Shown piece by piece: positions 1 through 64,000 of a stretch of DNA of 64,000 bases (the first letter of the stretch is position 1; every line of letters starts with the position of its first letter). The stretch is taken from assembly GCA_958295525.1 (NCBI GenBank), contig OY282355.1:1551504-1615503 (forward strand), in the 5' to 3' direction. Made by a program: the position numbers and the translations under genes. Origin of the DNA: an uncultured Dehalococcoidia bacterium (GTDB lineage Bacteria > Chloroflexota > Dehalococcoidia > Lucifugimonadales > Australimonadaceae). Under the pieces are notes generated by a model, which did no database searches, was not told the DNA's origin, and worked only from the letters and a program-made list of their open reading frames with translations.

Positions 1-483
1 GTCCACGTGTCCGAAGTCTCATGGTCGCCTGTGAGCAACGTCGCCGACGCGCTGAGCGTGGGGCAGGAAGTGGACGTTCAGGTGCTGCGCGTCGACCGTG
101 AGAACCGGCGCATCGCCCTCAGCATCCGGCGCCTCGCCCCGACGCCCTGGGAGGCGGCGGCGCGGAGCCTCAGCGTCGGCCAACTGGTGACCGGAACCAT
201 CACCAACTTCGCCGACTTCGGCGCGTTCGCCCGCGTGGAGGACGGCATCGAGGGGCTCATTCACGTCTCGGAACTTTCGGACGCGCACGTCCGCCATCCG
301 CGCGAAGTCGTCAACATCGGTGATACTATGACCTTGCAGGTCGTCAGCATCGATCCGGAGCGCCACCGATTAGGGCTCAGCCTGCGGCGCGTGGAGGAGG
401 CCGAGACGCCGACCGAGCACCGCGACCCGGAGGAGCCCCGCTCCTTCATAGACTTCGGGCAGGACAGCGGGCTCGCGGAATAA
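1..483 (+). CDS. S1-domain RNA-binding protein, 3' part (ribosomal protein S1-like)
   Basis: The reading frame is open from base 1 and ends with TAA at 481-483, so the start lies outside the window; 160 residues are visible. They contain the end of one S1 repeat (VHVSEVSW at the very beginning, closing with RIALSIRRL) and a complete second repeat (residues about 57-130, with GTITNFADFGAF and GLIHVSEL, closing with LGLSLRR). This spacing of repeats with an acidic, low-complexity tail is what ribosomal protein S1 homologues show; S1 binds mRNA at the 30S platform. Other multi-S1 proteins, for example a Tex- or PNPase-like tail, cannot be excluded because the N-terminus is missing. The clpC gene follows after 37 bp on the same strand. 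Confidence 0.85.
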   Translation, partial: VHVSEVSWSPVSNVADALSVGQEVDVQVLRVDRENRRIALSIRRLAPTPWEAAARSLSVGQLVTGTITNFADFGAFARVEDGIEGLIHVSELSDAHVRHPREVVNIGDTMTLQVVSIDPERHRLGLSLRRVEEAETPTEHRDPEEPRSFIDFGQDSGLAE

Positions 484-520
484 GCCGGGTTGTGATTACA
501 TAGGGACTGCGGAGACGGAC

Positions 521-3043
521 ATGGCCAGCAGATTCGAAAAGTTCTCGGAACGCGCCCGTCGGGTGTTGTCGCTCGCCCAGGAAGAGGCGCAGCGCTTCAA
601 CCACAACTACATCGGCACGGAGCACATCCTGCTGGGGCTCGTCCGCGAGACCGACGGCGTCGCCGCCCGCGTTCTCAACAGCCTCAACGTGGAGTTGCCG
701 AAGGTGCGCTCCGCCGTCGAGTTCATCATCGGGCGCGGCGAGCGCCCGGCCCCCGGCGATATGGGGCTCACCCCCCGCGCCAAGAAGGTCATCGAACTCG
801 CCGTCGACGAGGCGCGCCGCCTCTCCCACCACTACATCGGCACCGAGCACATCCTCATCGGCATTATGCGCGAGGGCGAGGGCGTCGCCGCAGGCGTGCT
901 CGAAAGCCTCGGCGTAACGCTCGACAAGTCCCGGGCGGAGACGACGCGCATCCTCAATCAGAGCGTCTCCCAGAGCCAGGGGCGCGGCCGCTCCGCTCAG
1001 CGCACTCCCGTGCTCGACCAACTCGGCATAGACCTGACCGCCTACGCGCGCGACGGCAAACTCGACAACGTCGTCGGCCGCAGCAGTGAAATCGCCCGCG
1101 TGGTGCAAGTGCTCAGCCGCCGCAGGAAGAACAACCCCGTGCTCGTCGGCCCGCCGGGCGTCGGCAAGACCGCCATCGTGGAGGCGCTCGCCCAGCAGAT
1201 CACCTCCGGCGAAGCGCCCGACCACCTCAGCGGCCGCCGCGTGGTGACGCTGGATATGGGCGCGCTCGTCGCCGGCACCAAGTACCGGGGCGAGTTCGAG
1301 GAGCGCCTCAAGAAGATCGTCGAGGAGATCAAGTCCTCCGGCAACTGCATCCTCTTCATAGACGAGATGCACACGATGGTCGGAGCGGGCGCCGCCGAGG
1401 GCGCGGTGGACGCCGCCAACATCCTCAAGCCCTCCCTCGCGCGCGGCGAACTCCAATGCATCGGCGCGACCACGCTCGACGACTACCGCAAGTACGTCGA
1501 GCGCGACCCCGCCCTCGAGCGCAGGTTCCAGCCCGTCTCCGTCGAAGAGCCCTCCGTCGAGGAGACCGTCGAAATCCTGAAGGGCATCCGCCCGAAGTTC
1601 GCGGAGCACCACGGCGTTCAGATCAGCGACGAAGCCCTGCAGGCCGCCGCCAGCCTCTCGTCCCGCTACATCGCGGACAGGCGCCTCCCCGACAAAGCGA
1701 TAGACCTGATGGACGAGGCCGGCTCGCGCGTCCGCATACGAATGAGCGGCACGCCGCTGTCCGTCAAGGAGTCTATGAAGGGGCTGGAGACCGTCCGCCG
1801 CGAGAAGGACGAGGCGATCGCCCAGCAGCAGTACGAGTACGCCGCCGAACTGCGCGACCGCGAGGTCAAACTCGCCGACAAACTCCGGCAGTTGCAAACG
1901 GATATGGAGTCCTCGTCGGCGGACGACCGCGCCTCCGTGACCGAGGAGGAGATCGCCGAAGTCGTCAGTATGTGGACGGGCATCCCCGTGACCCACATGG
2001 CGGTCGAGGAGATCGAGCGCCTCCTGCATATGGAGGAGAACATCCATCGCCGCATCGTCGGCCAGGAAGAGGCGATCATCGCCGTCGCCAAGGCCGTGCG
2101 CCGCGCCCGCGCCGGGCTGAAAGACCCGCGCCGCCCCATCGGCAGTTTCCTCTTCCTCGGCCCCACCGGCGTCGGCAAGACGGAACTGGTGAAAGCGCTC
2201 GCCGAGTTTATGTTCGGCTCCGAGGACGCGATGGTGCGCCTCGATATGTCCGAATTCGCGGAGCGCCACACCGTCGCGCGGCTCATCGGCTCCCCGCCGG
2301 GCTACATCGGCTCCGACGAGGGCGGGCAACTGACCAACGCCGTCCGCCGCCGCAGTTACACCTGCATCCTCCTCGACGAGATCGAGAAGGCGCACCCCGA
2401 GGTGTTCAACATCCTCCTCCAACTCTTCGACGACGGCCACCTCACCGACGCCAAGGGCCACAAGGTGGACTTCCGCAACACCATCATCGTGATGACCTCC
2501 AACATCGGCTCCGACCTCATCCGGCGCGACTCCTCCTTCGGCTTCGCAACCGCCAATCAGTCCAAGATGGAGGAGAACGCCTACGAGAAGATGAAGGGCA
2601 AGGTCGAGGACGAGGTCAAACGCTTCTTCCGCCCCGAGTTCCTCAACCGCGTGGACGGCCAGATCGTCTTCCACGCCCTCAGCAAGGAGCACATCGTCAG
2701 CATCGTCGACCTGATGCTGAACGACGTCCGCAAGCCGCTTCTGGAGAAGGGGCTCAGCCTCGAAGTGGCGACGGCGGCGAAGGAGTGGCTCGGCGACAAG
2801 GGATTCGACCCGCTCTTCGGCGCCCGCCCGCTCCGCAGGCTCATCGAGCGCGAACTCGAAGACCCCCTCTCCGAGGAAGTCATCGCCGGCCGCTACGAGC
2901 CGGGGCAGACCGTCCGCGTCGACCTGGACGGCGAGAGCGGCAAGTTGGCCGTCCGCATCGCCGCGGACGCCGCCGTTCCCGACGACGCGCCCGAGCCGCC
3001 TCCCGCGCCGCGCCGCCGGAAGGCCGTGGCCGCGGCGAAGTAG
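521..3043 (+). CDS. clpC: ClpC-type AAA+ protease ATPase subunit
   Basis: This 840-residue Hsp100 unfoldase would feed substrates to ClpP in the cytosol. The order is classic for ClpC: two Clp_N repeats (residues about 1-145, each with YIGTEHIL), a first AAA+ module with Walker A GPPGVGKT near residue 209 and Walker B ILFIDEMH, a UVR-type coiled linker (about 425-460), a second AAA+ module with GPTGVGKT near residue 547, and the C-terminal D2-small domain. The UVR linker and the length separate it from ClpA and ClpB. ATG at 521 is the first start after the S1 gene. The Ala/Pro/Arg-rich last 30 residues are probably disordered. No CtsR/McsAB genes lie next to it. Confidence 0.96.
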
Positions 3044-3062
3044 GCCGCGCCTCCGCCTCCCC

Positions 3063-5114
3063 TTAGCCGGACGCCCCCAACTGGCGCTCGAGCGCCGCCT
3101 CCATGCGCTCTTGCCGCGCCGCGACGTCGGCGGTGAAGGTCGTCTGCGGCGCGAGCCGCAGCATCGCGTCCACGTGCGCCCGCGCCGCGCCCAACAGCCG
3201 CGCGTCCCGCAAGGCCGCCGCCTGGTGGAACTGCGCGAGATTCGCGTGAATCCACCAGTTCCGCGGCTCCAGCGCGAGCGCCCGCTCCCCCTCCGCGGCC
3301 GCCCAATCCACCGCCCCGACGAACTCGGCGTCCGTGAGGCTGTCGAATCGCTCCAGCGCGTGGCGCATCATATAGACGCGGGGGTAGTTGGCGAGCGGCG
3401 GGAACCCCTCGATGGCGCGCTCGAAATGCTCCGCCGACTCCCCCCACGCACCCGATGCGTCCGCCCGGGCCGTGTCCACCGCGGCGGCGTAGGGCCGGAA
3501 CGCGAAAAAGAGCACGGAAAACGCCGTCAGCGCAATGATCAACGCCGTCAGGAGCATGCGCCCCGCGCCGCCCAGCGCGACGATGCGGCCCCAGCGCCCC
3601 GGCAGCCAGCACCCGTTCGTCCCTGCGCGCGCCTGCCCCTCCTCCCACGCCGCGAACGCCGCCAGCATAGCGAACAGCATAACCGTGACCGGGCTGTCGA
3701 AGAGAAACAGGTTCTGCGCGAAATAGGCGGCGGCGGCGGCGGCTACCCCCAGCGCGAGCATTCGGTCGCCGCCTTCTCTGCGCCGCGCCGCGCGCAACAG
3801 CGCCCACCCCATCGCCCCCCACAGCGACAGATAGATCAGCAGCCCGGCGCCTCCTGTGGTGACGAGCGCCTCCAGCGCCTTGTTGTGCGCCTGATCGTAG
3901 ATCTCGATCGCCTCGTCGAACGTGGAGTGCAGCCCCCAAGCGACGAGATAATTCTCCGGGCCCCAGCCCAGCAGCGGCCTCGCCAGGAAGGCGTCCGACG
4001 CCGTCTCGACGGCCTCGATCCGCCCTAGAATGCTCGTCTCTTGCGCGCTGATGGATGCGAGCCTTTGCAGCGTCGGGGCGGCGTTGAACGCCGGCTCGAG
4101 GAACGAAGGCACGCCGCTCGTGAGCAACGCCGCGGTCAGCAAGCCTCCCGCCGCGAACGCCGCCGCCCCGCCCGCCAGCAGCGCCCGCCTCACCCGCCGC
4201 GACGCGCCCCAGAGGGCGTATCCCGCGACGAAGACCACCCCGCCCGCGGCGAGCCCCGCCATCGCGCCGCGCGACCCCGTGAACCACATTGCCCAGAACG
4301 AGAAGACGACGGACGCCGCCCAGAGCGCGCGCAGCCACGGCAGCGAATCGAACCCGCCGCCTGCGTCCGTCCGGTTGCGCGCTCGCCGCGAACGCCGGGC
4401 CGCCCGGTTGCCCGCTTCCCGCCGCTCTTGCGGCGCGGAAGGCGTCCGCCCGCGTCCGCAAGACTGCAGCAGCATCCCCAGCCCGATCAGCAGGCTCGCG
4501 ACCGTGTACGCGCCGAGGAACGTCGCGTTGCCCAGCAGCGACTCGATCCGCCCCTCGCGCACCGTCGCAAGCGCCCAATCCGTCAGCCCGTAGTAGCGCG
4601 CCAGCCCCAGCGCGGACACGGCCCCGCAGACGGCGAGGTTCACCGTGAAGAGCAGCCGCCAGTCCGCCAGCGTTCGGAAAACCGACGCCGCCGCGAGCGC
4701 GAACGCGAACCAATGCGCCAGATCGACCACGCCCTGCATCCGCTCGTAACTCGACCAGAGGCTCCGCGTCAGGCTGACGCCTGCGAACGACGCCGCGAGC
4801 GAGACGAGCAGCCACCCCGCGAACGCCGCCACGACCCACGATTTCGCGGGGCGGTAGGCCGGGTTGCGGATCAGCAGAATGAGCCAGAGCGCGAACGCCG
4901 CCTCGATGGCGGCGCGGGCGAACAGCGCCTTCCCCACGACGTAGGGAAACATACTGTTCGTGGTCACCAGCAGCGGAATGAGAAAAACGGCGAGGAGCGC
5001 GGCGCGCGCGCCCCACAGCAGGCCTGTGTCGGCGGCCGCCCGCTCGCCGGACGGCGGGGATTGCGTTCGAGGGGCTGATGCAACCGGGCCGCGCCCGCCG
5101 ACGGCTCTCCGCAA
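3063..5114 (-). CDS. O-antigen ligase/polymerase-like (Wzy_C) membrane protein
   Basis: This 683-residue integral membrane protein has roughly ten hydrophobic helices in residues about 33-545. A Wzy_C-type core (LLGNATFLGAYTVASLLIGL and, further on, GWGPENYLVAWGLHSTFDEA followed by DQAHN) is characteristic of O-antigen ligase/polymerase proteins that transfer lipid-linked glycans on the outer face of the membrane. The last ~140 residues are soluble, helical and TPR-like (EHFERAIEGFPPLANYPRVY, then GERALALEPRNWWIHANLA). The chosen start is TTG at 5114, because a strong ribosome site (GGGAGGGG at 5122-5129) sits 7 nt upstream and no ATG occurs before the second helix. It converges on clpC with a 19-bp gap. 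The actual substrate is unknown. Confidence 0.8.
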   Translation of the reverse strand: MRRAVGGRGPVASAPRTQSPPSGERAAADTGLLWGARAALLAVFLIPLLVTTNSMFPYVVGKALFARAAIEAAFALWLILLIRNPAYRPAKSWVVAAFAGWLLVSLAASFAGVSLTRSLWSSYERMQGVVDLAHWFAFALAAASVFRTLADWRLLFTVNLAVCGAVSALGLARYYGLTDWALATVREGRIESLLGNATFLGAYTVASLLIGLGMLLQSCGRGRTPSAPQERREAGNRAARRSRRARNRTDAGGGFDSLPWLRALWAASVVFSFWAMWFTGSRGAMAGLAAGGVVFVAGYALWGASRRVRRALLAGGAAAFAAGGLLTAALLTSGVPSFLEPAFNAAPTLQRLASISAQETSILGRIEAVETASDAFLARPLLGWGPENYLVAWGLHSTFDEAIEIYDQAHNKALEALVTTGGAGLLIYLSLWGAMGWALLRAARRREGGDRMLALGVAAAAAAYFAQNLFLFDSPVTVMLFAMLAAFAAWEEGQARAGTNGCWLPGRWGRIVALGGAGRMLLTALIIALTAFSVLFFAFRPYAAAVDTARADASGAWGESAEHFERAIEGFPPLANYPRVYMMRHALERFDSLTDAEFVGAVDWAAAEGERALALEPRNWWIHANLAQFHQAAALRDARLLGAARAHVDAMLRLAPQTTFTADVAARQERMEAALERQLGASG

Positions 5115-5142
5115 TTCGCAACCCCTCCCAAGCGTTCGCGCA

Positions 5143-5169
5143 ATTATACAACGCGCCTGTGAAGCGCAA
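5143..5169 (-). promoter_or_regulatory. Sigma70-type promoter for the O-antigen ligase-like gene
   Basis: Reading the minus strand, a perfect -10 box TATAAT lies at 5148-5143 and a weak -35 TTGCGC at 5169-5164, 15 bp apart. Transcription would begin near 5136 and leave a leader of about 20 nt that just contains the GGGAGGGG ribosome site. The -10 is striking in this GC-rich sequence; the -35 and its short spacing are poor. Confidence 0.5.
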
Positions 5170-5202
5170 GCGGAAGTTGATTACGACGCTGAACACGCTG
5201 CT

Positions 5203-5533
5203 GATGAGGCGTGTAGCGCATTGTCTTCAAATTACCCCCTCGCCCCTCCGTCATTCCCGCGCAGGCGGGAATCTCGCCCCTTGCCCCCGTCGTTCCCTCC
5301 CCCTGCCCGTCATTCCCGCGCAGGCGGGAATCCAGAGGCGCGCAAGCGCCGGACGATGCGCGTAGCGCATCGTCTCCAGATCACCCCGCGCGCCACGTCA
5401 TTCCCGCGAAAGCGGGAACCTACTGGAAGCGCCCCACGCGCGTGCGGGGAACCTCGCCCCAGGACGTGGCTCCGCAGCGCCCCGTCCCCAAGTCCCCCCA
5501 CGCGCCACGTCATTCCCGCGAAAGCGGGAACCT
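5203..5533. repeat. Repeat cluster 1: dRS3-like palindromes plus a second palindrome type
   Basis: Most of the 518-bp gap between the O-antigen-ligase-like gene and the Rieske gene is repeat sequence. Four copies of a palindrome of the form ATTCCCGC-N4-6-GCGGGAA with a flanking GTC/GAC (near 5250-5273, 5309-5332, 5397-5419 and 5508-5530) alternate with a second palindrome, ACGATGCGC-GTA-GCGCATCGT (about 5352-5374, with a degraded copy near 5205-5230). The last two dRS3-like copies sit in a longer duplicated stretch (CACGTCATTCCCGCGAAAGC followed by GGGAACCTACTGGAAGCGCC). The core resembles the Neisseria dRS3 repeat; that comparison is from memory. No gene is visible here. Confidence 0.85.
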
Positions 5534-5632
5534 ACTGGAAGCGCCGCCCGCGCATGCGGAACCTCGCCCCCAGACAATCCGCGCATGGGCGACCGGCAAG
5601 GTATACTCAACGCGAAGAAAGGAGGCGCGCCA

Positions 5633-6970
5633 ATGCTTACGCAGGAGATGAACGACCGCCTCACGCAAGTCGGCCCCGGCGCTCCGATGGGCGAACTGAT
5701 GCGCCGCTACTGGCACCCCGTCGCGGGCAGCCCTCAGCTCACTCCCGACAACCCCACGAAAGAAGTCCGGCTTCTCGGCGAAGACCTCGTGCTCTACCGC
5801 GACGCCTCCGGCGCGCTCGGCTGCGTCGAGCCCTCCTGCGCCCACCGCAAAGCGAACCTCGCCTACGGCGTGCCGGAGCCCAACGGCCTCCGCTGCGCCT
5901 ACCACGGCTGGGTCTTCAACGAGAACGGCCAGTGCGTTGACCAGCCGTCCGAGCCCGAAGGCTCCAAGTTCAAGGACAAAGTCCGCATCAAGTCCTACCC
6001 CGTTCAGGAACTCGGCGGCCTCGTCTGGATCTATATGGGCCCCGCGCCCGCGCCCGCCCTGCCCAAGTGGGACGTGCTCTCCTGGGAAGGCCATAAGGAC
6101 AACTGGGGCACGATGCTCCCCTGCAACTGGCTGCAGTGCATGGAGAACTCGCTCGACCCGCTGCACTTCCAATGGCTCCACCGCTACTGGGGCGGATGGC
6201 AGATGAACCGCATCAAGCCCCCCGAAGAGCGCGACGCTTGGAACGCCATCATGGGCTCGCGCGGCGCCGACCACCGCAAGATCGGCTTCGAGGTCACCGA
6301 CTACGGCGTCATCAAGCGCAGACTCGTCGGCGACGAAACCGAGTCCGACGACCACTGGGCCATCGGCCACCCCATCCTCTTCCCCAACATCCTCCGCGTC
6401 AGCCACGGCCTCGAGATCCGCGTCCCCGTGGACGACACGCACACCCTCCACATCATCACCAACTACCGCCAGTACAACGAGGGCGAATCCCCGCAGGCCG
6501 AAATCCCCTACGACGACCGCCCCCTCTACGACGAGAACGGGCGCATCGTCCGCGACTACGTCGCCGCGCAGGATCAGGTCGCTTGGGTGATCCAGGGCCC
6601 CGTCTCCGACCGGACGACCGAGCGGCTCGGCGTAACCGACGTCGGCGTCATTATGTTCCGCCGGATGCTCGACGAGCAGATGGCGGTCGTCGCGGACGGG
6701 GGCGAGCCCGTGAACGTCCGCCGCGAGGACGAGGGAACCATCGTTCTGCCCTGCGAGTCGTACTACTACCCCGGCTACGAGGAGATGGGCGGCCCCTTCC
6801 GGGGAACCGTCCCGCGCAAGCCCGACGTCGAGGCCGTGCTCTCCGGCGCGGGCGCCCGCCTCAGCGAATGGGACGGCGTCGCGGCGAAGCCGCAGACCTG
6901 GGGCAAACAGGCCGACTCCGGCGGAACCCAAGCCTCCGGCGCCTGGTACTCCGACGGCCGCGAGCACTAA
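5633..6970 (+). CDS. Rieske 2Fe-2S ring-hydroxylating oxygenase, alpha-subunit-like
   Basis: This 445-residue protein resembles the phthalate 4,5-dioxygenase/phenoxybenzoate dioxygenase branch of Rieske non-heme iron oxygenases. Its Rieske cluster ligands are visible as C-A-H (SCAHRKANLAYG) and, 20 residues on, C-A-Y-H (CAYHGW). The catalytic domain starts around residue 150 and carries the mononuclear iron site NSLDPLHFQWLH (Asp plus two His). ATG 5633 is preferred over an in-frame ATG at 5585 because AAAGGAGG at 5618-5625 is placed 7 nt before it and the family begins with a sequence like MLTQEMNDRLTQVGPG. No reductase or ferredoxin gene is adjacent. Repeat cluster 1 fills the upstream region. 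A paralogue begins at 63744. The substrate cannot be told from the sequence. Confidence 0.92.
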   Translation: MLTQEMNDRLTQVGPGAPMGELMRRYWHPVAGSPQLTPDNPTKEVRLLGEDLVLYRDASGALGCVEPSCAHRKANLAYGVPEPNGLRCAYHGWVFNENGQCVDQPSEPEGSKFKDKVRIKSYPVQELGGLVWIYMGPAPAPALPKWDVLSWEGHKDNWGTMLPCNWLQCMENSLDPLHFQWLHRYWGGWQMNRIKPPEERDAWNAIMGSRGADHRKIGFEVTDYGVIKRRLVGDETESDDHWAIGHPILFPNILRVSHGLEIRVPVDDTHTLHIITNYRQYNEGESPQAEIPYDDRPLYDENGRIVRDYVAAQDQVAWVIQGPVSDRTTERLGVTDVGVIMFRRMLDEQMAVVADGGEPVNVRREDEGTIVLPCESYYYPGYEEMGGPFRGTVPRKPDVEAVLSGAGARLSEWDGVAAKPQTWGKQADSGGTQASGAWYSDGREH

Positions 6971-7039
6971 CCGACGGCGGCCTCGTCCTAGCGGGAATCT
7001 CCGCAAAGCGGCGATAAGCGCGCCAAGAGCGGCCACGCC

Positions 7040-8002
7040 TCACGGCAAGCGGACGCGGCCCCCCTCGCGCCTCACGAGTCCGTCGCGCTCCAGCGCCGCG
7101 AGCAGTTCCTGCGCGGAGCGCGGCGGCGGCGCGCCCGACGCGGCTTCGGCGGCGCGCATCGCGGCCTCGACCTCCCGCTCCGTCGCGCATCCGCCCGGCT
7201 GCGCCCGCAGGAAGTCCACGATCCGCCCCCGGAAGTAGCGCGCCGACCCGTGAAACTTGGATTGGCGCGGCGCGTAGGGAATGGACGCCCGCGCAAGCGC
7301 CGCGTTCCCCGGCGGCTGCAGGAACGGAGCCGCGGCGCAGCGCTCGCGGAACGGGCAGCGCGGGCAGTCCGGTCGGCGCGCGTCGCAGACCGTCGCGCCC
7401 ACGTCCATCAGCGCCTGATGCCAATCCGAAGGCGTCATGGCTGCGCCCTCCGGCGGAAGCAGCGACTCGGCGAGCGGCGCGACGGCGACGCGGGCCGGCG
7501 CGTTCACACCGTGGACGACGCGGCTCAGCACGCGGTAAACGTTCGTGTCCAGCACGGCGGCGCGCTCCCCGAACGCGAAGCACGCAATGGCCGCCGCCGT
7601 GTAGGGGCCGATTCCCGGCAGTTCCCTGAGCTCAGCCGCCGTCTCCGGCAGCCGCCCTCCGCGCTCCTCGACGACGCGGCGGGCGAGGGCGCTCAGATGA
7701 ACGGCGCGACGGTTGTACCCCATCCCAGCCCACTGACGGATGACGGCGGCGGGCTCGGCGGCGGCGAGGGCGCGCAGCGTCGGGAACGCCGCCAAGAACG
7801 CCTCGTATTGGGGAATGACGCGCTCCACCTGCGTCTGCTGCAGCATCACTTCCGCAACGAGCGCCGCGTAGGGGTCGGGGACGCCGCGCCACGGCAGAAC
7901 GCGGGCGTTCGCCGCGTACCAGCGGGCCGCGGCATCGTGCAACGCGCCGGCGTCCGGCCAGGCGGAGGGCGGCGGCGCGCTGACTGCGGATGCGCGCGGC
8001 AT
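7040..8002 (-). CDS. mutY: A/G-specific adenine DNA glycosylase
   Basis: MutY removes adenine mispaired with 8-oxoguanine in base-excision repair. The 320-residue protein has the HhH-GPD fold: catalytic Glu in EVMLQQTQV, helix-hairpin-helix LPGIGPYTAAAIA, catalytic Asp in VLDTNVYRVLSR, and a 4Fe-4S site with C-x6-C-x2-C-x5-C spacing (CDARRPDCPRCPFRERC). The C-terminal MutT-like 8-oxoG recognition domain of full-length MutY is not recognisable; about 90 residues remain there (FHGSARYFRGRIVDFLRA onward). These look like a winged-helix-type tail, as in shorter MutY proteins of actinobacteria and relatives. It lies 3 bp downstream of the thioredoxin-like gene, suggesting co-transcription in an oxidative-stress context. 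Confidence 0.94.
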   Translation of the reverse strand: MPRASAVSAPPPSAWPDAGALHDAAARWYAANARVLPWRGVPDPYAALVAEVMLQQTQVERVIPQYEAFLAAFPTLRALAAAEPAAVIRQWAGMGYNRRAVHLSALARRVVEERGGRLPETAAELRELPGIGPYTAAAIACFAFGERAAVLDTNVYRVLSRVVHGVNAPARVAVAPLAESLLPPEGAAMTPSDWHQALMDVGATVCDARRPDCPRCPFRERCAAAPFLQPPGNAALARASIPYAPRQSKFHGSARYFRGRIVDFLRAQPGGCATEREVEAAMRAAEAASGAPPPRSAQELLAALERDGLVRREGGRVRLP

Positions 8003-8005
8003 CGG

Positions 8006-8629
8006 CTAGGAGGCCGCGAGGACGTCGTCCACTGCGGAGCGAAGGCCGTCCGCTGAGACGGGGCCGATGACCTTCCGAACGATGCGCCCGTCCGCGTCCA
8101 AGAAGAACTTTTCAGGCACGCCGCGCACGCCGTAGGCGACGGCGGACGAGCCGTCCGGATCGAGAATGTTGAGGTACGCCGCGTCGTAACGCCGAATATG
8201 CGCCAGCGCGTCATCCGCGTCGTCCCAAATGGCGACGCCGACGAACTCGACGGGCGCGCCCGCCTGCGCGTACTCCCGGTGAACCTCCGCGAGGACGCGG
8301 GCTTCGGCGCGGCAGGCCGCGCACCACGACGACCAAAAGTCGAGCACGACGACCCGCCCGCGCAACGCTTCGGCGTTCACCGGCGCGCCGGTTGCGAGAT
8401 CGAACCCCGCGAAGTCCGGCGCGTCGCGGAGGGCGGTTTCCGCCTCGGCGGGGTCGTTGTGCTCCAGCAGCCCGCCCGGGTTGACGTCGGGGCGGAGTTG
8501 CCCCCAGAGAAGCAAGGCCAAGAGCGCCGCGACCGGCGTCATGCTGGCGAGGAAATAGAAGAGGCGCTTGCGTCCGCCTGAGGACGCGGCGGCGGGCGCG
8601 GGCGGGGTTGTTTCGGAGGAAGGCTGCAT
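8006..8629 (-). CDS. TlpA/ResA-family membrane-anchored thiol-disulfide oxidoreductase
   Basis: This 207-residue protein has one N-terminal membrane anchor (residues about 22-43, LFYFLASMTPVAALLALLLW) followed by an extracytoplasmic thioredoxin fold. The redox motif is WCAAC in VLDFWSSWCAACRAEARV, and the cis-proline loop is GVRGVPEKFFLD. Proteins of this type reduce apocytochrome c or other secreted thiols. ATG 8629 was chosen because the membrane anchor starts just after it; the frame stays open upstream into repeat DNA, which is not plausible protein. It precedes mutY by 3 bp. No cytochrome-c maturation genes are nearby, so the partner is unknown. Confidence 0.88.
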   Translation of the reverse strand: MQPSSETTPPAPAAASSGGRKRLFYFLASMTPVAALLALLLWGQLRPDVNPGGLLEHNDPAEAETALRDAPDFAGFDLATGAPVNAEALRGRVVVLDFWSSWCAACRAEARVLAEVHREYAQAGAPVEFVGVAIWDDADDALAHIRRYDAAYLNILDPDGSSAVAYGVRGVPEKFFLDADGRIVRKVIGPVSADGLRSAVDDVLAAS

Positions 8630-8679
8630 AGGCTGTCGACGAATGAGATTATAGCGGCGCGCCGCCAAGAGGGGGCGGG

Positions 8680-8735
8680 ATTCCCGCCTGCGCGGGGAGG
8701 GCCGGGGCAGGGGGCGAGGTTCCCGCCTGCGCGGG
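8680..8735. repeat. Two degenerate dRS3-like palindromes
   Basis: Two worn copies of the interspersed palindrome (ATTCCCGCCTGCGCGGGG at 8680-8697 and GTTCCCGCCTGCGCGGG at 8719-8735) lie between the thioredoxin-like gene and the nuclease ORF of the R-M operon. They have lost the right-hand GAATGACG end. Confidence 0.75.
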
Positions 8736-8763
8736 CAGGGCGGGGCAGGGGGGGTGGGCAGGG

Positions 8764-9114
8764 CTACTCGAGGGTGGCCATGCGGTAGGTCAGGCTGCGG
8801 GCGCGGCACCAGGCTTCGGCGGCGGAGCGTTTGCGGAGGACGGCGGGAGAGTCCATCAGCGCGGGGTTCTTGACCTCGATGATCTCCTTGCGCCCGTCGG
8901 CGTACTCGATGAGGAAGTCGGGGCGGTAGTTGCATTTGCGGCCTTGCGCGTCTATCCAGGGGATGGAGACGCCGTGCCGCTTCTGCCACTTGGCGACTTC
9001 CGGGTCGCGCTCCAATTTGGCCATCATCATGCGCTCCATATCGCTATCGTAGCGCTCGAAACTGTAGGGGCTCTTCTTCGGAGCCTCGTAGACGCCCCGC
9101 TTACTGATCGCCAT
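8764..9114 (-). CDS. Small PD-(D/E)xK nuclease subunit of a Type III-like R-M system
   Basis: This 116-residue protein contains a recognisable PD-(D/E)xK nuclease core: YRPDFLIEYADGRKEIIEVK, in which Asp, Glu and Lys occupy the catalytic positions, preceded by a short helix-rich segment (ERMMMAKLERDPEVAKWQ). Its start overlaps the end of the helicase gene by 14 bp, so the two are translationally linked. In Type III restriction subunits this nuclease domain is normally the C-terminus of the helicase polypeptide; here it is a separate ORF. It would supply the cutting activity for the operon. The overlap could mark an ancestral fusion broken by a frameshift, but both ORFs look intact. Confidence 0.75.
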   Translation of the reverse strand: MAISKRGVYEAPKKSPYSFERYDSDMERMMMAKLERDPEVAKWQKRHGVSIPWIDAQGRKCNYRPDFLIEYADGRKEIIEVKNPALMDSPAVLRKRSAAEAWCRARSLTYRMATLE

Positions 9115-11113
9115 ATTTCACCATTCCTTCGACGAGGCCCGGGACGCCGCCTACGGACTCCTCGACTTTGGAGAGCGTGCGCTGAGCGGCCTCGAGATGA
9201 TGCTGTTGGGCGAGGCGGAGGGACGCGCCGTCGAGGAACTTCGTTCGGACGTGCCGGAGCAGAATTTCGTAGATTCGGCCCTTGAACTGGGACGAATGGC
9301 CGGCCTCGGCGAGGAGCCTCTCGGCCATAGCGAGCAACTCTTGCTGAACGCCGTCCGCGATTTTCTCCGCCTCGACGTCGATATGGCTCATCGCAGTGTA
9401 GGGGGCGTCGTGGGACTCGCGCATCATCCAGCCGCCGTCCGTGAGTTCGCGGCTCTCGACGTCGGTGATGGTTTGGCCGGTGATTTCGACGGTCTGCGTC
9501 GGGTAGGCGATTCCTTCCAAGACCTCGCGCCAATTCTTGAGCGGGGCGGCGGACTGCGCCGCGACCGCGATTTCGAATTCGCCCTCCAATTCGCCGGAGG
9601 GCTCCGGGAGGTCAATGACGTTCTCGGGCTGCGTCAACTCCTGGCGGGGCGGCGGCTCCGGCAAGTCCTCCAACTCGTCGAACTCGTCGTCGAGGCCGAC
9701 GTCCGTTCGGATTTTGCCGCCGAAGATGCTCCAGAGCCACTGATGCTCCAGTTTGGGGTGGTCCACCGCGGCGCAGATCTGCTGCTCGTCCGACTTGACG
9801 CTGGAGAGGCGGACGCGGCGGAGGCCGCGCCCGACGACCTGCTGGCCGTAGACTTTGCTGCTGAACTTGCGGAGGAGGAGAATGACGCCGACCTCCGGCA
9901 CGTCCCAGCCCTCGCGGAGCATCAGCACGCTGACGACGGCCTTGTAGGGCTCGCCGGCGCGCCGCGCGCTGCGGATTTGGGTCGCCTTGCGCCGCTCCTC
10001 GTCGGAACTGTCCTCGGTGACGAGGAGGGTTTTGACGCCGAACCGGCGCTCCAGCGTTTTCGCGGCCTTTTCCGCGTCTAGTTTGCAGACGGCGACGACG
10101 AAGAGGATGGGCTGGTAGCGGCCTTTGGCGCGGCGCTCCTGCTCCTCGAGGCGGCGCAAGGCGATGCCCATCTGCTGTTGCATCGGCTTGGCGTCGGTCA
10201 CCCACCGCGTGGCGCTGATGCCAAGACGGTCGACCTCGGCCCAATCGATCTCCTCGACGCCGCGCGTCTCGCCGGTGCGGGCGTCAGTGTAGGTCAACTC
10301 CACGGTGCTGATGTTCGGCTGATAGACGACGGGCGACTTGACGAGCCGGTCGGCGAGCGCGTCGCCGATGAGATACTCGTAGATCATCTTGCTGCCGGGC
10401 GCCTGGTTGTCGGCGCGGTCGGGGGTGGCGGTGGTGTCTATCCGCAGGAGGGTTTTGGGGCGCATCTTTTCCAGCGTCTCGTCCCACTCGGGCGCGGGCG
10501 TGTTGTGCGCCTCGTCGTTGAAAACGACGAATTCGGGGCCGTTCATCAGCGCGGCGAGGTTGGCCTGCCCGCTCGCGTTGGTCGCGTAGAACTGGTGAAT
10601 GTTGCCGAGCACGACGCTCGATCCGAGCAGGTTCGCCCATCCGCGCGGGCGGTCGCTGCCGAGCGTGGAGAGCGCGAAGTCGTCGGCCCTGAACGGCGCA
10701 TCCGGCGGGATGAGGCCGCGGTCGGCGAACACTTTGCCGTCCTGAAAGTCCTCCTCGAGGCGGTCACGGACGATGAGGTTGGGGCAGAGAAGAACGAATT
10801 GCTTGACGTCGTGCGCGAGCCGGAGCCATGCCATCGCCGCCGCGATGATCGCCGTCTTGCCGCCGCCGGTGACGACGTTGAGGAGCAGGCCGTTGGGCTG
10901 CGCGAGCGCATCGCGCTCGATCTCGTAGGCGTAGATGATGCGGAGGAGCGAATCCCACTGATGCGGCCAGAGCGTTCCCTCGCGGGGGCGCGCGTCGTCT
11001 TGCGGGTCGCTCAGATGGCGCAAGTACTCGACCGTCTCCGCCTTCGCGCCCGGGAAGTCGCCCTTGACCCACTGGTCGAACGCCGCCTCGTGCCTGCCGA
11101 ATTCATTGAACAC
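9101..11113 (-). CDS. DEAD/DEAH-family helicase, Type III restriction Res-like subunit
   Basis: This 670-residue superfamily 2 ATPase has Walker A TGGGKT (VVTGGGKTAIIAAAMAWL) near residue 85, Walker B/motif II FNDEAHN, motif III TTATP, and motif VI QQVVGRGLRR in the second RecA-like domain. It matches the ATPase/translocase part of Type III restriction (Res) subunits but is shorter than the usual ~900-1000 residues because the nuclease domain is encoded by the overlapping downstream ORF. The C-terminal ~150 residues are helical and may contact that nuclease or DNA. It starts 3 bp after the methyltransferase stop, so the order is mod, helicase, nuclease. Confidence 0.9.
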   Translation of the reverse strand: MFNEFGRHEAAFDQWVKGDFPGAKAETVEYLRHLSDPQDDARPREGTLWPHQWDSLLRIIYAYEIERDALAQPNGLLLNVVTGGGKTAIIAAAMAWLRLAHDVKQFVLLCPNLIVRDRLEEDFQDGKVFADRGLIPPDAPFRADDFALSTLGSDRPRGWANLLGSSVVLGNIHQFYATNASGQANLAALMNGPEFVVFNDEAHNTPAPEWDETLEKMRPKTLLRIDTTATPDRADNQAPGSKMIYEYLIGDALADRLVKSPVVYQPNISTVELTYTDARTGETRGVEEIDWAEVDRLGISATRWVTDAKPMQQQMGIALRRLEEQERRAKGRYQPILFVVAVCKLDAEKAAKTLERRFGVKTLLVTEDSSDEERRKATQIRSARRAGEPYKAVVSVLMLREGWDVPEVGVILLLRKFSSKVYGQQVVGRGLRRVRLSSVKSDEQQICAAVDHPKLEHQWLWSIFGGKIRTDVGLDDEFDELEDLPEPPPRQELTQPENVIDLPEPSGELEGEFEIAVAAQSAAPLKNWREVLEGIAYPTQTVEITGQTITDVESRELTDGGWMMRESHDAPYTAMSHIDVEAEKIADGVQQELLAMAERLLAEAGHSSQFKGRIYEILLRHVRTKFLDGASLRLAQQHHLEAAQRTLSKVEESVGGVPGLVEGMVKYGDQ

Positions 11114-11116
11114 GGC

Positions 11117-13009
11117 CTACTTCACCTCCACCTCGCCCGCCCAGATCCCCTCGCCGCCGCCGCTGTCCTGCACGCGGCAGGCGACGCGGATCTTGCCCGT
11201 CCGCCCGAACTTGTGCGTCACCTGCTTTTGCGGCTTCTTGTCCTTGTCCCGTTGGAGCGAGTAGCCGGGCGTGGCCGCGAACCGGATCCCGTCGTAGGCG
11301 AAGTCCCACTGGACGTTGACGATCTTGGCGCCCGGGTTGACGACGACGGAGTCGCCCGCGTCCAGCGTGACCGCGCGTCCGCCGAGCGCTTTGTAGCCGA
11401 CGGAGACGATGGGTGGCTTGACGAATGTGAGGAAGTCGCTGTAGTCGGCTTTGTCGGTGGAACTTCCGACGATATGCTCGCGGAAGTCGTCGTCGCCGAT
11501 GCTGAGTTGGCGCAGGCGGACGAAATTGACGTCGATATGCTCGCGCTCGCGCAGTTCGCGGGCGGCCTCCCGCGCGCCGCGGTCGAATCCCCAAGCGAGC
11601 ATCACGCCGTCGCGCAAGTCCGCCTGCTGGTACTCCGTCGTCCGGCGGATAGCGTTGGCGAATGCTTGCACGTCGGCCGCCGACGCTTGCGAGTCGAGCG
11701 CGGCGTCGCCGACCCAGACCGGCAGGCGGTTATGCCAGCCGTGAATCCCGTCGTATTCCGACGACGAACGGGCGCGGTAGGCGCGGAGAACGAATTCGCG
11801 GAATCCGTCGGGCGGCGTCTTGGAGAGGCGGTCGGCCTCGTAGATCCCCCACTGCTCGATGATGAAGTCCGGGTAAGGCTCGGTCTCCATCGCTCGGACG
11901 ACGGCGGCCTGTTTCAGCCGCTCCGAGGTCACCGCTATGGCGACGCGGGACTGATCGCAGGCGATGAACCGTCTGCCGAGCCGCTGCGCGACGGCGGCGG
12001 TCGTGCCCCCGCCGATGAAGAAATCGGCGACGACGTCGCCCGCATTGGACGACGCTTTTATGATGCGCTCCAACAGCGCCTCGGGCTTCTGCGTGGGGTA
12101 GCCGATACGCTCTTTGTTATGAGGCCCTCCAAGTATCTTGATATCCTCCCACCATGAACCAAGAGGAGCCCCTTGGTCATTAAAATATGACTCACGCATC
12201 CCAGAAGGTATCTTACCTTCCTTGACTGCTGCCCTGTATTTCTCTTCGTCAAAGATTGTCACCATCATCCGTGAGTTATTTGCATTATACCCGCGCCGCA
12301 TTGCACTCTCATAGGTTCGACGCGACCCTTCCGTCAATTCACCCCGAAGAACATGGAATGTGTACGTGCTCGACTTGGAATAGAAAAATAGCGTGTCGTG
12401 CTTCGCTTGCCATTTCCTGGATCCGGAAGGCATCCCTCTGTAGCACCAGGCAATCTCATTCCTGAAATTGTCCGCTCCAAAGATTTTGTCCATTTCGACT
12501 TTGATGTAGTGGCTGGCGTGCCAGTCGCAGTGGACGTAAATGGAGCCGGTGGGCTTGAGGAGGCGTTTCATTTCGTAGAGGCGGGCGTTGAGATAGATGA
12601 GGTAGCCGTCCATCCCGCCCTCCCAAGTGTCGGGGAAGGAACGCCGCTCGTTGTTGTCGCCCCAGATGATGTTGTAGTCCCTGCCGGAGAAGAAAGGCGG
12701 GTCGATGTAGATGAGGTCGAGGGAGCGGGAGGGGAGTTGACGCATCACGTGGAGGCAATCGCCCCAGATGAGGCGGTTGGGCTCGAGGTCGGGGGCGCCG
12801 AGTTCCACGCGCTCGATGATTTGGGTGGGGAGGTCTATGCGCGGGTAGTGTTTGCGGAAGCCCCGGTAGCGGTCCCAGCCTTTGGGCTCGTCGTCGACGG
12901 GGATGGAGCCGAATCTTGCCGGGGCGCGCCAGTACTCCTCTTGCTGGGGGAGGGGCTCGGCGGCGGGGGCGTCGTCCTGGGGGATGGGTTCGTCGTCGGG
13001 GGCGGTCAT
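11117..13009 (-). CDS. Site-specific DNA methyltransferase, Type III Mod-like (beta class)
   Basis: This 630-residue amino-methyltransferase has motif IV (YIDPPFFSG) ahead of the AdoMet motif I (DFFIGGGTTAAVAQRLG), the beta-class order used by Type III Mod subunits. The central segment between them (about residues 175-300) would hold the target recognition domain; the corresponding DNA (about 12110-12480) is visibly richer in A and T than the flanks. A long C-terminal domain (after residue 400) has beta-rich character. ATG 13009 was chosen as the first Met of sensible protein; an ATG six codons upstream is possible and neither has a clear ribosome site. It heads the operon with the helicase and nuclease genes. 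Confidence 0.9.
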   Translation of the reverse strand: MTAPDDEPIPQDDAPAAEPLPQQEEYWRAPARFGSIPVDDEPKGWDRYRGFRKHYPRIDLPTQIIERVELGAPDLEPNRLIWGDCLHVMRQLPSRSLDLIYIDPPFFSGRDYNIIWGDNNERRSFPDTWEGGMDGYLIYLNARLYEMKRLLKPTGSIYVHCDWHASHYIKVEMDKIFGADNFRNEIAWCYRGMPSGSRKWQAKHDTLFFYSKSSTYTFHVLRGELTEGSRRTYESAMRRGYNANNSRMMVTIFDEEKYRAAVKEGKIPSGMRESYFNDQGAPLGSWWEDIKILGGPHNKERIGYPTQKPEALLERIIKASSNAGDVVADFFIGGGTTAAVAQRLGRRFIACDQSRVAIAVTSERLKQAAVVRAMETEPYPDFIIEQWGIYEADRLSKTPPDGFREFVLRAYRARSSSEYDGIHGWHNRLPVWVGDAALDSQASAADVQAFANAIRRTTEYQQADLRDGVMLAWGFDRGAREAARELREREHIDVNFVRLRQLSIGDDDFREHIVGSSTDKADYSDFLTFVKPPIVSVGYKALGGRAVTLDAGDSVVVNPGAKIVNVQWDFAYDGIRFAATPGYSLQRDKDKKPQKQVTHKFGRTGKIRVACRVQDSGGGEGIWAGEVEVK

Positions 13010-13056
13010 AGCGCGGGAGGGTAGCATAGGGCGGGGTTGGGGGGCAAGGGGGCGAG

Positions 13057-13377
13057 GATTCCCGCTTTCGCGGGAATGACGGCAAGGGGGCGGGAATGAC
13101 GATTGGGGCGGGAATGACGTGGCGCGTGGGGCGCTTTGGAGACGAGGCGCTACGCGCATCGTCCGTGGGCGAGGATTCGCGGCGGCGCGGGAATGATGAT
13201 GGAGGCAGGGGGCGAGATTCCCGCCTGCGCGGGAATGACGGCAGGGGGCGGGAATGGCGGCAAGGGGGGGGGGAGATTCCCGCCTACGCGGGAATGACGT
13301 GGCAAGGGGGAATGACGGCAAGGGCCCAGTAGGTTCCCGCCTACGCGGGAATGACGGCAAGGGGCGGGAATGACGGA
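13057..13377. repeat. Repeat cluster 2 between R-M operon and cupin gene
   Basis: The ~450-bp gap holds complete dRS3-like palindromes near 13057-13081, 13215-13240, 13274-13299 and 13332-13356. Several right half-copies (GCGGGAATGACG) lie between them. One copy of the second palindrome type (GAGACGAGGCGC-TAC-GCGCATCGTC, about 13139-13163) is also present. Variation is concentrated in the palindrome loop (CTTTCG, CTGCG, CTACG). G-rich spacer runs separate the units, including a run of ten G near 13264-13273. No gene is visible. Confidence 0.88.
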
Positions 13378-13463
13378 CAGGGGGGGCGCGGGCGTTGCTC
13401 TTGACGAATGCGCCGCGAGTTGCGAAAGTCTACCTGCGCGATTTCCGCGCCTCAGGAGGAATC

Positions 13464-14639
13464 ATGGCGCAGCAGACTGACGTGGTACGGCTGGAGAAGA
13501 CCATCACGATAGACACGGACGCCCGCGCGCGCCTGCTGCCCTACGATCAGTGGGTGGAGTCGCTCGGCTTGCCGGTGCACAAGGGCTACTACGTGGAGGA
13601 TGTCCGCAAGTTGGAGGTCGCGCCGTGGCCGGAGATGGGGTGCGACGCGGCGTTCATCCAACTCGCGGGAATGGAAGGCGTGGCGGACGCGCGGGTCACG
13701 GAGATTCCGCCTGGCGGGACGACCAACCCCGTTCGCTTCGCCCTGGACGAGGTCGTGTTCGTCGCCGACGGACAGGGGCTGGCGACGGTTTGGGCGGAGG
13801 GGGTGGCGCGCAAGACGTTCGAGTTCGGTCCGCGCAGTCTTTTCGTGATTCCGCGGGGAGCGGTGCGGCAGTTCGCCAACGCGCGCGGCGACCGTCCGGT
13901 GCGGCTGGTCGCCAACACGCACTTGCCGGTCGGGATGTCGCTCATTCCCGATCCGACGTATTTCTTCAACAATCCCTATGAGGATCCGGGGTTGCTGGAG
14001 AGCGCGGAGGACGAACTCTACTCGGTCGCCAAGCGGTCGCCGGGCGGGCGGGGGGCGAGTTGGTTCGGCAACTTCTTCACCGACCTCGCCGCGTGGAGCG
14101 GGCTGGTTCCGCACCGGCAGCGGGGCGGCGGCGGGCACGTCGTGGACATTCAGTTTCCGCATTCCGAGATGGGGGGGCATATGTCGGTGTTTCCGCCGGG
14201 GACGTATAAGAAGGCGCACCGGCACGGCCCCGGGGTCGTCATCATCATTCCGGCGGGAGAGGGCTACTCCATTATGTGGCCGGAGGGCGAGGAGAAGGTC
14301 ATCGTGCCGTGGCACGAGTCCAGCATGTTCGTGCCGCCCAATCGGTGGTTCCATCAGCATTTCAACGTGAGCGTGGAGCCTGCGCGCTACCTTGCGCTTT
14401 CGCCGATGAAGCAGGTGCGCGGGCTTGGCGACCAGCAGTCGAGCCGGTTGCTCGATCAGGTGGAGTACCCGGACGAGGAGTCGTGGATCCGGGAGATGTT
14501 CGAGGAGGAATTGGGCAAGCGGGGGCTGGAGTCGCTGATGCCTGAGGGCGCCTACCTGGACGCGCATTTCAAGTGGGAGTACGACGCGTCGGAGGAGCAG
14601 GGCGCGGTGCTCGACGCGACGGCGGGCCGGGGGCTGTAG
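13464..14639 (+). CDS. Bicupin-type protein, function unknown
   Basis: This 391-residue soluble protein has two cupin-like barrels: an N-terminal one around residues 55-165 (ARVTEIPPGGTTNPVRFALD and VIPRGAVRQFAN) and a C-terminal one around 235-330. The second carries HMSVFPPGTYKKAHRHGPG with likely metal-binding His residues, then PPNRWFHQHFNV. Cupins bind a divalent metal in enzymes acting on aromatic or small polar substrates, including ring-cleaving dioxygenases; the first barrel lacks the His set. ATG 13464 is set by AGGAGG at 13454-13459; the frame upstream is repeat DNA. It is flanked by repeat clusters on both sides and has no operon partners. The substrate is not recognisable. Confidence 0.85.
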   Translation: MAQQTDVVRLEKTITIDTDARARLLPYDQWVESLGLPVHKGYYVEDVRKLEVAPWPEMGCDAAFIQLAGMEGVADARVTEIPPGGTTNPVRFALDEVVFVADGQGLATVWAEGVARKTFEFGPRSLFVIPRGAVRQFANARGDRPVRLVANTHLPVGMSLIPDPTYFFNNPYEDPGLLESAEDELYSVAKRSPGGRGASWFGNFFTDLAAWSGLVPHRQRGGGGHVVDIQFPHSEMGGHMSVFPPGTYKKAHRHGPGVVIIIPAGEGYSIMWPEGEEKVIVPWHESSMFVPPNRWFHQHFNVSVEPARYLALSPMKQVRGLGDQQSSRLLDQVEYPDEESWIREMFEEELGKRGLESLMPEGAYLDAHFKWEYDASEEQGAVLDATAGRGL

Positions 14640-14654
14640 GCGCGAGGGGCGCTT

Positions 14655-14923
14655 TGGAGACGGGGCGCGTTGCGCCCCGTCCGGCGCTGGGGCGCCTCTG
14701 GATTCCCGCCTGCGCGGGAATGACGGCCCAGTAGGTTCCCGCTTTCGCGGGAATGACGTGGCTCGTAGGGTAATGTGGAGACGATGCGCTACGCGCCTCG
14801 TCCGGCGGCGCTGCGCGCCGACTGGATTCCCGCCTGCGCGGGAATGACGGCGGGGGCGAGATTCCCGCCTACGCGGGAATGACGGGGCAGTAGGGCGAGA
14901 TTCCCGCCTACGCGGGAATGACG
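14655..14923. repeat. Repeat cluster 3 between cupin and DUF6941-like genes
   Basis: The 300-bp gap between the two convergent genes is almost entirely repeat. dRS3-like palindromes lie near 14701-14725, 14734-14758, 14825-14849, 14860-14884 and 14899-14923. The second palindrome type occurs at 14656-14681 (GAGACGGGGCGCG/TTGCGCCCCGTC variant) and 14778-14803 (GAGACGATGCGC-TAC-GCGCCTCGTC). The two types alternate, as in clusters 1 and 2. Confidence 0.88.
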
Positions 14924-14940
14924 GGACAGGAGGGCGCCCT

Positions 14941-15378
14941 CTAAGGGGAGTCCACGGCGTAGAAGGCCACGGATTTCGGGGCCGCTCCTCGCGCGTTCAT
15001 CACCACGCGGTAGACGCCCGCGGTCAACTTCGGCATTGCGACGCGGGCGGTGATGGGCGAGCGGAACAACTGGCCCGGGCGCGCGGTGGGAGGGCGCCCC
15101 ACGGTGAAGGAGCCGGTCAACAGCGGGGCGACGGTCGCGCCGTCCTCGCTTTCGATGGCGATGGAGAACTCCTGCTCTTGGTTCGCAAGGTTCCACGGGG
15201 TGAGGATGGAGGCGGCGATGGCGAACTCGACAGGGCGGTTCGGGGCGAGCAGCCAGCGGTCCCAGCCGCCCCCCTGGACGTAGAGTTTTCCGTTGATCGT
15301 CTCCGCCCAGTCCGCGAGCATGAGCGCGTCTATCTCCAACTGCTCAACGCCGAGGTTGGCCTCGAGGCCGGTTGACAT
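14941..15378 (-). CDS. Conserved hypothetical protein, DUF6941-like
   Basis: This 145-residue protein is predicted to be soluble and beta-rich. The stretch LMLADWAETINGKLYVQGGG is reminiscent of a conserved family that I recall as DUF6941, in which a sandwich domain is built around such a start; no activity is known for it. ATG 15378 is supported by GGAGGT (positions 15384-15389 on the complementary strand) 5 nt upstream. The frame is open further upstream through repeat cluster 4, but that sequence is repeat-encoded and not protein. It stands alone between two repeat clusters. Confidence 0.7.
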   Translation of the reverse strand: MSTGLEANLGVEQLEIDALMLADWAETINGKLYVQGGGWDRWLLAPNRPVEFAIAASILTPWNLANQEQEFSIAIESEDGATVAPLLTGSFTVGRPPTARPGQLFRSPITARVAMPKLTAGVYRVVMNARGAAPKSVAFYAVDSP

Positions 15379-15466
15379 AGGTGACCTCCGTCTCCGATGT
15401 AGGATATTGTAGACGGCGGGACGACGATGAGGGGGGGCGCGTCGCCCGACGCTTGCGCGCCGACTG

Positions 15467-15637
15467 GATTCCCGCCTGCGCGGGAATGACGGACAAGGGG
15501 GGCGCGAGATTCCCGCCTGCGCGGGAATGACGGGGCACGGGGCGCTTGCGCGCCGACTGGATTCCCGCCTGCGCGGGAATGACGGGGCACGGGGCGCTTG
15601 CGCGCCGACTGGATTCCCGCCTATGCGGGAATGACGG
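15467..15637. repeat. Repeat cluster 4 with a 52-bp tandem unit
   Basis: Four dRS3-like palindromes (about 15467-15491, 15508-15532, 15560-15584, 15612-15636) fill the region between the DUF6941-like and MFS genes. The last two belong to a near-exact 52-bp direct repeat (15532-15583 and 15584-15635), each unit consisting of GGGGCACGGGGCGCTTGCGC, CGCCGACTGG and the palindrome. One base in the second palindrome loop differs (CTGCG versus CTATG). Confidence 0.88.
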
Positions 15638-15654
15638 GACAAGGGGGCAGGGGG

Positions 15655-16887
15655 CTAGCCGCTCTCCAGACGGGCGCGGCGCAGCGACGTTCCGCGCAGC
15701 GCCGTCGCGGCGACGGCGGCGAGGAGGGCGGCGGCGAATCCGGCGACGGCCAGCGGCGCGCCTACCCATTCCGCCGCGCCGTTCATCATCGCGCCGCCCA
15801 CGGGCAGCAGCGCCCAGTGCACGCCGTAGAGCGCCATCACGCGCCCCCGCAGGCCGTCGTCCACCAGCGTCTGCAGAATCACTTGCCCCGTCGTGATTTG
15901 CGCCGCGCCCGCCGCGCCGACGAAGAACAGCAGCGCCAGCGCTCCGGCGAACCACGGCGTGAGCGCGAACGCGAGTATGCCCGCGGCGAACGATCCAGCC
16001 GCGCCGAGCAGCACGCGCCCCGCTCCGCGTCGCCGCAGGTGGCGCGAGTAGACGTACAACCCCGCGACCGCCCCGACGCCGAGCGTCGAGTACATTAGCC
16101 CAAGCCCGCGCGAATCCACGCGCAAAACCTCCGCTTGGAACACGGGCAGCGTGAGCATATAGCCTTGCCCGAACGCGGAGCCCGCCATCGCCAGCAGCAC
16201 GAGCGGGCGGAACACCGGATGCGCCCACACGTAGGCCGCGCCCGCTTTCAGATCGCCCAGCATCGTCCCCCGGCTCCGCGCCGCCTCGCGCGGGCGCACG
16301 AGCCGCATCATCGCGATCATCGCCGCCCCTCCCGACGCCGCCAAGAAGAAACTCAGGCCGGCGCCGGACGCGGCGATGACGAATCCCGCCACGGACGGCG
16401 CGACGATCCGCGTCCCCGACCACGCCACGGACGTCAGCGGCGCCGCCAGCGGAATGAGCGACTTGTCCGGCAGCAGACGCGGGAAGAGCGACGCGCGGCT
16501 CGGCTCGTCGAATGATTGCGCGACGCCCAGCAGCAGCGCCGCGACCGCGAGATTCCACGTCTCCGCCCGGCCGGTCAGCGTCAGCAGCGCGAGCGCCGTG
16601 AGCGCGGCGACCGACGCGGTTTGCGCTCCGATGATGAGCGCGCGCGGATCGAAGCGGTCGGCCAGCACGCCGCCCGCGAGGTTCACGACGATGCGCGGCG
16701 CCGCGCTCACGAGGTTGATGAAGCCCAGCGCGAGCGGCGACCCGGTGAGGTGAAACGCTAGCCATCCCAGCGTGACGATGGCCATCTGCTGGCCCGTCAC
16801 CTGCGCGACGAGCCCTATCCAGAAGAGGCGGAAATCGCGGTAGCGCAGCGCGGAGAAGAACTCGGCGAGGCCGGACGCCGGCCTCAT
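15655..16887 (-). CDS. Major facilitator superfamily exporter (EntS/MFS_3-like)
   Basis: This 410-residue protein has about twelve hydrophobic helices. The conserved loop after helix 2 (GGVLADRFDPRALIIG) is the MFS motif A form DRFxxR, and the repeat-related loop after helix 8 (RHLRRRGAGRVLL) matches. The pattern resembles the enterobactin-exporter type MFS_3 group. The start codon overlaps the stop of the dienelactone-hydrolase gene (ATGA at 16884-16887), so translation is coupled. The substrate is unknown; export of an organic acid or drug related to the hydrolase is only a guess. Confidence 0.88.
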   Translation of the reverse strand: MRPASGLAEFFSALRYRDFRLFWIGLVAQVTGQQMAIVTLGWLAFHLTGSPLALGFINLVSAAPRIVVNLAGGVLADRFDPRALIIGAQTASVAALTALALLTLTGRAETWNLAVAALLLGVAQSFDEPSRASLFPRLLPDKSLIPLAAPLTSVAWSGTRIVAPSVAGFVIAASGAGLSFFLAASGGAAMIAMMRLVRPREAARSRGTMLGDLKAGAAYVWAHPVFRPLVLLAMAGSAFGQGYMLTLPVFQAEVLRVDSRGLGLMYSTLGVGAVAGLYVYSRHLRRRGAGRVLLGAAGSFAAGILAFALTPWFAGALALLFFVGAAGAAQITTGQVILQTLVDDGLRGRVMALYGVHWALLPVGGAMMNGAAEWVGAPLAVAGFAAALLAAVAATALRGTSLRRARLESG

Positions 16888-17627
16888 TCGGCGCCCGCCG
16901 CATCCTCCGCGTCCGTCCGGCGCGCCTGCAAGCGCTCGTGAAAGAAGGCGGACGTCCGCTCCAGCGACTGCGCGGCGGCCTCCGCGCGCCGGGGCGAAGC
17001 GTCCTGATTCGGATTGAGGAACGAGTGCCCCACGCCCTCGTACAGGAACAACTCGTATTCCTTCCCATAGCCGTCGAGGGCGGAGCGGAACGCCTCGACT
17101 TCCGAAAGCGGCGTCGTGTGGTCGGCGGTTCCGTAGTGGCACTGCATCGGGGCGCGGATGCGCTCCAACTCCGCCTCGTCGGGGAAGAGGCTGTGGTAGT
17201 AGACCACGCCCGCCCCGAAGGCGTCCGAGCGCGCCAGCGCGAGCAGCGCGAGCCCTCCGCCCAGGCAAAAGCCGACCACGCCCACCGGCGCGCCGTCGTC
17301 CGTCGTCCACGGCAGCGCGCGCAGGAAGTCCGCCCCCGCCGCGATGTTCTCCACCGCGCGGCCGACGTCCAGCGCGTTCTTGTAGAAGAGTTGCTGCGTC
17401 CGTCCCTGCGGCAAAACGCCGTCGAACAGGTCGGGCGAGACCGCCGCGAATCCCGCCCGGGCGAATGTCCGCGTCATCTCCCGTTGGAACTGGTTGAGGC
17501 CGCCCATGCCGGATATGACGACGAGCCCCGGGCGCGGAACGCCGTCCGCCGGGCGCGCCGTGTAAGCGTCAACGAACCCCGACGGCGCGTCGTAGCCCGC
17601 ATGCAGCGAAAGAACGCGATGCTCCAT
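16884..17627 (-). CDS. Dienelactone hydrolase family alpha/beta hydrolase
   Basis: This 247-residue enzyme has the alpha/beta-hydrolase fold of carboxymethylenebutenolidase. The nucleophile is Cys in GFCLGGGLALL, as typical for dienelactone hydrolases, with Asp in HYGTADHTTP and His in GVGHSFLNP completing the triad. Such enzymes hydrolyse dienelactone in chlorocatechol degradation, but many homologues act on other esters. ATG 17627 is preceded by a purine-rich GGGGGAGGG at suitable distance; an in-frame ATG seven codons upstream is less likely. It is the first gene of a two-gene unit with the MFS exporter, linked by ATGA overlap. Confidence 0.9.
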   Translation of the reverse strand: MEHRVLSLHAGYDAPSGFVDAYTARPADGVPRPGLVVISGMGGLNQFQREMTRTFARAGFAAVSPDLFDGVLPQGRTQQLFYKNALDVGRAVENIAAGADFLRALPWTTDDGAPVGVVGFCLGGGLALLALARSDAFGAGVVYYHSLFPDEAELERIRAPMQCHYGTADHTTPLSEVEAFRSALDGYGKEYELFLYEGVGHSFLNPNQDASPRRAEAAAQSLERTSAFFHERLQARRTDAEDAAGAE

Positions 17628-17686
17628 AATGCCCTCCCCCTGCCGCAATCATAGGGCGCGCCGCCGATTGCGGCAACCCGTTGGCG

Positions 17687-17797
17687 TCACGGCGCGGGCG
17701 GGGGAGGGGGGAGGGGGAGGGGGTTGCCGACCGCCACGCTAATGAGGTGCAGGCGCAGTTCGCTTTGGCCGGAGGGAGTCATTGAGTTGATGGTCAC
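17687..17797 (-). CDS. Possible 36-residue small ORF coupled to the pentapeptide/FRG gene
   Basis: A GTG start overlaps the stop of the pentapeptide/FRG gene as GTGA (17794-17797), the same arrangement seen at rbfA/truB in this window. The frame encodes 36 residues (begins MTINSMTPSGQSELRLHLIS) and ends in a proline-rich stretch before TGA at 17687-17689. The first two thirds have protein-like composition; the Pro tail comes from a G-rich purine tract. It could be a small partner, or a decayed remnant of a longer gene. I do not recognise it. Confidence 0.25.
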   Translation of the reverse strand: MTINSMTPSGQSELRLHLISVAVGNPLPLPPPPPAP

Positions 17798-19371
17798 TCC
17801 TGAGAGGCCTCTCCTGTGCGTGCCCTATCTGCGTACTCTTGGTTGACCGCCTGCGCCGATTCTACGAGTCCAGGGAACAGCCTTTCACGAGTGAAACCCA
17901 AATTCTTGAGTGTCTTCAGCAAACCAGGCTTTCGCTCGTCAGGCACTGTTAAGGTATAATGGCGATAGAGGTCGATTTTTGGAGTCGAGCCTGATGGGTT
18001 TACTTCTTCGGGCTCGAAACGTAGGTGGCGCGCAGAGACAATGTATGCTGATTCTTGCGCCCTAATACGCTGGGATGAATGCTGTGGTTCCACGATAAAG
18101 ACTCGACGAAGGTCGTCTTTATTTATTCTGTCCTCAAAGTACGGCTTCTCAATTTGAATTAATTGGATAAGCCGGTAACGTGCGTTCTTCTCTTTCTCTG
18201 TATCTGGCCCTTCTAAAATTGCATCTTGGTCATCGCGGCGCAATCTGAAGAAGTTAGAGATGATGCTGATCGCGTCGCTGTCGTACTGCTTGATCAGCCT
18301 TCCAGGCACAGCGAACACATGCACGCGGCCATCCGGGGATACATTCACATGTTCCCGTTCTCGGACATCTAGCATAGATTTCTCGTTGCTCTCGCATGCG
18401 AAGAAGAGAGCGACGAGAGAATTCCGTGTAATGTCAAGGAGCCTGGTGTGCAAGCCATGGTGCTGAGCGATACCCCATTGAGTGATTGCCGGGAGCCTGT
18501 CGGCAAACTCTTCAGGACGCCGCGACATCAAGTCTCGGAGCATTTCGCTCTCGTGGTTAACTAGGCTGTCTTTGCGCGCCACGGAGGGCATCAAACTATC
18601 GTAGATGCAAGGTTCGCCGCGGAAGTACAACCGCATAGATTGCTCTTGGTTGAGGATATAATTTTCTATAGTATTGATTTCGCTTAGCAAGGTTTCGACT
18701 TCCGTTATAGGTTTGGTGATGTTGGCGGCTATGCGCACAGAGTCTGCGATGATGAAACGGGCTTTGTCGTCAAGAATCGCGTTGGTGAAGGTCGCGTTGG
18801 TGAGGTCTGCGTTGGTGAGGTCTGCGTTGGTGAGGTCTGCGTTGGTGAGGTCTGCGCCAGTGAGGTCTGCTTCGGCGAGGTCTGCTTCGGCGAGGTTAGC
18901 GCCGATGAGGTTGGCGCTGGTGAGGTTCGCGCTGGTAAGGTTCGCATCAGCAAGGATGACACCGGGGAGGTCGGCGCTAGTGAGGTCGGCGCCAGTGAGG
19001 TCGGCGCCAGTGAGGTAGGCGCCATTGAGGTCGGCGCCATTGAAGTAGGCGCCATTGAGGTCGGCGCCATTGAGGTCGGCGCCATTGAGGTCGGCGCCAT
19101 TGAGGTCGGCGCCATTGAGGTTGGCGCCAGAGAGGTTGGCGCCAGAGAGGTTGGCATCGGTGAGGTTGGCGCCAGAGAGGTTGGCGCCAGAGAGGTTGGC
19201 ATCGGTGAGGTTGGCGCCAGAGAGGTTGGCGCCAGAGAGGTTGGCGCCAGAGAGGTCGACGCCAGAGAGGTCGGCGCCAGAGAGGTCCGGCACGAAGTCA
19301 TCCTGCAGCCGTCGGGCGTTCCAAGCCTCCACGCCCTCCTGCAGCCATTCTATGTGCTGTTCGTTAGCCAT
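17794..19371 (-). CDS. Pentapeptide-repeat protein fused to an FRG domain
   Basis: This 525-residue protein has three parts. Residues 1-28 form a short helical start (EQHIEWLQEGVEAWNARRL). Residues 29-198 are about 34 uninterrupted pentapeptides of the A(D/N)LxG type, expected to fold as a right-handed quadrilateral beta-helix. A linker follows, then an FRG domain at about residues 245-400. The FRG hallmarks are YFRGE (250-253), QHHGLHTRLLDITRN (303-317) and ALFFACE. FRG domains (PF08867) have no firmly established activity but recur beside mobile and defence genes. The C-terminal ~120 residues are not recognised. The gene lies 8 bp downstream of the methyltransferase-HNH gene. Its non-repeat part is AT-richer than the surroundings, suggesting acquisition. 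A role as a restriction or abortive-infection effector is inference only. Confidence 0.88.
   Translation of the reverse strand: MANEQHIEWLQEGVEAWNARRLQDDFVPDLSGADLSGVDLSGANLSGANLSGANLTDANLSGANLSGANLTDANLSGANLSGANLNGADLNGADLNGADLNGADLNGAYFNGADLNGAYLTGADLTGADLTSADLPGVILADANLTSANLTSANLIGANLAEADLAEADLTGADLTNADLTNADLTNADLTNATFTNAILDDKARFIIADSVRIAANITKPITEVETLLSEINTIENYILNQEQSMRLYFRGEPCIYDSLMPSVARKDSLVNHESEMLRDLMSRRPEEFADRLPAITQWGIAQHHGLHTRLLDITRNSLVALFFACESNEKSMLDVREREHVNVSPDGRVHVFAVPGRLIKQYDSDAISIISNFFRLRRDDQDAILEGPDTEKEKNARYRLIQLIQIEKPYFEDRINKDDLRRVFIVEPQHSSQRIRAQESAYIVSARHLRFEPEEVNPSGSTPKIDLYRHYTLTVPDERKPGLLKTLKNLGFTRERLFPGLVESAQAVNQEYADRARTGEASQE
18778..19287. repeat. In-frame 15-bp tandem repeat encoding the pentapeptide array
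   Basis: About 34 head-to-tail 15-bp units lie inside the pentapeptide/FRG gene. On the plus strand the commonest forms are GGCGCCATTGAGGTC, GGCGCCAGAGAGGTT and GTCTGCGTTGGTGAG. Runs of identical or near-identical units (for example about 19020-19110 and 18800-18860) indicate recent expansion by slippage or recombination, always in frame. Other frames through this region are repetitive too, but only because of the DNA repeat. Confidence 0.93.
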
Positions 19372-19379
19372 GTCGTTCG

Positions 19380-20912
19380 CTACTCGGGGCGGAGTTCGGG
19401 AGGGAGGTACTTGCGCTCGGCGGATCGGATGAACGGAGGGCGTTCCGTCCAGGGCGTTTCGCCTTTCTCCCGCATCCGTGCGTCAAGGTCGGCCATCGTG
19501 CCCTCGCCTTTTATGCTGTTGTGGCTCTGGCACATCAGTTGAATGTTGCCGTCCACGTTCGGGCCGTTGTACCGCTTTTGGGAGACGATATGCTCCGTGT
19601 TGAGGCAGCGAAGGGCGAGTTTCTCGCCGTCGGCGGCGCAGCAGCCCTCCTGCTGGATGTAGCGGATTTCGAGGATATTCGGCGAGCGCGTCTCGCTCTC
19701 TTGGAGTTCGGCGGCTTTTTCAGGACTGAAGTCGGTGCGCTCGGGAATGTCGCCGCCGACGAGTTTCCAGAGGTGGCCTTTGACATCCTCTTTGGCGTAG
19801 CGCAGGACTTTGTGCGTCACCTCGCCGGCGCGCGTGAGCAGCCGCCCGTCCGCGCCACGCTCTGTGACACCGAGTTCGGACTCCATACGCCGGAGCACCA
19901 TCTCGTAGGCAGTGGGGCTGACGTCCACACCGATCCAGAGGCGGGGCGCAGGCAGCAGCGACCATTCGCCGTTCGACTTGAGCGTCGTCATTCCTTCCGC
20001 CGCGACGCAGGCGGTGGCGCAGCCGCAGAAGGGGTCGAGCACGACGTCGCCCGGGTCGGTGGAGATGCTGATAATGCGCTCCAAGAGCGCGCGCGGCTTT
20101 TGGGTCGGGAAGCCCGTCTCTTCCTGCCTCCTCTTGACCAGATGATAAGCGTACAACTGCCTCAGGTCCGACCAGACGTTGGAGAGCGGAACGCCTCTAG
20201 ACTCGTCGAGGTATTGCCGTTCAACGCGGTCGGGCGCTCGTTTGCGCGTGCGGTAGGCGCGCCCGGCCTCATCGGTGTAGGTGAACCGCTCTCTCACGTA
20301 CTTCTCGGAATACCCCAAATGCTGCATATTGTAGGTGTGCTTGCCGTAGGACTTGGCGTAGACCAGCAGCGTGTCGTGCGCTTTGACGGGCTTCCGGCCT
20401 GCGGCGCGTCCGCCGGAGGGCGTGCCGTAGTTCCAGACGACCTCGTCGATAAAGTTGCGATACCCGAAGATGTAGTCCAGCGCGGTCTTAAGGTAGTGGC
20501 TCGCGGTGGGATCGCAGTGGAGGTAGATAGAGCCGGTGTCCTTCAGAACGCGATGCATTTCCACGAGGCGGATGCTCATATAGGCGAGATACGCCTGCAT
20601 AGACTCGTCGTGCGTAATGGCTGCCGCCGTAATGACGTGGCTGAGGGCGGGCTGCTTCCGCTGGAGATCTCTGATCCATTCCCTCCGCACTTTGTCCATC
20701 GTCCAGTCGTCATGGAAGCGCACTTCGCGGTCAAAAGGGTTCTGATATTCGGCGTTGCTGTTGAAGGGCGGGTCGAGGTATATGAGGTCAATGCAGTCGC
20801 TGTTCATTCCCCGGAGCACGTCGAGGTTGTCGGCGGTGAAGATCGTGCTAGGCGCGATGCCTTTGCCGAATATGCGGTCGGTTTCGCTGAGGGTTTCGGT
20901 TGCCGTCGTCAT
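19380..20912 (-). CDS. DNA methyltransferase with C-terminal HNH nuclease domain
   Basis: This 510-residue protein is a beta-class N4/N6 methyltransferase: motif IV in DLIYLDPPFNSNAEY (about residues 42-56) precedes motif I, VVLDPFCGCATACVAAEG (near 295). The predicted target-recognition segment lies between (about 150-270). The C-terminal third adds a zinc-bound HNH nuclease signature around residues 420-475: CC and C ligands before NTEHIVSQKRYNG, then DGNIQLMCQSHNSIKG. One chain could therefore both modify and cut DNA. It is upstream of, and 8 bp from, the pentapeptide/FRG gene. A second methyltransferase-HNH fusion occurs at 56902-58383 with only general similarity. The specificity cannot be predicted. 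Confidence 0.9.
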   Translation of the reverse strand: MTTATETLSETDRIFGKGIAPSTIFTADNLDVLRGMNSDCIDLIYLDPPFNSNAEYQNPFDREVRFHDDWTMDKVRREWIRDLQRKQPALSHVITAAAITHDESMQAYLAYMSIRLVEMHRVLKDTGSIYLHCDPTASHYLKTALDYIFGYRNFIDEVVWNYGTPSGGRAAGRKPVKAHDTLLVYAKSYGKHTYNMQHLGYSEKYVRERFTYTDEAGRAYRTRKRAPDRVERQYLDESRGVPLSNVWSDLRQLYAYHLVKRRQEETGFPTQKPRALLERIISISTDPGDVVLDPFCGCATACVAAEGMTTLKSNGEWSLLPAPRLWIGVDVSPTAYEMVLRRMESELGVTERGADGRLLTRAGEVTHKVLRYAKEDVKGHLWKLVGGDIPERTDFSPEKAAELQESETRSPNILEIRYIQQEGCCAADGEKLALRCLNTEHIVSQKRYNGPNVDGNIQLMCQSHNSIKGEGTMADLDARMREKGETPWTERPPFIRSAERKYLPPELRPE

Positions 20913-21002
20913 CGCGTCATCCCTATGGGCTGTTCGTTCAGCCTACCGTACATCGAAAGAAGGCGCTTCGCAAGGGGGCAAAGCCTCCCTCCCTCTTCCT
21001 CC

Positions 21003-21833
21003 CTACCGCAGGGCGTAGCGGTCGCCTTCTTCCGAGGCGGCGGCGCCGTCCGCGATCAGTTTGACGAGCGTCGTCACGAGTTGACGCTCCGCGAGCCGCT
21101 CCCGCGCCTCGGGCAAGCCCGCGTAGATGCGAACGCGCAGTTCGGCGGGCGTCAACGGGCCGTCCCGCAGGGCGTCGAGGATTGCGCGCTCCCGCTCCTC
21201 GCGGTGGCGGATGAGCGCCTCGAGGCGGCGCGGCGGGTCGTTCACCGGCCCGCCGTGCCCCGCGTACATAATTCGCGCGTCGACGTCCTGCAGCATCCGC
21301 AGCGTGCTCATATAGTCCGAGAGGTCGCCGTCCTGCGGGGCGATGCTCGTGGTCGAGACGGCCATCACGGTGTCGCTGGTGAAAAGCGCCTTGCGTTCGG
21401 GGGAGAAGAGCGCGATGCATCCGGCGGTGTGCCCCGGCGCGAACACGGCTTCCAGGGAGATTCCGCCGAGGTCGCGCTTGTCGCCGTGCCGCATCTCGCG
21501 GGCGACGGTCATCTCTCCGTGCAGACGCTCTTGCTCTATCGCCTCGCGGTCGTTGGGGTGGCAGGCGATGGGCGCGCCGGTTTCGCGGTGCATATGGAGC
21601 GCGCCGCCGCCGTGGTCGGGGTGCCGGTGGGTGACGATGATCTCGGAAATAGGAGGGGCGTTGACCTCGCGGAGGTAGGCGGCGCGGGCGCGGTGGTCGT
21701 CCTCGCTCTCCCAGCCTGCGTCTATCAGCGCGGCGGACTCGCTTCCGCAAACGAGGAAGGCGTTGGGGGGCGGAAAGCCGGGGAGCGGCTCTCTGCCGAA
21801 CGCGAGTTGGTGTATGCCCGGCTCCAGTTCCAT
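21003..21833 (-). CDS. Metallo-beta-lactamase-fold hydrolase, LACTB2-like
   Basis: This 276-residue enzyme carries the HxHxDH metal motif as THRHPDHGGG, a downstream metal His in APGHTAGCIALF, the bridging Asp in FTSDTVMAV and a final His in YAGHGGPV. The C-terminal ~70 residues form a winged-helix module (ERERAILDALRDGPLTPAEL), the layout of the LACTB2/BLACT_WH group, whose members hydrolyse nucleic acids, thioesters or lactones. ATG 21833 is the first plausible start. It is followed, 52 bp away on the same strand, by no close partner; the GlcG/RidA operon lies just upstream and could be co-transcribed. Confidence 0.9.
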   Translation of the reverse strand: MELEPGIHQLAFGREPLPGFPPPNAFLVCGSESAALIDAGWESEDDHRARAAYLREVNAPPISEIIVTHRHPDHGGGALHMHRETGAPIACHPNDREAIEQERLHGEMTVAREMRHGDKRDLGGISLEAVFAPGHTAGCIALFSPERKALFTSDTVMAVSTTSIAPQDGDLSDYMSTLRMLQDVDARIMYAGHGGPVNDPPRRLEALIRHREERERAILDALRDGPLTPAELRVRIYAGLPEARERLAERQLVTTLVKLIADGAAASEEGDRYALR

Positions 21834-21885
21834 GCGCGCCCCATTCTAGCCGACTGCGGCACGGCGAGGGGCAACGCGCCGCCCC

Positions 21886-23532
21886 CTATAGCGCGGCGAT
21901 GACGTGGTATTGGACGCGGGAGCGGCGCTGGACGCCCATTTTCATTATCTGGCGGGCGGGGCGGTCGTCCGGGTTGGGGAACGCGGCGGCCCAGGCGGCG
22001 TCTATCGCGGGGAGGTCGGCGTAGTCTTGCACGAGCAGCGTGAGCAGGCCGGCGTTTTCCAACCCGCCGCCCGCGGCGCGCAGCAGCGACTCAACGTTGC
22101 GAACGCCGTGGCGCGCCTGCCCCTCGGCGCCTTCGACGGGCTCGAGTTTGTCGTCTCCCGCCGTGTCCACGCCGGAGACGCCCGACGAGCAGACGAGGCC
22201 GCCGATGCGCGCGCCCATAGGAATGGGGTCGTGATGGCCATGCCCCTCGATCTCGTGGTTGGCGCGCTCCCCGCCGATCTTGCCGATGACTTGCATCTGA
22301 ATCTGCCCGCCCATCGGGTAGCGGAACGTCTTGCGCGCCGCCTGATAAGAGCCCTCCGGCCACGCCTCCAGGTAGACGTCCACCATATAGGGCTGGTAGG
22401 CGAAGTCGTTGAGATAGACCCATTGGAGAACCACGTCGTCCGCCGATCCGCCCGCCGCCTCCATCACGGCCCGCATATTGTCGAAGCATTGGTCGGTCTG
22501 CGCGTCCTCGCCGACGACGGGCTGGGAGGTTTCGAGGTCCCAGGGGACGATGACGGACGAGAAAACGTAGTCGCCGATGCGAACGGCGTTGGGGAGCGGG
22601 TCGCGGTGCGTGAGGCCGGGGACTTCGACCCGCCGCCGCTCTCCGGCGACGCCGATGGCCTGCAACTGGACGCCTTCGCCCGGGGGCAGCGGGTAGGAGG
22701 TCGTCTTGCGCGCCGGGCGGTTGTCCGCGTCGGGGAACAGTTCCAGCCAGCCGTCGTTGATGTGGGCGCGGAAATCCTGGCTGTCTATGAAGTTCGTGAC
22801 GACGCCGACCTCGTCCATCGAGCGTCCGGCGGCTTCGATCAGCGTTCGCAGGTTGCGCCAGGCGTTGCGGAACTGCGCGGCGGGGTTGCGCGGAATCTCG
22901 CCTGTTTGGAGGTCGACGCCGCGAACGCCGGACGTGAAGAAGAGACCGCCGACCTCCGCGAAGTCGGGCGCGGGCGCGTCCGGCGCGCTGAGGCCTGGCA
23001 GCCGGAACGCTCTGCGTCCGCCGCCGCCGCTCCGCCCCGGAGCGGATCTGAGGGCGGGCGCGGGCCCGCTGCGGAACCGGGGGCGGATGGCGGCGTTGCG
23101 GAGCCGCTCGTCTCCCGCCGGCTTGACCATCGCCTCCGCGCCCGCAGTCGCCAAGCGCTCGTCGCGGTCTTCGTCGCCCGTTCCGCTGACGCCGATACCG
23201 CCGACGACCTGGCTCGCCCGGTGGAGAGTGAGGCCGCCGTGCAGCGTGGTTACGCGGTCGTTGGACCAGTCCGCGACGGCGCGCCCGTCGTGGGCGATCT
23301 GCTGGCGGTACACGGCGGTGTCGCGCCCGATGAACGCGGCGGTGTACGCCTTGCGCTCGGCGTTCCGAACGTCGGTCGCCGACGCGCCGTCCTTGCGGAC
23401 GAGGCAGACGAGTTCGCCGCTTTCGTCCACGACGGCGACCGCGAACGGGCGCTCGCCGGGGCGGGCGGCGGCCATCGCCGCGTCCGCCGCGCGCTCCGCG
23501 TCTTCCAATCCGAGCGATTCGCGGGTGGCCAT
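21886..23532 (-). CDS. GlcG/HbpS-like domain fused to three RidA-like domains
   Basis: This 548-residue protein begins with a GlcG/HbpS (DUF336) domain (residues 1-145; LGLEDAERAADAAMAAA and RVTTLHGGLTLH with VVGGIGVSG). A low-complexity Arg/Gly linker follows. Three RidA/YjgF-type repeats come next, at about 180-300, 305-425 and 425-548 (SGVRGVDLQTGEI, SSVIVPWDLETSQP, SSGVSGVDTAGDD). RidA proteins are homotrimers that hydrolyse reactive imines, so three copies in one chain suggest a pseudo-trimer. Each repeat keeps the substrate-binding Arg (PARKT, AARKT, PARQI). The Glu normally near the end of the fold is Gln or His, so deaminase activity is doubtful. It is the last gene of a three-gene operon, 3 bp after the DUF1330 gene. 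Confidence 0.85.
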   Translation of the reverse strand: MATRESLGLEDAERAADAAMAAARPGERPFAVAVVDESGELVCLVRKDGASATDVRNAERKAYTAAFIGRDTAVYRQQIAHDGRAVADWSNDRVTTLHGGLTLHRASQVVGGIGVSGTGDEDRDERLATAGAEAMVKPAGDERLRNAAIRPRFRSGPAPALRSAPGRSGGGGRRAFRLPGLSAPDAPAPDFAEVGGLFFTSGVRGVDLQTGEIPRNPAAQFRNAWRNLRTLIEAAGRSMDEVGVVTNFIDSQDFRAHINDGWLELFPDADNRPARKTTSYPLPPGEGVQLQAIGVAGERRRVEVPGLTHRDPLPNAVRIGDYVFSSVIVPWDLETSQPVVGEDAQTDQCFDNMRAVMEAAGGSADDVVLQWVYLNDFAYQPYMVDVYLEAWPEGSYQAARKTFRYPMGGQIQMQVIGKIGGERANHEIEGHGHHDPIPMGARIGGLVCSSGVSGVDTAGDDKLEPVEGAEGQARHGVRNVESLLRAAGGGLENAGLLTLLVQDYADLPAIDAAWAAAFPNPDDRPARQIMKMGVQRRSRVQYHVIAAL

Positions 23533-23535
23533 CGG

Positions 23536-23826
23536 CTACGCCGTTCCCTCGACGGCGACGACGGATGCTTCGGCGGACGCCCACCGGACGCCCACGATGC
23601 TCTGATAGCCGTCGGATGCGTACCAGTTCCGCAGCGCGGCGATGTCCGGGAACTCCAGGACGACGACGCGGCGCGGCGTCCATTCGCCTTCGATGACTTC
23701 GCTCGCGCCGCCGCGAACGAGAAATCGTCCGCCGTAGGGCTCGAGCGTCGCGGGAACCTGCGCGCCGTAGGCGGCGTAGGCGTCCGGGTCGCGCACGTCG
23801 ACGTCGGCGATGAGATAGGCCGCCAT
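23536..23826 (-). CDS. DUF1330 (dimeric alpha/beta barrel) protein
   Basis: This 96-residue protein has the ferredoxin-like DUF1330 pattern: YLIADVDVRDPDAYAAYGAQ, then GGRFLVRGG, VVVLEFPDIAALRNWYAS and DGYQSIVGVR. The family is of unknown function but common in marine and soil bacteria next to catabolic genes. Its ATG shares one base with the TGA of the upstream GlcG gene (TGATG) and its stop is 3 bp before the GlcG-RidA gene, so the three form one translationally linked operon. Confidence 0.88.
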   Translation of the reverse strand: MAAYLIADVDVRDPDAYAAYGAQVPATLEPYGGRFLVRGGASEVIEGEWTPRRVVVLEFPDIAALRNWYASDGYQSIVGVRWASAEASVVAVEGTA

Positions 23827-24257
23827 CAGCGCGCCCCCGCCGCTTCGACGCCCATCGCTTCGAGTCCGGCGCGGGCCAGCGCCTCGTCGCGGATCGTCGA
23901 GTTTCCGCTCATCGCTATGCCTCCTACAACCTCGCCGCCGGAGCGGACGGCCAGCCCGCCTTGCAGCGCCGTGAGTTTGGGGTCGCCCCAATCGTCGAGC
24001 GTCCGCCCCGCCGCTTTGACGGCCTCGTCGCGGAAGGCGACGGTGTCCATTCCGACGCGGGCGGCGGTGTAGGCTTTCGCCCGAGCGCGCCCCAGCATGC
24101 GGGCGGGCGCGCCGTCTTGCCGGGCGCACAGAATCTCGACGCCGTGCGCGTCCACGATTGCGAGCGCGCCGGGGTTGTCGGCGGACGTGAAGGCGGCGAA
24201 GACGGCGTTCTTCGCCCGCCGCGCCTCCTCCAGCCCGATGCTGATCGTCTCGAACAT
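23826..24257 (-). CDS. GlcG/HbpS family (DUF336) protein
   Basis: This 143-residue protein matches the GlcG/HbpS family throughout: SIGLEEARRAKNAVFAAF, ALAIVDAHGVEILCARQDG, LTALQGGLAVRSGGEVVGGI, and IRDEALARAGLEAMG at the end. Family members bind haem or small ligands; some are secreted, but no signal peptide is visible. ATG 24257 was chosen because homology begins there; the frame upstream is not protein-like. It heads the operon with DUF1330 and the GlcG-RidA fusion, and is itself related to the N-terminal domain of that fusion. Confidence 0.9.
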   Translation of the reverse strand: MFETISIGLEEARRAKNAVFAAFTSADNPGALAIVDAHGVEILCARQDGAPARMLGRARAKAYTAARVGMDTVAFRDEAVKAAGRTLDDWGDPKLTALQGGLAVRSGGEVVGGIAMSGNSTIRDEALARAGLEAMGVEAAGAR

Positions 24258-24484
24258 CCGCGCGTCCTTCGTCCTTGCTGGACGGCGCGAAGTGTAGCAC
24301 GCGCGGCGGTTGCGCGGGGAAAGGGAGCGGCGGGCTAGGTCACGCACCGGAGCCTATCGCCGTCTCGCCGCGCGGCGCGCTTTCTTCTCCGGCGCAACCG
24401 CTCGTGGGATTCGCAGGAAGAGGAGCGCGGGCGGGCGCTTGGCCAATTCCCCGCAAATTGCCCCAAGCGCAGGCGCGGCGCCAA

Positions 24485-24514
24485 TTGGACGCGGCGCCGG
24501 AAAGGGAGTAGGAT
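24485..24514 (+). promoter_or_regulatory. Candidate promoter of the nusA-truB operon
   Basis: TTGGAC at 24485-24490 and TAGGAT at 24509-24514, separated by 18 bp, resemble a sigma70 promoter (four of six matches each). The start point would fall near 24520, so that the 5' hairpin at 24525-24545 begins almost at the transcript end. The rest of the 392-bp gap from 24258 to 24649 shows no gene. Confidence 0.4.
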
Positions 24515-24524
24515 AAGGGCGATG

Positions 24525-24545
24525 AGAGTGGGCGGCGCCCACTCT
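24525..24545 (+). promoter_or_regulatory. Leader hairpin upstream of nusA
   Basis: A perfect 9-bp inverted repeat, AGAGTGGGC-GGC-GCCCACTCT, lies 105 bp before the nusA start and is followed by a U-containing stretch (TATGCTTTCT). Similar GTGGGC...GCCCAC hairpins precede rimP-nusA operons in many bacteria. It may be an attenuator or a 5'-end stabiliser. That rimP-leader comparison is from memory. Confidence 0.55.
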
Positions 24546-24649
24546 TATGCTTTCTACGAACCGGCGCGCAAGGCAACAGACGACGACGGACGAGCCGGGG
24601 AGGCGGGGAGCAACCGGACAAACGACGAACGCGGAGGCATAGGGCAGCG

Positions 24650-26257
24650 ATGAAGAGCGAATTCCTTATCGCCGTTACACAACTCGCGGCTGAGCGGAAC
24701 CTGCCGCAGGATATGGTGGTTTCCGCCGTGGAGGCCGCGCTCGCTTCCGCATACCGCAGAGACACCCCCTCGGGCGGCCAGACGAACGTGCGCGTCCGCC
24801 TCGACCCCGGCACCGGCGAGGTCGAGGTCTACGAGATCAAGACGGTCGTCGAGGAGGTCACGGACGACCTCGTCGAGATCGCGCTCGCGGACGCCAAGCG
24901 GCACGCGAACGGCGTCCCCCTCGGCGTCGGCGCGACGGTGGAGTTTCCGATGCCCGCGCACGCGGCGGGCCGCATCGCCGCGCAGACGGCCAAGCAGGTC
25001 GTGTTTCAGCGCCTGCGCGAGGCGGAGCGCGAACTGGTCTACGCGGAGTTCGCGGAGAAGTCGGGAGAGGTCTACACGGCCACGGTGCAACGGGGATTCG
25101 GCGCGCTCACGGTCGACTTGAACGGCCGCGCGACCGCCGTGCTCCCGTCGGAGGAGCAGTCGCCGACCGAGCGCTACCGGCCCGGGATGAAGATGAAGGT
25201 CATCATCACCGAGGTGAACCGCACCCAGAAAGGGCCGGAGATCATCGTCTCCCGAACGCACCCGGACTTGCTGCGGCGGCTGTTCGAGATGGAGGTGCCG
25301 GAGATCTACAACGGCATCGTGGAGATACGCGGCATCGCGCGGGAGCCAGGCTCGCGCTCCAAAGTCGCGGTGCACGCCAGGCAGGACGGCGTCGACCCGG
25401 TGGGGGCGTGCGTCGGGCTGCGCGGCATCCGCATTCAGAACATCGTCAACGAACTGCAGGGCGAGAAGATCGACGTCATCCAATGGTCGCGCGATATGGC
25501 GGTGTTCGCCTCGCACGCGCTCAGCCCGGCGCAGCCGCTGCGCGTCGACCTGCGCGAGGCGGAGCAGGCCGCCATCGTCATCGTCCCCGACCGCCAGTTG
25601 TCGCTCGCTATCGGGCGCGAAGGCCAGAACGCGCGGCTCGCGGCGCGGCTGACGAACTGGAAGATCGACATCAAGAGTTCGACCGAAATCGAGATCGAAC
25701 GGATGAAGGTGCAGATAGAGGGCGCGGTCGCCGAGCGCGAGTCAGCGGAGGCGGTCGAGGTTCCGGAGCCCGCCGCCGCGGAAGAGACGGCGGAAGAGGC
25801 GGCGGCCCGCGCCGCAGCCGCGGCGGCGGAAGAAGCCGCGATTATGGCGGAACTGGAGGCGGAGCAGGCGGCGGCCGCGGCGGAAGCCGACGACGAGCAA
25901 GAGGCCGAAGCCCCGGAGCCAAGCGCCGCGCTGAGCGCCGAGGAACTGCTCGCGCTCGAGTCGCTCAACGACCTCGCCGGAGAAGGCGAGGAGATCGTCG
26001 TCGAGGAGACGGTGGAAGGCGACCTCTTCGAGCAGGACGCTTGGCAGGCGCCGACGCCCGTCGGAGGCGGCGGAGCCATACGTTTCGCGGAGGACATCCT
26101 CGGGTCGCCGCAAGGCCCGCGTCGGGGCGGCGCGCGGCGGCGAGGCGGCGGCGGCGCGCGCCGGCTGGGCCCGCCGAACCGGGGCGGCGGACGCCCCGCT
26201 CCCCGCCCTGGAAACGCTCCTCGCGGAGGGGGCGGAGGCGGAGGGAACAGCGCCTAG
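24650..26257 (+). CDS. nusA: Transcription elongation/termination factor NusA
   Basis: This 535-residue NusA binds RNA polymerase and RNA to control pausing, termination and antitermination. An N-terminal RNAP-binding domain (residues 1-130; LPQDMVVSAVEAALASAYRR) is followed by S1 (about 135-200; GEVYTATVQRGFGALTVDL), then KH1 and KH2 (about 230-345; VGACVGLRGIRIQNIVNEL and LSLAIGREGQNARLAARLTN). After that comes a 90-residue Ala/Glu-rich acidic region and an Arg/Gly-rich tail from about 490. No AR2-type acidic repeats as in E. coli are seen; the RG tail might bind RNA. It is first in the order nusA-ylxR-infB-rbfA-truB; rimP, usually upstream, is absent. Confidence 0.96.
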   Translation: MKSEFLIAVTQLAAERNLPQDMVVSAVEAALASAYRRDTPSGGQTNVRVRLDPGTGEVEVYEIKTVVEEVTDDLVEIALADAKRHANGVPLGVGATVEFPMPAHAAGRIAAQTAKQVVFQRLREAERELVYAEFAEKSGEVYTATVQRGFGALTVDLNGRATAVLPSEEQSPTERYRPGMKMKVIITEVNRTQKGPEIIVSRTHPDLLRRLFEMEVPEIYNGIVEIRGIAREPGSRSKVAVHARQDGVDPVGACVGLRGIRIQNIVNELQGEKIDVIQWSRDMAVFASHALSPAQPLRVDLREAEQAAIVIVPDRQLSLAIGREGQNARLAARLTNWKIDIKSSTEIEIERMKVQIEGAVAERESAEAVEVPEPAAAEETAEEAAARAAAAAAEEAAIMAELEAEQAAAAAEADDEQEAEAPEPSAALSAEELLALESLNDLAGEGEEIVVEETVEGDLFEQDAWQAPTPVGGGGAIRFAEDILGSPQGPRRGGARRRGGGGARRLGPPNRGGGRPAPRPGNAPRGGGGGGGNSA

Positions 26258-26278
26258 CCTGCGCGGAGGAGACGATAG

Positions 26279-26566
26279 ATGCCGAACCGCAGCGCGCCGC
26301 AGCGCTCCTGCGTGAGTTGCGGCCTCAAGGCCGATAAGCGCGGCCTCATCCGCGTTGTGCGGACGCCTGAAGGCGAGTGCGCGGCGGACGAGTCAGGGAA
26401 GCGCGCGGGGCGCGGCGCCTATGTCTGCCGCCGCCCGGGGTGCTTGGGCGGCGCGCTGCGCTCAGGGCGCCTCTCCCGCGCGTTGCGCGGCGAGATCGGA
26501 GACGATGACCGCGAGCGGCTGGCCGCGCTCGCGGAGCGCTTGCGAACCGCGAGCGCAGTGGGATAG
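26279..26566 (+). CDS. ylxR: YlxR/RnpM RNA-binding protein
   Basis: This 95-residue protein has the DUF448 pattern: RSCVSCGLKADKRGLIRVVR, then GRGAYVCRRPGCLGGA, with a basic surface typical of this small nucleic-acid-binding fold. In Bacillus the homologue YlxR (RnpM) binds and modulates RNase P. It sits between nusA and infB, its usual place; the start follows a purine-rich GGAGGAGACG. Confidence 0.93.
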   Translation: MPNRSAPQRSCVSCGLKADKRGLIRVVRTPEGECAADESGKRAGRGAYVCRRPGCLGGALRSGRLSRALRGEIGDDDRERLAALAERLRTASAVG

Positions 26567-26574
26567 GAGGGCCG

Positions 26575-28359
26575 ATGACCGAACAAACGCCAGGAGCCGC
26601 CGCGACCGCAACGCGGAGAGTGACGCTGCGCGCCCTCCCCATCGGGGAGGCCGTCGCCGTCGGGACGCTCGCGGAACGGATGCGGGTGGAGCCGGTTCAG
26701 GTCATCAAGCAGTTGATGCGCGCCGGAGTGTTCGCCAGCATCAACCAGATCGTTGACTTCGAAACGGCGGCGGGAGTCGCCCGCGCGTTCGGCTACGCCG
26801 CCCGCAAAGTCGAGGACGCGGCGAGCGCCGCCGGAAGCGTGGCCGAGGACGAGTCCGCCGATCTGGAGACGCGCCCGCCGGTGGTGACCGTGCTGGGGCA
26901 CGTCGACCACGGCAAGACGACGCTGCTGGACGCGGTGCGCCGCACGAACGTCGTGGCGAAAGAGGCCGGCGGCATCACGCAGCACATCGGCGCGTATCAG
27001 GTGGCGCATAACGGCGCGCCCATCACGTTCATAGACACGCCGGGCCACGAGGCGTTCACGGCGATGCGGGCGCGCGGCGCCCAGGTCACCGACATCGCCG
27101 TCCTCGTCGTCGCCGCCGACGACGGCGTGATGCCCCAGACCGTGGAGGCGATAGACCACATCAAGGCCGCCGACGTGCCGATCATCGTGGCCATCAACAA
27201 GATGGACTCGCCGAACGCCGACCCGGAGCGCGTCCGCCGCCAGTTGTCCGAGCACGAATTCGTCGTGGAGAAGTGGGGCGGCGACGTGGTCGACGTGGAG
27301 GTCTCCGCGAAGCAAGGCGAAGGCATAGACGCGCTGCTGGAGAGCATCGAACTCGTCGCGGAGATCGCGGAACTGAAAGCCAACCCGCGCCGCGCCGGGG
27401 TCGGCGTCATCGTCGAGGCGGAACTCGACCGCACCCGGGGCGCGCTGGCGCGGGCGCTCGTGCAAACGGGGTCGCTGAAGGTCGGCGATCACGTCGTCGC
27501 AGGCGTCGCGCGCGGGCGCGTGAAGGCGCTGGTCAACGAGGAGGGCAAGCGCGTCCAGAGCGCCGGGCCGTCCACCCCCGTGGAGATCTTGGGGCTCGCC
27601 GGCCTGCCGGAGGCGGGCGACCGCCTGGTCGTCGTGGCGGACGAAAGGGCCGCCCGCGCCGCAGTCGCCGAGCGTATGCGGCGCGACGACCTGAACCGCT
27701 CGCGGGGCACGACGCTCGAGGAAATGGGCGCGCGCATATCCTCCGGCAAAGCGAAGGAACTGCGGATCATCCTCAAAACGGACGTGCAAGGGAGCGTCGC
27801 CGCCGTCAAGCGCGCGCTGGAGCAGTTGAGCGCTCCGCAGGCGCAAGTGCGCCTCATCCACACGGGAACGGGGGCGGTCACGGAGACCGACGTGCTGCTC
27901 GCCGTCGCGTCGGAGGCGATCATTATCGGATTCAACGTCCGCCCCGATCAGGGAGCGCAGCGCCTCGCCGATCAGGACAACGTTCAGGTGCGCCTCTACA
28001 ACATCATCTACCGGCTGACGGAGGACGTTGAGAAAGCGCTGCATGGCTTGCTGGAGCCCGTTGTGGAGGACGTTACGGAGGGCTCGGCGGAGGTTCGCGC
28101 CGTGTTCTCGCTGGGGCGGAACCGCAAGAGCGCGGGCTGCTACGTGACGGACGGGCGCATCGCGCGCGGCGCGCGCGGGCGCGTGCTGCGCGGCGGAGCG
28201 GAGATCTTCGACGGGCCAATCGGCGGGCTGCGCCGTTTCAAGGACGACGTGCGGGAGGTCGCCTCCGGCTACGAATGCGGCGTTTCCCTGGACGGTTTCA
28301 ACGACTTCCGAGAGGGCGACGTCATCCAGGCGCACCGGCAGCGGACGACGGGCGCGTAG
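26575..28359 (+). CDS. infB: Translation initiation factor IF-2
   Basis: This 594-residue GTPase delivers fMet-tRNA to the 30S subunit. A short N-terminal domain with an IF2_N motif ([20 protein letters not shown]) leads directly to the G domain: G1 [10 protein letters not shown] near residue 108, G2-region [11 protein letters not shown]3 DTPGHEAF, G4 NKMD. Domains II, III and C ([19 protein letters not shown]) follow. The long variable N-terminal extension of proteobacterial IF-2 is missing, as in other compact bacterial IF-2. The gene starts 8 bp after ylxR and ends 15 bp before rbfA. Confidence 0.97.
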
Positions 28360-28374
28360 CCTGCGGAGCGGCGT

Positions 28375-28725
28375 ATGGGCCGGAGAAGCGACCGCGTCGC
28401 GGGACTGCTGCAGCGCGAAATCGGCTGGCTCGCGTCGGCGCGGCTGAAAGACCCGCGCCTTGCGCGGATGGTCACGCTCGCCCGCGTCGAAGTCAGCGAC
28501 GACCTCTCCGTCGCCACGGTCGCGGTCACCGTCGGAGGAACGGATGAAGACGCGGAGGATGCGCTGCGAGGGCTGCGCTCCGCCGCCGGGTACGTCAAAC
28601 GCGAGTTGGGGCGGCGCCTCGACCTGAAGCGCGCGCCCGACCTGCGGTTCGTGCTGGACGCTTCCATCGCCCAGGGCGACCGCGTCCTCGGCCTGCTGGA
28701 CAGCATAAAAGAGGAGGAAGCGTGA
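28375..28725 (+). CDS. rbfA: Ribosome-binding factor A
   Basis: This 116-residue KH-fold protein helps 16S rRNA maturation and 30S assembly. Conserved features are RVAGLLQREIGWL at the start, LARVEVSDDLSVATVAVTV in the middle and LRFVLDASIAQGDRVLGLLD near the end. It lies 15 bp after infB, and its stop overlaps the GTG start of truB (GTGA), indicating coupled translation. Confidence 0.95.
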   Translation: MGRRSDRVAGLLQREIGWLASARLKDPRLARMVTLARVEVSDDLSVATVAVTVGGTDEDAEDALRGLRSAAGYVKRELGRRLDLKRAPDLRFVLDASIAQGDRVLGLLDSIKEEEA

Positions 28726-29654
28726 GCGAGCGGCCCGAGGCGCACGGCGTCATCGTCGTCAACAAGCCCCGCGAAATCACGTCTATGGACGCGGTGCGGG
28801 CGGTGCGGCGCGTCACCCGCGTGAAGCGCGTCGGCCACGCCGGAACGCTCGACCCCATCGCGGAGGGCGTGCTTCCGGTCTGCCTCGGGCAGGCCACCCG
28901 CTATATGGACTACCTCGTGGACAGCGGCAAGACCTACCTCGGCGAAATCACGTTCGGAACCGCGACCGACACCTACGACGCGTCCGGATCGGAGACGGCG
29001 TCCGGCGATCCGGCGGCCCTCTCCCGCGAGCGAATTGAGGCGCAACTGCCCGCGTTCTCCGGCGTCGTGATGCAGCGTCCCCCGATGTACTCCGCCGTGA
29101 AGCACGAGGGGAAGCGTCTCTACGACCTCGCCCGAGCAGGCGTGGAGGTGGAGCGCGAGCCCCGCGAGGTGGTCGTCCATCGCATCGCGCTCCGCGAGTG
29201 GAGCCCGCCGAAGGCGGCGATAGAGGTGGATTGCGGCAAAGGCTTCTATATGCGGGGGCTTGCCCACGACCTCGGCGCGGCTGTCGGCTGCCCCGCGCAC
29301 CTCAGCGCGCTGACCCGCTCCCGCGTCGGGCCTTTCACGCTCGACGACGCGATCACGCCCGCCGAACTGGAGGCGGAGGAGGACTGGGAAGCGCGGCTCG
29401 AGCCGCCCGACGCCGCGCTCCGGCGGATGGATGCGCTGCTCCTCCCTCCGGCGGCGGAGCGCCACGTTCGCAACGGGCAGGCCGTAACGCTGCCCGCGAT
29501 GGCTCCCTACGCGAAGCATTTGGAAGTCCGCCGCGCCTACGCCGAGGGCGGACGCTTCCTCGGCGTCGTCCGCTTCAACCGCGCCGAATCTTCCTGGCAG
29601 CCGGAGAAGATGCTGGCGAGGCCCATCGTCTCGCGCTACGCCCCCGAGGGCTAG
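28722..29654 (+). CDS. truB: tRNA pseudouridine(55) synthase
   Basis: TruB makes pseudouridine 55 in the T-loop of tRNAs. The 310-residue protein has the catalytic Asp in GHAGTLDPIAEGVLPV, the binding motif MYSAVKHEGKRLYDLAR, and the family motif GKGFYMRGLAHDLG, plus a C-terminal PUA-like region (ERHVRNGQAVTL). It starts with GTG at 28722, overlapping the rbfA stop. It is the last gene of the nusA operon and converges on hisIE. Confidence 0.96.
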   Translation: MSERPEAHGVIVVNKPREITSMDAVRAVRRVTRVKRVGHAGTLDPIAEGVLPVCLGQATRYMDYLVDSGKTYLGEITFGTATDTYDASGSETASGDPAALSRERIEAQLPAFSGVVMQRPPMYSAVKHEGKRLYDLARAGVEVEREPREVVVHRIALREWSPPKAAIEVDCGKGFYMRGLAHDLGAAVGCPAHLSALTRSRVGPFTLDDAITPAELEAEEDWEARLEPPDAALRRMDALLLPPAAERHVRNGQAVTLPAMAPYAKHLEVRRAYAEGGRFLGVVRFNRAESSWQPEKMLARPIVSRYAPEG

Positions 29655-29666
29655 CGCCGCGCCACG

Positions 29667-29689
29667 CCCGCCGCCGGATAAAGGGCGGG
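29667..29689. terminator. Possible bidirectional hairpin between truB and hisIE
   Basis: CCCGCC (29667-29672) pairs with GGCGGG (29684-29689) across an 11-nt loop in the 45-bp gap between convergent truB and hisIE stops. There is no U-run on either side, so it is a weak candidate for intrinsic termination. Confidence 0.3.
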
Positions 29690-29699
29690 AGCGCGCGGT

Positions 29700-30332
29700 T
29701 CAGCCGCGCCGGTTCCGCAACTCCGCCCAGACGTCCTCCGGCGAGAGGCCGGCGTCGGCGAGCAGCACGAGCGCGTGATAGAAGAGGTCGGCGACCTCGC
29801 CGGGGAGGCTCGCCGTCTCTTTCGTGGCGGCGGCGAGCGCGACTTCGGCGCCCTCTTCGGCGACTTTCTGCGCGATGCGGGTCGTTCCGCTCTCGAACAG
29901 CGCGGTCGTGTAACTGCCCGCAGGCGCCTCCGCCTGCCGTTGCCGGATGACCTGGAAGATTTCGCTGAGCACGCCGGGGCCGGACGAGGCGCGCTCGTAT
30001 TCCGGCGATTCGGGGAGCGGCGTGAAGAAACAGGATCGCTCTCCCGTGTGGCAGGCGGGGCCGTCCGCCCGCACGTTGAAGAGCAGCGCGTCGCCGTCGC
30101 AGTCCACCGCTGCGGATGAGACGCGGAGGAACGCGCCGGACGTTTCGCCCTTGCGCCACAACGCTTGGCGCGAGCGACTGTAGAAGTGCATTTCGCCCGA
30201 CTCCAGCGTGCGCGCGAGCGCCTCCGGGTTCATATAGGCGACCATCAGCGTCTCGCCGGTGGCGTCGTCCTGGCAGATCGCCGTAACGAGGCCCTGCGCG
30301 TCCAACTTGATGCGCGCGTTTTCCGCGGTCAT
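29700..30332 (-). CDS. hisIE: Bifunctional phosphoribosyl-AMP cyclohydrolase/phosphoribosyl-ATP pyrophosphatase
   Basis: This 210-residue enzyme catalyses steps 2 and 3 of histidine synthesis. The N-terminal HisI domain (1-115) has MVAYMNPEALARTLESGEMH, FYSRSRQALWRKGETSG and metal ligands DCDGDALLF and CHTGERSCFF. The C-terminal HisE domain (about 120-205) has the MazG-like EEGAEVALAA and EVADLFYHALVLL. It ends the hisF-HAD-hisIE unit, 31 bp after the HAD gene, in the order expected for a partial his operon; the remaining his genes are not in the window. Confidence 0.95.
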   Translation of the reverse strand: MTAENARIKLDAQGLVTAICQDDATGETLMVAYMNPEALARTLESGEMHFYSRSRQALWRKGETSGAFLRVSSAAVDCDGDALLFNVRADGPACHTGERSCFFTPLPESPEYERASSGPGVLSEIFQVIRQRQAEAPAGSYTTALFESGTTRIAQKVAEEGAEVALAAATKETASLPGEVADLFYHALVLLADAGLSPEDVWAELRNRRG

Positions 30333-30363
30333 AATGCCTGCCTCCCAATTTGCGCGGCGGGGT

Positions 30364-31128
30364 TCATTCGAAAAGCGCGGGAATCTCGGTCAGTTCCCGC
30401 ACGGCGTAGTCCGGAGGCAGCAGGGCGGCGCCGGAGGGCGGGGGCGTGCGCCCCGGCGTCGTTTGATCGCGCTGCACGAGCGCGGCTTGCATGCCCGCGA
30501 GTTTCGCGCCGTGCGCGTCGTCGTAAGGCGAGTCGCCCACGTACAGCACGGCCTCCGGGGGCAGGCCGGCGCTTTGCAGAAAGCGGACGAAGATGCGCGG
30601 GTCGGGCTTGTAGGCGCGCGCCTCCTCCGACGATACGACGCGCGAGAATTCCCAGTTGTTGCGGGCGATCGTTCCGTAGAGGAAGCGGTCGTCGGCGTTG
30701 GAGAGCACGGCGAGCGGGCGCATCGCTCCGAGCGCGTCCAGCGCCTCTTGCGCCTCGGGGAAAGCGTCCCGCGAGGCGAGCGCGTCCACGCAGCGCGACG
30801 CCGCGGCTTCGGCGTCGCCCGCAATTTTCATCTCGGCGAACGTCTCCGTGAAGGCGTCGCGCCACGCTTCCCAATACGACCGGAACGGCGGGCTCGCGGC
30901 GGGGTTCGCCATATTCGTGCGCGTCTTGCGGAATTCGACGTCGTAGCGGCTCCAGACGGCCCAGAATTCGCCCGGGTCCACAGGCATCTCCTGCTCGCGA
31001 ACGACTTCCTCCATCGTTGGCCGCCAGTCGTCGGTTCCGTTCCGCGCGAGCGTGCCGAACATATCGAAGGCGATGAGTTCCACGCGGTCGAGGTTGCCCA
31101 TAGCGCTCCTTTGGCCGTTCGCGGTCAT
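30364..31128 (-). CDS. HAD-superfamily hydrolase, haloacid-dehalogenase-like
   Basis: This 254-residue protein has HAD motif I FDMFGTL, motif II LSNADDR, motif III Lys in [10 protein letters not shown], and motif [13 protein letters not shown]. In motif I the second Asp of DxD phosphatases is Phe, a pattern closer to L-2-haloacid dehalogenases (DxYGT) than to phosphatases. The gene overlaps hisF by ATGA (31125-31128) and precedes hisIE, so it is part of the his transcription unit. The operon position suggests histidinol-phosphate phosphatase, but the motif argues against it. Confidence 0.85.
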
Positions 31129-31958
31129 TCGCGGACGGGAATGCCTTCCGCCCGGAACGCGCGCTTCGCGTCGGCGATGGAGCGCCGCCCGTAGTGAAAT
31201 ATGGATGCGGCGAGCGCGGCGTCGGCGCGCCCTTCCGTGACCGCCTGCGCGAGGTGCGCGACGCCGCCCGCCCCGCCGCTGGCGATGACGGGCACGGGCA
31301 CGGCGTCCGCCACTGCGCGCGTGAGTTCGAGATCATAGCCGTCCTGATGGCCGTCGGCGTCCATGCTGGTCAGCAGAACCTCGCCCGCGCCGAGTTCGGC
31401 GGCGTAGACGGCCCAGCGAACGGCGTCCATTCCGGTGGGCGTTCGGCCTCCGTGGACGAACACCTCCCATCGAGAGCCCGGGCCAAGCGCGAGATCGCCC
31501 TTGCCCGGGTGGCCGCCGGGCAGAAGCGCGGGGTCCGCTTGCGGCGCGTCCGGCGCGGCGCGGCGGGCGTCTATGGCGATGACGAGGCACTGGCCGCCGA
31601 ACGCCGCCGCCGCCGCCGCGAACGCATCGGGGTTCAGCGCCGCCGCCGTGTTCATCGAGACTTTGTCCGCGCCGGCGTTGAGCAGTTTGCGGACGTCCTC
31701 CGCGCCGCGGACGCCGCCGCCGACGGTGAGAGGAATGAACACTTCCTCCGAGACGCGCTCCACGACGTCGATGATCGTGCCGCGCCCGTCGGAACTGGCC
31801 GTGATGTCGAGGAACACGAGTTCGTCCGCGCCCTCGCGGTCGTAGAAGGCGGCGAGTTCCACCGGGTCGCCCGCGTCGCGGAGGTTGACGAACGACGCGC
31901 CCTTGACGACGCGCCCGCCCGCAACGTCGAGGCACGGAATGATGCGCTTGGTGAGCAT
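31125..31958 (-). CDS. hisF: Imidazole glycerol phosphate synthase cyclase subunit HisF
   Basis: This (beta/alpha)8-barrel forms imidazole-glycerol phosphate and AICAR with HisH-supplied ammonia. The first catalytic Asp is in [15 protein letters not shown], and the second in [10 protein letters not shown]. Phosphate-binding loops are [15 protein letters not shown] and [14 protein letters not shown]. The ATG at 31958 is preferred over an in-frame GTG at 31967. A 15-20-residue insertion ([20 protein letters not shown]) after the second Asp is longer than usual. The 277-residue gene overlaps the HAD gene start by ATGA. The divergent EutA-like gene lies 178 bp away. Confidence 0.95.
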
Positions 31959-32136
31959 AGCCGTCACAGGATACCGGACGAGCGCATCGGGCGGCGCGCC
32001 GCGCTCGGCGGCGACCTGTCACGCTTCTGCGCCGTCCGCCCCTTGCGCGTTTCCGCCCGTCACGCCTACGATGATTCCCGCGTTCGGCGCCGCGCCGCGC
32101 ATCCCCAATCCCCCCAGCGAAAGGAACCCCGAACCT

Positions 32137-33699
32137 ATGCATGACGAGCCCTGGGCGCATATCCATGACCCCGACGAGGAGCGGCTGGCCAAGCTCAGCA
32201 TCGAACTCAACAACCCCGACCACGACTTCTACCACCACGAGGTCATCGAACTGAAAACGGTGGGGATAGACGTCGGGTCGTCCACCTCGCACCTGATGTT
32301 CTCCAATATCACGCTGCAGCGCGTGCAAGAGTTGCATTCCAGCCGCTACGAGGTGGTGGATAGGCAAACCCTCCATAAGTCGCCGATTCTCCTGACGCCC
32401 TACACGAGCGACAACCTGATCAACACGGCGCGCCTCGAGGCGTTCATCGCCGAATCCTACGCGGAGGCGGGCGTGAAGCCGGAGGACGTCGACAGCGGAG
32501 CGATCATCCTCACGGGCGAGGCGATCAAGCGGCGGAACGCCCACGCCATCGCCGACCTGTTCGCCGGAGAAGCGGGCAAGTTCGTCTGCGCGTCGGCGGG
32601 CCACAACTTGGAATCCGTGCTCGCGGCCAACGGCTCCGGCGCGGTCAAACTCTCGCGCAACCCGAAGCAGACCGTGCTGAACGTGGACATCGGAGGCGGC
32701 ACGACGAAGTTCGCGCTCGCGCAGGCCGGACGCATCATCCAAACCGCCGCGCTGAACGTCGGCGGACGTCTTGCGGCAGTGGACGCCGCCGGGCGCGTGA
32801 ACCGCGTCGAGGACGCGGGGCGCTTGGCGGCCGACAGCGTCGGGGCGCGCCTCGCGCTCGGCAAGCCCCTGACGGACGGCGACCGCGACGCCATCGCGGA
32901 CGCGCTCGCGGATTGCCTGTTGGACGTAATGCTGGGCCGTCCGCGCTCGGAACTCGCCCAACGCCTGCTGCTGACGCCCGATATGCCGCGGAGCCTGACC
33001 TACGACGCGCTCGTGTTCTCCGGCGGCGTCTCCGAATATGTCTACGACAACGAGACGCGCGAATTCGGCGACCTGGCGGCGGCGCTCGCGTCGTCCCTGC
33101 GCCGCAAGATGGCGGAGAGCGCCCTCCCCGCGCCCGTGCAGCCCGCGACGGAGCGCATCCGCGCCACAGTCATCGGCGCGTCGCAGTTCACCGTGCAATT
33201 GAGCGGCAACACGCTCTCGATCTCCGACCCGTCGCTTCTCCCGCGCCGGAACGTGCCCGTGCTCCTCTCCAGACTGCCGGAAGACCGCGAGGTTCAGGCG
33301 GAGGAGGTCGCCGCGCTCATCGCCCAGGCGTTCGAGCGGCAAGACCTCGCGGAAGGCGAGCAGCAGGTCGCGCTCGCGTTCGAGTGGGACGGCCTGCCGC
33401 GTTACGCGCAACTGCGGAAGATCGCCGACGGCGTCGTGGCCGCGTCGCCGCGCTCGCTCGCCGGCGGCGCCCCGCTGATGCTCGTGTTCACCGGCGACTT
33501 CGCCAAGATCGTCGGCGACACCATTACGAAAGACATCGGCGTCCCCAATCCGGTGATCTCCATAGACAACTTGCGCCTGCAAGAGTTCGACTACATAGAC
33601 GTGGGAGAGATGATTTACCCCGCGCGCGTGGTTCCGGTTGTGGTGAAATCGCTCCTGTTCCCCGAGGTGGAGCGCCAAACCGCCGAGTTGTTGGATTAG
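32137..33699 (+). CDS. EutA-like ASKHA ATPase (ethanolamine ammonia-lyase reactivase family)
   Basis: This 520-residue protein resembles EutA, the ATPase that reactivates the adenosylcobalamin enzyme ethanolamine ammonia-lyase. The actin/Hsp70-type ATP site is visible as VGIDVGSSTSHLMF (phosphate 1) and LNVDIGGGTTKFALAQ (phosphate 2). Family patterns are VDRQTLHKSPILLTPY, AIILTGEAIKRRNAHAI and SGGVSEYVYDNETREFGD. It begins at ATG 32137 with AAGGA about 11 nt before. No eutBC or cobalamin genes accompany it in the window, so the client enzyme is elsewhere or this is a broader MutL/EutA-like reactivase. The divergent his genes are unrelated. Confidence 0.82.
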   Translation: MHDEPWAHIHDPDEERLAKLSIELNNPDHDFYHHEVIELKTVGIDVGSSTSHLMFSNITLQRVQELHSSRYEVVDRQTLHKSPILLTPYTSDNLINTARLEAFIAESYAEAGVKPEDVDSGAIILTGEAIKRRNAHAIADLFAGEAGKFVCASAGHNLESVLAANGSGAVKLSRNPKQTVLNVDIGGGTTKFALAQAGRIIQTAALNVGGRLAAVDAAGRVNRVEDAGRLAADSVGARLALGKPLTDGDRDAIADALADCLLDVMLGRPRSELAQRLLLTPDMPRSLTYDALVFSGGVSEYVYDNETREFGDLAAALASSLRRKMAESALPAPVQPATERIRATVIGASQFTVQLSGNTLSISDPSLLPRRNVPVLLSRLPEDREVQAEEVAALIAQAFERQDLAEGEQQVALAFEWDGLPRYAQLRKIADGVVAASPRSLAGGAPLMLVFTGDFAKIVGDTITKDIGVPNPVISIDNLRLQEFDYIDVGEMIYPARVVPVVVKSLLFPEVERQTAELLD

Positions 33700-33741
33700 C
33701 CAGCGGGCCGCCGTCTTCCGGCGAGAAAACTTGCCGCGGCG

Positions 33742-34206
33742 CTAGTCCTCGGCGGCGGGGGAGCGATCGCCCGCCGCCGCCGGAGGGCGCAGGCGTTTGT
33801 ACCACGGCGACGTGAACCATAGCCACAGAAGCGAGAAGATGCCGGCGGCGACGCCGCTCCAAAGGAGGAGCGTCGGCGCGTAGCCGCCGGGCGGCGTCGA
33901 GCCGAACCACGTTCGCGCCGGATTCGCGGAGTCGTAGGAGAGGAGGACTTCGTCGCCGTCGGCGTAGAACGCGACGCACGCGCGGCTGGGAGGCTTCTCG
34001 TAGAACTTGCAGCGGTCGGCCTGCGGAACGGCGACGGTTTCGCCCTCGCCGGTCGTGAAAGCGAGCGTTCCGTTTTGGTAGACGGCCATCGCTTGCGCGC
34101 TCCGGTCGGCGAGGGATTCGACGCGCCCAACCCATACCCATCCCGCGGCAATGGCGAGCGCGGCGATCAAGAGACCTGCGAAAGCCGTTCGCATGCTCAT
34201 TCGCAA
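33742..34206 (-). CDS. DUF3592-like membrane protein
   Basis: This 154-residue protein has an N-terminal helix (residues about 9-28), an extracytoplasmic beta domain (YQNGTLAFTTGEGETVAVPQ and VLLSYDSANPARTWFG), and a second helix (about 113-132) followed by a short basic tail. The layout resembles the DUF3592 family of uncharacterised membrane proteins. It follows the small membrane protein gene by 13 bp and may belong to the same transcript as the tripartite transporter. Confidence 0.6.
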   Translation of the reverse strand: MRMSMRTAFAGLLIAALAIAAGWVWVGRVESLADRSAQAMAVYQNGTLAFTTGEGETVAVPQADRCKFYEKPPSRACVAFYADGDEVLLSYDSANPARTWFGSTPPGGYAPTLLLWSGVAAGIFSLLWLWFTSPWYKRLRPPAAAGDRSPAAED

Positions 34207-34219
34207 GCCTCCTTCCGGC

Positions 34220-34462
34220 TCATTCTTCTTTGAAGAGATTCTCTCCGGCGTCGGCCCACATCGGAACGATCTTCAGGAGGGCGACGAACAGGATGATGAA
34301 CAGACCGACGATCGAGACGATGACGACCACGACGCCGAACCGTCCCCAGTCGCCCTCCAGCAGCGGCGTGATCAGCCTAATGAGCCAGTAGATTCCCGCG
34401 AGCGCAGCGAGCGACAGCGCAAGCGCTCCGCCGATGTTCCAAACCGCCCGGCCAACGTTCAT
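34220..34462 (-). CDS. Small two-helix membrane protein in the tripartite transporter operon
   Basis: This 80-residue protein has two strong transmembrane helices (about 9-34 and 43-66) and an acidic C-terminus (ENLFKEE). It begins 22 bp after the TctA-TctB gene on the same strand. Tripartite transporters need a small TctB subunit, but here a TctB-like region is already fused to TctA, so this is an additional accessory protein of unknown role. Confidence 0.65.
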   Translation of the reverse strand: MNVGRAVWNIGGALALSLAALAGIYWLIRLITPLLEGDWGRFGVVVVIVSIVGLFIILFVALLKIVPMWADAGENLFKEE

Positions 34463-34484
34463 CGCGCCTCTCCGCCGCGTCTCA

Positions 34485-36623
34485 TCAGAATCCCAAGACG
34501 CCCCGGGCTTGCAGCCAGTCGAGGAGGAAGGGCTGCGGCCAGATAAGCGCCACGAGGAAGTCGAAGAAGATCATCACGAGCACGAGGATGATGGCGCCGG
34601 AGATGACGCCGCCGATGACGCCCGTCCGGTTTTGCATCATCACCATTGGGCCGAGCGTGGCGATGAAGACGGAGCCCCACTTGAGCCCTTCTTCGAAGAA
34701 GCCGGTGATGAGGAGCATCCCCGCCAGCATAACGAGGAAGATGAGCCCGGCGGCGCGGGCGCCCGCCATCCCCCGGCTGCGAATGCCGATGTCCATAATC
34801 TCGCCCGTCTTGGAGCCGAACCCCTCGCGGAAGAATTGGATGATGACGAGGGGGAAGGCGATCCACGCGAGCGTGACGGGGAACCAGCGCCCGCTGCTGG
34901 AGAAGCCGCCTTCGCCCAGCGGGAATCCCGGGAAGAACCCGATCAGCGAGAAGCGCGACGCCTCCCATATCGCGTACGCCAGCGCCACGATGATGATCGC
35001 CGAGAACCACTGATCCTCGCCCCACCGCCAGCGCATGCCGCTCATCCGCGACGACAGGGAGCGCCTCGCTCTTCGCGGTTCGTCGCCGGAGCCGCCCGCG
35101 GGCGGCGGCGTCCCCGCGGGAACGGGCTCCATCGCCTGCGGCGCGCTCATAAACCTGGTGAAGAGCGCGGCGACGATGAGGGCGACGACCACGAGCACGA
35201 TGAATATCGGCCGGGTGAACGTGCCGACCCAGCCGTAGAGGGATGCGGAGTCGCGCAGGTTCGTTTCGATGATGGGGCCGAGGATGAAGCCGATCAGCAT
35301 CGGGGGACGCGGCCAGCGGTAGCGCTTCATAAACATGCCGAGCCCCGCGCCCGCCAGCACGATGGTGATCGCGCTCATTTCGACCAGCCGCAGGTAGGCG
35401 GCCAGAATGGAGACGGCGACGACGAGGAAGCCGAGCACGGGGTAGGGAATGAGCGTGAGGCGCGCCATTTGCCGCGTGAAAAGCAGACCAAGCATCGTGA
35501 CGAAGAGGTTCCCCAGCCCGAGGCTGAGGACGATCATTATGGTGATGTCGCCGCGTTCGGCGAGCATTCGGGGGCCCGGGGCGATGCCGTAGGCGGCGAG
35601 CGCGATGATGACGAACGCCCAGGCGCGCCCGCCCGGGATGCCGAGCGCGAGCGTCGGTATGGCCTGCCCGGCCTCCTTCGAGTTTTGCGCCGATTCGGCG
35701 AACAGCACGCCGTCGAGCGAGCCTTTGCCGAACTGGCTTTTGTCTTTCGTCCAGAAGATGCCGAAGGCGTAGGCCATCCAGTCGACGACGCCGCTGCCGA
35801 TGCCGGGCACCGCGCCGAGGAAAACGCCGAAGATAGACTGGCGGATGGCCATCGGCCAGCGCGCGAAGCCGTAGCGCGCGCCCCGGAAGATTTCGTTGTA
35901 ACTGATCTTGGCGTCCTTCGGCGCGAGCGGCTTGCGCGTCATCGTTAGGTCAATGATCTCCGGCAGCGCGAACACGCCGATGCTCACTACGATGAGGTCG
36001 AGCCGGGCGAACTGGAGCCAACTTTGCCCGAAGGCGTAGCGGATATCGAGCCCGGTGGGGCCGATGGAACTCATCAGGAGCCCCAAGATGGCGGCGACGA
36101 ATCCCTTAATGAGGGCGCCGCCGCTCAGCGCGGCGACCATCGCGACGCCGAAGATCGCCATCGCTGCCTTCTCCGCGAACTCGAAGGCGAGCACGAAGGG
36201 CGCAATGACCGGAACGATGATGGCGAGCGAGATCGCGCCGACCACGCCGCCCACGGCGGAGACCGCGTAGACCGCGCCCAGCGTATGGGCGGCCTCGCCG
36301 CGCTGCGCCAATTGGTTCCCCTCAAGGAACGTCACCTGCGTCGCGCCGCCCGGGATGCCGAGCAGAATCGAGGGGATGGAGTCGAGCGTGTTGTCTATGC
36401 CGGTGAGCGTCGCCAGCATCACGATGCCGACGACCGGGTCGTCCACTGAGATGACGATGAAGGGGATCATCACGGCCATCACAAGGGTGGCCGATATGCC
36501 CGGGAGCAGCGCGATGGGCACCGTGATGAAGACGGCGAGCAGGAACGCCGCCCAGTAGCCCCACGATCCGAGGTAGGAAAGCCCTGCGCCGAAGTCGCTG
36601 AGGATGCCTCCTATGACCTCCAC
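34485..36623 (-). CDS. Tripartite tricarboxylate transporter permease, TctA fused to TctB-like domain
   Basis: This 712-residue membrane protein moves a carboxylate delivered by TctC across the inner membrane, driven by an ion gradient. Residues about 1-500 are TctA: PGISATLVMAVMIPF near the start, ILLGIPGGATQVTFLEGNQL (the conserved PGG motif), and a second GIPGGRAWAFVIIA in the repeat half. After a linker (about 515-545, Arg/Pro-rich), a four-helix TctB-like domain follows (SAIIIVALAYAIWEASR and FPVTLAWIAFPLVIIQF). TctA proteins are normally about 500 residues and TctB is a separate gene. The start is GTG at 36623 with GGGAGGGAG upstream. It lies downstream of tctC across repeat cluster 5. 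Confidence 0.88.
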   Translation of the reverse strand: MEVIGGILSDFGAGLSYLGSWGYWAAFLLAVFITVPIALLPGISATLVMAVMIPFIVISVDDPVVGIVMLATLTGIDNTLDSIPSILLGIPGGATQVTFLEGNQLAQRGEAAHTLGAVYAVSAVGGVVGAISLAIIVPVIAPFVLAFEFAEKAAMAIFGVAMVAALSGGALIKGFVAAILGLLMSSIGPTGLDIRYAFGQSWLQFARLDLIVVSIGVFALPEIIDLTMTRKPLAPKDAKISYNEIFRGARYGFARWPMAIRQSIFGVFLGAVPGIGSGVVDWMAYAFGIFWTKDKSQFGKGSLDGVLFAESAQNSKEAGQAIPTLALGIPGGRAWAFVIIALAAYGIAPGPRMLAERGDITIMIVLSLGLGNLFVTMLGLLFTRQMARLTLIPYPVLGFLVVAVSILAAYLRLVEMSAITIVLAGAGLGMFMKRYRWPRPPMLIGFILGPIIETNLRDSASLYGWVGTFTRPIFIVLVVVALIVAALFTRFMSAPQAMEPVPAGTPPPAGGSGDEPRRARRSLSSRMSGMRWRWGEDQWFSAIIIVALAYAIWEASRFSLIGFFPGFPLGEGGFSSSGRWFPVTLAWIAFPLVIIQFFREGFGSKTGEIMDIGIRSRGMAGARAAGLIFLVMLAGMLLITGFFEEGLKWGSVFIATLGPMVMMQNRTGVIGGVISGAIILVLVMIFFDFLVALIWPQPFLLDWLQARGVLGF

Positions 36624-36683
36624 GCGGCTCCCTCCCTTATGTTCGCTCGTTCCATCCCGTCCTCATCCCTCATCCCGCCTACT

Positions 36684-36886
36684 GGATTCCCGCCTGCGCG
36701 GGAATGACGGTCAGTTTCCGTCTGCGCGGTCATAGGGCGCCGCGCGTCTGTCTTGCGCTGTCCGGATTCCCGCCTACGCGGGAATGACGGTCAGCGAGGC
36801 GCTTCTGTCAACCCTCGCGTCGCTGGATTTCCGCCTGCGCGGGAATGACGGTTGGCGGGAGCGGAGCGTTGCGCTCCGCCCCCGCC
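36684..36886. repeat. Repeat cluster 5 inside the tripartite transporter operon
   Basis: Three dRS3-like palindromes (about 36684-36709, 36764-36789, 36825-36850) and a variant of the second palindrome (GGAGCGGAGCG/TTGCGCTCCGCC, about 36858-36882) occupy the 283-bp gap between tctC and tctA. They split genes expected to be co-transcribed, and could end or stabilise the upstream mRNA. Confidence 0.85.
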
Positions 36887-36906
36887 AATAACCCTCAGCG
36901 GGAGGT

Positions 36907-38238
36907 CTAGCCGCCGACGTACTGGGGGAAGTACTTCGCCACGAGCCGCTCGGCCTGCTCTGAGATGACGGCCTGCGAGCCCGCGTAGAGGCCTTCGTTC
37001 TCCAGCGTCGCGGCCTGCAGTTCCGCCCGGCCAACCCAGCCTGGCGACTCGCCCGCGACGTTCGCGTACTTCGTGATCAGTTCATCGTCGGTCGTCAGCG
37101 CTTCCTCAAAGGCGGCCGTGAGCGCGTCCGCGATGTGGTCCGGCGAGCCCGGGGGCAGCCAGAGCGTCTTGGATGCGTAGTTCGTCGGCCCCATCATCGA
37201 GTTGAAGATGAACTTCTGGTCGTCGTTGAACTGATCGCGGACGTCGCCGCAATGCGGCGGGCCCCACGAGTTCGCCTTCAGTTGGCCGGGGCCCATTCCG
37301 GCCATCACGCGCATCAGGCCGTTCGGCAGCCACTCGGGGTTCTCGACGGGGAACCTGTACCAGAGGCTGGAGCGCACGGTGCTGTTGATGATGCCCTGCG
37401 CCCACATCGTCCGCACGGCGTTGGTGTCCACCGTCTCGAAAGCGTAGTAGTCGAACGGGATGTCCAACTGCTCCGCGGCGTAGACGTTCCCCAGGAACGT
37501 GGGGTTGCCTTCGCGGACATCGCTGATTTCGTCGGCCAGGCGGAATTCGCCGTGCTCGCCGCCGCCGGTGCTGCTTTGGCCGGCGTAGTCCCAGAGGCAA
37601 CTGTCCGCGGCGCTGGGGCCGAGGTTGCCGACCGGGTCGTAGAGGTACCAGCCGCGGGTGGAGTCAATCGTGGAGCCGATGGCTTGGAACGTGCTGCGCT
37701 TGATGTTCTGCGTGCTCTCGTTGAACCCGAAGTCCAACTGCGGCGTGCTGTTCCAAGAGATGTAGGTGCCGTCTTTCGGCGCCTGCGTCGCGGCGAAGAG
37801 GTACTCCAGCGGTTTGTTCGGCTGGTTGGTGAACACCACGCGCGGGTTGCCGGGGATGTACCGCTGCATAAACGCGGCCATCACGCGGCCCTGCGTGTCG
37901 GTGCCGCCGCCGGGCGAGGAGTTCGCCACGATGCGGACCGTCTTGCCGGAGAAGTACTCCGCGGCGTCGAATCCGGGCGGAGGCGTGGGTGTGGGGGGCC
38001 TCGGGGTCGCTGTGGGGCTCACGGCGACCGGGCGCGGCGTGGGCGTGGCCGCGGGGGCGGCATCCTCCGTCATCGCCGTGGGCGTGGGAGCGGCCTCCTC
38101 CATCATCGCCGTAGGCGGAGGCGTCGCCGTCGGCCTGGGCGTGTCGGTCGGGTCGGCCCCGCCGCACGCGACGAGCGCGGTGAGCGCTCCCGCCATCAGG
38201 CCGGCCCCGGCCAGCCATCGGGTCAATCCGGTTCGCAT
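36907..38238 (-). CDS. TctC-type solute-binding lipoprotein
   Basis: This 443-residue protein has a signal peptide with lipobox (ALTALVACGG near residue 24-33), then a Thr/Pro-rich spacer of about 60 residues. The binding domain follows, beginning GKTVRIVANSSPGGGTDTQG, the pattern seen in the substrate-binding start of TctC/Bug proteins. Later parts (PNKPLEYLFAATQAPKDGTY) fit the same fold loosely, and internal insertions make it longer than typical TctC proteins (about 320 residues). ATG 38238 is preceded by AGGGAGGGAG; a more upstream ATG is unlikely. It is the first gene of the tripartite transporter set and faces a divergent regulator. The ligand is unknown, presumably a carboxylate. Confidence 0.82.
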   Translation of the reverse strand: MRTGLTRWLAGAGLMAGALTALVACGGADPTDTPRPTATPPPTAMMEEAAPTPTAMTEDAAPAATPTPRPVAVSPTATPRPPTPTPPPGFDAAEYFSGKTVRIVANSSPGGGTDTQGRVMAAFMQRYIPGNPRVVFTNQPNKPLEYLFAATQAPKDGTYISWNSTPQLDFGFNESTQNIKRSTFQAIGSTIDSTRGWYLYDPVGNLGPSAADSCLWDYAGQSSTGGGEHGEFRLADEISDVREGNPTFLGNVYAAEQLDIPFDYYAFETVDTNAVRTMWAQGIINSTVRSSLWYRFPVENPEWLPNGLMRVMAGMGPGQLKANSWGPPHCGDVRDQFNDDQKFIFNSMMGPTNYASKTLWLPPGSPDHIADALTAAFEEALTTDDELITKYANVAGESPGWVGRAELQAATLENEGLYAGSQAVISEQAERLVAKYFPQYVGG

Positions 38239-38435
38239 TTCTCCCTCCCTCTCAAACGCTCCGCGCAATTTATGAGCGCGGGCGCCGCTTGAACGCAGCC
38301 GGTGATTTCACAGCGCAACGCCGCAAGATACGGGCGCGCGCATAGACTCTGCAGGTATTTATCACGGCGGCGCAATGAGGAATCTCAATTGCATTGCAAA
38401 TCGCCGGATTGAATGTTGTAATGCCGTTTTACTAT

Positions 38436-38474
38436 TGCGAAGACGAAGGCTGCGAAGACGCTTTTGCGAAGACG
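38436..38474. promoter_or_regulatory. Three direct repeats TGCGAAGACG before the regulator gene
   Basis: TGCGAAGACG occurs at 38436-38445, 38451-38460 and 38465-38474, spaced 15 and 14 bp, ending 49 bp before the start of the XRE/LacI-type regulator and inside the 285-bp divergent region shared with tctC. They lie just downstream of an AT-rich stretch (38380-38435). Their spacing, a little over one helical turn, suggests an operator, but no binding evidence exists. Confidence 0.45.
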
Positions 38475-38523
38475 AAGGGAAGATAGGGAACCGCTTTCGG
38501 CGGACAACGGATAAGGAGCCGCG

Positions 38524-39783
38524 ATGCTGGGCCTCATTCTGAAGGAACGCCACATCTCGCGCGCGAGCCTCGCGCACGGCTTGGGAGTCTCGACGCAGAC
38601 CGTGCACAACTGGTGCAGCGGGCGCGTCCGCGTTCCCGTCGGGCAACTGGGCCCGCTTTGCGACTGGCTGGAGGGGTTCGGCGTCCCTTCCGGGGAACTC
38701 GCCCAGATGACGGCGCTCGAGTTGGAGCGCCGCGGGCTGCGGGAGGAGCGGTTCGCCCGAAAGACGCGCGGCGCGCAGCCCGTCGTGATGCTGATGACGT
38801 GGAATCTGATGAGCCCCAGCCTCTTCGGGCCGACGTCGCAAGTGGCGCGGGAGGCGCTGGAGGGCGCGGGCTTTCAGTGCGTCGTCACGGACTGCGGCGC
38901 GGAGCCCCGCCTCATCCGCTCCTACGTCGCATGGGCCGTCTCCTCCGGCGTGGAGGGCTTGCTGCTGTGCGGCGTCCCCGGGGAGCCTCCCGACCCGGAC
39001 AACGCTCTCTTCTCCTCGCTCCGTCCGGCGACCGCGGCGCGCATTCCCGTCGTGCTGCTGAAGCCGTGGACGGGAGCGTCCGTCGCAATGCCGGAGGGCG
39101 TGGGAAGCATTGGGTGGGATTCCCTCGCGGCGGTGGAGCGGGCGGGGGGACTGCTGCTCGACGCGGGGCATACGCGGATTCGGGCGGTTTTGGCGGGCGC
39201 GGGCGCGGGCTTCGGCGGGCGCTACCGGGGACTCGATAAGGCATGGGCGAATTTGGGCCTGCCGTTCGACGAGGAGTCCGTGATCTGGGCGGAGGACGGC
39301 GAGACGCCGGAGGAGGTCGCGGACGCGCTCGCCGGGGCGACCGCCGTTTTCGCGCCGCCGTCGCACTTGCCGACGATAGCGCGGGCGTGCTTCGCGGCGG
39401 GGCTGCGCTGGCCGGAGGAGTTGAGCATCGTTTCGCTCGGCAACCGGCAATTCGTTCCGCAACTCGACCGCCGCCCGTTCACGTTCGTGACGATCCCCAT
39501 CGGCAAGGTCGGGCGCGGCGCGGCGCAACTGCTCGCCGGAATGATCCGGGGGGAGCGCTTCCAGACGGGGCAGGAATCGGTGATCTACGGCGCGAGCGCG
39601 ATGTCGGTCGAGAATCTGGAGGGCGGCTCCATCGCTCCGCCGCGCGCGGCGCCCCTCGCTTCTTCTCCCCTCATCCCCGCGCCGGGGCCGGCCGTCTCCC
39701 TGTCCGGGCCGATGTCCGGGTCCGGGCCGATGTCCGGGCCATTGTCCGAGCCAATTGAGGCCGCGTCCGGCGCCGTCCGCTAG
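38524..39783 (+). CDS. Transcriptional regulator: XRE-type HTH plus LacI-like sensor domain
   Basis: This 419-residue protein starts with a helix-turn-helix (LILKERHISRASLAHGLGVS, TQTVHNWCSGRVRVP) of the XRE/Cro type and then a periplasmic-binding-like sensor domain of the LacI/GalR type. Typical spots are TWNLMSPSLFGPTSQVA, AGGLLLDAGHTRIRAVLAG, RYRGLDKAWANLGLP, and FVTIPIGKVGRGAAQLLAGM near the end. LacI proteins normally carry a LacI HTH and hinge helix; here an XRE-like N-terminus replaces it. The C-terminus ends in short SGPMSG repeats. It is divergent from tctC and probably controls the transporter in response to its ligand. It overlaps the MFS gene tail to tail by 4 bp. Confidence 0.78.
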   Translation: MLGLILKERHISRASLAHGLGVSTQTVHNWCSGRVRVPVGQLGPLCDWLEGFGVPSGELAQMTALELERRGLREERFARKTRGAQPVVMLMTWNLMSPSLFGPTSQVAREALEGAGFQCVVTDCGAEPRLIRSYVAWAVSSGVEGLLLCGVPGEPPDPDNALFSSLRPATAARIPVVLLKPWTGASVAMPEGVGSIGWDSLAAVERAGGLLLDAGHTRIRAVLAGAGAGFGGRYRGLDKAWANLGLPFDEESVIWAEDGETPEEVADALAGATAVFAPPSHLPTIARACFAAGLRWPEELSIVSLGNRQFVPQLDRRPFTFVTIPIGKVGRGAAQLLAGMIRGERFQTGQESVIYGASAMSVENLEGGSIAPPRAAPLASSPLIPAPGPAVSLSGPMSGSGPMSGPLSEPIEAASGAVR

Positions 39784-41051
39784 CGCGGCGGGCGGTCTTT
39801 GCCCAGCGTCTCGCGGAGGAGCAGCGCGACCATCAGCGACGCGGCGACGGCGAAGCCGCCCATCGTTCCGAAGGCCGCCGCGAATCCTCCCGCGCCCGCT
39901 ATCGCCGCCGTCCCGACGATGAACACGCCCGGGTTGCCCATCGAGCCCGCCTCCGCGACGAGGCGGTTGACGCCGAAGAACTTGCCTCGCGCCTCCGGGG
40001 GCGCGACGTCCGCCCCCAGCGTTTGCATCGAGCCCGCCATAAACGACACGGCGAGGTTGATGACGACGAATCCGCCGATGAAGAACGGCAGCCCCAAGCC
40101 GCCCCAGGCGACGCCCGCCATCATCCATAGGCCGACGCCGAGCAGCGCGCTCGCGGGGACGACGGTGCGTTTGCGCCCGAATCTGTCCATCACCTGACCG
40201 GCCATAAGCGTTACGGGAATGCTCACGACCCCCATCGCGGAACTGACGCCGCCGAGCGCGCCGGCGCCCAACCCGTAGGCGTAGGCCGCGAATATGACGT
40301 AGATGCCCCCTTGCCCTTGCGCGCCGCCGCGCCCGACGTTCGCCATAAACTGCGCCGCGAAAAGCGTGAGCGCCGGGCGCGTGATGAGCCGTCCCCAAGA
40401 GACGTCGACTTTCGGCGCGGCGGCGCCTCCCGCGCGCTTGGCGAGCACCGCGGGCGCCGTCTCCCGCACGAGCAGGTAGGCCGGAATGGTGGCCAAGAAC
40501 GCCGCTATGCCGAACAGCAGGAACGGGGCGCGCAGGCCGAAGAACTCGGCGACGATGCCGCCGAGCACGGGGCCGGCCATAATGCCGCCCCGGTTCACGC
40601 CGGCCATTCCGGTGATCATCCGCCCGCGTTGATTCTGCGCGCCGGAGTCGGCGATGACGGTGAGCCTGCTCATCTGCCATATCTGCTGCGCGGCGCCGCT
40701 CACGCCGAGGTAGGCCAGCATCTCCGCGTAACTTTGCGCGCGCAGCACGAGCAGCGTGGAGACGGACATCAGAAGCGTGCTGAAGATGAGCAGTTTGCGG
40801 CGGCCAACGCGGTCCATCAGGTAGCCCGCAGGCAAGGTGGAGCAGACCGCCCCCAGCATTGGGATGAACACCGTCAGCCCCGCCCGGGAAGCGTTCGCGC
40901 CGAACTCCATCGCCAGAAGAGGCAGAACCGGCACGGCGAATCCGCGCCCCAGCCCCAGCAAGAACGCGGGAAGCATCAGCGAAAGAATGGCGTCGTTGCC
41001 GCGCCAGCCTCCCGCCCGCCCTTGCCCTTGCTCCTGCCCGCCGCCGGCCAT
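39780..41051 (-). CDS. Major facilitator superfamily transporter
   Basis: This 423-residue protein has twelve predicted helices after a cytosolic Gly/Gln-rich start. Motif A appears as AGYLMDRVGRRKLLIFS after helix 2 and is repeated as AGQVMDRFGRKRTVV in the second half. It resembles multidrug or sugar efflux MFS proteins. It is third in the operon enoyl-CoA hydratase, LLM oxidoreductase, MFS, 3 bp after the LLM gene. The substrate is unknown. Confidence 0.9.
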   Translation of the reverse strand: MAGGGQEQGQGRAGGWRGNDAILSLMLPAFLLGLGRGFAVPVLPLLAMEFGANASRAGLTVFIPMLGAVCSTLPAGYLMDRVGRRKLLIFSTLLMSVSTLLVLRAQSYAEMLAYLGVSGAAQQIWQMSRLTVIADSGAQNQRGRMITGMAGVNRGGIMAGPVLGGIVAEFFGLRAPFLLFGIAAFLATIPAYLLVRETAPAVLAKRAGGAAAPKVDVSWGRLITRPALTLFAAQFMANVGRGGAQGQGGIYVIFAAYAYGLGAGALGGVSSAMGVVSIPVTLMAGQVMDRFGRKRTVVPASALLGVGLWMMAGVAWGGLGLPFFIGGFVVINLAVSFMAGSMQTLGADVAPPEARGKFFGVNRLVAEAGSMGNPGVFIVGTAAIAGAGGFAAAFGTMGGFAVAASLMVALLLRETLGKDRPPR

Positions 41052-41054
41052 TGG

Positions 41055-41936
41055 CTAGCCGATCGCGTCGGTCAGCCGCTCGAGTTGCTCCAAGTCCGGC
41101 GTCACGGGGCGGAAGATGACCTCGTCCGATCCCAATTCCTCGTGCATCCGCAAGGCGTTGCGAATGACCTCGGGCGAGGTGGGCTGCGCCCGGCCTTGCC
41201 TTGCCGCGCCGGGCGTGCCCGCGCCTCCGTAGTAGTCGGCGAGCGCTCCGGCGACCGCGTCGTCCGCGCCGGGGCCGAGCGCGCAGGGGAGCGTTACGAC
41301 GATGCGCGGCCTGCCCTCCCGCCCGTGCGCGGCCCAGGACTCCTCGACCTGCGTGATGACGCCTTTGGCCCACTCCGCCTCCAGCGCGCGCCCGCCCATC
41401 ACGTAGCCGTTGGCGAACTTGCCGACGCGGTCCATCGCTTTCGGATGCGTTCCGCCGATGAGAATCTCCGGCCCGCCGGGCTGGACGGGCGCGGGGCCCA
41501 CCGGGCGCTCCGCGCCCTCGAGAATCTCGCCCGCCCATATCCGCCGCATCATCCGCAGTTGCTCCTCGAACCGCTTGCCCCGGTCGCGGAAGTTGGCGGG
41601 CGCGACCACCGCGTCGTCCTCCCGCCCTCCGACGGCGAGGCCGAGCGACAGCCTGCCGTTCGAGATCGCGTCTATTGTCGCGGCCTGCTTGGCGAGCACG
41701 CCCGCGTTGCGGAGGGGCGCGAGGAGGATCGTCGTGACGAGGCGCAGCCGCTGCGTGACCGCCGCCACCGCCGCGAGTTCCGCCATCGCCTCGTAGTTGT
41801 CGTAGGCCAGCCGGTCGAGCGCCGCGAACGACGAGTACGGCCCCGCGTCGGCGCGGCGCGCCAGTTCCGATATGTAGCCCCAACTCTCCGTCGGCATCTT
41901 GAACGGGAGCCCAACGCCTACCTTCATTCCGCTCAC
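41055..41936 (-). CDS. LLM-class (luciferase-like) F420- or flavin-dependent oxidoreductase
   Basis: This 293-residue TIM-barrel protein has the LLM patterns VGVGLPFKMPTESW, RLRLVTTILLAPLRNAGVLA, DAISNGRLSLGLAVGGREDD and FEEQLRMMRRIW. Such enzymes use F420 or FMN for hydride transfer or oxygenation; in actinobacteria and Chloroflexota most are F420-dependent. A GTG start at 41936 overlaps the TGA of the enoyl-CoA hydratase (GTGA); ATG at 41927 is an alternative. It lies in a catabolic-looking operon with an MFS transporter. Confidence 0.9.
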   Translation of the reverse strand: MSGMKVGVGLPFKMPTESWGYISELARRADAGPYSSFAALDRLAYDNYEAMAELAAVAAVTQRLRLVTTILLAPLRNAGVLAKQAATIDAISNGRLSLGLAVGGREDDAVVAPANFRDRGKRFEEQLRMMRRIWAGEILEGAERPVGPAPVQPGGPEILIGGTHPKAMDRVGKFANGYVMGGRALEAEWAKGVITQVEESWAAHGREGRPRIVVTLPCALGPGADDAVAGALADYYGGAGTPGAARQGRAQPTSPEVIRNALRMHEELGSDEVIFRPVTPDLEQLERLTDAIG

Positions 41937-42796
41937 CTTCCCTTGAACTCGGGCTTCCGCTTCTCCAGAAACGCCCGCACCGCTTCTTTATGGTCGCCGG
42001 AGCGCCGCGCCAACTCCTGCGCGGTCTGCGCGAGGCGCAAACTCTCCTCGAACCCCATTCCGAACGATTGCTGCACGAGGTATTTCGTCAGCGACATTGC
42101 GTAGGTCGCGCCCCCTGCGAGCCGCCGCGCCAGTTCCATCGCGGCGGGCAGCAGGTCGGCATGGGGCAGCGTCTTGCTCACGAGCCCCATCCGATAGGCG
42201 TCGTCCGCGCCGATCCGGTCGCCCGTGTACTGCATATAGTACGTGTTGCTGAGGCCGATGAGGCGGGGCAACTGCCAGCACGAGCCGTCGCCGGGCACGA
42301 GCCCCATCCTGACGAACGCCTCCGCGAACTCCGCGCGCTCCGACGCGAGCCGGACGTCGCAGGAGAGCGCGAGGCCCAGCCCGACGCCTATCGCGTGGCC
42401 GTTCACCGCCGCGATGGTCGGCTTCTGCGTTTCGTTCACGCGAATCGGAACGTTGGAGACGGAGCCGAATCCGGCCTCCGCCTTCTCCGTCGCCCGCTGC
42501 CCCAAGCGCGCCTCCATCCCTCCCCACGGCAGCGGAGGCCGCTCCGCGTCCGCGTCCTCGTTCCGCTCGATGCGGTCGAGCGTCTCGTCGAACCGCCGGA
42601 TGTTCGCGCCGGAGCAGAACGACGGGTCGCGTCCGGTGAGGACGAGCGCCCGGTCGTCCTCGTCGGCCTCGAACCGGTCGAGTTCGGCGTAGAGTTCGGC
42701 GGCCATCTCCGGGCTGAGGGCGTTGCGCGTCGCCGCGTGGTCGAGGATGACGAGCGCGACCCCGTTGTCTCGCTGGACTTCGATGAAATCGCCCGT
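41933..42796 (-). CDS. Enoyl-CoA hydratase/isomerase family protein with apparent ACG start
   Basis: This 287-residue crotonase-fold enzyme shows FIEVQRDNGVALVILDHAAT at the start, the oxyanion-hole segments GRDPSFCSGANIRRF and AAVNGHAIGVGLGLALSCDV, and the C-terminal helix pattern EAVRAFLEKRKPEFKG. Crotonases hydrate enoyl-CoA or isomerise and cleave related thioesters in fatty-acid and aromatic degradation. No ATG or GTG sits where the homology begins, whereas ACG at 42796-42794 is spaced 6 nt from a perfect AAGGAGG (42803-42809 on the complement), so ACG is taken as start. A first in-frame ATG occurs about 30 residues later. The operon continues with LLM and MFS genes, the first joined by GTGA. 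Confidence 0.82.
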   Translation of the reverse strand, partial: TGDFIEVQRDNGVALVILDHAATRNALSPEMAAELYAELDRFEADEDDRALVLTGRDPSFCSGANIRRFDETLDRIERNEDADAERPPLPWGGMEARLGQRATEKAEAGFGSVSNVPIRVNETQKPTIAAVNGHAIGVGLGLALSCDVRLASERAEFAEAFVRMGLVPGDGSCWQLPRLIGLSNTYYMQYTGDRIGADDAYRMGLVSKTLPHADLLPAAMELARRLAGGATYAMSLTKYLVQQSFGMGFEESLRLAQTAQELARRSGDHKEAVRAFLEKRKPEFKGR

Positions 42797-42809
42797 GGCG
42801 CTCCTCCTT
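42794..42809 (-). promoter_or_regulatory. Strong ribosome-binding site in front of an ACG start codon
   Basis: The minus strand reads AAGGAGGAGCGCCACG here: a near-perfect Shine-Dalgarno sequence 6 nt from ACG, in frame with the enoyl-CoA hydratase. The spacing is what an ATG start would need. Either ACG is used as a rare start codon or ATG was changed to ACG by mutation or sequencing error. Confidence 0.7.
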
Positions 42810-42813
42810 AAAC

Positions 42814-42876
42814 CCTTGATCGGGAATGGCCTTGATCGGGAAACGGCCTGACCCGGAACAGCCTTGTCGGGAATGG
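42814..42876. repeat. Four degenerate ~16-bp tandem repeats in the hydratase leader
   Basis: CCTTGATCGGGAATGG (42814-42829), CCTTGATCGGGAAACGG (42830-42846), CCTGACCCGGAACAG (42847-42861) and CCTTGTCGGGAATGG (42862-42876) run head to tail directly upstream of the ribosome site of the enoyl-CoA hydratase. They are unrelated in sequence to the dRS3-like elements. Confidence 0.75.
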
Positions 42877-42999
42877 CCGGGGGATGATCGGCGGTCGCGC
42901 GCCATTCTATGGAGCGCGGGCGCGGCTGTCCAACGCCGGGGGCGCCCTCCCCAAAAGCGGCGCCAATTTCTTGCGGCGTAGCGTGGGGAACGGCGCCCT

Positions 43000-45900
43000 T
43001 CAGAACGCCGCTTGCGCTCCGTTGACCTCGGGGGCGCGGCGCTCCGCCACCGTGGGTGCGGGCAACTCCGCCGCCGTGAACAGCGGCCCCGCGCAAACCT
43101 CCTCCAGCAACGCCGCCCCCTCCGACTGCAGCTCGAGCGTCGCCTCCAGCGTCCACAGCAACTCCACCAACTCCTCCGTGAACTCCCACCGCTTCGGCCC
43201 AATCTCGTCCAGCGGCGACGACTTCCGCCCGCTCGGCTCCCGCTTGCGCCGGTCGAGCCACGACTTCACGACCTGCATCCCCGAAACCGCGTAGTTCCAA
43301 ACCTCCGGCGCCACCGGCGTGAACACGCCCTTCCCTACGCGCAGCGTCTGCGTCCCGGGATGGTAGGAATGGCTTGCCGGGTAAGCAGTCACAGCCTCCA
43401 TGCACCGCGCCTTGCCTTGCGGAACACGCCCGCCGTAGCGTTCTCCGTAGCGCTCGCCGTAGGTGTGCAGGCCCAGCAGCCGCGCGCCCAAGTCCGCGAC
43501 CCGCCCGAACAGCGCGGCGTCTTTCGTGATCGGCAGGCGCAGCGGAGGCAACTCCAACTCTTCCCAGAACCGCTCGACGTAGGCGGGCTGCGCGAGGATG
43601 CCGTAGGCGTAGGCGAACAGCCGCTCCGCCGGAACCTCCGCCCCGTGCTCATCGCCCAACCGCGCCAGCAATCCGCCGGTTACGTTCGGCTCCGTCCCTT
43701 GCGCGTCCCGCCACAAGGGAATGACGTCCTTAGCGCCGCGTCCGCAGAAGTGGTGCAGGTCGGGGACATTGGCGGACGCGGTTGCGGCGGGGCCCTCGCC
43801 AAGCACGCTGGCGAGGAGACTCGTCAGGTAGACCTGCTTCGGCCCTCGCGCCCGCAACAAGGCGACGCTCATTACGTCGCCCAGCCGTGAGTCCTCCAAA
43901 ATCCACTGACGGTCGAACGAGCGGTAGGCGTAGCGCGTTATGGGCGGCGGCGGCGCGGCGGCGGGGAGGTCGGCGATGGCGGGCTCCCGCTCGTCGCCGC
44001 CGGCAAGCGGCGGATACTCGTTGCCGACTTTGCGGTCACGCGATTCCCTGAACGCGGCGGCGCGCTCGTTCGCAGGGAGGGAGAGGAGACTTCGCCACCG
44101 CTCCTCCAGCGCGCCGCGCGCAACGCCGATAGGCCATGTCCGGGAAAGTTTGACACCCGACGCCTGCCACGGGAATACGTCGGATGCTTTAGGCCAGTCG
44201 AAGAATGTCCCGGCGCCTGCCGGGTAGAAGGGGGCGTCCCACTCGTCGGCGCACGCTCGCCACTGCTTGCTCTTGAACGACTGGATTTCGTCGAGGCGGG
44301 CGAGTTTCTCCTCCGCGCTTCCCGTGAGCCGGATTTTCCAGACTTTCGCAGGCTCGCCGGGATTCGGCTCGCCGTCGCGGACGCCTATGGCGATGGCCAC
44401 CGGCGTCTGAATGGCGAAGACATTCTCCGTCTTGCGCGCGCCGAGGCTGTCACCTTCCAAGTCAATGATCCAGAGTTCGTCGAACGCCTCCCGCATCTTG
44501 CGGCGCATTCCGGCGAAGGCGGGGCCGCGCAGATACGACGACGCGGTGATGAACGTGACGATGCCGCCGTCAACCCCGCCGGTTCCCTCGAACACTTTCC
44601 AAAGCGCCCATCGCCAGAAGTAGACGTAGTCGTTGTAGAGATTCTTGAGGTGGAGGCCGCCGCCCGCGTCCCGCACCGGCGCAAGGAAATCCTCGAGGAT
44701 CGGCGCGCCTCCGTTGCCGTCCATCTTTCCGGTGGCCCCGTCGCCTCCGTAGCGAATCCATCCCCCTTTGCGCTTGCCGCCGCCGTTCTCGGCGGGGTCG
44801 CGGGTTTCGCGGTTGTAGGGCGGGTTGCCGATGCAAACGAGGATGCGCGTGTTCCGCTTCACGCCCTGCGCGCGTTCGCGCTCGTCGTTGATATTCTTCT
44901 GCAAAACGCTGCCTAACTCGTGAGGGTGATGGGGGGACTCCAAAGTGTCAGTGAGATAGATGCGGGCGGGTTCGCCGACGCCGTTTTCCCGCAGTTTCTG
45001 AATGAGCCGCAAGTGCGCGACGGCGTAAGGCCCCACCAGGATCTCGAAACCGAAGAGGCGCCTTGCGAGCCCGGCCAAGCGGTCTGCAATCGCGCCGCTT
45101 CCGTAGCATTCGCGCACGGCCGCGGCGGCGTTGTCGAGCACGCTCAGCAAATACGTGCCGGTGCCCGTTGCCGGGTCGAGCACGTTAATGTCGTCGTCCG
45201 CGAAAGCGAGCGGCTTGTGGAACCGCTTCCGCAGCAGTTCCGCCGCAAGCCGCGTCTGCGCCTCCACCACCGGAACGGGCGTGTAGTACACGCCTCTGCT
45301 GTTTCGCAGGCGCGCGTCGTAAGCGCCCAGGAACTGCTCGTAGAAGTAGATCCACGGGTCGCCTTGCCTGTTCAGGCGCGGAGCGTCCACCGCCCCGATA
45401 GTCCGCTCCAGCAACTCGATGCCTGTCAGGAGTTCATTGCGGACGGACTCAACCTCCAAAAGGCTCAACGCCTCGGCGAGCAGGCCATGCTCGCGCTGCT
45501 GCAGGGCTTCGGACGCGGACGCGGGCGTCAGCCGTTCCGCGCCCTCGAACCGGGCAAGCAGGAGCGCGTAGGTGAGCGTCTGCGCGTAAGCGTCCGCGAA
45601 CTGCGCGTCGCCGCCTTCGGGGAACAGCAGCCCAGCCCACTCGTCGGCGAGTCTCCGCAGTGGACTGTTCGCTCTGCTGAGCGACGCGCTCACCTCGTCG
45701 CGGAGAATGCGCGTAAGCGGCGCGAGGCGCTTCGCAAGCCCTTCCGCTGTCGAGGGCGCGGTCGGCCCCCACCCCAAGAAGCCGCGGAAGAGCGTCTCCA
45801 GCGCGCTCAACTCGCCCGAAATGACGAATCTCGCGCCGCGCGACAAGTTCTCGCTGATGCGGACGCGCCCAACGAGGTCGCCGCTCTGGTAGAGGCTCCA

Positions 45901-46305
45901 CTCCGCGCCGTCGGTGTAGATGAGGTTGGGATACTCGCGGAACCGTCTCCACTGCTCCGCGTTCCGTCCGGTGAACGTCTCAGGGCGAGCGCCGACGCCC
46001 GGCGCCTTCAGTTCGATGAGGCCAATGAGTTGGCCGTCCACCGTGACGCCGATGTCCGGCCTGCCCTCGATGTCGTCGAGGCGCACCTCGAAGCGGTGCT
46101 TGACGTTCCGCCCCGCGATGCGTCCCATCGCTTCCAACAATTCGGCGACGGGCGCCATGAGTTGGGCTTCGGGCTGCGCCTCGACCTGCTGCCGGAAGTT
46201 GGCGGCGACAGCGTTCGCATAGACCGCGACGTCGCGCAGGAACGCGCTCCCGTCGCTGGGCTGGATGGGGGTCAGCCAGGGCTGCATCGTCATAGGGAGA
46301 AGCAT
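43000..46305 (-). CDS. Single-chain restriction-modification enzyme, Type ISP/IIG-like
   Basis: This 1101-residue protein joins nuclease, methylase and specificity regions. An N-terminal PD-(D/E)xK core (GRPDIGVTVDGQLIGLIELK, Asp84, Glu98, Lys100) is followed by a helical connector. The gamma-class adenine methylase then has motif I VLDPATGTGTYLLSVL near residue 376 and motif IV IGNPPYNRE near 495. The C-terminal half carries a family pattern (ITRYAYRSFDRQWILEDSR) seen in Type ISP specificity domains. There is no helicase, unlike LlaGI-type ISP enzymes, so it fits the Type IIG plan (cuts near its site, methylates one strand). The first ATG (46305) is used; two further ATG lie within 18 bp. 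Both neighbours are metabolic genes. Confidence 0.88.
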   Translation of the reverse strand: MLLPMTMQPWLTPIQPSDGSAFLRDVAVYANAVAANFRQQVEAQPEAQLMAPVAELLEAMGRIAGRNVKHRFEVRLDDIEGRPDIGVTVDGQLIGLIELKAPGVGARPETFTGRNAEQWRRFREYPNLIYTDGAEWSLYQSGDLVGRVRISENLSRGARFVISGELSALETLFRGFLGWGPTAPSTAEGLAKRLAPLTRILRDEVSASLSRANSPLRRLADEWAGLLFPEGGDAQFADAYAQTLTYALLLARFEGAERLTPASASEALQQREHGLLAEALSLLEVESVRNELLTGIELLERTIGAVDAPRLNRQGDPWIYFYEQFLGAYDARLRNSRGVYYTPVPVVEAQTRLAAELLRKRFHKPLAFADDDINVLDPATGTGTYLLSVLDNAAAAVRECYGSGAIADRLAGLARRLFGFEILVGPYAVAHLRLIQKLRENGVGEPARIYLTDTLESPHHPHELGSVLQKNINDERERAQGVKRNTRILVCIGNPPYNRETRDPAENGGGKRKGGWIRYGGDGATGKMDGNGGAPILEDFLAPVRDAGGGLHLKNLYNDYVYFWRWALWKVFEGTGGVDGGIVTFITASSYLRGPAFAGMRRKMREAFDELWIIDLEGDSLGARKTENVFAIQTPVAIAIGVRDGEPNPGEPAKVWKIRLTGSAEEKLARLDEIQSFKSKQWRACADEWDAPFYPAGAGTFFDWPKASDVFPWQASGVKLSRTWPIGVARGALEERWRSLLSLPANERAAAFRESRDRKVGNEYPPLAGGDEREPAIADLPAAAPPPPITRYAYRSFDRQWILEDSRLGDVMSVALLRARGPKQVYLTSLLASVLGEGPAATASANVPDLHHFCGRGAKDVIPLWRDAQGTEPNVTGGLLARLGDEHGAEVPAERLFAYAYGILAQPAYVERFWEELELPPLRLPITKDAALFGRVADLGARLLGLHTYGERYGERYGGRVPQGKARCMEAVTAYPASHSYHPGTQTLRVGKGVFTPVAPEVWNYAVSGMQVVKSWLDRRKREPSGRKSSPLDEIGPKRWEFTEELVELLWTLEATLELQSEGAALLEEVCAGPLFTAAELPAPTVAERRAPEVNGAQAAF

Positions 46306-46475
46306 ACCATCAGGCGCGGGGCGCGCTCCAACCCGCAGCCCTTATCCCTCCGCCACGCCCCCTGTTCAACCCGCTGACGCGAGAGGGAATCAGCAGCGCG
46401 GAGCGCCAACCCGCCTTCCGCCTCGCATAAGCAGAGGGGGTGGATTACGCAATGGTCTATCGGGAGCGAGCCGTT

Positions 46476-47537
46476 TCAGCCGCGCTTGGCGGCGGCGAAC
46501 GCCTCAGCGAGCCGCGCGGCGGCGGCGCGAGGGTCGGCGGCGAGCGTCACGGCGGCGATGACGCATACGCCGTCCGCGCCCGCCCGGGCGACTTCCGGCG
46601 CGTTCTCCGGCGTGACGCCGCCTATCGCCACTAGCGGAGGCCCGCCCTCCGGCAAGGCGTTCCGCAAGGCGCGCAGCGTCTCCGGCCCGGCCGGGCGCGT
46701 GTCCGTCTTCGACCCGGTGGGGAACATCCGCCCGACGGCGATATAGTCCGCGCCTTGCTCGGCGGAGGCGAGCGCCTCTTCTTGCAGAGCGTTGGACGTT
46801 CCGGCGATCTGCCAGGGGCGGAGCGACTCGCGGGAGGCGGGCAGCGGAAGGTCGCCTTGTCCGAGGTGGACGCCGTCGGCTCCCGCCGCCGCCGCGACGT
46901 CCGGATGGTCGTTGACGATGAGCGCGGCTCCTGCGTTCGCGCACAGGCTGCGGAGTTCGCGGGCGAGCGGCAGCCAGCGCCCCTTGTCTCCGTCTTTCAC
47001 GCGCAGTTGGAGGGCGGACGCGCCCCCGGCGACGGCCTGCTCCGCGACCCACGCGGGGCTGCGCCCGCCCGTGAGCGTGGGGTCAACGATGACGTACAGC
47101 CCGCGCAGCCGCTCCGCCGTTCTCCGGCGCGCCCCGGACGCGGCGGCGAGTTCGGCTTGCGCCATCGCATCGGCGAGATAGGAGAGATGCGGGCGGTTCG
47201 GCGCGTGGGCGTTGAACGCCGACGACGTCTCCGCGAGTGCGCGCAGGGCGCCGAGCAACGCGGTGTAGCGCGCCTCCAGCCCGCCCGGCCATTCGAGGCG
47301 CGCGGCCTCCTCGACGGCGCGGTCTATCGCGGCCATCGTCTCATTGGCGAGGCCGTCGAGCCCCAGTCGGCGCGCCGTATCCAGCCTTGCGCGGGCGCGG
47401 TCGTCGCCGGCCTCGCCGGAGCGCGCGGCCTCGAAGTCGCGGCGGACGTAGCGCAGCGCGCTCAGCAGCCACTCGCGCGTGAAGTGGGGCGCTTCGGAGG
47501 ATGAGGATGAGGATGAGGAGCGGTCGTTGGCCGTCAT
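46476..47537 (-). CDS. thiE: Thiamine-phosphate synthase with N-terminal extension
   Basis: ThiE couples HMP-PP and HET-P into thiamine phosphate. Residues about 150-353 form the complete TIM barrel: LRGLYVIVDPTLTGG, ALQLRVKDGDKGRWLPLARE, ALIVNDHPDVAAAAGADGVH, LGQGDLP, DYIAVGRMFPTGSKTDT and LVAIGGVTPENA. The N-terminal 145 residues are helical, start with a run of eight Ser, and do not show the ThiD2 signature (ANLNRAREGLRV) found in other extended ThiE proteins. That part is unassigned. It is a single-gene unit next to the Type ISP-like gene. Confidence 0.9.
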   Translation of the reverse strand: MTANDRSSSSSSSSEAPHFTREWLLSALRYVRRDFEAARSGEAGDDRARARLDTARRLGLDGLANETMAAIDRAVEEAARLEWPGGLEARYTALLGALRALAETSSAFNAHAPNRPHLSYLADAMAQAELAAASGARRRTAERLRGLYVIVDPTLTGGRSPAWVAEQAVAGGASALQLRVKDGDKGRWLPLARELRSLCANAGAALIVNDHPDVAAAAGADGVHLGQGDLPLPASRESLRPWQIAGTSNALQEEALASAEQGADYIAVGRMFPTGSKTDTRPAGPETLRALRNALPEGGPPLVAIGGVTPENAPEVARAGADGVCVIAAVTLAADPRAAAARLAEAFAAAKRG

Positions 47538-47683
47538 TCGAACGCCTTCGGCTAGGAGGTTGCAGCTGCCGCTCTCACGGGCATGGCGTATAGGTTAGCG
47601 TATGCGGCGCCGGCGCGCGGCGCCTGGAGGGTTGCTCGGCTGAGCGGCGGGGTGAGCGTAGAGCAAAGAGCGAATCAATCGAC

Positions 47684-47758
47684 TGGAGCCACCGAACGGA
47701 TTCGAACCGTTGACCTGCTGTTTACGAAACAGCTGCTCTGCCACTGAGCTACGGTGGC
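47684..47758 (-). tRNA. tRNA-Thr (CGT anticodon, CCA encoded)
   Basis: The minus strand folds as a complete cloverleaf of 75 nt with CCA. The acceptor stem is GCCACCG/CGGTGGC with discriminator T, the D-stem GCTC/GAGC and the anticodon stem GCTGT/ACAGC. The loop TTCGTAA gives anticodon CGT (Thr, codon ACG), and the T-arm is AACGG-TTCGAAT-CCGTT. The gene is transcribed away from the membrane protein gene at 47839 and towards thiE. Confidence 0.97.
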
Positions 47759-47778
47759 TTCTTAATGTGGGCGCGTCT

Positions 47779-47784
47779 ATTATA
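47779..47784 (-). promoter_or_regulatory. -10 box of the tRNA-Thr promoter
   Basis: A perfect TATAAT on the minus strand lies 20 bp before the tRNA 5' end, inside GTCTATAATAGAC, giving transcription from about 47772. No convincing -35 box is present 16-18 bp further upstream. Confidence 0.5.
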
Positions 47785-47838
47785 GACGATGTTCCACGTG
47801 CGCGGGCGGGCGGCGTATGGCGTAGCATAGGGAGCGTT

Positions 47839-48351
47839 ATGGACGGCTCGCGCGGCGAACTCCGGGCTCCCGTTCGGGCGGCGCTGCTTGCGGGGGCAAT
47901 CGCCTCCGTCGCCGCGGCGCTCGTCTCGCTTCCTTTGCGCTCGCCCCACGACGGGCTGCTCAATGCGGGGAGCGTGACCACCGGGACGCTCGTCCTCGCT
48001 TTTGCGGCGGGCCATCTCCGGCGAGCGTTGGGAAGGCGCGCCAACGCAGGGCTCTTGTTCGCCGCCGCGATGGGGGCGGGCTTTCTCGCGTGGGTGGGGG
48101 TCGCGTTCGCCGCGGAGACCCAACTGACGCGGGTGGTCTCGTTCACCGTTCCGCTGGCGGCGATAGCGTTCGGCGGGATCGCGCTGCTCACGCCGCTGGT
48201 CGCGCCCGCCGCGTCCCGCCGGTGGGTCGCGCTGGGGGCGGTCGTCGTCGCGGTCGCGGTCGGGGCTGCGCTCGCAGGCGTCGGCGATGCGGAGAGCGGA
48301 CGCTTGGAGTTGCCCCCGCGCGCCGCCGTTTGGGGTATGCTGGGGGCATGA
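47839..48351 (+). CDS. Hypothetical four-helix membrane protein
   Basis: This 170-residue Ala/Gly/Val-rich protein has about five hydrophobic segments (residues about 15-32, 44-60, 72-92, 100-125 and 130-150). ATG 47839 is the first sensible start with GGGAG close before it; upstream sequence belongs to the tRNA. Its stop overlaps the ATG of the YceI-like lipoprotein (ATGA at 48348-48351), so the two are translated together. I do not recognise a family. Confidence 0.65.
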   Translation: MDGSRGELRAPVRAALLAGAIASVAAALVSLPLRSPHDGLLNAGSVTTGTLVLAFAAGHLRRALGRRANAGLLFAAAMGAGFLAWVGVAFAAETQLTRVVSFTVPLAAIAFGGIALLTPLVAPAASRRWVALGAVVVAVAVGAALAGVGDAESGRLELPPRAAVWGMLGA

Positions 48352-49184
48352 TCACGCGACGGAACGCCATCGCCTCCTTGCTCGCGCTCGCCACGGGGGT
48401 TGCGCTCGCCGCTTGCGGCAGCGCGACCGCCACGCCGACGGCCGCTCCGTCGCCCACTGCGGCGGCGCAGCCCACCCAGCCTGCGGCTGCTGCGCCCACC
48501 GCCGACCGCATAATCAGCGCGCCGAATCCGACGCGCGACCCCGCCGCGACGCCGTTCCCAACCGATGCGCCCCCCTCGACGCCGTTTGCGACGGCGATGC
48601 CCATTCCGACGACGACGCCGTCCGCGCCGCCTGCGCCGTTCTCCCGCTCGACGGGCGAGGTGGAGGGCGCGCGGTTCGTGGTCGGCGCGGGGTCGGTTGC
48701 GACGTTCTCGGTGAACGAGGAGTTGGTGCGCGTGACGGTGCCGAACTACGAAGCCGTGATGCGGACGGAAGAACTCTCCGGCGAGGTCCGGCTGGACGGC
48801 GGCGGCTCCCTGGTGACGGTCGGCCTGCACGGCATGATGAGCGACGAGGAGTTCCGCGACAGATACGTGCAGCGGCGGATGTTCCCGAATCAGCCGACCG
48901 CCGAGGTCGCGTTCGGCGACCTCACGCCGCTGCCGGACGGCTTCACGGACGGCGAGCAGGTCACGACGGAGGTGGCGGGAACGCTCCGTATTAACGGCCT
49001 CGATGTTCCACTGACGTTCGAGGTCGAGGCGCGGGACGACGGAGATGTGGTGCGCGTGTTGGGGCGCTCCTCGTTCACGTGGGACGATATTCAGGAGCCG
49101 GTTCCGACGGCGCGGAGCGTGGTGAGCGTGGGGGACACGGTGCGGGTTGAGGTTCTGCTGGCGCTGACGCCTATGCCGGGCTAG
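48348..49184 (+). CDS. YceI-domain lipoprotein
   Basis: This 278-residue protein has a lipoprotein signal (ALATGVALAACGS) and a Thr/Pro/Ala-rich spacer to about residue 105. A YceI-type lipocalin-like domain follows: FVVGAGSVATFSVNEELVRV, ELSGEVRLDGGGSLVTVGLHG, RDRYVQRRMFPNQPTAEVAF and GTLRINGLDVPLTFEVEARD. YceI proteins bind isoprenoid or fatty-acyl chains in the periplasm or outer surface. The gene overlaps the preceding membrane protein gene by ATGA. Confidence 0.88.
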   Translation: MITRRNAIASLLALATGVALAACGSATATPTAAPSPTAAAQPTQPAAAAPTADRIISAPNPTRDPAATPFPTDAPPSTPFATAMPIPTTTPSAPPAPFSRSTGEVEGARFVVGAGSVATFSVNEELVRVTVPNYEAVMRTEELSGEVRLDGGGSLVTVGLHGMMSDEEFRDRYVQRRMFPNQPTAEVAFGDLTPLPDGFTDGEQVTTEVAGTLRINGLDVPLTFEVEARDDGDVVRVLGRSSFTWDDIQEPVPTARSVVSVGDTVRVEVLLALTPMPG

Positions 49185-49258
49185 GGGTTCGGCGACCGCT
49201 TGCGCGGATGGGCGGAACGGCGCATCATTGCCGTGCCGCAACGAAGAGGAGGACGCCA

Positions 49259-50317
49259 ATGTCTGCGCCGAAAGTCGTCGTTTTCGCCCCCGGGGACGAG
49301 GAGAGTTACAAACGGTTCGAGCAAGCCGGATGCGAGGTGACGCTCGGAAAGGCGTCGTGGGCCGACCCGACGGGCAACACGACGGAGGAACTGGCGGCGA
49401 TGGCCGTCGGCGCGGACGCGCTCGTGGGGTCGTCCATCAAAGGCGGGCGGATCGACAAGGGCGTGATGCTGGGCTCCGAGCAGTTGCGGATCGTGGCCAA
49501 GTACACGGTGGGCGTTGACGAGATCGACGTGGACTCGGCGACGGAGTTGGGGATCATCGTTACGCACGCGCCGACGGAGGCGAACTGGGGCGGCGTCGTC
49601 GAGACGACGATGCAGCAGATGCTGACGCTGCTGAAGAAGTCGCGCCAGCGCGACGCGGCGCTGAAGCACGGGACAGACTGGCGCACGAAAGAGTTGACGG
49701 CGACGCACATCGGGCGCCGCGAGGACGGCTATCCGGGCCTGACGGTCGGCATCGTGGGGCTGGGGCGCATCGGCGGGCGGCTGGCGCAGATGCTTGCGCC
49801 GTGGCGCGTGCGGATGATCGGCTACGACCCGTATCAGCCGGTGGACCGCTTCATTCACGCCAACGTGGAGCGCGTGGACCTCGACTCGCTGCTGCGCGAG
49901 TCAGACGTGGTCACGCTGCACGTCACGCTCACGGCGGAGACGCGGCATATGATCGGCGAACGGGAGTTCGCGCTGATGAAGCCCACCGCCATTCTCCTCA
50001 ACACGTCGCGGGGGCCGGTGGTGGACGAGGACGCGCTGATCGCCGCCTTGCAGAGCGAAACCATCGCGGGCGCGGGGCTGGACGTGTTCGAGGTGGAGCC
50101 GCTGCCGATGGACAGCCCGCTGCGGAAGATGGACGAGCGCGTGCTGCTGTCGGCGCACGTTGCGGCGCACAACTACGGCGCGGGCATCGGCCCGGGCATT
50201 CAGTGGGGGACGGAGGACGCGCTGCGGGCGCTGCGCGGGCAGGTTCCGGAGCACGTCTTCAACAAGGAGGTCATTCCGCGCTGGCGCGAGCGCTTCGAGG
50301 GGCGGGGCGTGATTTAG
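49259..50317 (+). CDS. D-isomer specific 2-hydroxyacid dehydrogenase
   Basis: This 352-residue NAD-dependent dehydrogenase resembles 3-phosphoglycerate and glyoxylate dehydrogenases. The nucleotide loop is TVGIVGLGRIGGRLA. The catalytic triad residues are Arg in LNTSRGPVVDE, Glu in DVFEVEPLP, and His in LLSAHVAAHN. ATG 49259 is chosen by AGAGGAGGACG upstream. It converges on the Type IIG-like gene with 3 bp between stop codons. The exact substrate is not clear; SerA-type ACT domains are missing. Confidence 0.9.
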   Translation: MSAPKVVVFAPGDEESYKRFEQAGCEVTLGKASWADPTGNTTEELAAMAVGADALVGSSIKGGRIDKGVMLGSEQLRIVAKYTVGVDEIDVDSATELGIIVTHAPTEANWGGVVETTMQQMLTLLKKSRQRDAALKHGTDWRTKELTATHIGRREDGYPGLTVGIVGLGRIGGRLAQMLAPWRVRMIGYDPYQPVDRFIHANVERVDLDSLLRESDVVTLHVTLTAETRHMIGEREFALMKPTAILLNTSRGPVVDEDALIAALQSETIAGAGLDVFEVEPLPMDSPLRKMDERVLLSAHVAAHNYGAGIGPGIQWGTEDALRALRGQVPEHVFNKEVIPRWRERFEGRGVI

Positions 50318-50320
50318 GGG

Positions 50321-52831
50321 CTACGTCGTTATATCGCCGAAGTCGAGGCGCAAGGCGTCCAAGTCATCGAGCGCGTCCCACTTGGCGTCTATCGCCGCTT
50401 TGACTCTGCTTCGGATGCTTATGCGCGAGGCGGGGTCGTCCGCTACGGGCAGCAGCAATTCCTTCCAGCGGCCTGCGATGTCGGGCAGTGTTGTGTCAAT
50501 GAAGACTTTTTGCTTCATCTGCTCCTGCGTGTACTGGTGAGACAGCAAGTAGAGCAGGTAGTAGGCGTCCAGCCCATAGGCGTTGTCAGGCTCCACGACG
50601 CGCAAGACGACGAGTTCGCGCGTCAGCAGCACCTCCTTGTCATAAGGAGAGGCCATCGCCACCGTGCCGATACGGTAACTGCCCCGGCGCACGAAGACCA
50701 CGTCCCGCGGCTCGAGCGTCAGTCCGGCGCGCCCCTTAACCCGCTCGTAGACGTGGCGCGGAACGCCCGTATTGGGGTTCCTGTACATCTCCCAGTTCAC
50801 AATGTCCGCGACGCGAATATACGGGACGTCGCCCATCCCCTTGTATTTCGCCGGGGGAGAGCCGTGGCCGTGAAATTCGCGGATGACGCCTTCGTCCAGC
50901 AATTGCTGGATGGAAACGGGAGTCACTGCGCTTGGCGTCGCGCTCAGCGTTTTCCGCCAGTAGTAACGAGGCACGTAAACGCCGTCCGTTATATCCCGGG
51001 AACGGACCACGAACGCGCACTTGTTGGAATCGGCGTAAGGCGAGGCGAGTTCCCGCCGAATCACCGCCAAGTCGTCCCATATCTCTTCGGTTGTGTTTTC
51101 GCCGGACGGATCGAACCTATACAACGGGTTCCCGTTGTGGTCGTGGCCCATCTGCTCAGCGACGGCCATAACGATGTCGGATTGCTGGGCAACGCCTTTC
51201 TGGACGACCAGCAGGCAAGTTTTGGCGTTGTTATGAGGACGAAATGTGTTATGCGGAAGATCGACAACGGCCTTGACGTTATTGCCTTTCGTAATGAATT
51301 GGAGAATATAGCGATAACTAACCGCATGGAAGAAACTCTCCGGCAACACGATGGCGAGCGTGCCGCCGTCTCTGAGCATCTGCAAGCATCGCTCCACGAA
51401 CAAGATCTGAGGCTCGGTGTCTTTGGCCAAGTCTGTTTGCTCGTAGGCGGCTCCCTTGGCTTCCCATTTTCGCCCAAGAGCGAATTGCGCCGCTTCTTCC
51501 TTCGGAACTTTGATATCGACGCCGAAAGGCGGGTTCGTGAATATGAGGTCAAACTCTCGGAAATTCGCTCCGGAAACGAACATCTCACGGGCGCGCCCCT
51601 GAAATTCCGAAGCCTTGTTGAGGCTATTCTGGTGCGCCACCCCGCCGCGTCCGTCCCCAACAATCGCCATATACGCTTTGGCGATCTTAACGAGATCCAG
51701 TTCCTTGTCGATGCCGAAGAAGCAACGGCGGGCGATTTCCTGTTTCTCCATCATCAAGTTCGGGCTGTTGCGGTAGCGAGCGTTGTTCTCCATCGCATTC
51801 CAGACGTGCTCCAGAGCGTAGATAAGGAATCCTCCTGATCCGCACGCAGGGTCTAGGACTCGCTGCCCGGGCTGCGGGTTGACGATCTCCACCGCCGTTC
51901 GCACGACTTCGCGGGGCGTGAAGAACTCGCCTGTCTGGCCCGCGAACTTCGATTCGGCGAAAACCTCAAATGCGTCGCCGACTACGTCCTTGTCAGTTTT
52001 CAGCAGGCTGTACTGCTCCAACTGCCCCACTACCCACGCGACCGACCTAGCGTCGAGGTTGATCGTGTCGAACTCCTCAAACACGCCGTCTTCGACCAGT
52101 TCCTCTTTCACTTGCTCAAAGAGTCTCACTACGCGCTCTTTGACCCTTTCAGGGTCTTCGTTGAGCCCGACTCTGAATTCAGGAACTTTGTCCATATGGA
52201 ACCGCTCGTCCCAAATCTTAGCGAAAATGAGGCGAATCATCTCGCTTCCCAGTTTCTCGCGCCTGCTGATGGAGGCGTTCGTGTAGAGCATATTGAGCGC
52301 CCGGTTGAATATCGGCTTTAGGCTGTGGCTTTGGGCCGGGATAAGATCGTCTTTGGAGAGACGGCCTATCTCCTCTACGGACTCCCCGCTCCGAGGAATA
52401 TCGAAGATCACGCCAACCTTGGGCTCCCCGCTGACCGGGTCCCGGTAGACGTGCTCGATGTCCAAGCCGTTGACCCATACTCCCCACTGAGCGGACGTCG
52501 CGGTCATGTAGGAAAGGAGTTGCCGCACGCCGTCGGCACGGTTGGGCCGCTTGGTCTCCACGACGCCCACGACGTCGCTGAACTGGTTGCGCTCTTGAGG
52601 GTCGGACGTCCGGTAGATAACCAGGTCGGCCCGTTCCTGCGCGTTGCGCTTGCCCGCCTGCTCGCCTCTCTGGATACGGACTTCAATGTCCATACGGGCG
52701 AGGTCGTAGCCGTAGTCCAAATGCAAGGAGCGTTCGTAGTCTTGCCGAACGCGCTCCTCCGGCTTCCGCATATCGAGGGGCTTGCCTGTGGCGTAGTCGC
52801 GGCCCCAGCCATCCCGCAACGGACTCGTCAT
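50321..52831 (-). CDS. Single-chain nuclease-methylase-specificity R-M enzyme (Type I HsdM-related, Type IIG/IIC-like)
   Basis: This 836-residue protein starts with an HsdR_N-like nuclease domain (residues about 20-190; ERADLVIYRTSDPQ then VVGVVETKRPN giving D...E-x-K). It then has an N12-class DNA methylase as in HsdM: motif I VLDPACGSGGFLIYAL near residue 340 and motif IV FTNPPFGVD near 440. The C-terminus from about 620 looks like half of an HsdS subunit (PYIRVADIVNWEMYRNPNTG, GTVAMASPYDKEVLLTRELV), with a coiled end. Combining the three in one chain matches Type IIC/IIG enzymes. ATG 52831 has GGGGAGA upstream; an ATG 21 bp before is also possible. The gene shows lower GC than its neighbours. 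Confidence 0.88.
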   Translation of the reverse strand: MTSPLRDGWGRDYATGKPLDMRKPEERVRQDYERSLHLDYGYDLARMDIEVRIQRGEQAGKRNAQERADLVIYRTSDPQERNQFSDVVGVVETKRPNRADGVRQLLSYMTATSAQWGVWVNGLDIEHVYRDPVSGEPKVGVIFDIPRSGESVEEIGRLSKDDLIPAQSHSLKPIFNRALNMLYTNASISRREKLGSEMIRLIFAKIWDERFHMDKVPEFRVGLNEDPERVKERVVRLFEQVKEELVEDGVFEEFDTINLDARSVAWVVGQLEQYSLLKTDKDVVGDAFEVFAESKFAGQTGEFFTPREVVRTAVEIVNPQPGQRVLDPACGSGGFLIYALEHVWNAMENNARYRNSPNLMMEKQEIARRCFFGIDKELDLVKIAKAYMAIVGDGRGGVAHQNSLNKASEFQGRAREMFVSGANFREFDLIFTNPPFGVDIKVPKEEAAQFALGRKWEAKGAAYEQTDLAKDTEPQILFVERCLQMLRDGGTLAIVLPESFFHAVSYRYILQFITKGNNVKAVVDLPHNTFRPHNNAKTCLLVVQKGVAQQSDIVMAVAEQMGHDHNGNPLYRFDPSGENTTEEIWDDLAVIRRELASPYADSNKCAFVVRSRDITDGVYVPRYYWRKTLSATPSAVTPVSIQQLLDEGVIREFHGHGSPPAKYKGMGDVPYIRVADIVNWEMYRNPNTGVPRHVYERVKGRAGLTLEPRDVVFVRRGSYRIGTVAMASPYDKEVLLTRELVVLRVVEPDNAYGLDAYYLLYLLSHQYTQEQMKQKVFIDTTLPDIAGRWKELLLPVADDPASRISIRSRVKAAIDAKWDALDDLDALRLDFGDITT

Positions 52832-52948
52832 GCTGCGTCTCCCCGCGAGCATCGGCGGAATGCTCGCCGCCCAAGCCCGAGCGCCGCGCCCCAGCCTAGT
52901 TCCCGAAGTATACTACCCCTGAATAGAGCATGCGAGGGGGCAAGCGCA

Positions 52949-54718
52949 ATGGCATACGTCAGCAAGGCGGAGTGGGGTTCGGACGTCATCGCGGAGACGC
53001 TGCGCGGGCTCGGCGTCGAGTACGTCGCGCTCAACCCCGGCGCGAGTTTCCGAGGCGTCCACGACTCGCTCGTGAACTACCTGGGCAACGAGCGCCCGGA
53101 ACTGATCCTCTGCCCCCACGAGGAGATCGCCGTCGCCGTCGCGCACGGCTACGGCAAAGCCGCAGGCAAGCCGATGGCCGCCTACGTCCACAACGTCGTC
53201 GGGCTGCTCCACGCGAGCATGGCGATCTTCAACGCCTACGCGAACCGCTCCGCCACGCTCGTGCTCGGCGGGACGGGGCCGATGGCCGCCGACAACCGCC
53301 GCCCGTGGATCGAGTGGATCCACACGGCGAACGTGCAGGGCAACGCCGTCCGCGACTTCGTGAAGTGGGACGACCAGCCCGCGAGCGTCGGCGCAGCCGT
53401 GGAGTCGCTCATCCGCGCCCACCAGATCGCCGTGAGCCAGCCGCAAGGGCCCGTCTACGTCTGCTTCGACGTGACGACCCAGGAGCAGCGGCTCGAGGAG
53501 CCCTTCGAAATGCCGGAATTCGCGTCGTTCCCCCAGCCGACGCGGATCCAGGCCGACCCCGACGCGCTCGCCCGCGCCGCCGACCTGCTCGCGGGCGCCC
53601 GGCGCCCCGTCGTTATGGCCAACTTCCTCGGCAGGTCGCCGGAGGCCGCGAACGCGCTCGTCCGCCTCGCGGAGATGCTGTCCCTGCCCGTCGTTTCGGG
53701 CGGCGACCTCTACAACTTCCCCTCGCGCCACCCCCTCAACGCCACGCGCTCCAAGCGCGACTTGCTCCGCGAGGCGGACGTCGTCCTCGCGCTCGACGTC
53801 TACGATCTGCAGCAGGCGCTCACCGGCCAGGACTACCGCTCCCGCCAATTGCAGCATCTCCCGCCGCCCGACGCGCAAGTGATCGACGTCTCGCTGCGCC
53901 AACTCGCGGTTCGCAGTTGGACGGCGGACTACGGCGGCCTCCATCCGACCGCGCTCTCCGTCCAGGCCGACACCGCCCTCGCTGTCCCCGCGCTCGCCGA
54001 TCTGATCGAGCGCAGACTGAACGACGGGCCGGACCGCTCCGGCGAGTTGCGCGAGCGCCGCGCCCGCGTCGCCGCCCTCCACGCCGACGCCGAACGCGAG
54101 GCCGCGCAGACCGTCGAGCGCCGCGCCGGAGAGTCGCCCATCGCCTTGCCGTTCCTCGCCGCCGAGATGTGGGAGGTCGTCAAAGACGAGGACTGGGTTC
54201 TGGGGAACGGCAACCTGCGCGGATGGACGGAGCGGCTATGGGACTACGCCGAGCCCCATCAAGTCATCGAGTCGCGGGGCGGCGGCGGCCTCGGGCAAGG
54301 CTTCGGCCACGCGCTCGGCGTCGCGCTGGCGAACCGCGGCAAGGGGCGCCTCACGATCAACATTCAGTCGGACGGCGACTTCCTGTTCACGCCCGCGGCG
54401 GTCTGGACGGCGGCGCATCACCGCATCCCGATGCTCGTCGTGATGTACAACAATCGCACCTACGGCAACGACCTGGGGCATCAGGGGCTGATGGCGGAAG
54501 TGCGCGGCAGGCCGGACGAGAACAAGACGATCGGCATAGACATAGACGACCCCTACGTGGACTTCGCGGAGATGGCGCGGTCGTTCGGCGCGTGGGCGGA
54601 GGGCCCAGTGGACGACCCCGCCGCGCTGCGGGGCGCGCTGGAGCGCGCGAAGCGCGAGGTCGTCGAGAACGGGCGCGTCGCGCTCGTCGACGTCGTCACG
54701 GAGGTGGGGGAGCGGTAG
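52949..54718 (+). CDS. Thiamine-diphosphate-dependent enzyme, acetolactate-synthase-like
   Basis: This 589-residue protein has the three-domain ThDP plan. The PYR domain has the activating Glu in LILCPHEEIAVAVAHGYGKA, the middle Rossmann domain ARRPVVMANFLGRSPEAANA, and the PP domain with ThDP motif QSDGDFLFTPAAVWTAAHH then VVMYNNRTYGND. Members of this group include acetolactate synthase, benzoylformate decarboxylase and oxalyl-CoA decarboxylase; LNPGASFRG at the N-terminus places it with benzoylformate-decarboxylase-like or unknown members rather than IlvB. ATG 52949 has GAGGGGG 9 nt upstream. The preceding gene is divergent, the following convergent. Confidence 0.9.
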   Translation: MAYVSKAEWGSDVIAETLRGLGVEYVALNPGASFRGVHDSLVNYLGNERPELILCPHEEIAVAVAHGYGKAAGKPMAAYVHNVVGLLHASMAIFNAYANRSATLVLGGTGPMAADNRRPWIEWIHTANVQGNAVRDFVKWDDQPASVGAAVESLIRAHQIAVSQPQGPVYVCFDVTTQEQRLEEPFEMPEFASFPQPTRIQADPDALARAADLLAGARRPVVMANFLGRSPEAANALVRLAEMLSLPVVSGGDLYNFPSRHPLNATRSKRDLLREADVVLALDVYDLQQALTGQDYRSRQLQHLPPPDAQVIDVSLRQLAVRSWTADYGGLHPTALSVQADTALAVPALADLIERRLNDGPDRSGELRERRARVAALHADAEREAAQTVERRAGESPIALPFLAAEMWEVVKDEDWVLGNGNLRGWTERLWDYAEPHQVIESRGGGGLGQGFGHALGVALANRGKGRLTINIQSDGDFLFTPAAVWTAAHHRIPMLVVMYNNRTYGNDLGHQGLMAEVRGRPDENKTIGIDIDDPYVDFAEMARSFGAWAEGPVDDPAALRGALERAKREVVENGRVALVDVVTEVGER

Positions 54719-54738
54719 GGTAGGCTAGAAGAGCACGG

Positions 54739-55209
54739 TTAGAGCGCGGCCTGCGCTCCGTGCTTTCTCGCGTACCGCGCGAAGTCCTTCCCGCGCGGCG
54801 GAGGGGCGTCCGGCGGAATCTTCTCGTCCGCAGCGGCGATGAGCGCGAGGAATTCCTCGGCCTCCGCTATTCCCTCCCAGATGTCGCTGAGGCTGCGGGT
54901 ATCGCCGTAGAAATTCCGGTGATAGCCCTCCATAACGGCGTAGAGACGGGTGACCGCCTTGTCCGTGCGCCCTGCGCTCCGCTGGATATGCCGCGCAATA
55001 TCGAGGAAGTCGGCGTGCGTCGTAAGCGGCCAGCCGCGCTTGCGGGCGAAATCTATGAGAGCGTGAGCGGCTGCGCCCCAAATCTTTTCCGAGGCTTGGA
55101 GCCGGTCGCGGGCGGCCGCCCGCTCCTTCGCGTGCTCGAGAAACAGGTCGGGGTGAACGCTGTGAGGCGTTTGAGGCGGCGTCGGAGCGGGGCGCGTCAG
55201 CGTGGTCAT
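54739..55209 (-). CDS. PaREP1/HEPN-like small protein, copy 1
   Basis: This 156-residue helical protein has the signature ERAAARDRLQASEKIWGAAA, then FARKRGWPLTTHADF and YHRNFYGDTRSL. It resembles the PaREP1 group of HEPN-superfamily proteins, where a helix carrying GDxxQASEKxWGAA is typical. The segment RGWPLTTH fits a HEPN R-x6-H pair, so RNase activity is possible, though no MNT partner is adjacent. A paralogue lies at 59253-59741 (shared DRLQASEKIWGA, ARKRGW). Divergent from it is the AT-rich two-gene unit. Confidence 0.65.
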   Translation of the reverse strand: MTTLTRPAPTPPQTPHSVHPDLFLEHAKERAAARDRLQASEKIWGAAAHALIDFARKRGWPLTTHADFLDIARHIQRSAGRTDKAVTRLYAVMEGYHRNFYGDTRSLSDIWEGIAEAEEFLALIAAADEKIPPDAPPPRGKDFARYARKHGAQAAL

Positions 55210-55262
55210 TCGCGGCTTCTCATAGGCGCATCGGCCTTCCTGCAGTGGGATGCGCTCCCCCG

Positions 55263-55291
55263 AGCGTACCTACTTCGCCCGCCGCTGTCAA
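55263..55291 (-). promoter_or_regulatory. Candidate promoter of the PaREP1/HEPN-like gene
   Basis: On the minus strand TTGACA (55291-55286) and TACGCT (55268-55263) are 17 bp apart. Transcription would start near 55256, about 47 nt before the start codon. The -35 is perfect, the -10 weak. It points away from the promoter of the two-gene unit, 70 bp distant. Confidence 0.5.
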
Positions 55292-55323
55292 TTGCTTGCG
55301 CCGCGACGTATGGGGCAGGGGGC

Positions 55324-55335
55324 GGGGGGGGGGGG
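55324..55335. repeat. G12 homopolymer tract upstream of the two-gene unit
   Basis: Twelve consecutive G residues lie 25 bp before the -35 box at 55361 and between the two divergent promoters. Such tracts slip during replication and can change promoter strength. A run this long may also be miscounted in sequencing. Confidence 0.8.
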
Positions 55336-55360
55336 CAAGGGCGGACTTTGCGAGCGGCAG

Positions 55361-55389
55361 TTGACAAGCATAGGAGTTGTAAATAGTAT
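55361..55389 (+). promoter_or_regulatory. Near-consensus sigma70 promoter of the two-gene unit
   Basis: TTGACA at 55361-55366 and TAGTAT at 55384-55389 are separated by 17 bp; TATAAC at 55387-55392 overlaps as an alternative -10. The predicted start near 55396 leaves the GGAGG at 55396-55400 almost at the transcript end, giving a very short leader. Alternatively initiation is slightly upstream. This is among the best promoters in the window. Confidence 0.6.
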
Positions 55390-55407
55390 AACGATGGAGG
55401 TGTACCC

Positions 55408-56346
55408 ATGGTCAGCCTCGTGCGCCCCGGAACACTTGAGCGGAAGATATACTTCTACCAGGCGGACATAGGAGTCGATGAAGGGGGGGCCTTGTTGGCC
55501 TACGACCCTATGCCTGCGTTGAACGCTATCGCTGCTCTTCCTTTCACCAACGATGACAGCGGACGTTACGAGTTCGACAGCGAGGGGAACGCCGTCTGTG
55601 CCATAGTGCACTCAACAGGGCAGAATCCTTCTTTGCGGTTCTGCCGCATACGGAGGACAGGTCTGCCGCAATTGGAAAATGCAGGCACGATAACCGACCT
55701 TGACTTGGGAGTCAGCACAGGGTTACTTGAAGCGATCCACGTGGTCTTTTTCCCAAACAATATAGTGGGGGCGGAGTACAATCACTACGGCCCACGAATG
55801 TCAAGGCTTGGGAATTACTTCTACACCAAATCAAATCATGTGGTGCCTGATGCAGCCTTTCGCCCTCTGTTACGTGGTGATGCTGTAGAACAGATGAGCC
55901 GACTCAATGAAATACGCGAATTGTCATTCAACATCCGTCCGTCTCATATTGAAGCAATGAGTCGGACAGATAACTCTTTGGCTGAGGCATTTAGAGCGCC
56001 ATTCCGTGTGTTGGAATACCCTGAAACTTTGCACCTACATCTCAAACCGATAGCAAATGAACGTCGTAGCTTGCTCGACAGGCTAGTAAGCCCAATCAAA
56101 GAACTCATGAGCACCCCATCGATTCGCGATGGGGTTGAAAAGCTAGAAGTCAGAGGAAAGTGCTCAGACTCAGAGCGCGTGGAAACGCTCGATTTGCTCA
56201 AAGATCAACTTATTTCGACCGTGCAAATCGTTCGCATGAACGAAAGGAGTCGCGCTCTTGACACTAATGCGGCGTTCAATGCAATCTATGAGGCTTATGA
56301 AGATTCGTTCGATCTGATACAATCAGCTGCTAGCGTGTCGCCATGA
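55408..56346 (+). CDS. Uncharacterised cytosolic protein, first gene of an AT-rich pair
   Basis: This 312-residue protein is not recognised. It looks soluble: a beta-rich N-terminal half (ERKIYFYQADIG, NAVCAIVHSTGQNPSLRFCR, LLEAIHVVFFPNNIVGAEYN) and a helical C-terminal half (LDRLVSPIKELMSTPSIRDG, LLKDQLISTVQIVRMNERSR). GGAGG 7 nt upstream fixes the ATG at 55408. Codon and base use are much AT-richer than in neighbours. Its stop overlaps the ATG of the membrane protein gene (ATGA at 56343-56346), so the two products are likely partners. The context of R-M and HEPN-like genes suggests phage defence, as a sensor or regulator, by inference only. Confidence 0.75.
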   Translation: MVSLVRPGTLERKIYFYQADIGVDEGGALLAYDPMPALNAIAALPFTNDDSGRYEFDSEGNAVCAIVHSTGQNPSLRFCRIRRTGLPQLENAGTITDLDLGVSTGLLEAIHVVFFPNNIVGAEYNHYGPRMSRLGNYFYTKSNHVVPDAAFRPLLRGDAVEQMSRLNEIRELSFNIRPSHIEAMSRTDNSLAEAFRAPFRVLEYPETLHLHLKPIANERRSLLDRLVSPIKELMSTPSIRDGVEKLEVRGKCSDSERVETLDLLKDQLISTVQIVRMNERSRALDTNAAFNAIYEAYEDSFDLIQSAASVSP

Positions 56347-56828
56347 ACCGAATACGAACGTTCTGGCAGAAGCATTTCCTTGGAATAGAAGCCACGGCGG
56401 CCGGGCTGATGACGATGATCTTTTCGTTTTGGTTTTTCGTGTGTGATGGCGAGTACTTCATAGACGAATTTATGCAAGGAAACCGGAGCAGCGCATACAC
56501 AACCATTGCGAGTATCGCAGGAATACTTCTTGGGTTTTCCATTGCGGTCGCGTCGCTCGTATTGAATGTTTCGTCTTCTCCGAGACTAGAGTTGGTGCGC
56601 AAGAGTGAGCATTACCCAAAGATTTGGAAGACGTTTACTAGCACTGGAAGAATGCTTGGACTATTGACAGTTATCGCTCTTATTTGCCTTTTTGCTGATA
56701 CAGATAGAGCATCAATTCCGTGGTTGACTATTCCGTTATGCTTCTCTCTTTTAATCTCTGCTTTGAGAGTACTTCGGGTACTGTGGATACTCGAAAATAT
56801 CATTGAAATTGTTGTAACCAAAAAGTAG
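56343..56828 (+). CDS. Four-helix membrane protein, second gene of the AT-rich pair
   Basis: This 161-residue protein has four hydrophobic helices, at about residues 15-34 (ATAAGLMTMIFSFWFFVC), 52-75 (TIASIAGILLGFSIAVASLV), 101-118 (MLGLLTVIALICLFAD) and 125-150. Cytosolic loops are short and basic. It could act as a membrane effector together with the 312-residue protein, as in several two-gene abortive-infection systems, but no family was recognised. It overlaps the first gene by ATGA and converges on the methyltransferase-HNH gene 73 bp away. Confidence 0.78.
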   Translation: MNRIRTFWQKHFLGIEATAAGLMTMIFSFWFFVCDGEYFIDEFMQGNRSSAYTTIASIAGILLGFSIAVASLVLNVSSSPRLELVRKSEHYPKIWKTFTSTGRMLGLLTVIALICLFADTDRASIPWLTIPLCFSLLISALRVLRVLWILENIIEIVVTKK

Positions 56829-56901
56829 TCTTCCGGCGGAAAGAGGGATTGCAATCCCCGCCTGAACGGACGTAACGGTAGGGCGATTCGGGCGGCTATG
56901 C

Positions 56902-58383
56902 CTACCCCTCCCCCCGGGCGGCGGCGACCATCTCCTGCACGTCGGGCGAGTTCCATGCGTCGCGCACCCTTGCGGAGGCGCGGCGGACGGTGGCCATCGC
57001 CGCCTTCGCTTTCGGCTCGTCGAGCATCCAGCGGTCGCGGTTGTTCTCCCGCTGCAGGCCGGACAGCGTGAATCTGTCCTTCTTCTTGCCGTTGCACGGG
57101 CCGCAGAGCAGAATGCGGTTCGTTATGTAGTTCTCTCCGTTGTCTTTCTTTGGCGTGACGTGATCCAACTCCATAAACGGCTCTTCCAGTTCGCGCCCGC
57201 AACCGGCGCAGACGACGCGCGTTCCCGCCGCGTTCGCTTGCGCCCGCTGCAGGACCCCGCGCATTTCAGCGTGATTGAGCCGCTGCCACGGCTGGCGGGT
57301 CGTCGTGTAGACCGGCCCCAACTCAGGGGCGGCGTTCTCGCCGGTGTCCGTTCGTTCGGGCGCTTCCGTACTGTAGTGCGCGTCGTACTTGGCGAGTTGC
57401 TCGTCGAGCCATTCCGTCAAGTCGGGGCGTTCGCGGATTTTCGCGGCGTCCGCCGCTTTCATGCCGGCCATTCGGCAAACAACGTGGTAGCGGGCGTCGG
57501 TTCGTCGGTCGACGCCAATCCAGCGCCGCCCGTGCTTCCGCGCCGCGATGATGGTGGTGGCGCATCCCGCGAACGGGTCGAGCACGAGGTCGCCCGGGTT
57601 GCTGCTGGCGAGGATGATGCGCTCGTACAAAGGAAGAGGCTTTTGGTCTGGGCTTCCGGTGCGTTCGTTGGCCTTCCTTCCGACAGGAGTCATTCCGTCT
57701 CTGTCCTCAAGCCAGTAATCCTCAGGCACTTTGCCTTTGGCATCAAGCGTTGCCTCTTGCTTGAAGATACCAGACGTTTTGCCTGTCTGAAGTTTCACAT
57801 AAGGGATTCGCAGACTCTCGTAGTTAAACGGCGCGGAATCCGACTTCGCGTAGAAGTAGATCGTGTCGTGCTTGCGGGGGAACCACCGTTTTGTGTTGCT
57901 CGGTCCCGTGTAGCACCAGACGACTTCGTTGCGGAAGTTCTTGGGGCCGAAAATGGCGTCCATCGCCATGCGGATGTAGGCGTTGGCGGCGTGGTCGCAG
58001 TGCAAGTAGATGCTGCCCGTGGGCTTCAGCACGCGATGGCACTCCATCAAGCGGACGGAGAGGAAGCAGAGGAACGCGGCAATGCCGTCGTCGTGCGCGC
58101 TTCGGGCGGCGTGTATGACGTCGGCGAGGGCGGGGTTATCGTCCTTGATCTGCTCCAGCCAGACGGGATGGACTTCGTTCCACGCCCACTGGTCAGGCAG
58201 GACGCCGGTGTCGCCCCACTTCCAGTTATCGACGTAGAAGCCGGCGGTTCCGCTGCGGTTGCGGCGCGTGTTGAAGGGCGGGTCAGTTGCGATGAGGTCG
58301 ACGGTCGCGCTGTTCATCCCGCGCAGGACGTCGAGGTTGTCGAGTTCGTAGAGGATGTTGTCGGGGAAGTTTTGGACGGCCAC
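56902..58383 (-). CDS. DNA methyltransferase with C-terminal HNH domain, second copy
   Basis: This 493-residue fusion has beta-class methyltransferase order: motif IV VDLIATDPPFNTRRN near residues 27-41, motif I LVLDPFAGCATTIIAARKHG near 260. Between them is the putative recognition region (about residues 165-240); its DNA (about 57650-57850) is AT-richer than the flanks. The C-terminal third holds an HNH nuclease with a four-Cys zinc knuckle: CAGCGRELEEPFMELDHVTP, then NYITNRILLCGPCNGKKKD (about 393-440). A short helical tail follows. It is similar in plan, not in detail, to the protein at 19380-20912. It is the only R-M gene at this spot and is divergent from alkB. Confidence 0.9.
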   Translation of the reverse strand: MAVQNFPDNILYELDNLDVLRGMNSATVDLIATDPPFNTRRNRSGTAGFYVDNWKWGDTGVLPDQWAWNEVHPVWLEQIKDDNPALADVIHAARSAHDDGIAAFLCFLSVRLMECHRVLKPTGSIYLHCDHAANAYIRMAMDAIFGPKNFRNEVVWCYTGPSNTKRWFPRKHDTIYFYAKSDSAPFNYESLRIPYVKLQTGKTSGIFKQEATLDAKGKVPEDYWLEDRDGMTPVGRKANERTGSPDQKPLPLYERIILASSNPGDLVLDPFAGCATTIIAARKHGRRWIGVDRRTDARYHVVCRMAGMKAADAAKIRERPDLTEWLDEQLAKYDAHYSTEAPERTDTGENAAPELGPVYTTTRQPWQRLNHAEMRGVLQRAQANAAGTRVVCAGCGRELEEPFMELDHVTPKKDNGENYITNRILLCGPCNGKKKDRFTLSGLQRENNRDRWMLDEPKAKAAMATVRRASARVRDAWNSPDVQEMVAAARGEG

Positions 58384-58566
58384 GGGTTTCTCGCTCCTGC
58401 GGAGTGTAGGTCAGGACTACGATGGCGCAGCGGGGGCGGGGTTGTCAAGGGGCGTGTGGCGGGCAAGCGCCTCGCGGCGGGCGCGACACGAGGCGCAACC
58501 CTTGCCTGCCGCCGCGGCGACCTCTTCCCGCTGTGTGCTACTATCCCGCTAGGAGGAGGCGCAGCG

Positions 58567-59178
58567 ATGACCCAGCAACTGACCTTCTTCCCCACGGACC
58601 TCCGCCGCGAAGAGCGGACGGAGCCCGATGTGCCCGGCCTCCGCTATGTCCCCGGGTTCCTGTCGCCCGCCGAGCAGGAAGACGCCGTCCGCCGCATCGA
58701 CGCGAACGACGCCGCGTGGCTCACCGGCCTGAGCCGCCGCGTGCAGCAGTACGGGTGGCGCTACGACTACGCGGCGCGGGCGGTGACTCCCGATATGCGA
58801 ATCGGCCCGCTGCCCGATTGGCTCCAAGCCCTGGCGCAGCGGCTCTACGAGACGGGAGGATTCGACCGGCCGCCGGAGCAGGTCATCATCAACGAATACG
58901 AGCCGGGGCAGGGGATCGCAATGCACGCCGACCACCCCGGCTTCGGGCCCGCCGTTGCGATGGTCTCCCTGGGCGACGACTGGGAGATGGACTTCTCGCG
59001 CGCCGGAGACGACCCGCGAACCGAATCCCTCCCGCTGGAGCGCGGCTCGGCGCTCGTCCTGACCGGAGACGCCCGCAGCAAATGGCGGCACGGCATCGCA
59101 AAGCGGCGGAAGGAACGCGACGGCCGCGACCGCAAGCGCCGCCTATCGCTGACGTTCCGCACGGTGCGCGCAAGTTAG
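58567..59178 (+). CDS. alkB: AlkB-family 2-oxoglutarate/Fe(II) DNA repair dioxygenase
   Basis: This 203-residue enzyme would demethylate alkylated bases. The metal triad is His-x-Asp in GIAMHADHPGFGPAVAM and His in KWRHGIAKR. The 2-oxoglutarate-binding Arg lies in RKRRLSLTFRTVR, and the AlkB core pattern is VIINEYEPGQGI. ATG 58567 is selected by AGGAGGAGG just before it. It is divergent from the methyltransferase-HNH gene with 183 bp between, and precedes the PaREP1-like copy 2 on the same strand. Confidence 0.92.
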   Translation: MTQQLTFFPTDLRREERTEPDVPGLRYVPGFLSPAEQEDAVRRIDANDAAWLTGLSRRVQQYGWRYDYAARAVTPDMRIGPLPDWLQALAQRLYETGGFDRPPEQVIINEYEPGQGIAMHADHPGFGPAVAMVSLGDDWEMDFSRAGDDPRTESLPLERGSALVLTGDARSKWRHGIAKRRKERDGRDRKRRLSLTFRTVRAS

Positions 59179-59179
59179 G

Positions 59180-59185
59180 TATAAT
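59180..59185 (+). promoter_or_regulatory. -10 box before PaREP1/HEPN-like copy 2
   Basis: A perfect TATAAT lies right after the alkB stop and 68 bp before the start codon of the PaREP1/HEPN-like gene. The -35 region (TTCCGC at 59155-59160) is weak and 19 bp away. Confidence 0.45.
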
Positions 59186-59252
59186 CGCCTGCGCAGGACG
59201 CCTCATAGCCGCGCAACCGGGCGCGGCCATCCCGATTGGCGAAGGCATAGCA

Positions 59253-59741
59253 ATGGACACCATCGCGCTCGACCCTCCTCGAACTTCGCATCATCTCCAC
59301 TCCCAACGGTTGCTCGACCATGCGGAAAGGATGATCCGGGAAGGCGACCGGCTCCAAGCCTCAGAGAAGATATGGGGGGCGGTCGCGCATAAGATACGCG
59401 GGATCGCTCGCAAGCGCGGCTGGAGTTGGACGCGGCATAACGGCTACGAACGGGTAGTCGCCTACCTTCGCCAAAACGGGGGCGACCCCGACCTGCTCAA
59501 CAAGTTCCACGGCATTGAGCGGTTCCATGCCAACTTCTACGACGACACGATGGTGGACCAGTCGTTCGCGGATGGGCTCGCCGCCGCCAGGGAACTGATC
59601 GTCCTCTTGGAGGAAGCGGACAAACGCTTGAGGGACGACTCGCCTATGCCCTTCGGGGTTCGGCGCCTCACGGCCAAGACGCGGGGGGAGCGCCAGCGTC
59701 CGCCGCGCGCAAGCGCTGACGACGAGAGCCTGCGCCGCTAG
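59253..59741 (+). CDS. PaREP1/HEPN-like small protein, copy 2
   Basis: This 162-residue protein is a paralogue of the one at 54739-55209. Shared blocks are GDRLQASEKIWGAVAHKIRG, IARKRGWSWTRHNGY (again R-x6-H) and FHANFYDDTMVD. It is helical and probably cytosolic. Copy 2 has a longer basic C-terminus. No nucleotidyltransferase antitoxin of the MNT type is adjacent. It lies between alkB and a cupin gene on the same strand. Confidence 0.65.
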   Translation: MDTIALDPPRTSHHLHSQRLLDHAERMIREGDRLQASEKIWGAVAHKIRGIARKRGWSWTRHNGYERVVAYLRQNGGDPDLLNKFHGIERFHANFYDDTMVDQSFADGLAAARELIVLLEEADKRLRDDSPMPFGVRRLTAKTRGERQRPPRASADDESLRR

Positions 59742-59754
59742 AGGAGAAAACGCA

Positions 59755-60162
59755 ATGGCGGAGACGAAATACCTCAGATTCGGCGAGCAGACGCCCATCG
59801 AGCGCGGGAACGGCGCGGTCTCGTGGCCGCTCGTCGGCGGCGCCGACGGAACGGACGCCTTCACGGCGGGCGTCAGCCAGTTCCCGCCGGGGCTGGAGGT
59901 TCCCCTCCACGCGCACAACGTCGAGGAAATGGTGACCGTGCTGGAGGGCGCCGGCGAGTGCGAGATAGACGGCGTCGTCCGCCCCGTCGAGCCGTTTGAC
60001 ACGACGTTCATCCCCGGCGGCGTGACGCACTGCTTCCGCAACACGGGCGCCGCCCCGATGAAGATCCTGTGGGTCTACGCGACCACGAACGTGACGCGCA
60101 CGTTCGCCGCGACGGGCGAGACGGTCGCGCACCTGTCCGGCGACGACCTGATCGCGCGCTAG
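59755..60162 (+). CDS. Single-domain cupin protein
   Basis: This 135-residue protein has one cupin barrel: AGVSQFPPGLEVPLHAHNVE (metal His-x-His), EMVTVLEGAGECEIDGV and PGGVTHCFRNTG (final His). Such proteins bind a metal and act as small dioxygenases, isomerases or sensors. It starts 13 bp after the PaREP1-like gene with AGAGGAGAA as ribosome site, so the two may be co-transcribed. The specific role is unknown. Confidence 0.85.
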   Translation: MAETKYLRFGEQTPIERGNGAVSWPLVGGADGTDAFTAGVSQFPPGLEVPLHAHNVEEMVTVLEGAGECEIDGVVRPVEPFDTTFIPGGVTHCFRNTGAAPMKILWVYATTNVTRTFAATGETVAHLSGDDLIAR

Positions 60163-60174
60163 GCGTCGCGGCGC

Positions 60175-62460
60175 TCACCTCTGGAATTCGACGGTCTCGC
60201 CCCAAATCGCCCCATCGCTGGTGAATTGGCCGGTCCGCACGGCGGCCACGGGGTAGTCGGGGAGTTCCACGGCGGCGACGCACGTTCTTCCTTGGATCAG
60301 CGTCCCGCGGTCCGCGAAGTTGAAGTCCATATTGTCAAACCCGAACTGCTGACGTTCTTGGGGAAGATCGCCGACGCTCACGGGGAGCAGGCGCACGAAG
60401 AACTTCGGCGCCGTATCTTCGCTGACGCAAGGAGTCTTGACCCACAGGAGCGTATCCTCATTGCGGTGGAGGTCGAATTCCGCCTGCGCCAGCAACTCCG
60501 CGTCCTCCAAGAGATCCGTCATTTCGGCGGCGCTCAGCGCAGGCGGTTGACCAGGACTGAACTCGCGGCCCCAGACTAACCCCCCGCCCCTAATGTACTG
60601 CCCCGTCCACACAGCCGCGATCTCGTAGTCCGGCAAATTGACCACTGCGGCGCAACCGTCGCCGTAAGCGACTTCGTGCTCCGCGAAATAGAAATCGAGA
60701 TTATCGAAGCCGTGCTCCACGCGGTCGTCGGGGAGATCGTCCACATTGACGGGATTGATACTCAGAGTGAATCTCGGCGCCGTGTCGTCCCCGTTGCACT
60801 CTGCGCGCTGGTAGACTAACCTGTTCTCGTTGTAATAAACGTTGAACGGGCCAAATACCCTGGGCTGCGTTTGCTCCGTGGTCTCGCGGGCGAATGCGGC
60901 GTTGGAGCGCAACGCGCTCCATCCGAACAGCGCGCCGCCGGCAAGCGCGGTGGCCACTGCAACCAGGAAAACGCCGGCGGCGGCGTCCTTTGGAAAGCGG
61001 AGCCTTACGCCGTGCCGCGCAGCCGGGGGAGCGGCCCGGCGCCGCGAGCGCCGGTTGCCTGCCTGCCGCCTCTGCGCGAGACCTGCCTCCGCTGGGCCGC
61101 TCGCTTGCCTCCATTCGCCAACCACTTCCCTCAAGGCGAGAAAGAAGCATGACCAGCATAACCCGTGCAAGGCGAAGAGGTAACGCGAACTTCTATACAG
61201 AATATCGTCTGTGATAATGAATTGCGCGCTCACTACTACTGCTAAACCAAAGATCCAAGCAATATCCGCAAGGAGCGGCTTACGCCCCCTGATAGATTGC
61301 ACGATAGCGAACAAAAGGGAAATGGCGAAGAGTATCCCTGAAAAAAATGTGACGACTTGTCCAAAAGCGACGCGGTTAGGCCCCATTATCCAATATGGCG
61401 TGAACTCCCGGATGATCAGCGCATCCGCCCATCCGCCAGCGACCGTTTGGTCGAAACTCTCGCTGAGCCGCTCGTTTCGAACGGAAATTTGCCTGAAAAA
61501 TCCTTCAAAGACATTAGCGGCCGAAGTCCAAGGCAAATCCACTATCCATTCGAGGAAGGCGGCCTTGACGAGTTGGCCGACCGCGTAGCATAGCGCGAAT
61601 CCCGCAATGTACAAGGCGATGCATAATACGGCGGTTCCGATTCGCCGCCATGCGCTAGTTTGATCGCTTCCGAAATAAACTACGAGTCCGATTAACGCGA
61701 TGATCAGAACGTTATGGCCATCCAGCAGCCACAGGTAAGACGACCCCATCCCTATAATGAAACAGCACAGACGGGTCGCTCTCGCCAGCGAACGGCGGTA
61801 CATGACGAACGCGAGCGCGGCGGCGAAAAGCGGGGTCCATAGGAACGGCATGCCGGTTCCCGCGTCGGAAAAGTATTGGAGTCCTGAGAAGAAAACGGCG
61901 AACACTCCCACGGGAGCGACGACGAGCAACGCCTTTCGGGAAAGAAACCACAAAGCGAACGCCAGCAGTCCCCAAGAGAAAATGGTTAGAATCCGGGTCC
62001 ATTCCCGTATATCAGCGTCGGATAGAAACCTCAACGCAATCGCGTGGAGCGGATTGCTCCCCCACCAGTAACGGTGTTTGAGCAATCCCTTATACACGTT
62101 TTCGTTGTTTCGGAGCAACGGGATTCTTTCACAATAGTCGGTCGAATCATCGACGGCGATGAGCCGGGGCAGCACGGCTTCAAACACTGCGTTGTCGCCC
62201 TCGAGCCGCTTCGCTCCGCCCAGCACCGCCGCGACGCGCTGGCAGTACTCGAATTCACCGCTGATGCTCGCCACATACCCTAGGTCGCGTCGATCTGACT
62301 CGACTTCCGCGATTATTCTCTCCAACGCTATGTCATAGGGAGTCCGGTTGCCCACGTAGTGCAGCGCGAAAAAGAACACGGAGCCAACGAGCAGGACGGC
62401 GGCGTAAAGGAGCGATGACCTTATGACCGCGTGAAGACTCGCCCGAAGCGGCGGCGTCAT
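60175..62460 (-). CDS. Polytopic membrane protein with duplicated C-terminal extracytoplasmic domain
   Basis: This 761-residue protein has about eleven hydrophobic helices in residues 15-450 and one more near 510-530, then about 230 residues predicted outside the membrane. The N-terminal half looks like a GT-C or Gtr-type glycosyltransferase in layout (large first external loop after helix 1, residues 40-150), but no catalytic motif is certain. The C-terminus contains two related repeats of about 75 residues (sharing FDNLDFYFAE/FDNMDFNFAD and AVVNLPDYEIAAVWTGQ/AAVELPDYPVAAVRTGQ). It overlaps the GT2 gene by ATGA, so a joint role in glycan or lipid-linked sugar transfer is likely. Confidence 0.72.
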   Translation of the reverse strand: MTPPLRASLHAVIRSSLLYAAVLLVGSVFFFALHYVGNRTPYDIALERIIAEVESDRRDLGYVASISGEFEYCQRVAAVLGGAKRLEGDNAVFEAVLPRLIAVDDSTDYCERIPLLRNNENVYKGLLKHRYWWGSNPLHAIALRFLSDADIREWTRILTIFSWGLLAFALWFLSRKALLVVAPVGVFAVFFSGLQYFSDAGTGMPFLWTPLFAAALAFVMYRRSLARATRLCCFIIGMGSSYLWLLDGHNVLIIALIGLVVYFGSDQTSAWRRIGTAVLCIALYIAGFALCYAVGQLVKAAFLEWIVDLPWTSAANVFEGFFRQISVRNERLSESFDQTVAGGWADALIIREFTPYWIMGPNRVAFGQVVTFFSGILFAISLLFAIVQSIRGRKPLLADIAWIFGLAVVVSAQFIITDDILYRSSRYLFALHGLCWSCFFLALREVVGEWRQASGPAEAGLAQRRQAGNRRSRRRAAPPAARHGVRLRFPKDAAAGVFLVAVATALAGGALFGWSALRSNAAFARETTEQTQPRVFGPFNVYYNENRLVYQRAECNGDDTAPRFTLSINPVNVDDLPDDRVEHGFDNLDFYFAEHEVAYGDGCAAVVNLPDYEIAAVWTGQYIRGGGLVWGREFSPGQPPALSAAEMTDLLEDAELLAQAEFDLHRNEDTLLWVKTPCVSEDTAPKFFVRLLPVSVGDLPQERQQFGFDNMDFNFADRGTLIQGRTCVAAVELPDYPVAAVRTGQFTSDGAIWGETVEFQR

Positions 62461-63626
62461 TCCCTGGACTCCCCGCGCGCGCGAATGCTCAGCAGCGCCA
62501 GCAGAAACCCCGAGAACATCAACTGCGCTCCGAGGACCACCGCGGTTACAGACGGGATGGCGACTCGCAGCCGCGCCTGAACGTCAACCGCTCCGGCTTC
62601 CGCCAAGACAAAGAGACTCCAAACGCTGCCCGCGACTCCCGCGAGAGCCAGAGCAAGCCCCGCCAGCAGGCTGATTTCCAAAAAGTTGCCGTTGAGAAGG
62701 CGTTCACGCAGATTCCCCATCGAGAGGCCGGCGCCCTCGCTGAAAACGCGCGCCAAGAGCGCGAACCCTGCCAGTTGCGCTCCGCTGACCAGAAAGGCGG
62801 AGCCGAACAGCATCGTGTACACGCCGAACACCCCGCCCTCCTCCACTGGGTACGCGATAGGGACGGCCAGCGCCAGCGTTCCTAGCGCCATCGCCAAAAC
62901 GCCCGGATAGAGAAACAGCCAGCGCGGCGACAGCATCAGCAGCAGGCGCAGGTGCCGCCAGCCGTCGCGCCAGACGCGCAGGTGCGACGAGCGCGCGGGG
63001 TCGAACGCGGGGCGTTGAAACACGGGCGCTTCGGCGAATCTCATCCCGCGGAGCCTCGCCTTGACGACCATCTCGCTGGCCATTTCCATTCCCGCCGACT
63101 GCAAGCCTAGAGCGCGCGCGCTGTCCGATCGGAACGCCCGCAGCCCGCTGTGGAAGTCGTGCACCGGCGATGGGAAGAGCAGTTTGCCCAAGCCCGACAG
63201 CATCGGGTTGCCGATGTAGCGCCGCAGCACGGACGAGTCCGGCCGTATGTTCCCGCCGTAACGGTTCCCGATCACGAAGTCGGCGCCCTCTTGCAACTTC
63301 TCCCAGAACGGCTCCAGCGCGTTGAGGTCGTACTCCCCGTCTCCGTCGCCGAGGATGATGAACTCCCCCTTCGCAGCCGCGATGCCGCCGATAATCGCGT
63401 TGCCGTAGCCTATCCTCGGCTCCTGCGCGACGCGCGCCCCCGCCTCCAGCGCCCGCTCCCGCGACCGGTCGGAACTGCCGTTGTCCACGACCACCACCTC
63501 GCCCGCAATCCCGTTCCGCCCCAGGAAATCAAAAGCCTCGCCTACGCAGCGGGCAATGCTGCCCTCCTCGTTGCGGCAGAGAATGAGGACCGTCAGGTCG
63601 GGCGGCGATTCGTCGGTTTGCTGCAT
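62457..63626 (-). CDS. Family 2 glycosyltransferase with C-terminal membrane helices (GtrB-like)
   Basis: This 389-residue protein has a GT-A catalytic domain (residues 1-220): LTVLILCRNEEGSIARCV, VVVDNGSSDRSRERALEAGA, GEFIILGDGDGEYD (with Asp motif) and AKGEF. Four hydrophobic helices follow (about 235-385). Enzymes of this layout, such as GtrB or dolichyl-phosphate-mannose synthase relatives, attach a sugar to a polyprenyl phosphate at the membrane. The pair with the following 761-residue membrane protein (ATGA overlap) fits a two-component transfer: GtrB-like loading, then transfer by a membrane glycosyltransferase. Confidence 0.9.
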   Translation of the reverse strand: MQQTDESPPDLTVLILCRNEEGSIARCVGEAFDFLGRNGIAGEVVVVDNGSSDRSRERALEAGARVAQEPRIGYGNAIIGGIAAAKGEFIILGDGDGEYDLNALEPFWEKLQEGADFVIGNRYGGNIRPDSSVLRRYIGNPMLSGLGKLLFPSPVHDFHSGLRAFRSDSARALGLQSAGMEMASEMVVKARLRGMRFAEAPVFQRPAFDPARSSHLRVWRDGWRHLRLLLMLSPRWLFLYPGVLAMALGTLALAVPIAYPVEEGGVFGVYTMLFGSAFLVSGAQLAGFALLARVFSEGAGLSMGNLRERLLNGNFLEISLLAGLALALAGVAGSVWSLFVLAEAGAVDVQARLRVAIPSVTAVVLGAQLMFSGFLLALLSIRARGESRE

Positions 63627-63743
63627 GCGCGCTTCGCGGAACCAATCATAGAGCGGCGCAAGTCTACCATAGCGCGGTCCCTCCCACGCCCGCCGCCGCG
63701 CCTCCGCCGCCGGACGCTAGCCTGCTACAATCGCCGGACGACA

Positions 63744-64000
63744 ATGGCGCTCTCCAAAGAAGACAACGAACTGCTGACCCGCGTCGGGCCGGACACGCCG
63801 ATGGGCGCGCTCTTCCGGCGCTTCTGGACGCCGCTCCTCCTCGCGGACGAGTTGCCGCATCCCGACGCGCCCCCTCTGCGCGTGAAGTCGCTCGGCGAAT
63901 TCTACGTCGCGTTCAGAGACACGCAGGGCAGGCTCGGCCTCCTCGACGCCCGCTGCCCCCACCGCGGCGCCGACCTCTCCTTCGGCGTCGTCGAGGAGGG
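63744..64000 (+). CDS. Rieske-domain oxygenase, 5' part (paralogue of the gene at 5633)
   Basis: ATG 63744 opens a frame that runs off the window after 85 codons. The visible part, MALSKEDNELLTRVGPDTPM, then CPHRGADLSFG, matches the start of the Rieske oxygenase at 5633 (MLTQEMNDRLTQVGPGAPMG). The first C-x-H ligand pair of the cluster is present (CPH); the second would lie just beyond the end. It is not a copy, since the sequences differ widely outside conserved blocks. Confidence 0.88.
   Translation, partial: MALSKEDNELLTRVGPDTPMGALFRRFWTPLLLADELPHPDAPPLRVKSLGEFYVAFRDTQGRLGLLDARCPHRGADLSFGVVEE

Follow-up and report, generated by a model that had tools for sequence, protein, structure and literature searches.

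Domain organization of the fusion gene

One gene in a 64,000-nucleotide stretch of DNA, the window, from an uncultured Dehalococcoidia bacterium places a GlcG/HbpS-like domain on the same polypeptide as three RidA-like (Rid) domains. The gene is a single open reading frame on the minus strand (21886-23532) with an ATG start and codes for 548 amino acids. As an earlier note on this DNA had proposed, its product carries one GlcG domain followed by three Rid domains. In a Pfam search, PF03928 (HbpS-like) matched residues 8-132 (23137..23511; 91.1 bits against a cut-off of 25, E 7.7e-26) and PF01042 matched three stretches (102.9 bits against a cut-off of 27.3, E 1.5e-29). The Rid repeats span residues 173-296 (22645..23016), 298-415 (22288..22641) and 423-548 (21889..22266), and a linker of about 34 residues (137-170; 23023..23124), predicted to be disordered, separates them from the GlcG domain. 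The best NCBIfam matches of the repeats, RutC and TIGR00004, both fall below their own cut-offs. Each repeat resembles the single-domain RutC/RidA deaminases, from which the window protein differs in its tandem layout and divergent pockets.

The N-terminal domain belongs to the EfgA/HbpS/GlcG family and matches the solved HbpS (3fpv) and EfgA (6bws) by sequence, the match to 6bws (E 5.3e-11) indicating family-level similarity only. EfgA and HbpS are described as stand-alone sensors, whereas the GlcG domain of the window is fused to Rid. The source genome has four PF03928 matches and ten PF01042 matches, three of the latter in the fusion protein and seven elsewhere. It also encodes a second multi-Rid protein, which is degenerate and 391 amino acids long (L006 658-1830, contig position about 278195).

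The fusion gene is the third in a tight operon, glcG - DUF1330 - glcG:rid3, in which genes one and two overlap and a gap of a few bases precedes the third. The neighbours named in the earlier note, a free GlcG protein and DUF1330, are indeed present directly upstream on the minus strand. The free glcG (23826..24257; PF03928 E 1.8e-21) codes for 143 amino acids, with a longer frame from 24347 possible, and belongs to the same family as the fused domain; the DUF1330 gene (23536..23826; PF07045 E 1.3e-33) codes for 96. A DUF1330 gene also lies less than about 1.5 kb from GlcG, on the opposite strand, in two of 18 loci with GlcG only (L205 5885-7902 and L211 6901-8295).

The fusion in related genomes

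We looked for the fusion in 59 genomes. Besides the window's own genome, a full-length fusion of 549-550 amino acids is encoded in G002-G005, from the same genus, and in G008 and G013 of genus g4. These proteins are 68-80% identical to the window protein over the whole chain, and their genes also have DUF1330 and the free glcG upstream. In G001, again of the window's genus, the fusion is cut by a contig end. Genera g5 (G009, G014) and g2 (G006, G015) encode the same parts as adjacent genes, glcG and a 380-amino-acid rid3. The free glcG is kept upstream of the fusion in relatives. DUF1330 lies between both glcG parts in genera g1 and g4 and was not found at that spot in g2 and g5. The GlcG tree unites the fused copies in a single group (93/88), so the fusion in the window family probably arose once. 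A second, larger fusion is found outside the class in G287, where one chain of 695 amino acids has the order GlcG-GlcG-Rid-Rid-Rid.

The separate glcG and rid3 genes of g2 and g5 would fit a reading in which an assembly error or frameshift had joined two genes in the window, a possibility that the earlier note had raised against itself. The same fusion in six other genomes, from two genera and separate assemblies, and the grouping of the fused copies on the GlcG tree rule this out for practical purposes.

Origin of the Rid repeats

In the domain tree, repeats 1, 2 and 3 of the window family each group with their counterparts of the same number in L070, G262 and G287 (99/99, 100/99 and 98/93, respectively). 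The three repeats therefore go back to one old tripling. The earlier tree came with a warning of long branches meeting; the later domain tree agrees with it on the repeat groupings.

A second triple Rid has a separate origin, its own three repeats grouping together (99/84 in one tree and 96/90 in another for L053/L072). It is encoded at L053 9603-10844, L072 5989-7131 and L172 8714-9856, L072 and L172 being the same sequence region. This protein has the Arg in all repeats and is encoded without GlcG; epimerase and amidohydrolase genes flank it in the three loci examined.

Genus g13 arranges its repeats differently. G058 and G170 each carry three different double-Rid genes, and G021, G171 and G172 each pair one double with one quadruple gene, giving six repeats in all five genomes (loci L054, L055 and L169-L171). 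These sets adjoin GlcG, and Arg105 is lost in the repeats that were read. The first repeats group together (100/93), as do the second repeats (94/86, unstarred), the pattern that tripling of a double-Rid gene would leave. At the gene level, a stacked heterotrimer would be expected to show the same pattern. Because the Arg is missing from its readable repeats, this double-Rid branch probably does not work as a classical imine deaminase. We considered and rejected G014 (L058) as a further partition, with two plus one repeats making three. In the tree, the single Rid of this locus falls with repeat 1 of the third double protein and the double Rid falls with the second, so that the locus resembles the 2+2+2 set in incomplete form.

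Predicted structure of the Rid repeats

The Rid part (378 residues) was modelled by AlphaFold2 with 15 aligned sequences, giving a mean pLDDT of 93.9 and a pTM of 0.93. The full-length model had a pTM of 0.69 with a pLDDT below 50 in the linker, and the position of GlcG is not fixed by it. We compared the Rid model with known structures using Foldseek and VIA-align. Chorismatases ranked first, with 4bps, 5a3k and 5ag3 matched along the whole Rid chain across all three repeats (Foldseek E 6.7e-12; one rigid superposition with Z 23.5, 285 aligned residues and rmsd 3.5). The FBXO22 FIST domain came next (Z 13.7), then single RidA chains (Z about 12); superposition on the Toblerone enzyme 5hy4 was weak (Z 10.5, rmsd 5.4). 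Given the confident model and the superposition of all three repeats on a chorismatase, there is good support, as a prediction, for repeats that pack into a single pseudo-trimer, a covalent trimer unit.

The self-contained pseudo-trimer suggested in the earlier note thus has the backing of the predicted fold, and the idea itself is already in print. Niehaus 2015 (PMC4433059) names 3x-RidA proteins, with three tandem Rid domains in one chain as here, and presumes them to be covalently linked trimer units. GlcG is mentioned nowhere in the main text of that paper, and the window protein stands apart in its pockets, which are very unequal, and in the Gln that its repeats carry in place of Glu120. 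Joined Rid trimers are hence already known, and the partnership with GlcG looks like the new part.

Chorismatases and cyanuric acid hydrolases are known single-chain relatives, and the matches raise the possibility that the fusion protein is an enzyme of one of these kinds acting on a cyclic substrate. The single-chain fold of the FkbO/Hyg5 chorismatases is the best match to the whole three-repeat part, and the weak match to 5hy4 points the same way. However, identity to these chorismatases is 14-16% without a sequence-profile match, and no chorismatase appears among the sequence matches at E 0.001. Their catalytic Glu is probably Gln in the window protein: counted by a plain offset from where the aligned chain ends, Glu334 of Hyg5 would fall on Gln541, and changing this Glu to Gln is reported to have stopped product formation in Nat-hyg5. 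The Toblerone fold of AtzD/barbiturase, proposed to have arisen from three joined YjgF units (PMC3758960), has Ser-Lys chemistry and belongs to another family. PF09663, the AtzD/barbiturase family, had no match in the fusion protein at E 0.01, and we rejected an AtzD identity on this ground; a genome-wide search also gave no match, but its controls were silent too. A chorismatase-like or cyanuric acid hydrolase-like activity is accordingly a long shot.

Pocket residues of the three repeats

According to the TdcF paper, seven residues form the pocket (Tyr17, Gly31, Asn56, Asn88, Arg105, Pro114 and Glu120), in which Glu120 forms a bond with residue 107 on the other side of the interface and Asn88 sets the orientation of Arg105. 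The Arg corresponding to Arg105 of E. coli RidA (the RPAR/AARKT Arg) is present in all three repeats of the window protein as R275, R400 and R527, as the earlier note had read it. That note also had Gln or His in place of the Glu. Gln does occupy position 120 in every repeat (Q289, Q412 and Q541); the His does not, as H543 of repeat 3 aligns with position 122. Position 88 is Asn in repeat 1, where position 107 is Thr, Val in repeat 2 and Asp in repeat 3.

These positions were compared across 13 family proteins, the window protein included, with terminal gaps in two partial rows. Arg is found in 13 of 13 proteins in each repeat. At position 88, repeat 1 has Asn and repeat 2 has Val in all 13, and repeat 3 has Asp in 12 of 13. 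Position 120 is Glu in ten of the 13 copies of repeat 1, and Gln in all 13 copies of repeat 2 and in all 12 readable copies of repeat 3. Repeat 2 departs from the RidA hallmark set at all four of positions 31, 88, 114 and 120 and is the best conserved, with 79 of 121 columns invariant over 11 rows versus 61 of 120 and 48 of 127 for the other two. In the divergent L070 and G262 the Arg is kept in repeats 1 and 2 and replaced by Leu or His in repeat 3; G287 likewise keeps it in repeats 1 and 2. With these three included, Asn88 is retained in repeat 1, and repeat 2 has Val or Ile. We infer from these residues that the three pockets are unequal, became specialised differently and stayed so.

The Gln at position 120 is shared with the nearest single-domain Rids, where it is found in 51 of 54 domains, those of 66 loci that passed a length and score filter for residue counts. 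The change from Glu to Gln is therefore probably older than the tripling and gives no ground to exclude the repeats from PF01042. Since these single Rids were found by patterns that include RPAR, their Arg (54 of 54) is no evidence. The earlier note took the loss of Glu as a sign of changed chemistry. That reason does not support it, Gln being the norm in the nearest single-domain Rids and alanine at the Glu120 and Tyr17 positions reportedly having little effect on S. enterica RidA (Niehaus 2015, PMC4433059). The lasting inequality of the three pockets is another argument that can still be made for it. Gln at 120 speaks against membership in the archetypal RidA subfamily.

GlcG accompanies concatenated Rids

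GlcG is encoded beside concatenated Rids in the window family, L070, G262, G287, G718 and genus g13, with 22 loci listed. The Rids so linked come as 3, 2+2+2 or 2+4 repeats. GlcG was near none of the single-domain Rids (0 of 66 loci; flanks up to 6 kb, some shorter), and no Rid lay within about 7 kb of other GlcGs (0 of 18 loci, a hand-picked subset of lower-scoring GlcG search matches). Concatenated Rids without GlcG are found at L053, L172, L056 and L058. The partner GlcGs form one group on the tree (92/99, unstarred), a test that predates the finding of G262, G287 and G718. The gap in score between partner and other GlcGs is partly circular because the partners built the search profile. A search of the open-access PMC literature found no paper on a GlcG-Rid partnership. 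The partnership appears to be undescribed; it recurs in related bacteria, sometimes beside Rieske oxygenase genes. To our knowledge, no fusion of the GlcG/HbpS/EfgA family to Rid is known.

The protein could also be an ordinary 3x-RidA with a housekeeping role in removing reactive imines, to which an incidental GlcG neighbour was fused by chance. That 3x-RidA is already known, that Arg105 is present in all three window repeats, that the genome has its seven further PF01042 matches and that the surroundings of the operon are otherwise housekeeping in family f1 (hisF-HAD-hisIE, accC-accB and uvrA) would all fit. Yet GlcG goes with differently built Rid assemblies and is fused to them at two points of the tree, the pairing is absent from all 66 single-Rid and all 18 other GlcG loci, and repeat 2 is off the hallmark set. 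We consider this reading rather unlikely, though it deserves the most weight among the alternatives.

Less probable is a non-catalytic sensor or scaffold, with a pocketless pseudo-trimer like the FBXO22 FIST domain joined to a ligand sensor of the HbpS/EfgA type. FIST superposes on the Rid part and is described as having no obvious pocket, EfgA of the same PF03928 family is reported to sense formaldehyde, and the related double-Rid proteins have lost the Arg. Against a sensor, the Arg of repeats 1 and 2 is kept in all family members examined, and a chorismatase, an enzyme, is a far better structural match. In addition, the neighbour clusters common to at least three groups, where identified, are biosynthetic or repair genes with no regulator among them.

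Rieske genes and a possible function

An open reading frame with a Rieske domain lies within 6 kb in 12 of 22 loci with GlcG and multi-Rid and in 18 of 66 single-Rid loci; none does so in four multi-Rid loci without GlcG or in 18 GlcG-only loci. Of the 12 positives, six come from a single small Rieske gene that lies in synteny beyond accC-accB in family f1, and these are therefore not independent. Within 6 kb of the operon there is no Rieske gene in the five loci of the window and its genus, and none at L070, G287 and G171 (some flanks short) or on the short contigs of G393 and G409. A Rieske gene is in the same gene run as GlcG and Rid in G058, G170, G262 and G718. The order in G262 is Rieske - glcG - rid3, and G718 (L231, G718:C66, 7022-11904) has three glcG, three double-Rid and three Rieske genes of 103-113 amino acids in a row, then ABC importer genes. 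Among the 18 single-Rid loci with Rieske, the gene is at most 500 bases away in nine, three of them on the same strand, and PF19301 (LigXa_C) was matched by every one of the seven single-Rid neighbours tested. G170 has a second GlcG, away from any Rid, that adjoins a LigXa-type Rieske gene. As half of the positives are one synteny and the window, its genus, L070, G287 and G171 have no Rieske gene within 6 kb, any pathway proposed for the window protein is assigned by analogy.

Our best guess is that the fusion protein serves as a hydrolase core that handles what an oxidative catabolic pathway produces. It would act as a hydrolase or deaminase on a small carboxylate held by the arginines of repeats 1 and 2. 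The carboxylate would arise in a catabolic (oxidative) pathway, which in several relatives LigXa-type Rieske oxygenases or small Rieske proteins may serve. The role of the GlcG partner would be to keep a linked small ligand, such as an aldehyde, heme or the substrate itself, close to the Rid core, and the tripling may have let the three pockets specialise separately. Taken together, a 3x-Rid pseudo-trimer with three non-equivalent inter-repeat pockets, a flexibly linked ligand-binding GlcG domain and a putative catabolic hydrolase or deaminase function has, in our estimate, an even chance of being right. Within this picture the domain make-up, the conserved fusion and the age and order of the repeats are established, the fold is predicted and the function is putative.

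More tentatively, GlcG and concatenated Rid might form an undescribed catabolic complex of several proteins in Chloroflexota. Its three-fold core would be built from a 3x protein, from three paralogous double-Rid proteins as a stacked heterotrimer or from a 2x plus a 4x protein, with GlcG as arms and Rieske proteins as partners in some cases. It would act on an unstable oxygenation product, with new chemistry in the versions that lack the Arg. We hold this broader proposal, taken as a whole, to be possible but doubtful.

Covalent Rid trimers are a natural case in which the three equal pockets of a homotrimer were freed to diverge, and the related genomes show graded forms (separate, partly fused and fully fused; 3, 2+2+2 and 2+4). 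Through this recurrent partnership the function of GlcG/HbpS proteins may become easier to approach. The source bacterium belongs to the SAR202 group, whose members are regarded as oxidisers of resistant organic matter, and the Rieske link points to specific pathways that could be tried in them.

Genomic surroundings of the operon

The his and acc genes beside the operon were considered as functional partners and read as stable synteny in family f1. In relatives hisIE-HAD-hisF adjoin the operon. In the window they lie at 29703-31967, separated from it by plus-strand genes (24650-29654) that read by eye as nusA-infB-rbfA-truB, which is a local rearrangement. In a plasmid search, none of 78 matching records covered 80% of the triple at one place. 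Downstream of the operon on the minus strand is a gene for an MBL-fold hydrolase (21003..21833; PF00753). We considered it as a partner and rejected it, since it is not conserved, with only 28% matches near the operon in relatives, and it is probably outside the GlcG-Rid system. At 17794-20912 we noted by eye a pentapeptide-repeat protein that includes an FRG-like part and, adjoining it, a DNA methyltransferase whose tail is HNH-like; the two may be a restriction or defence pair.
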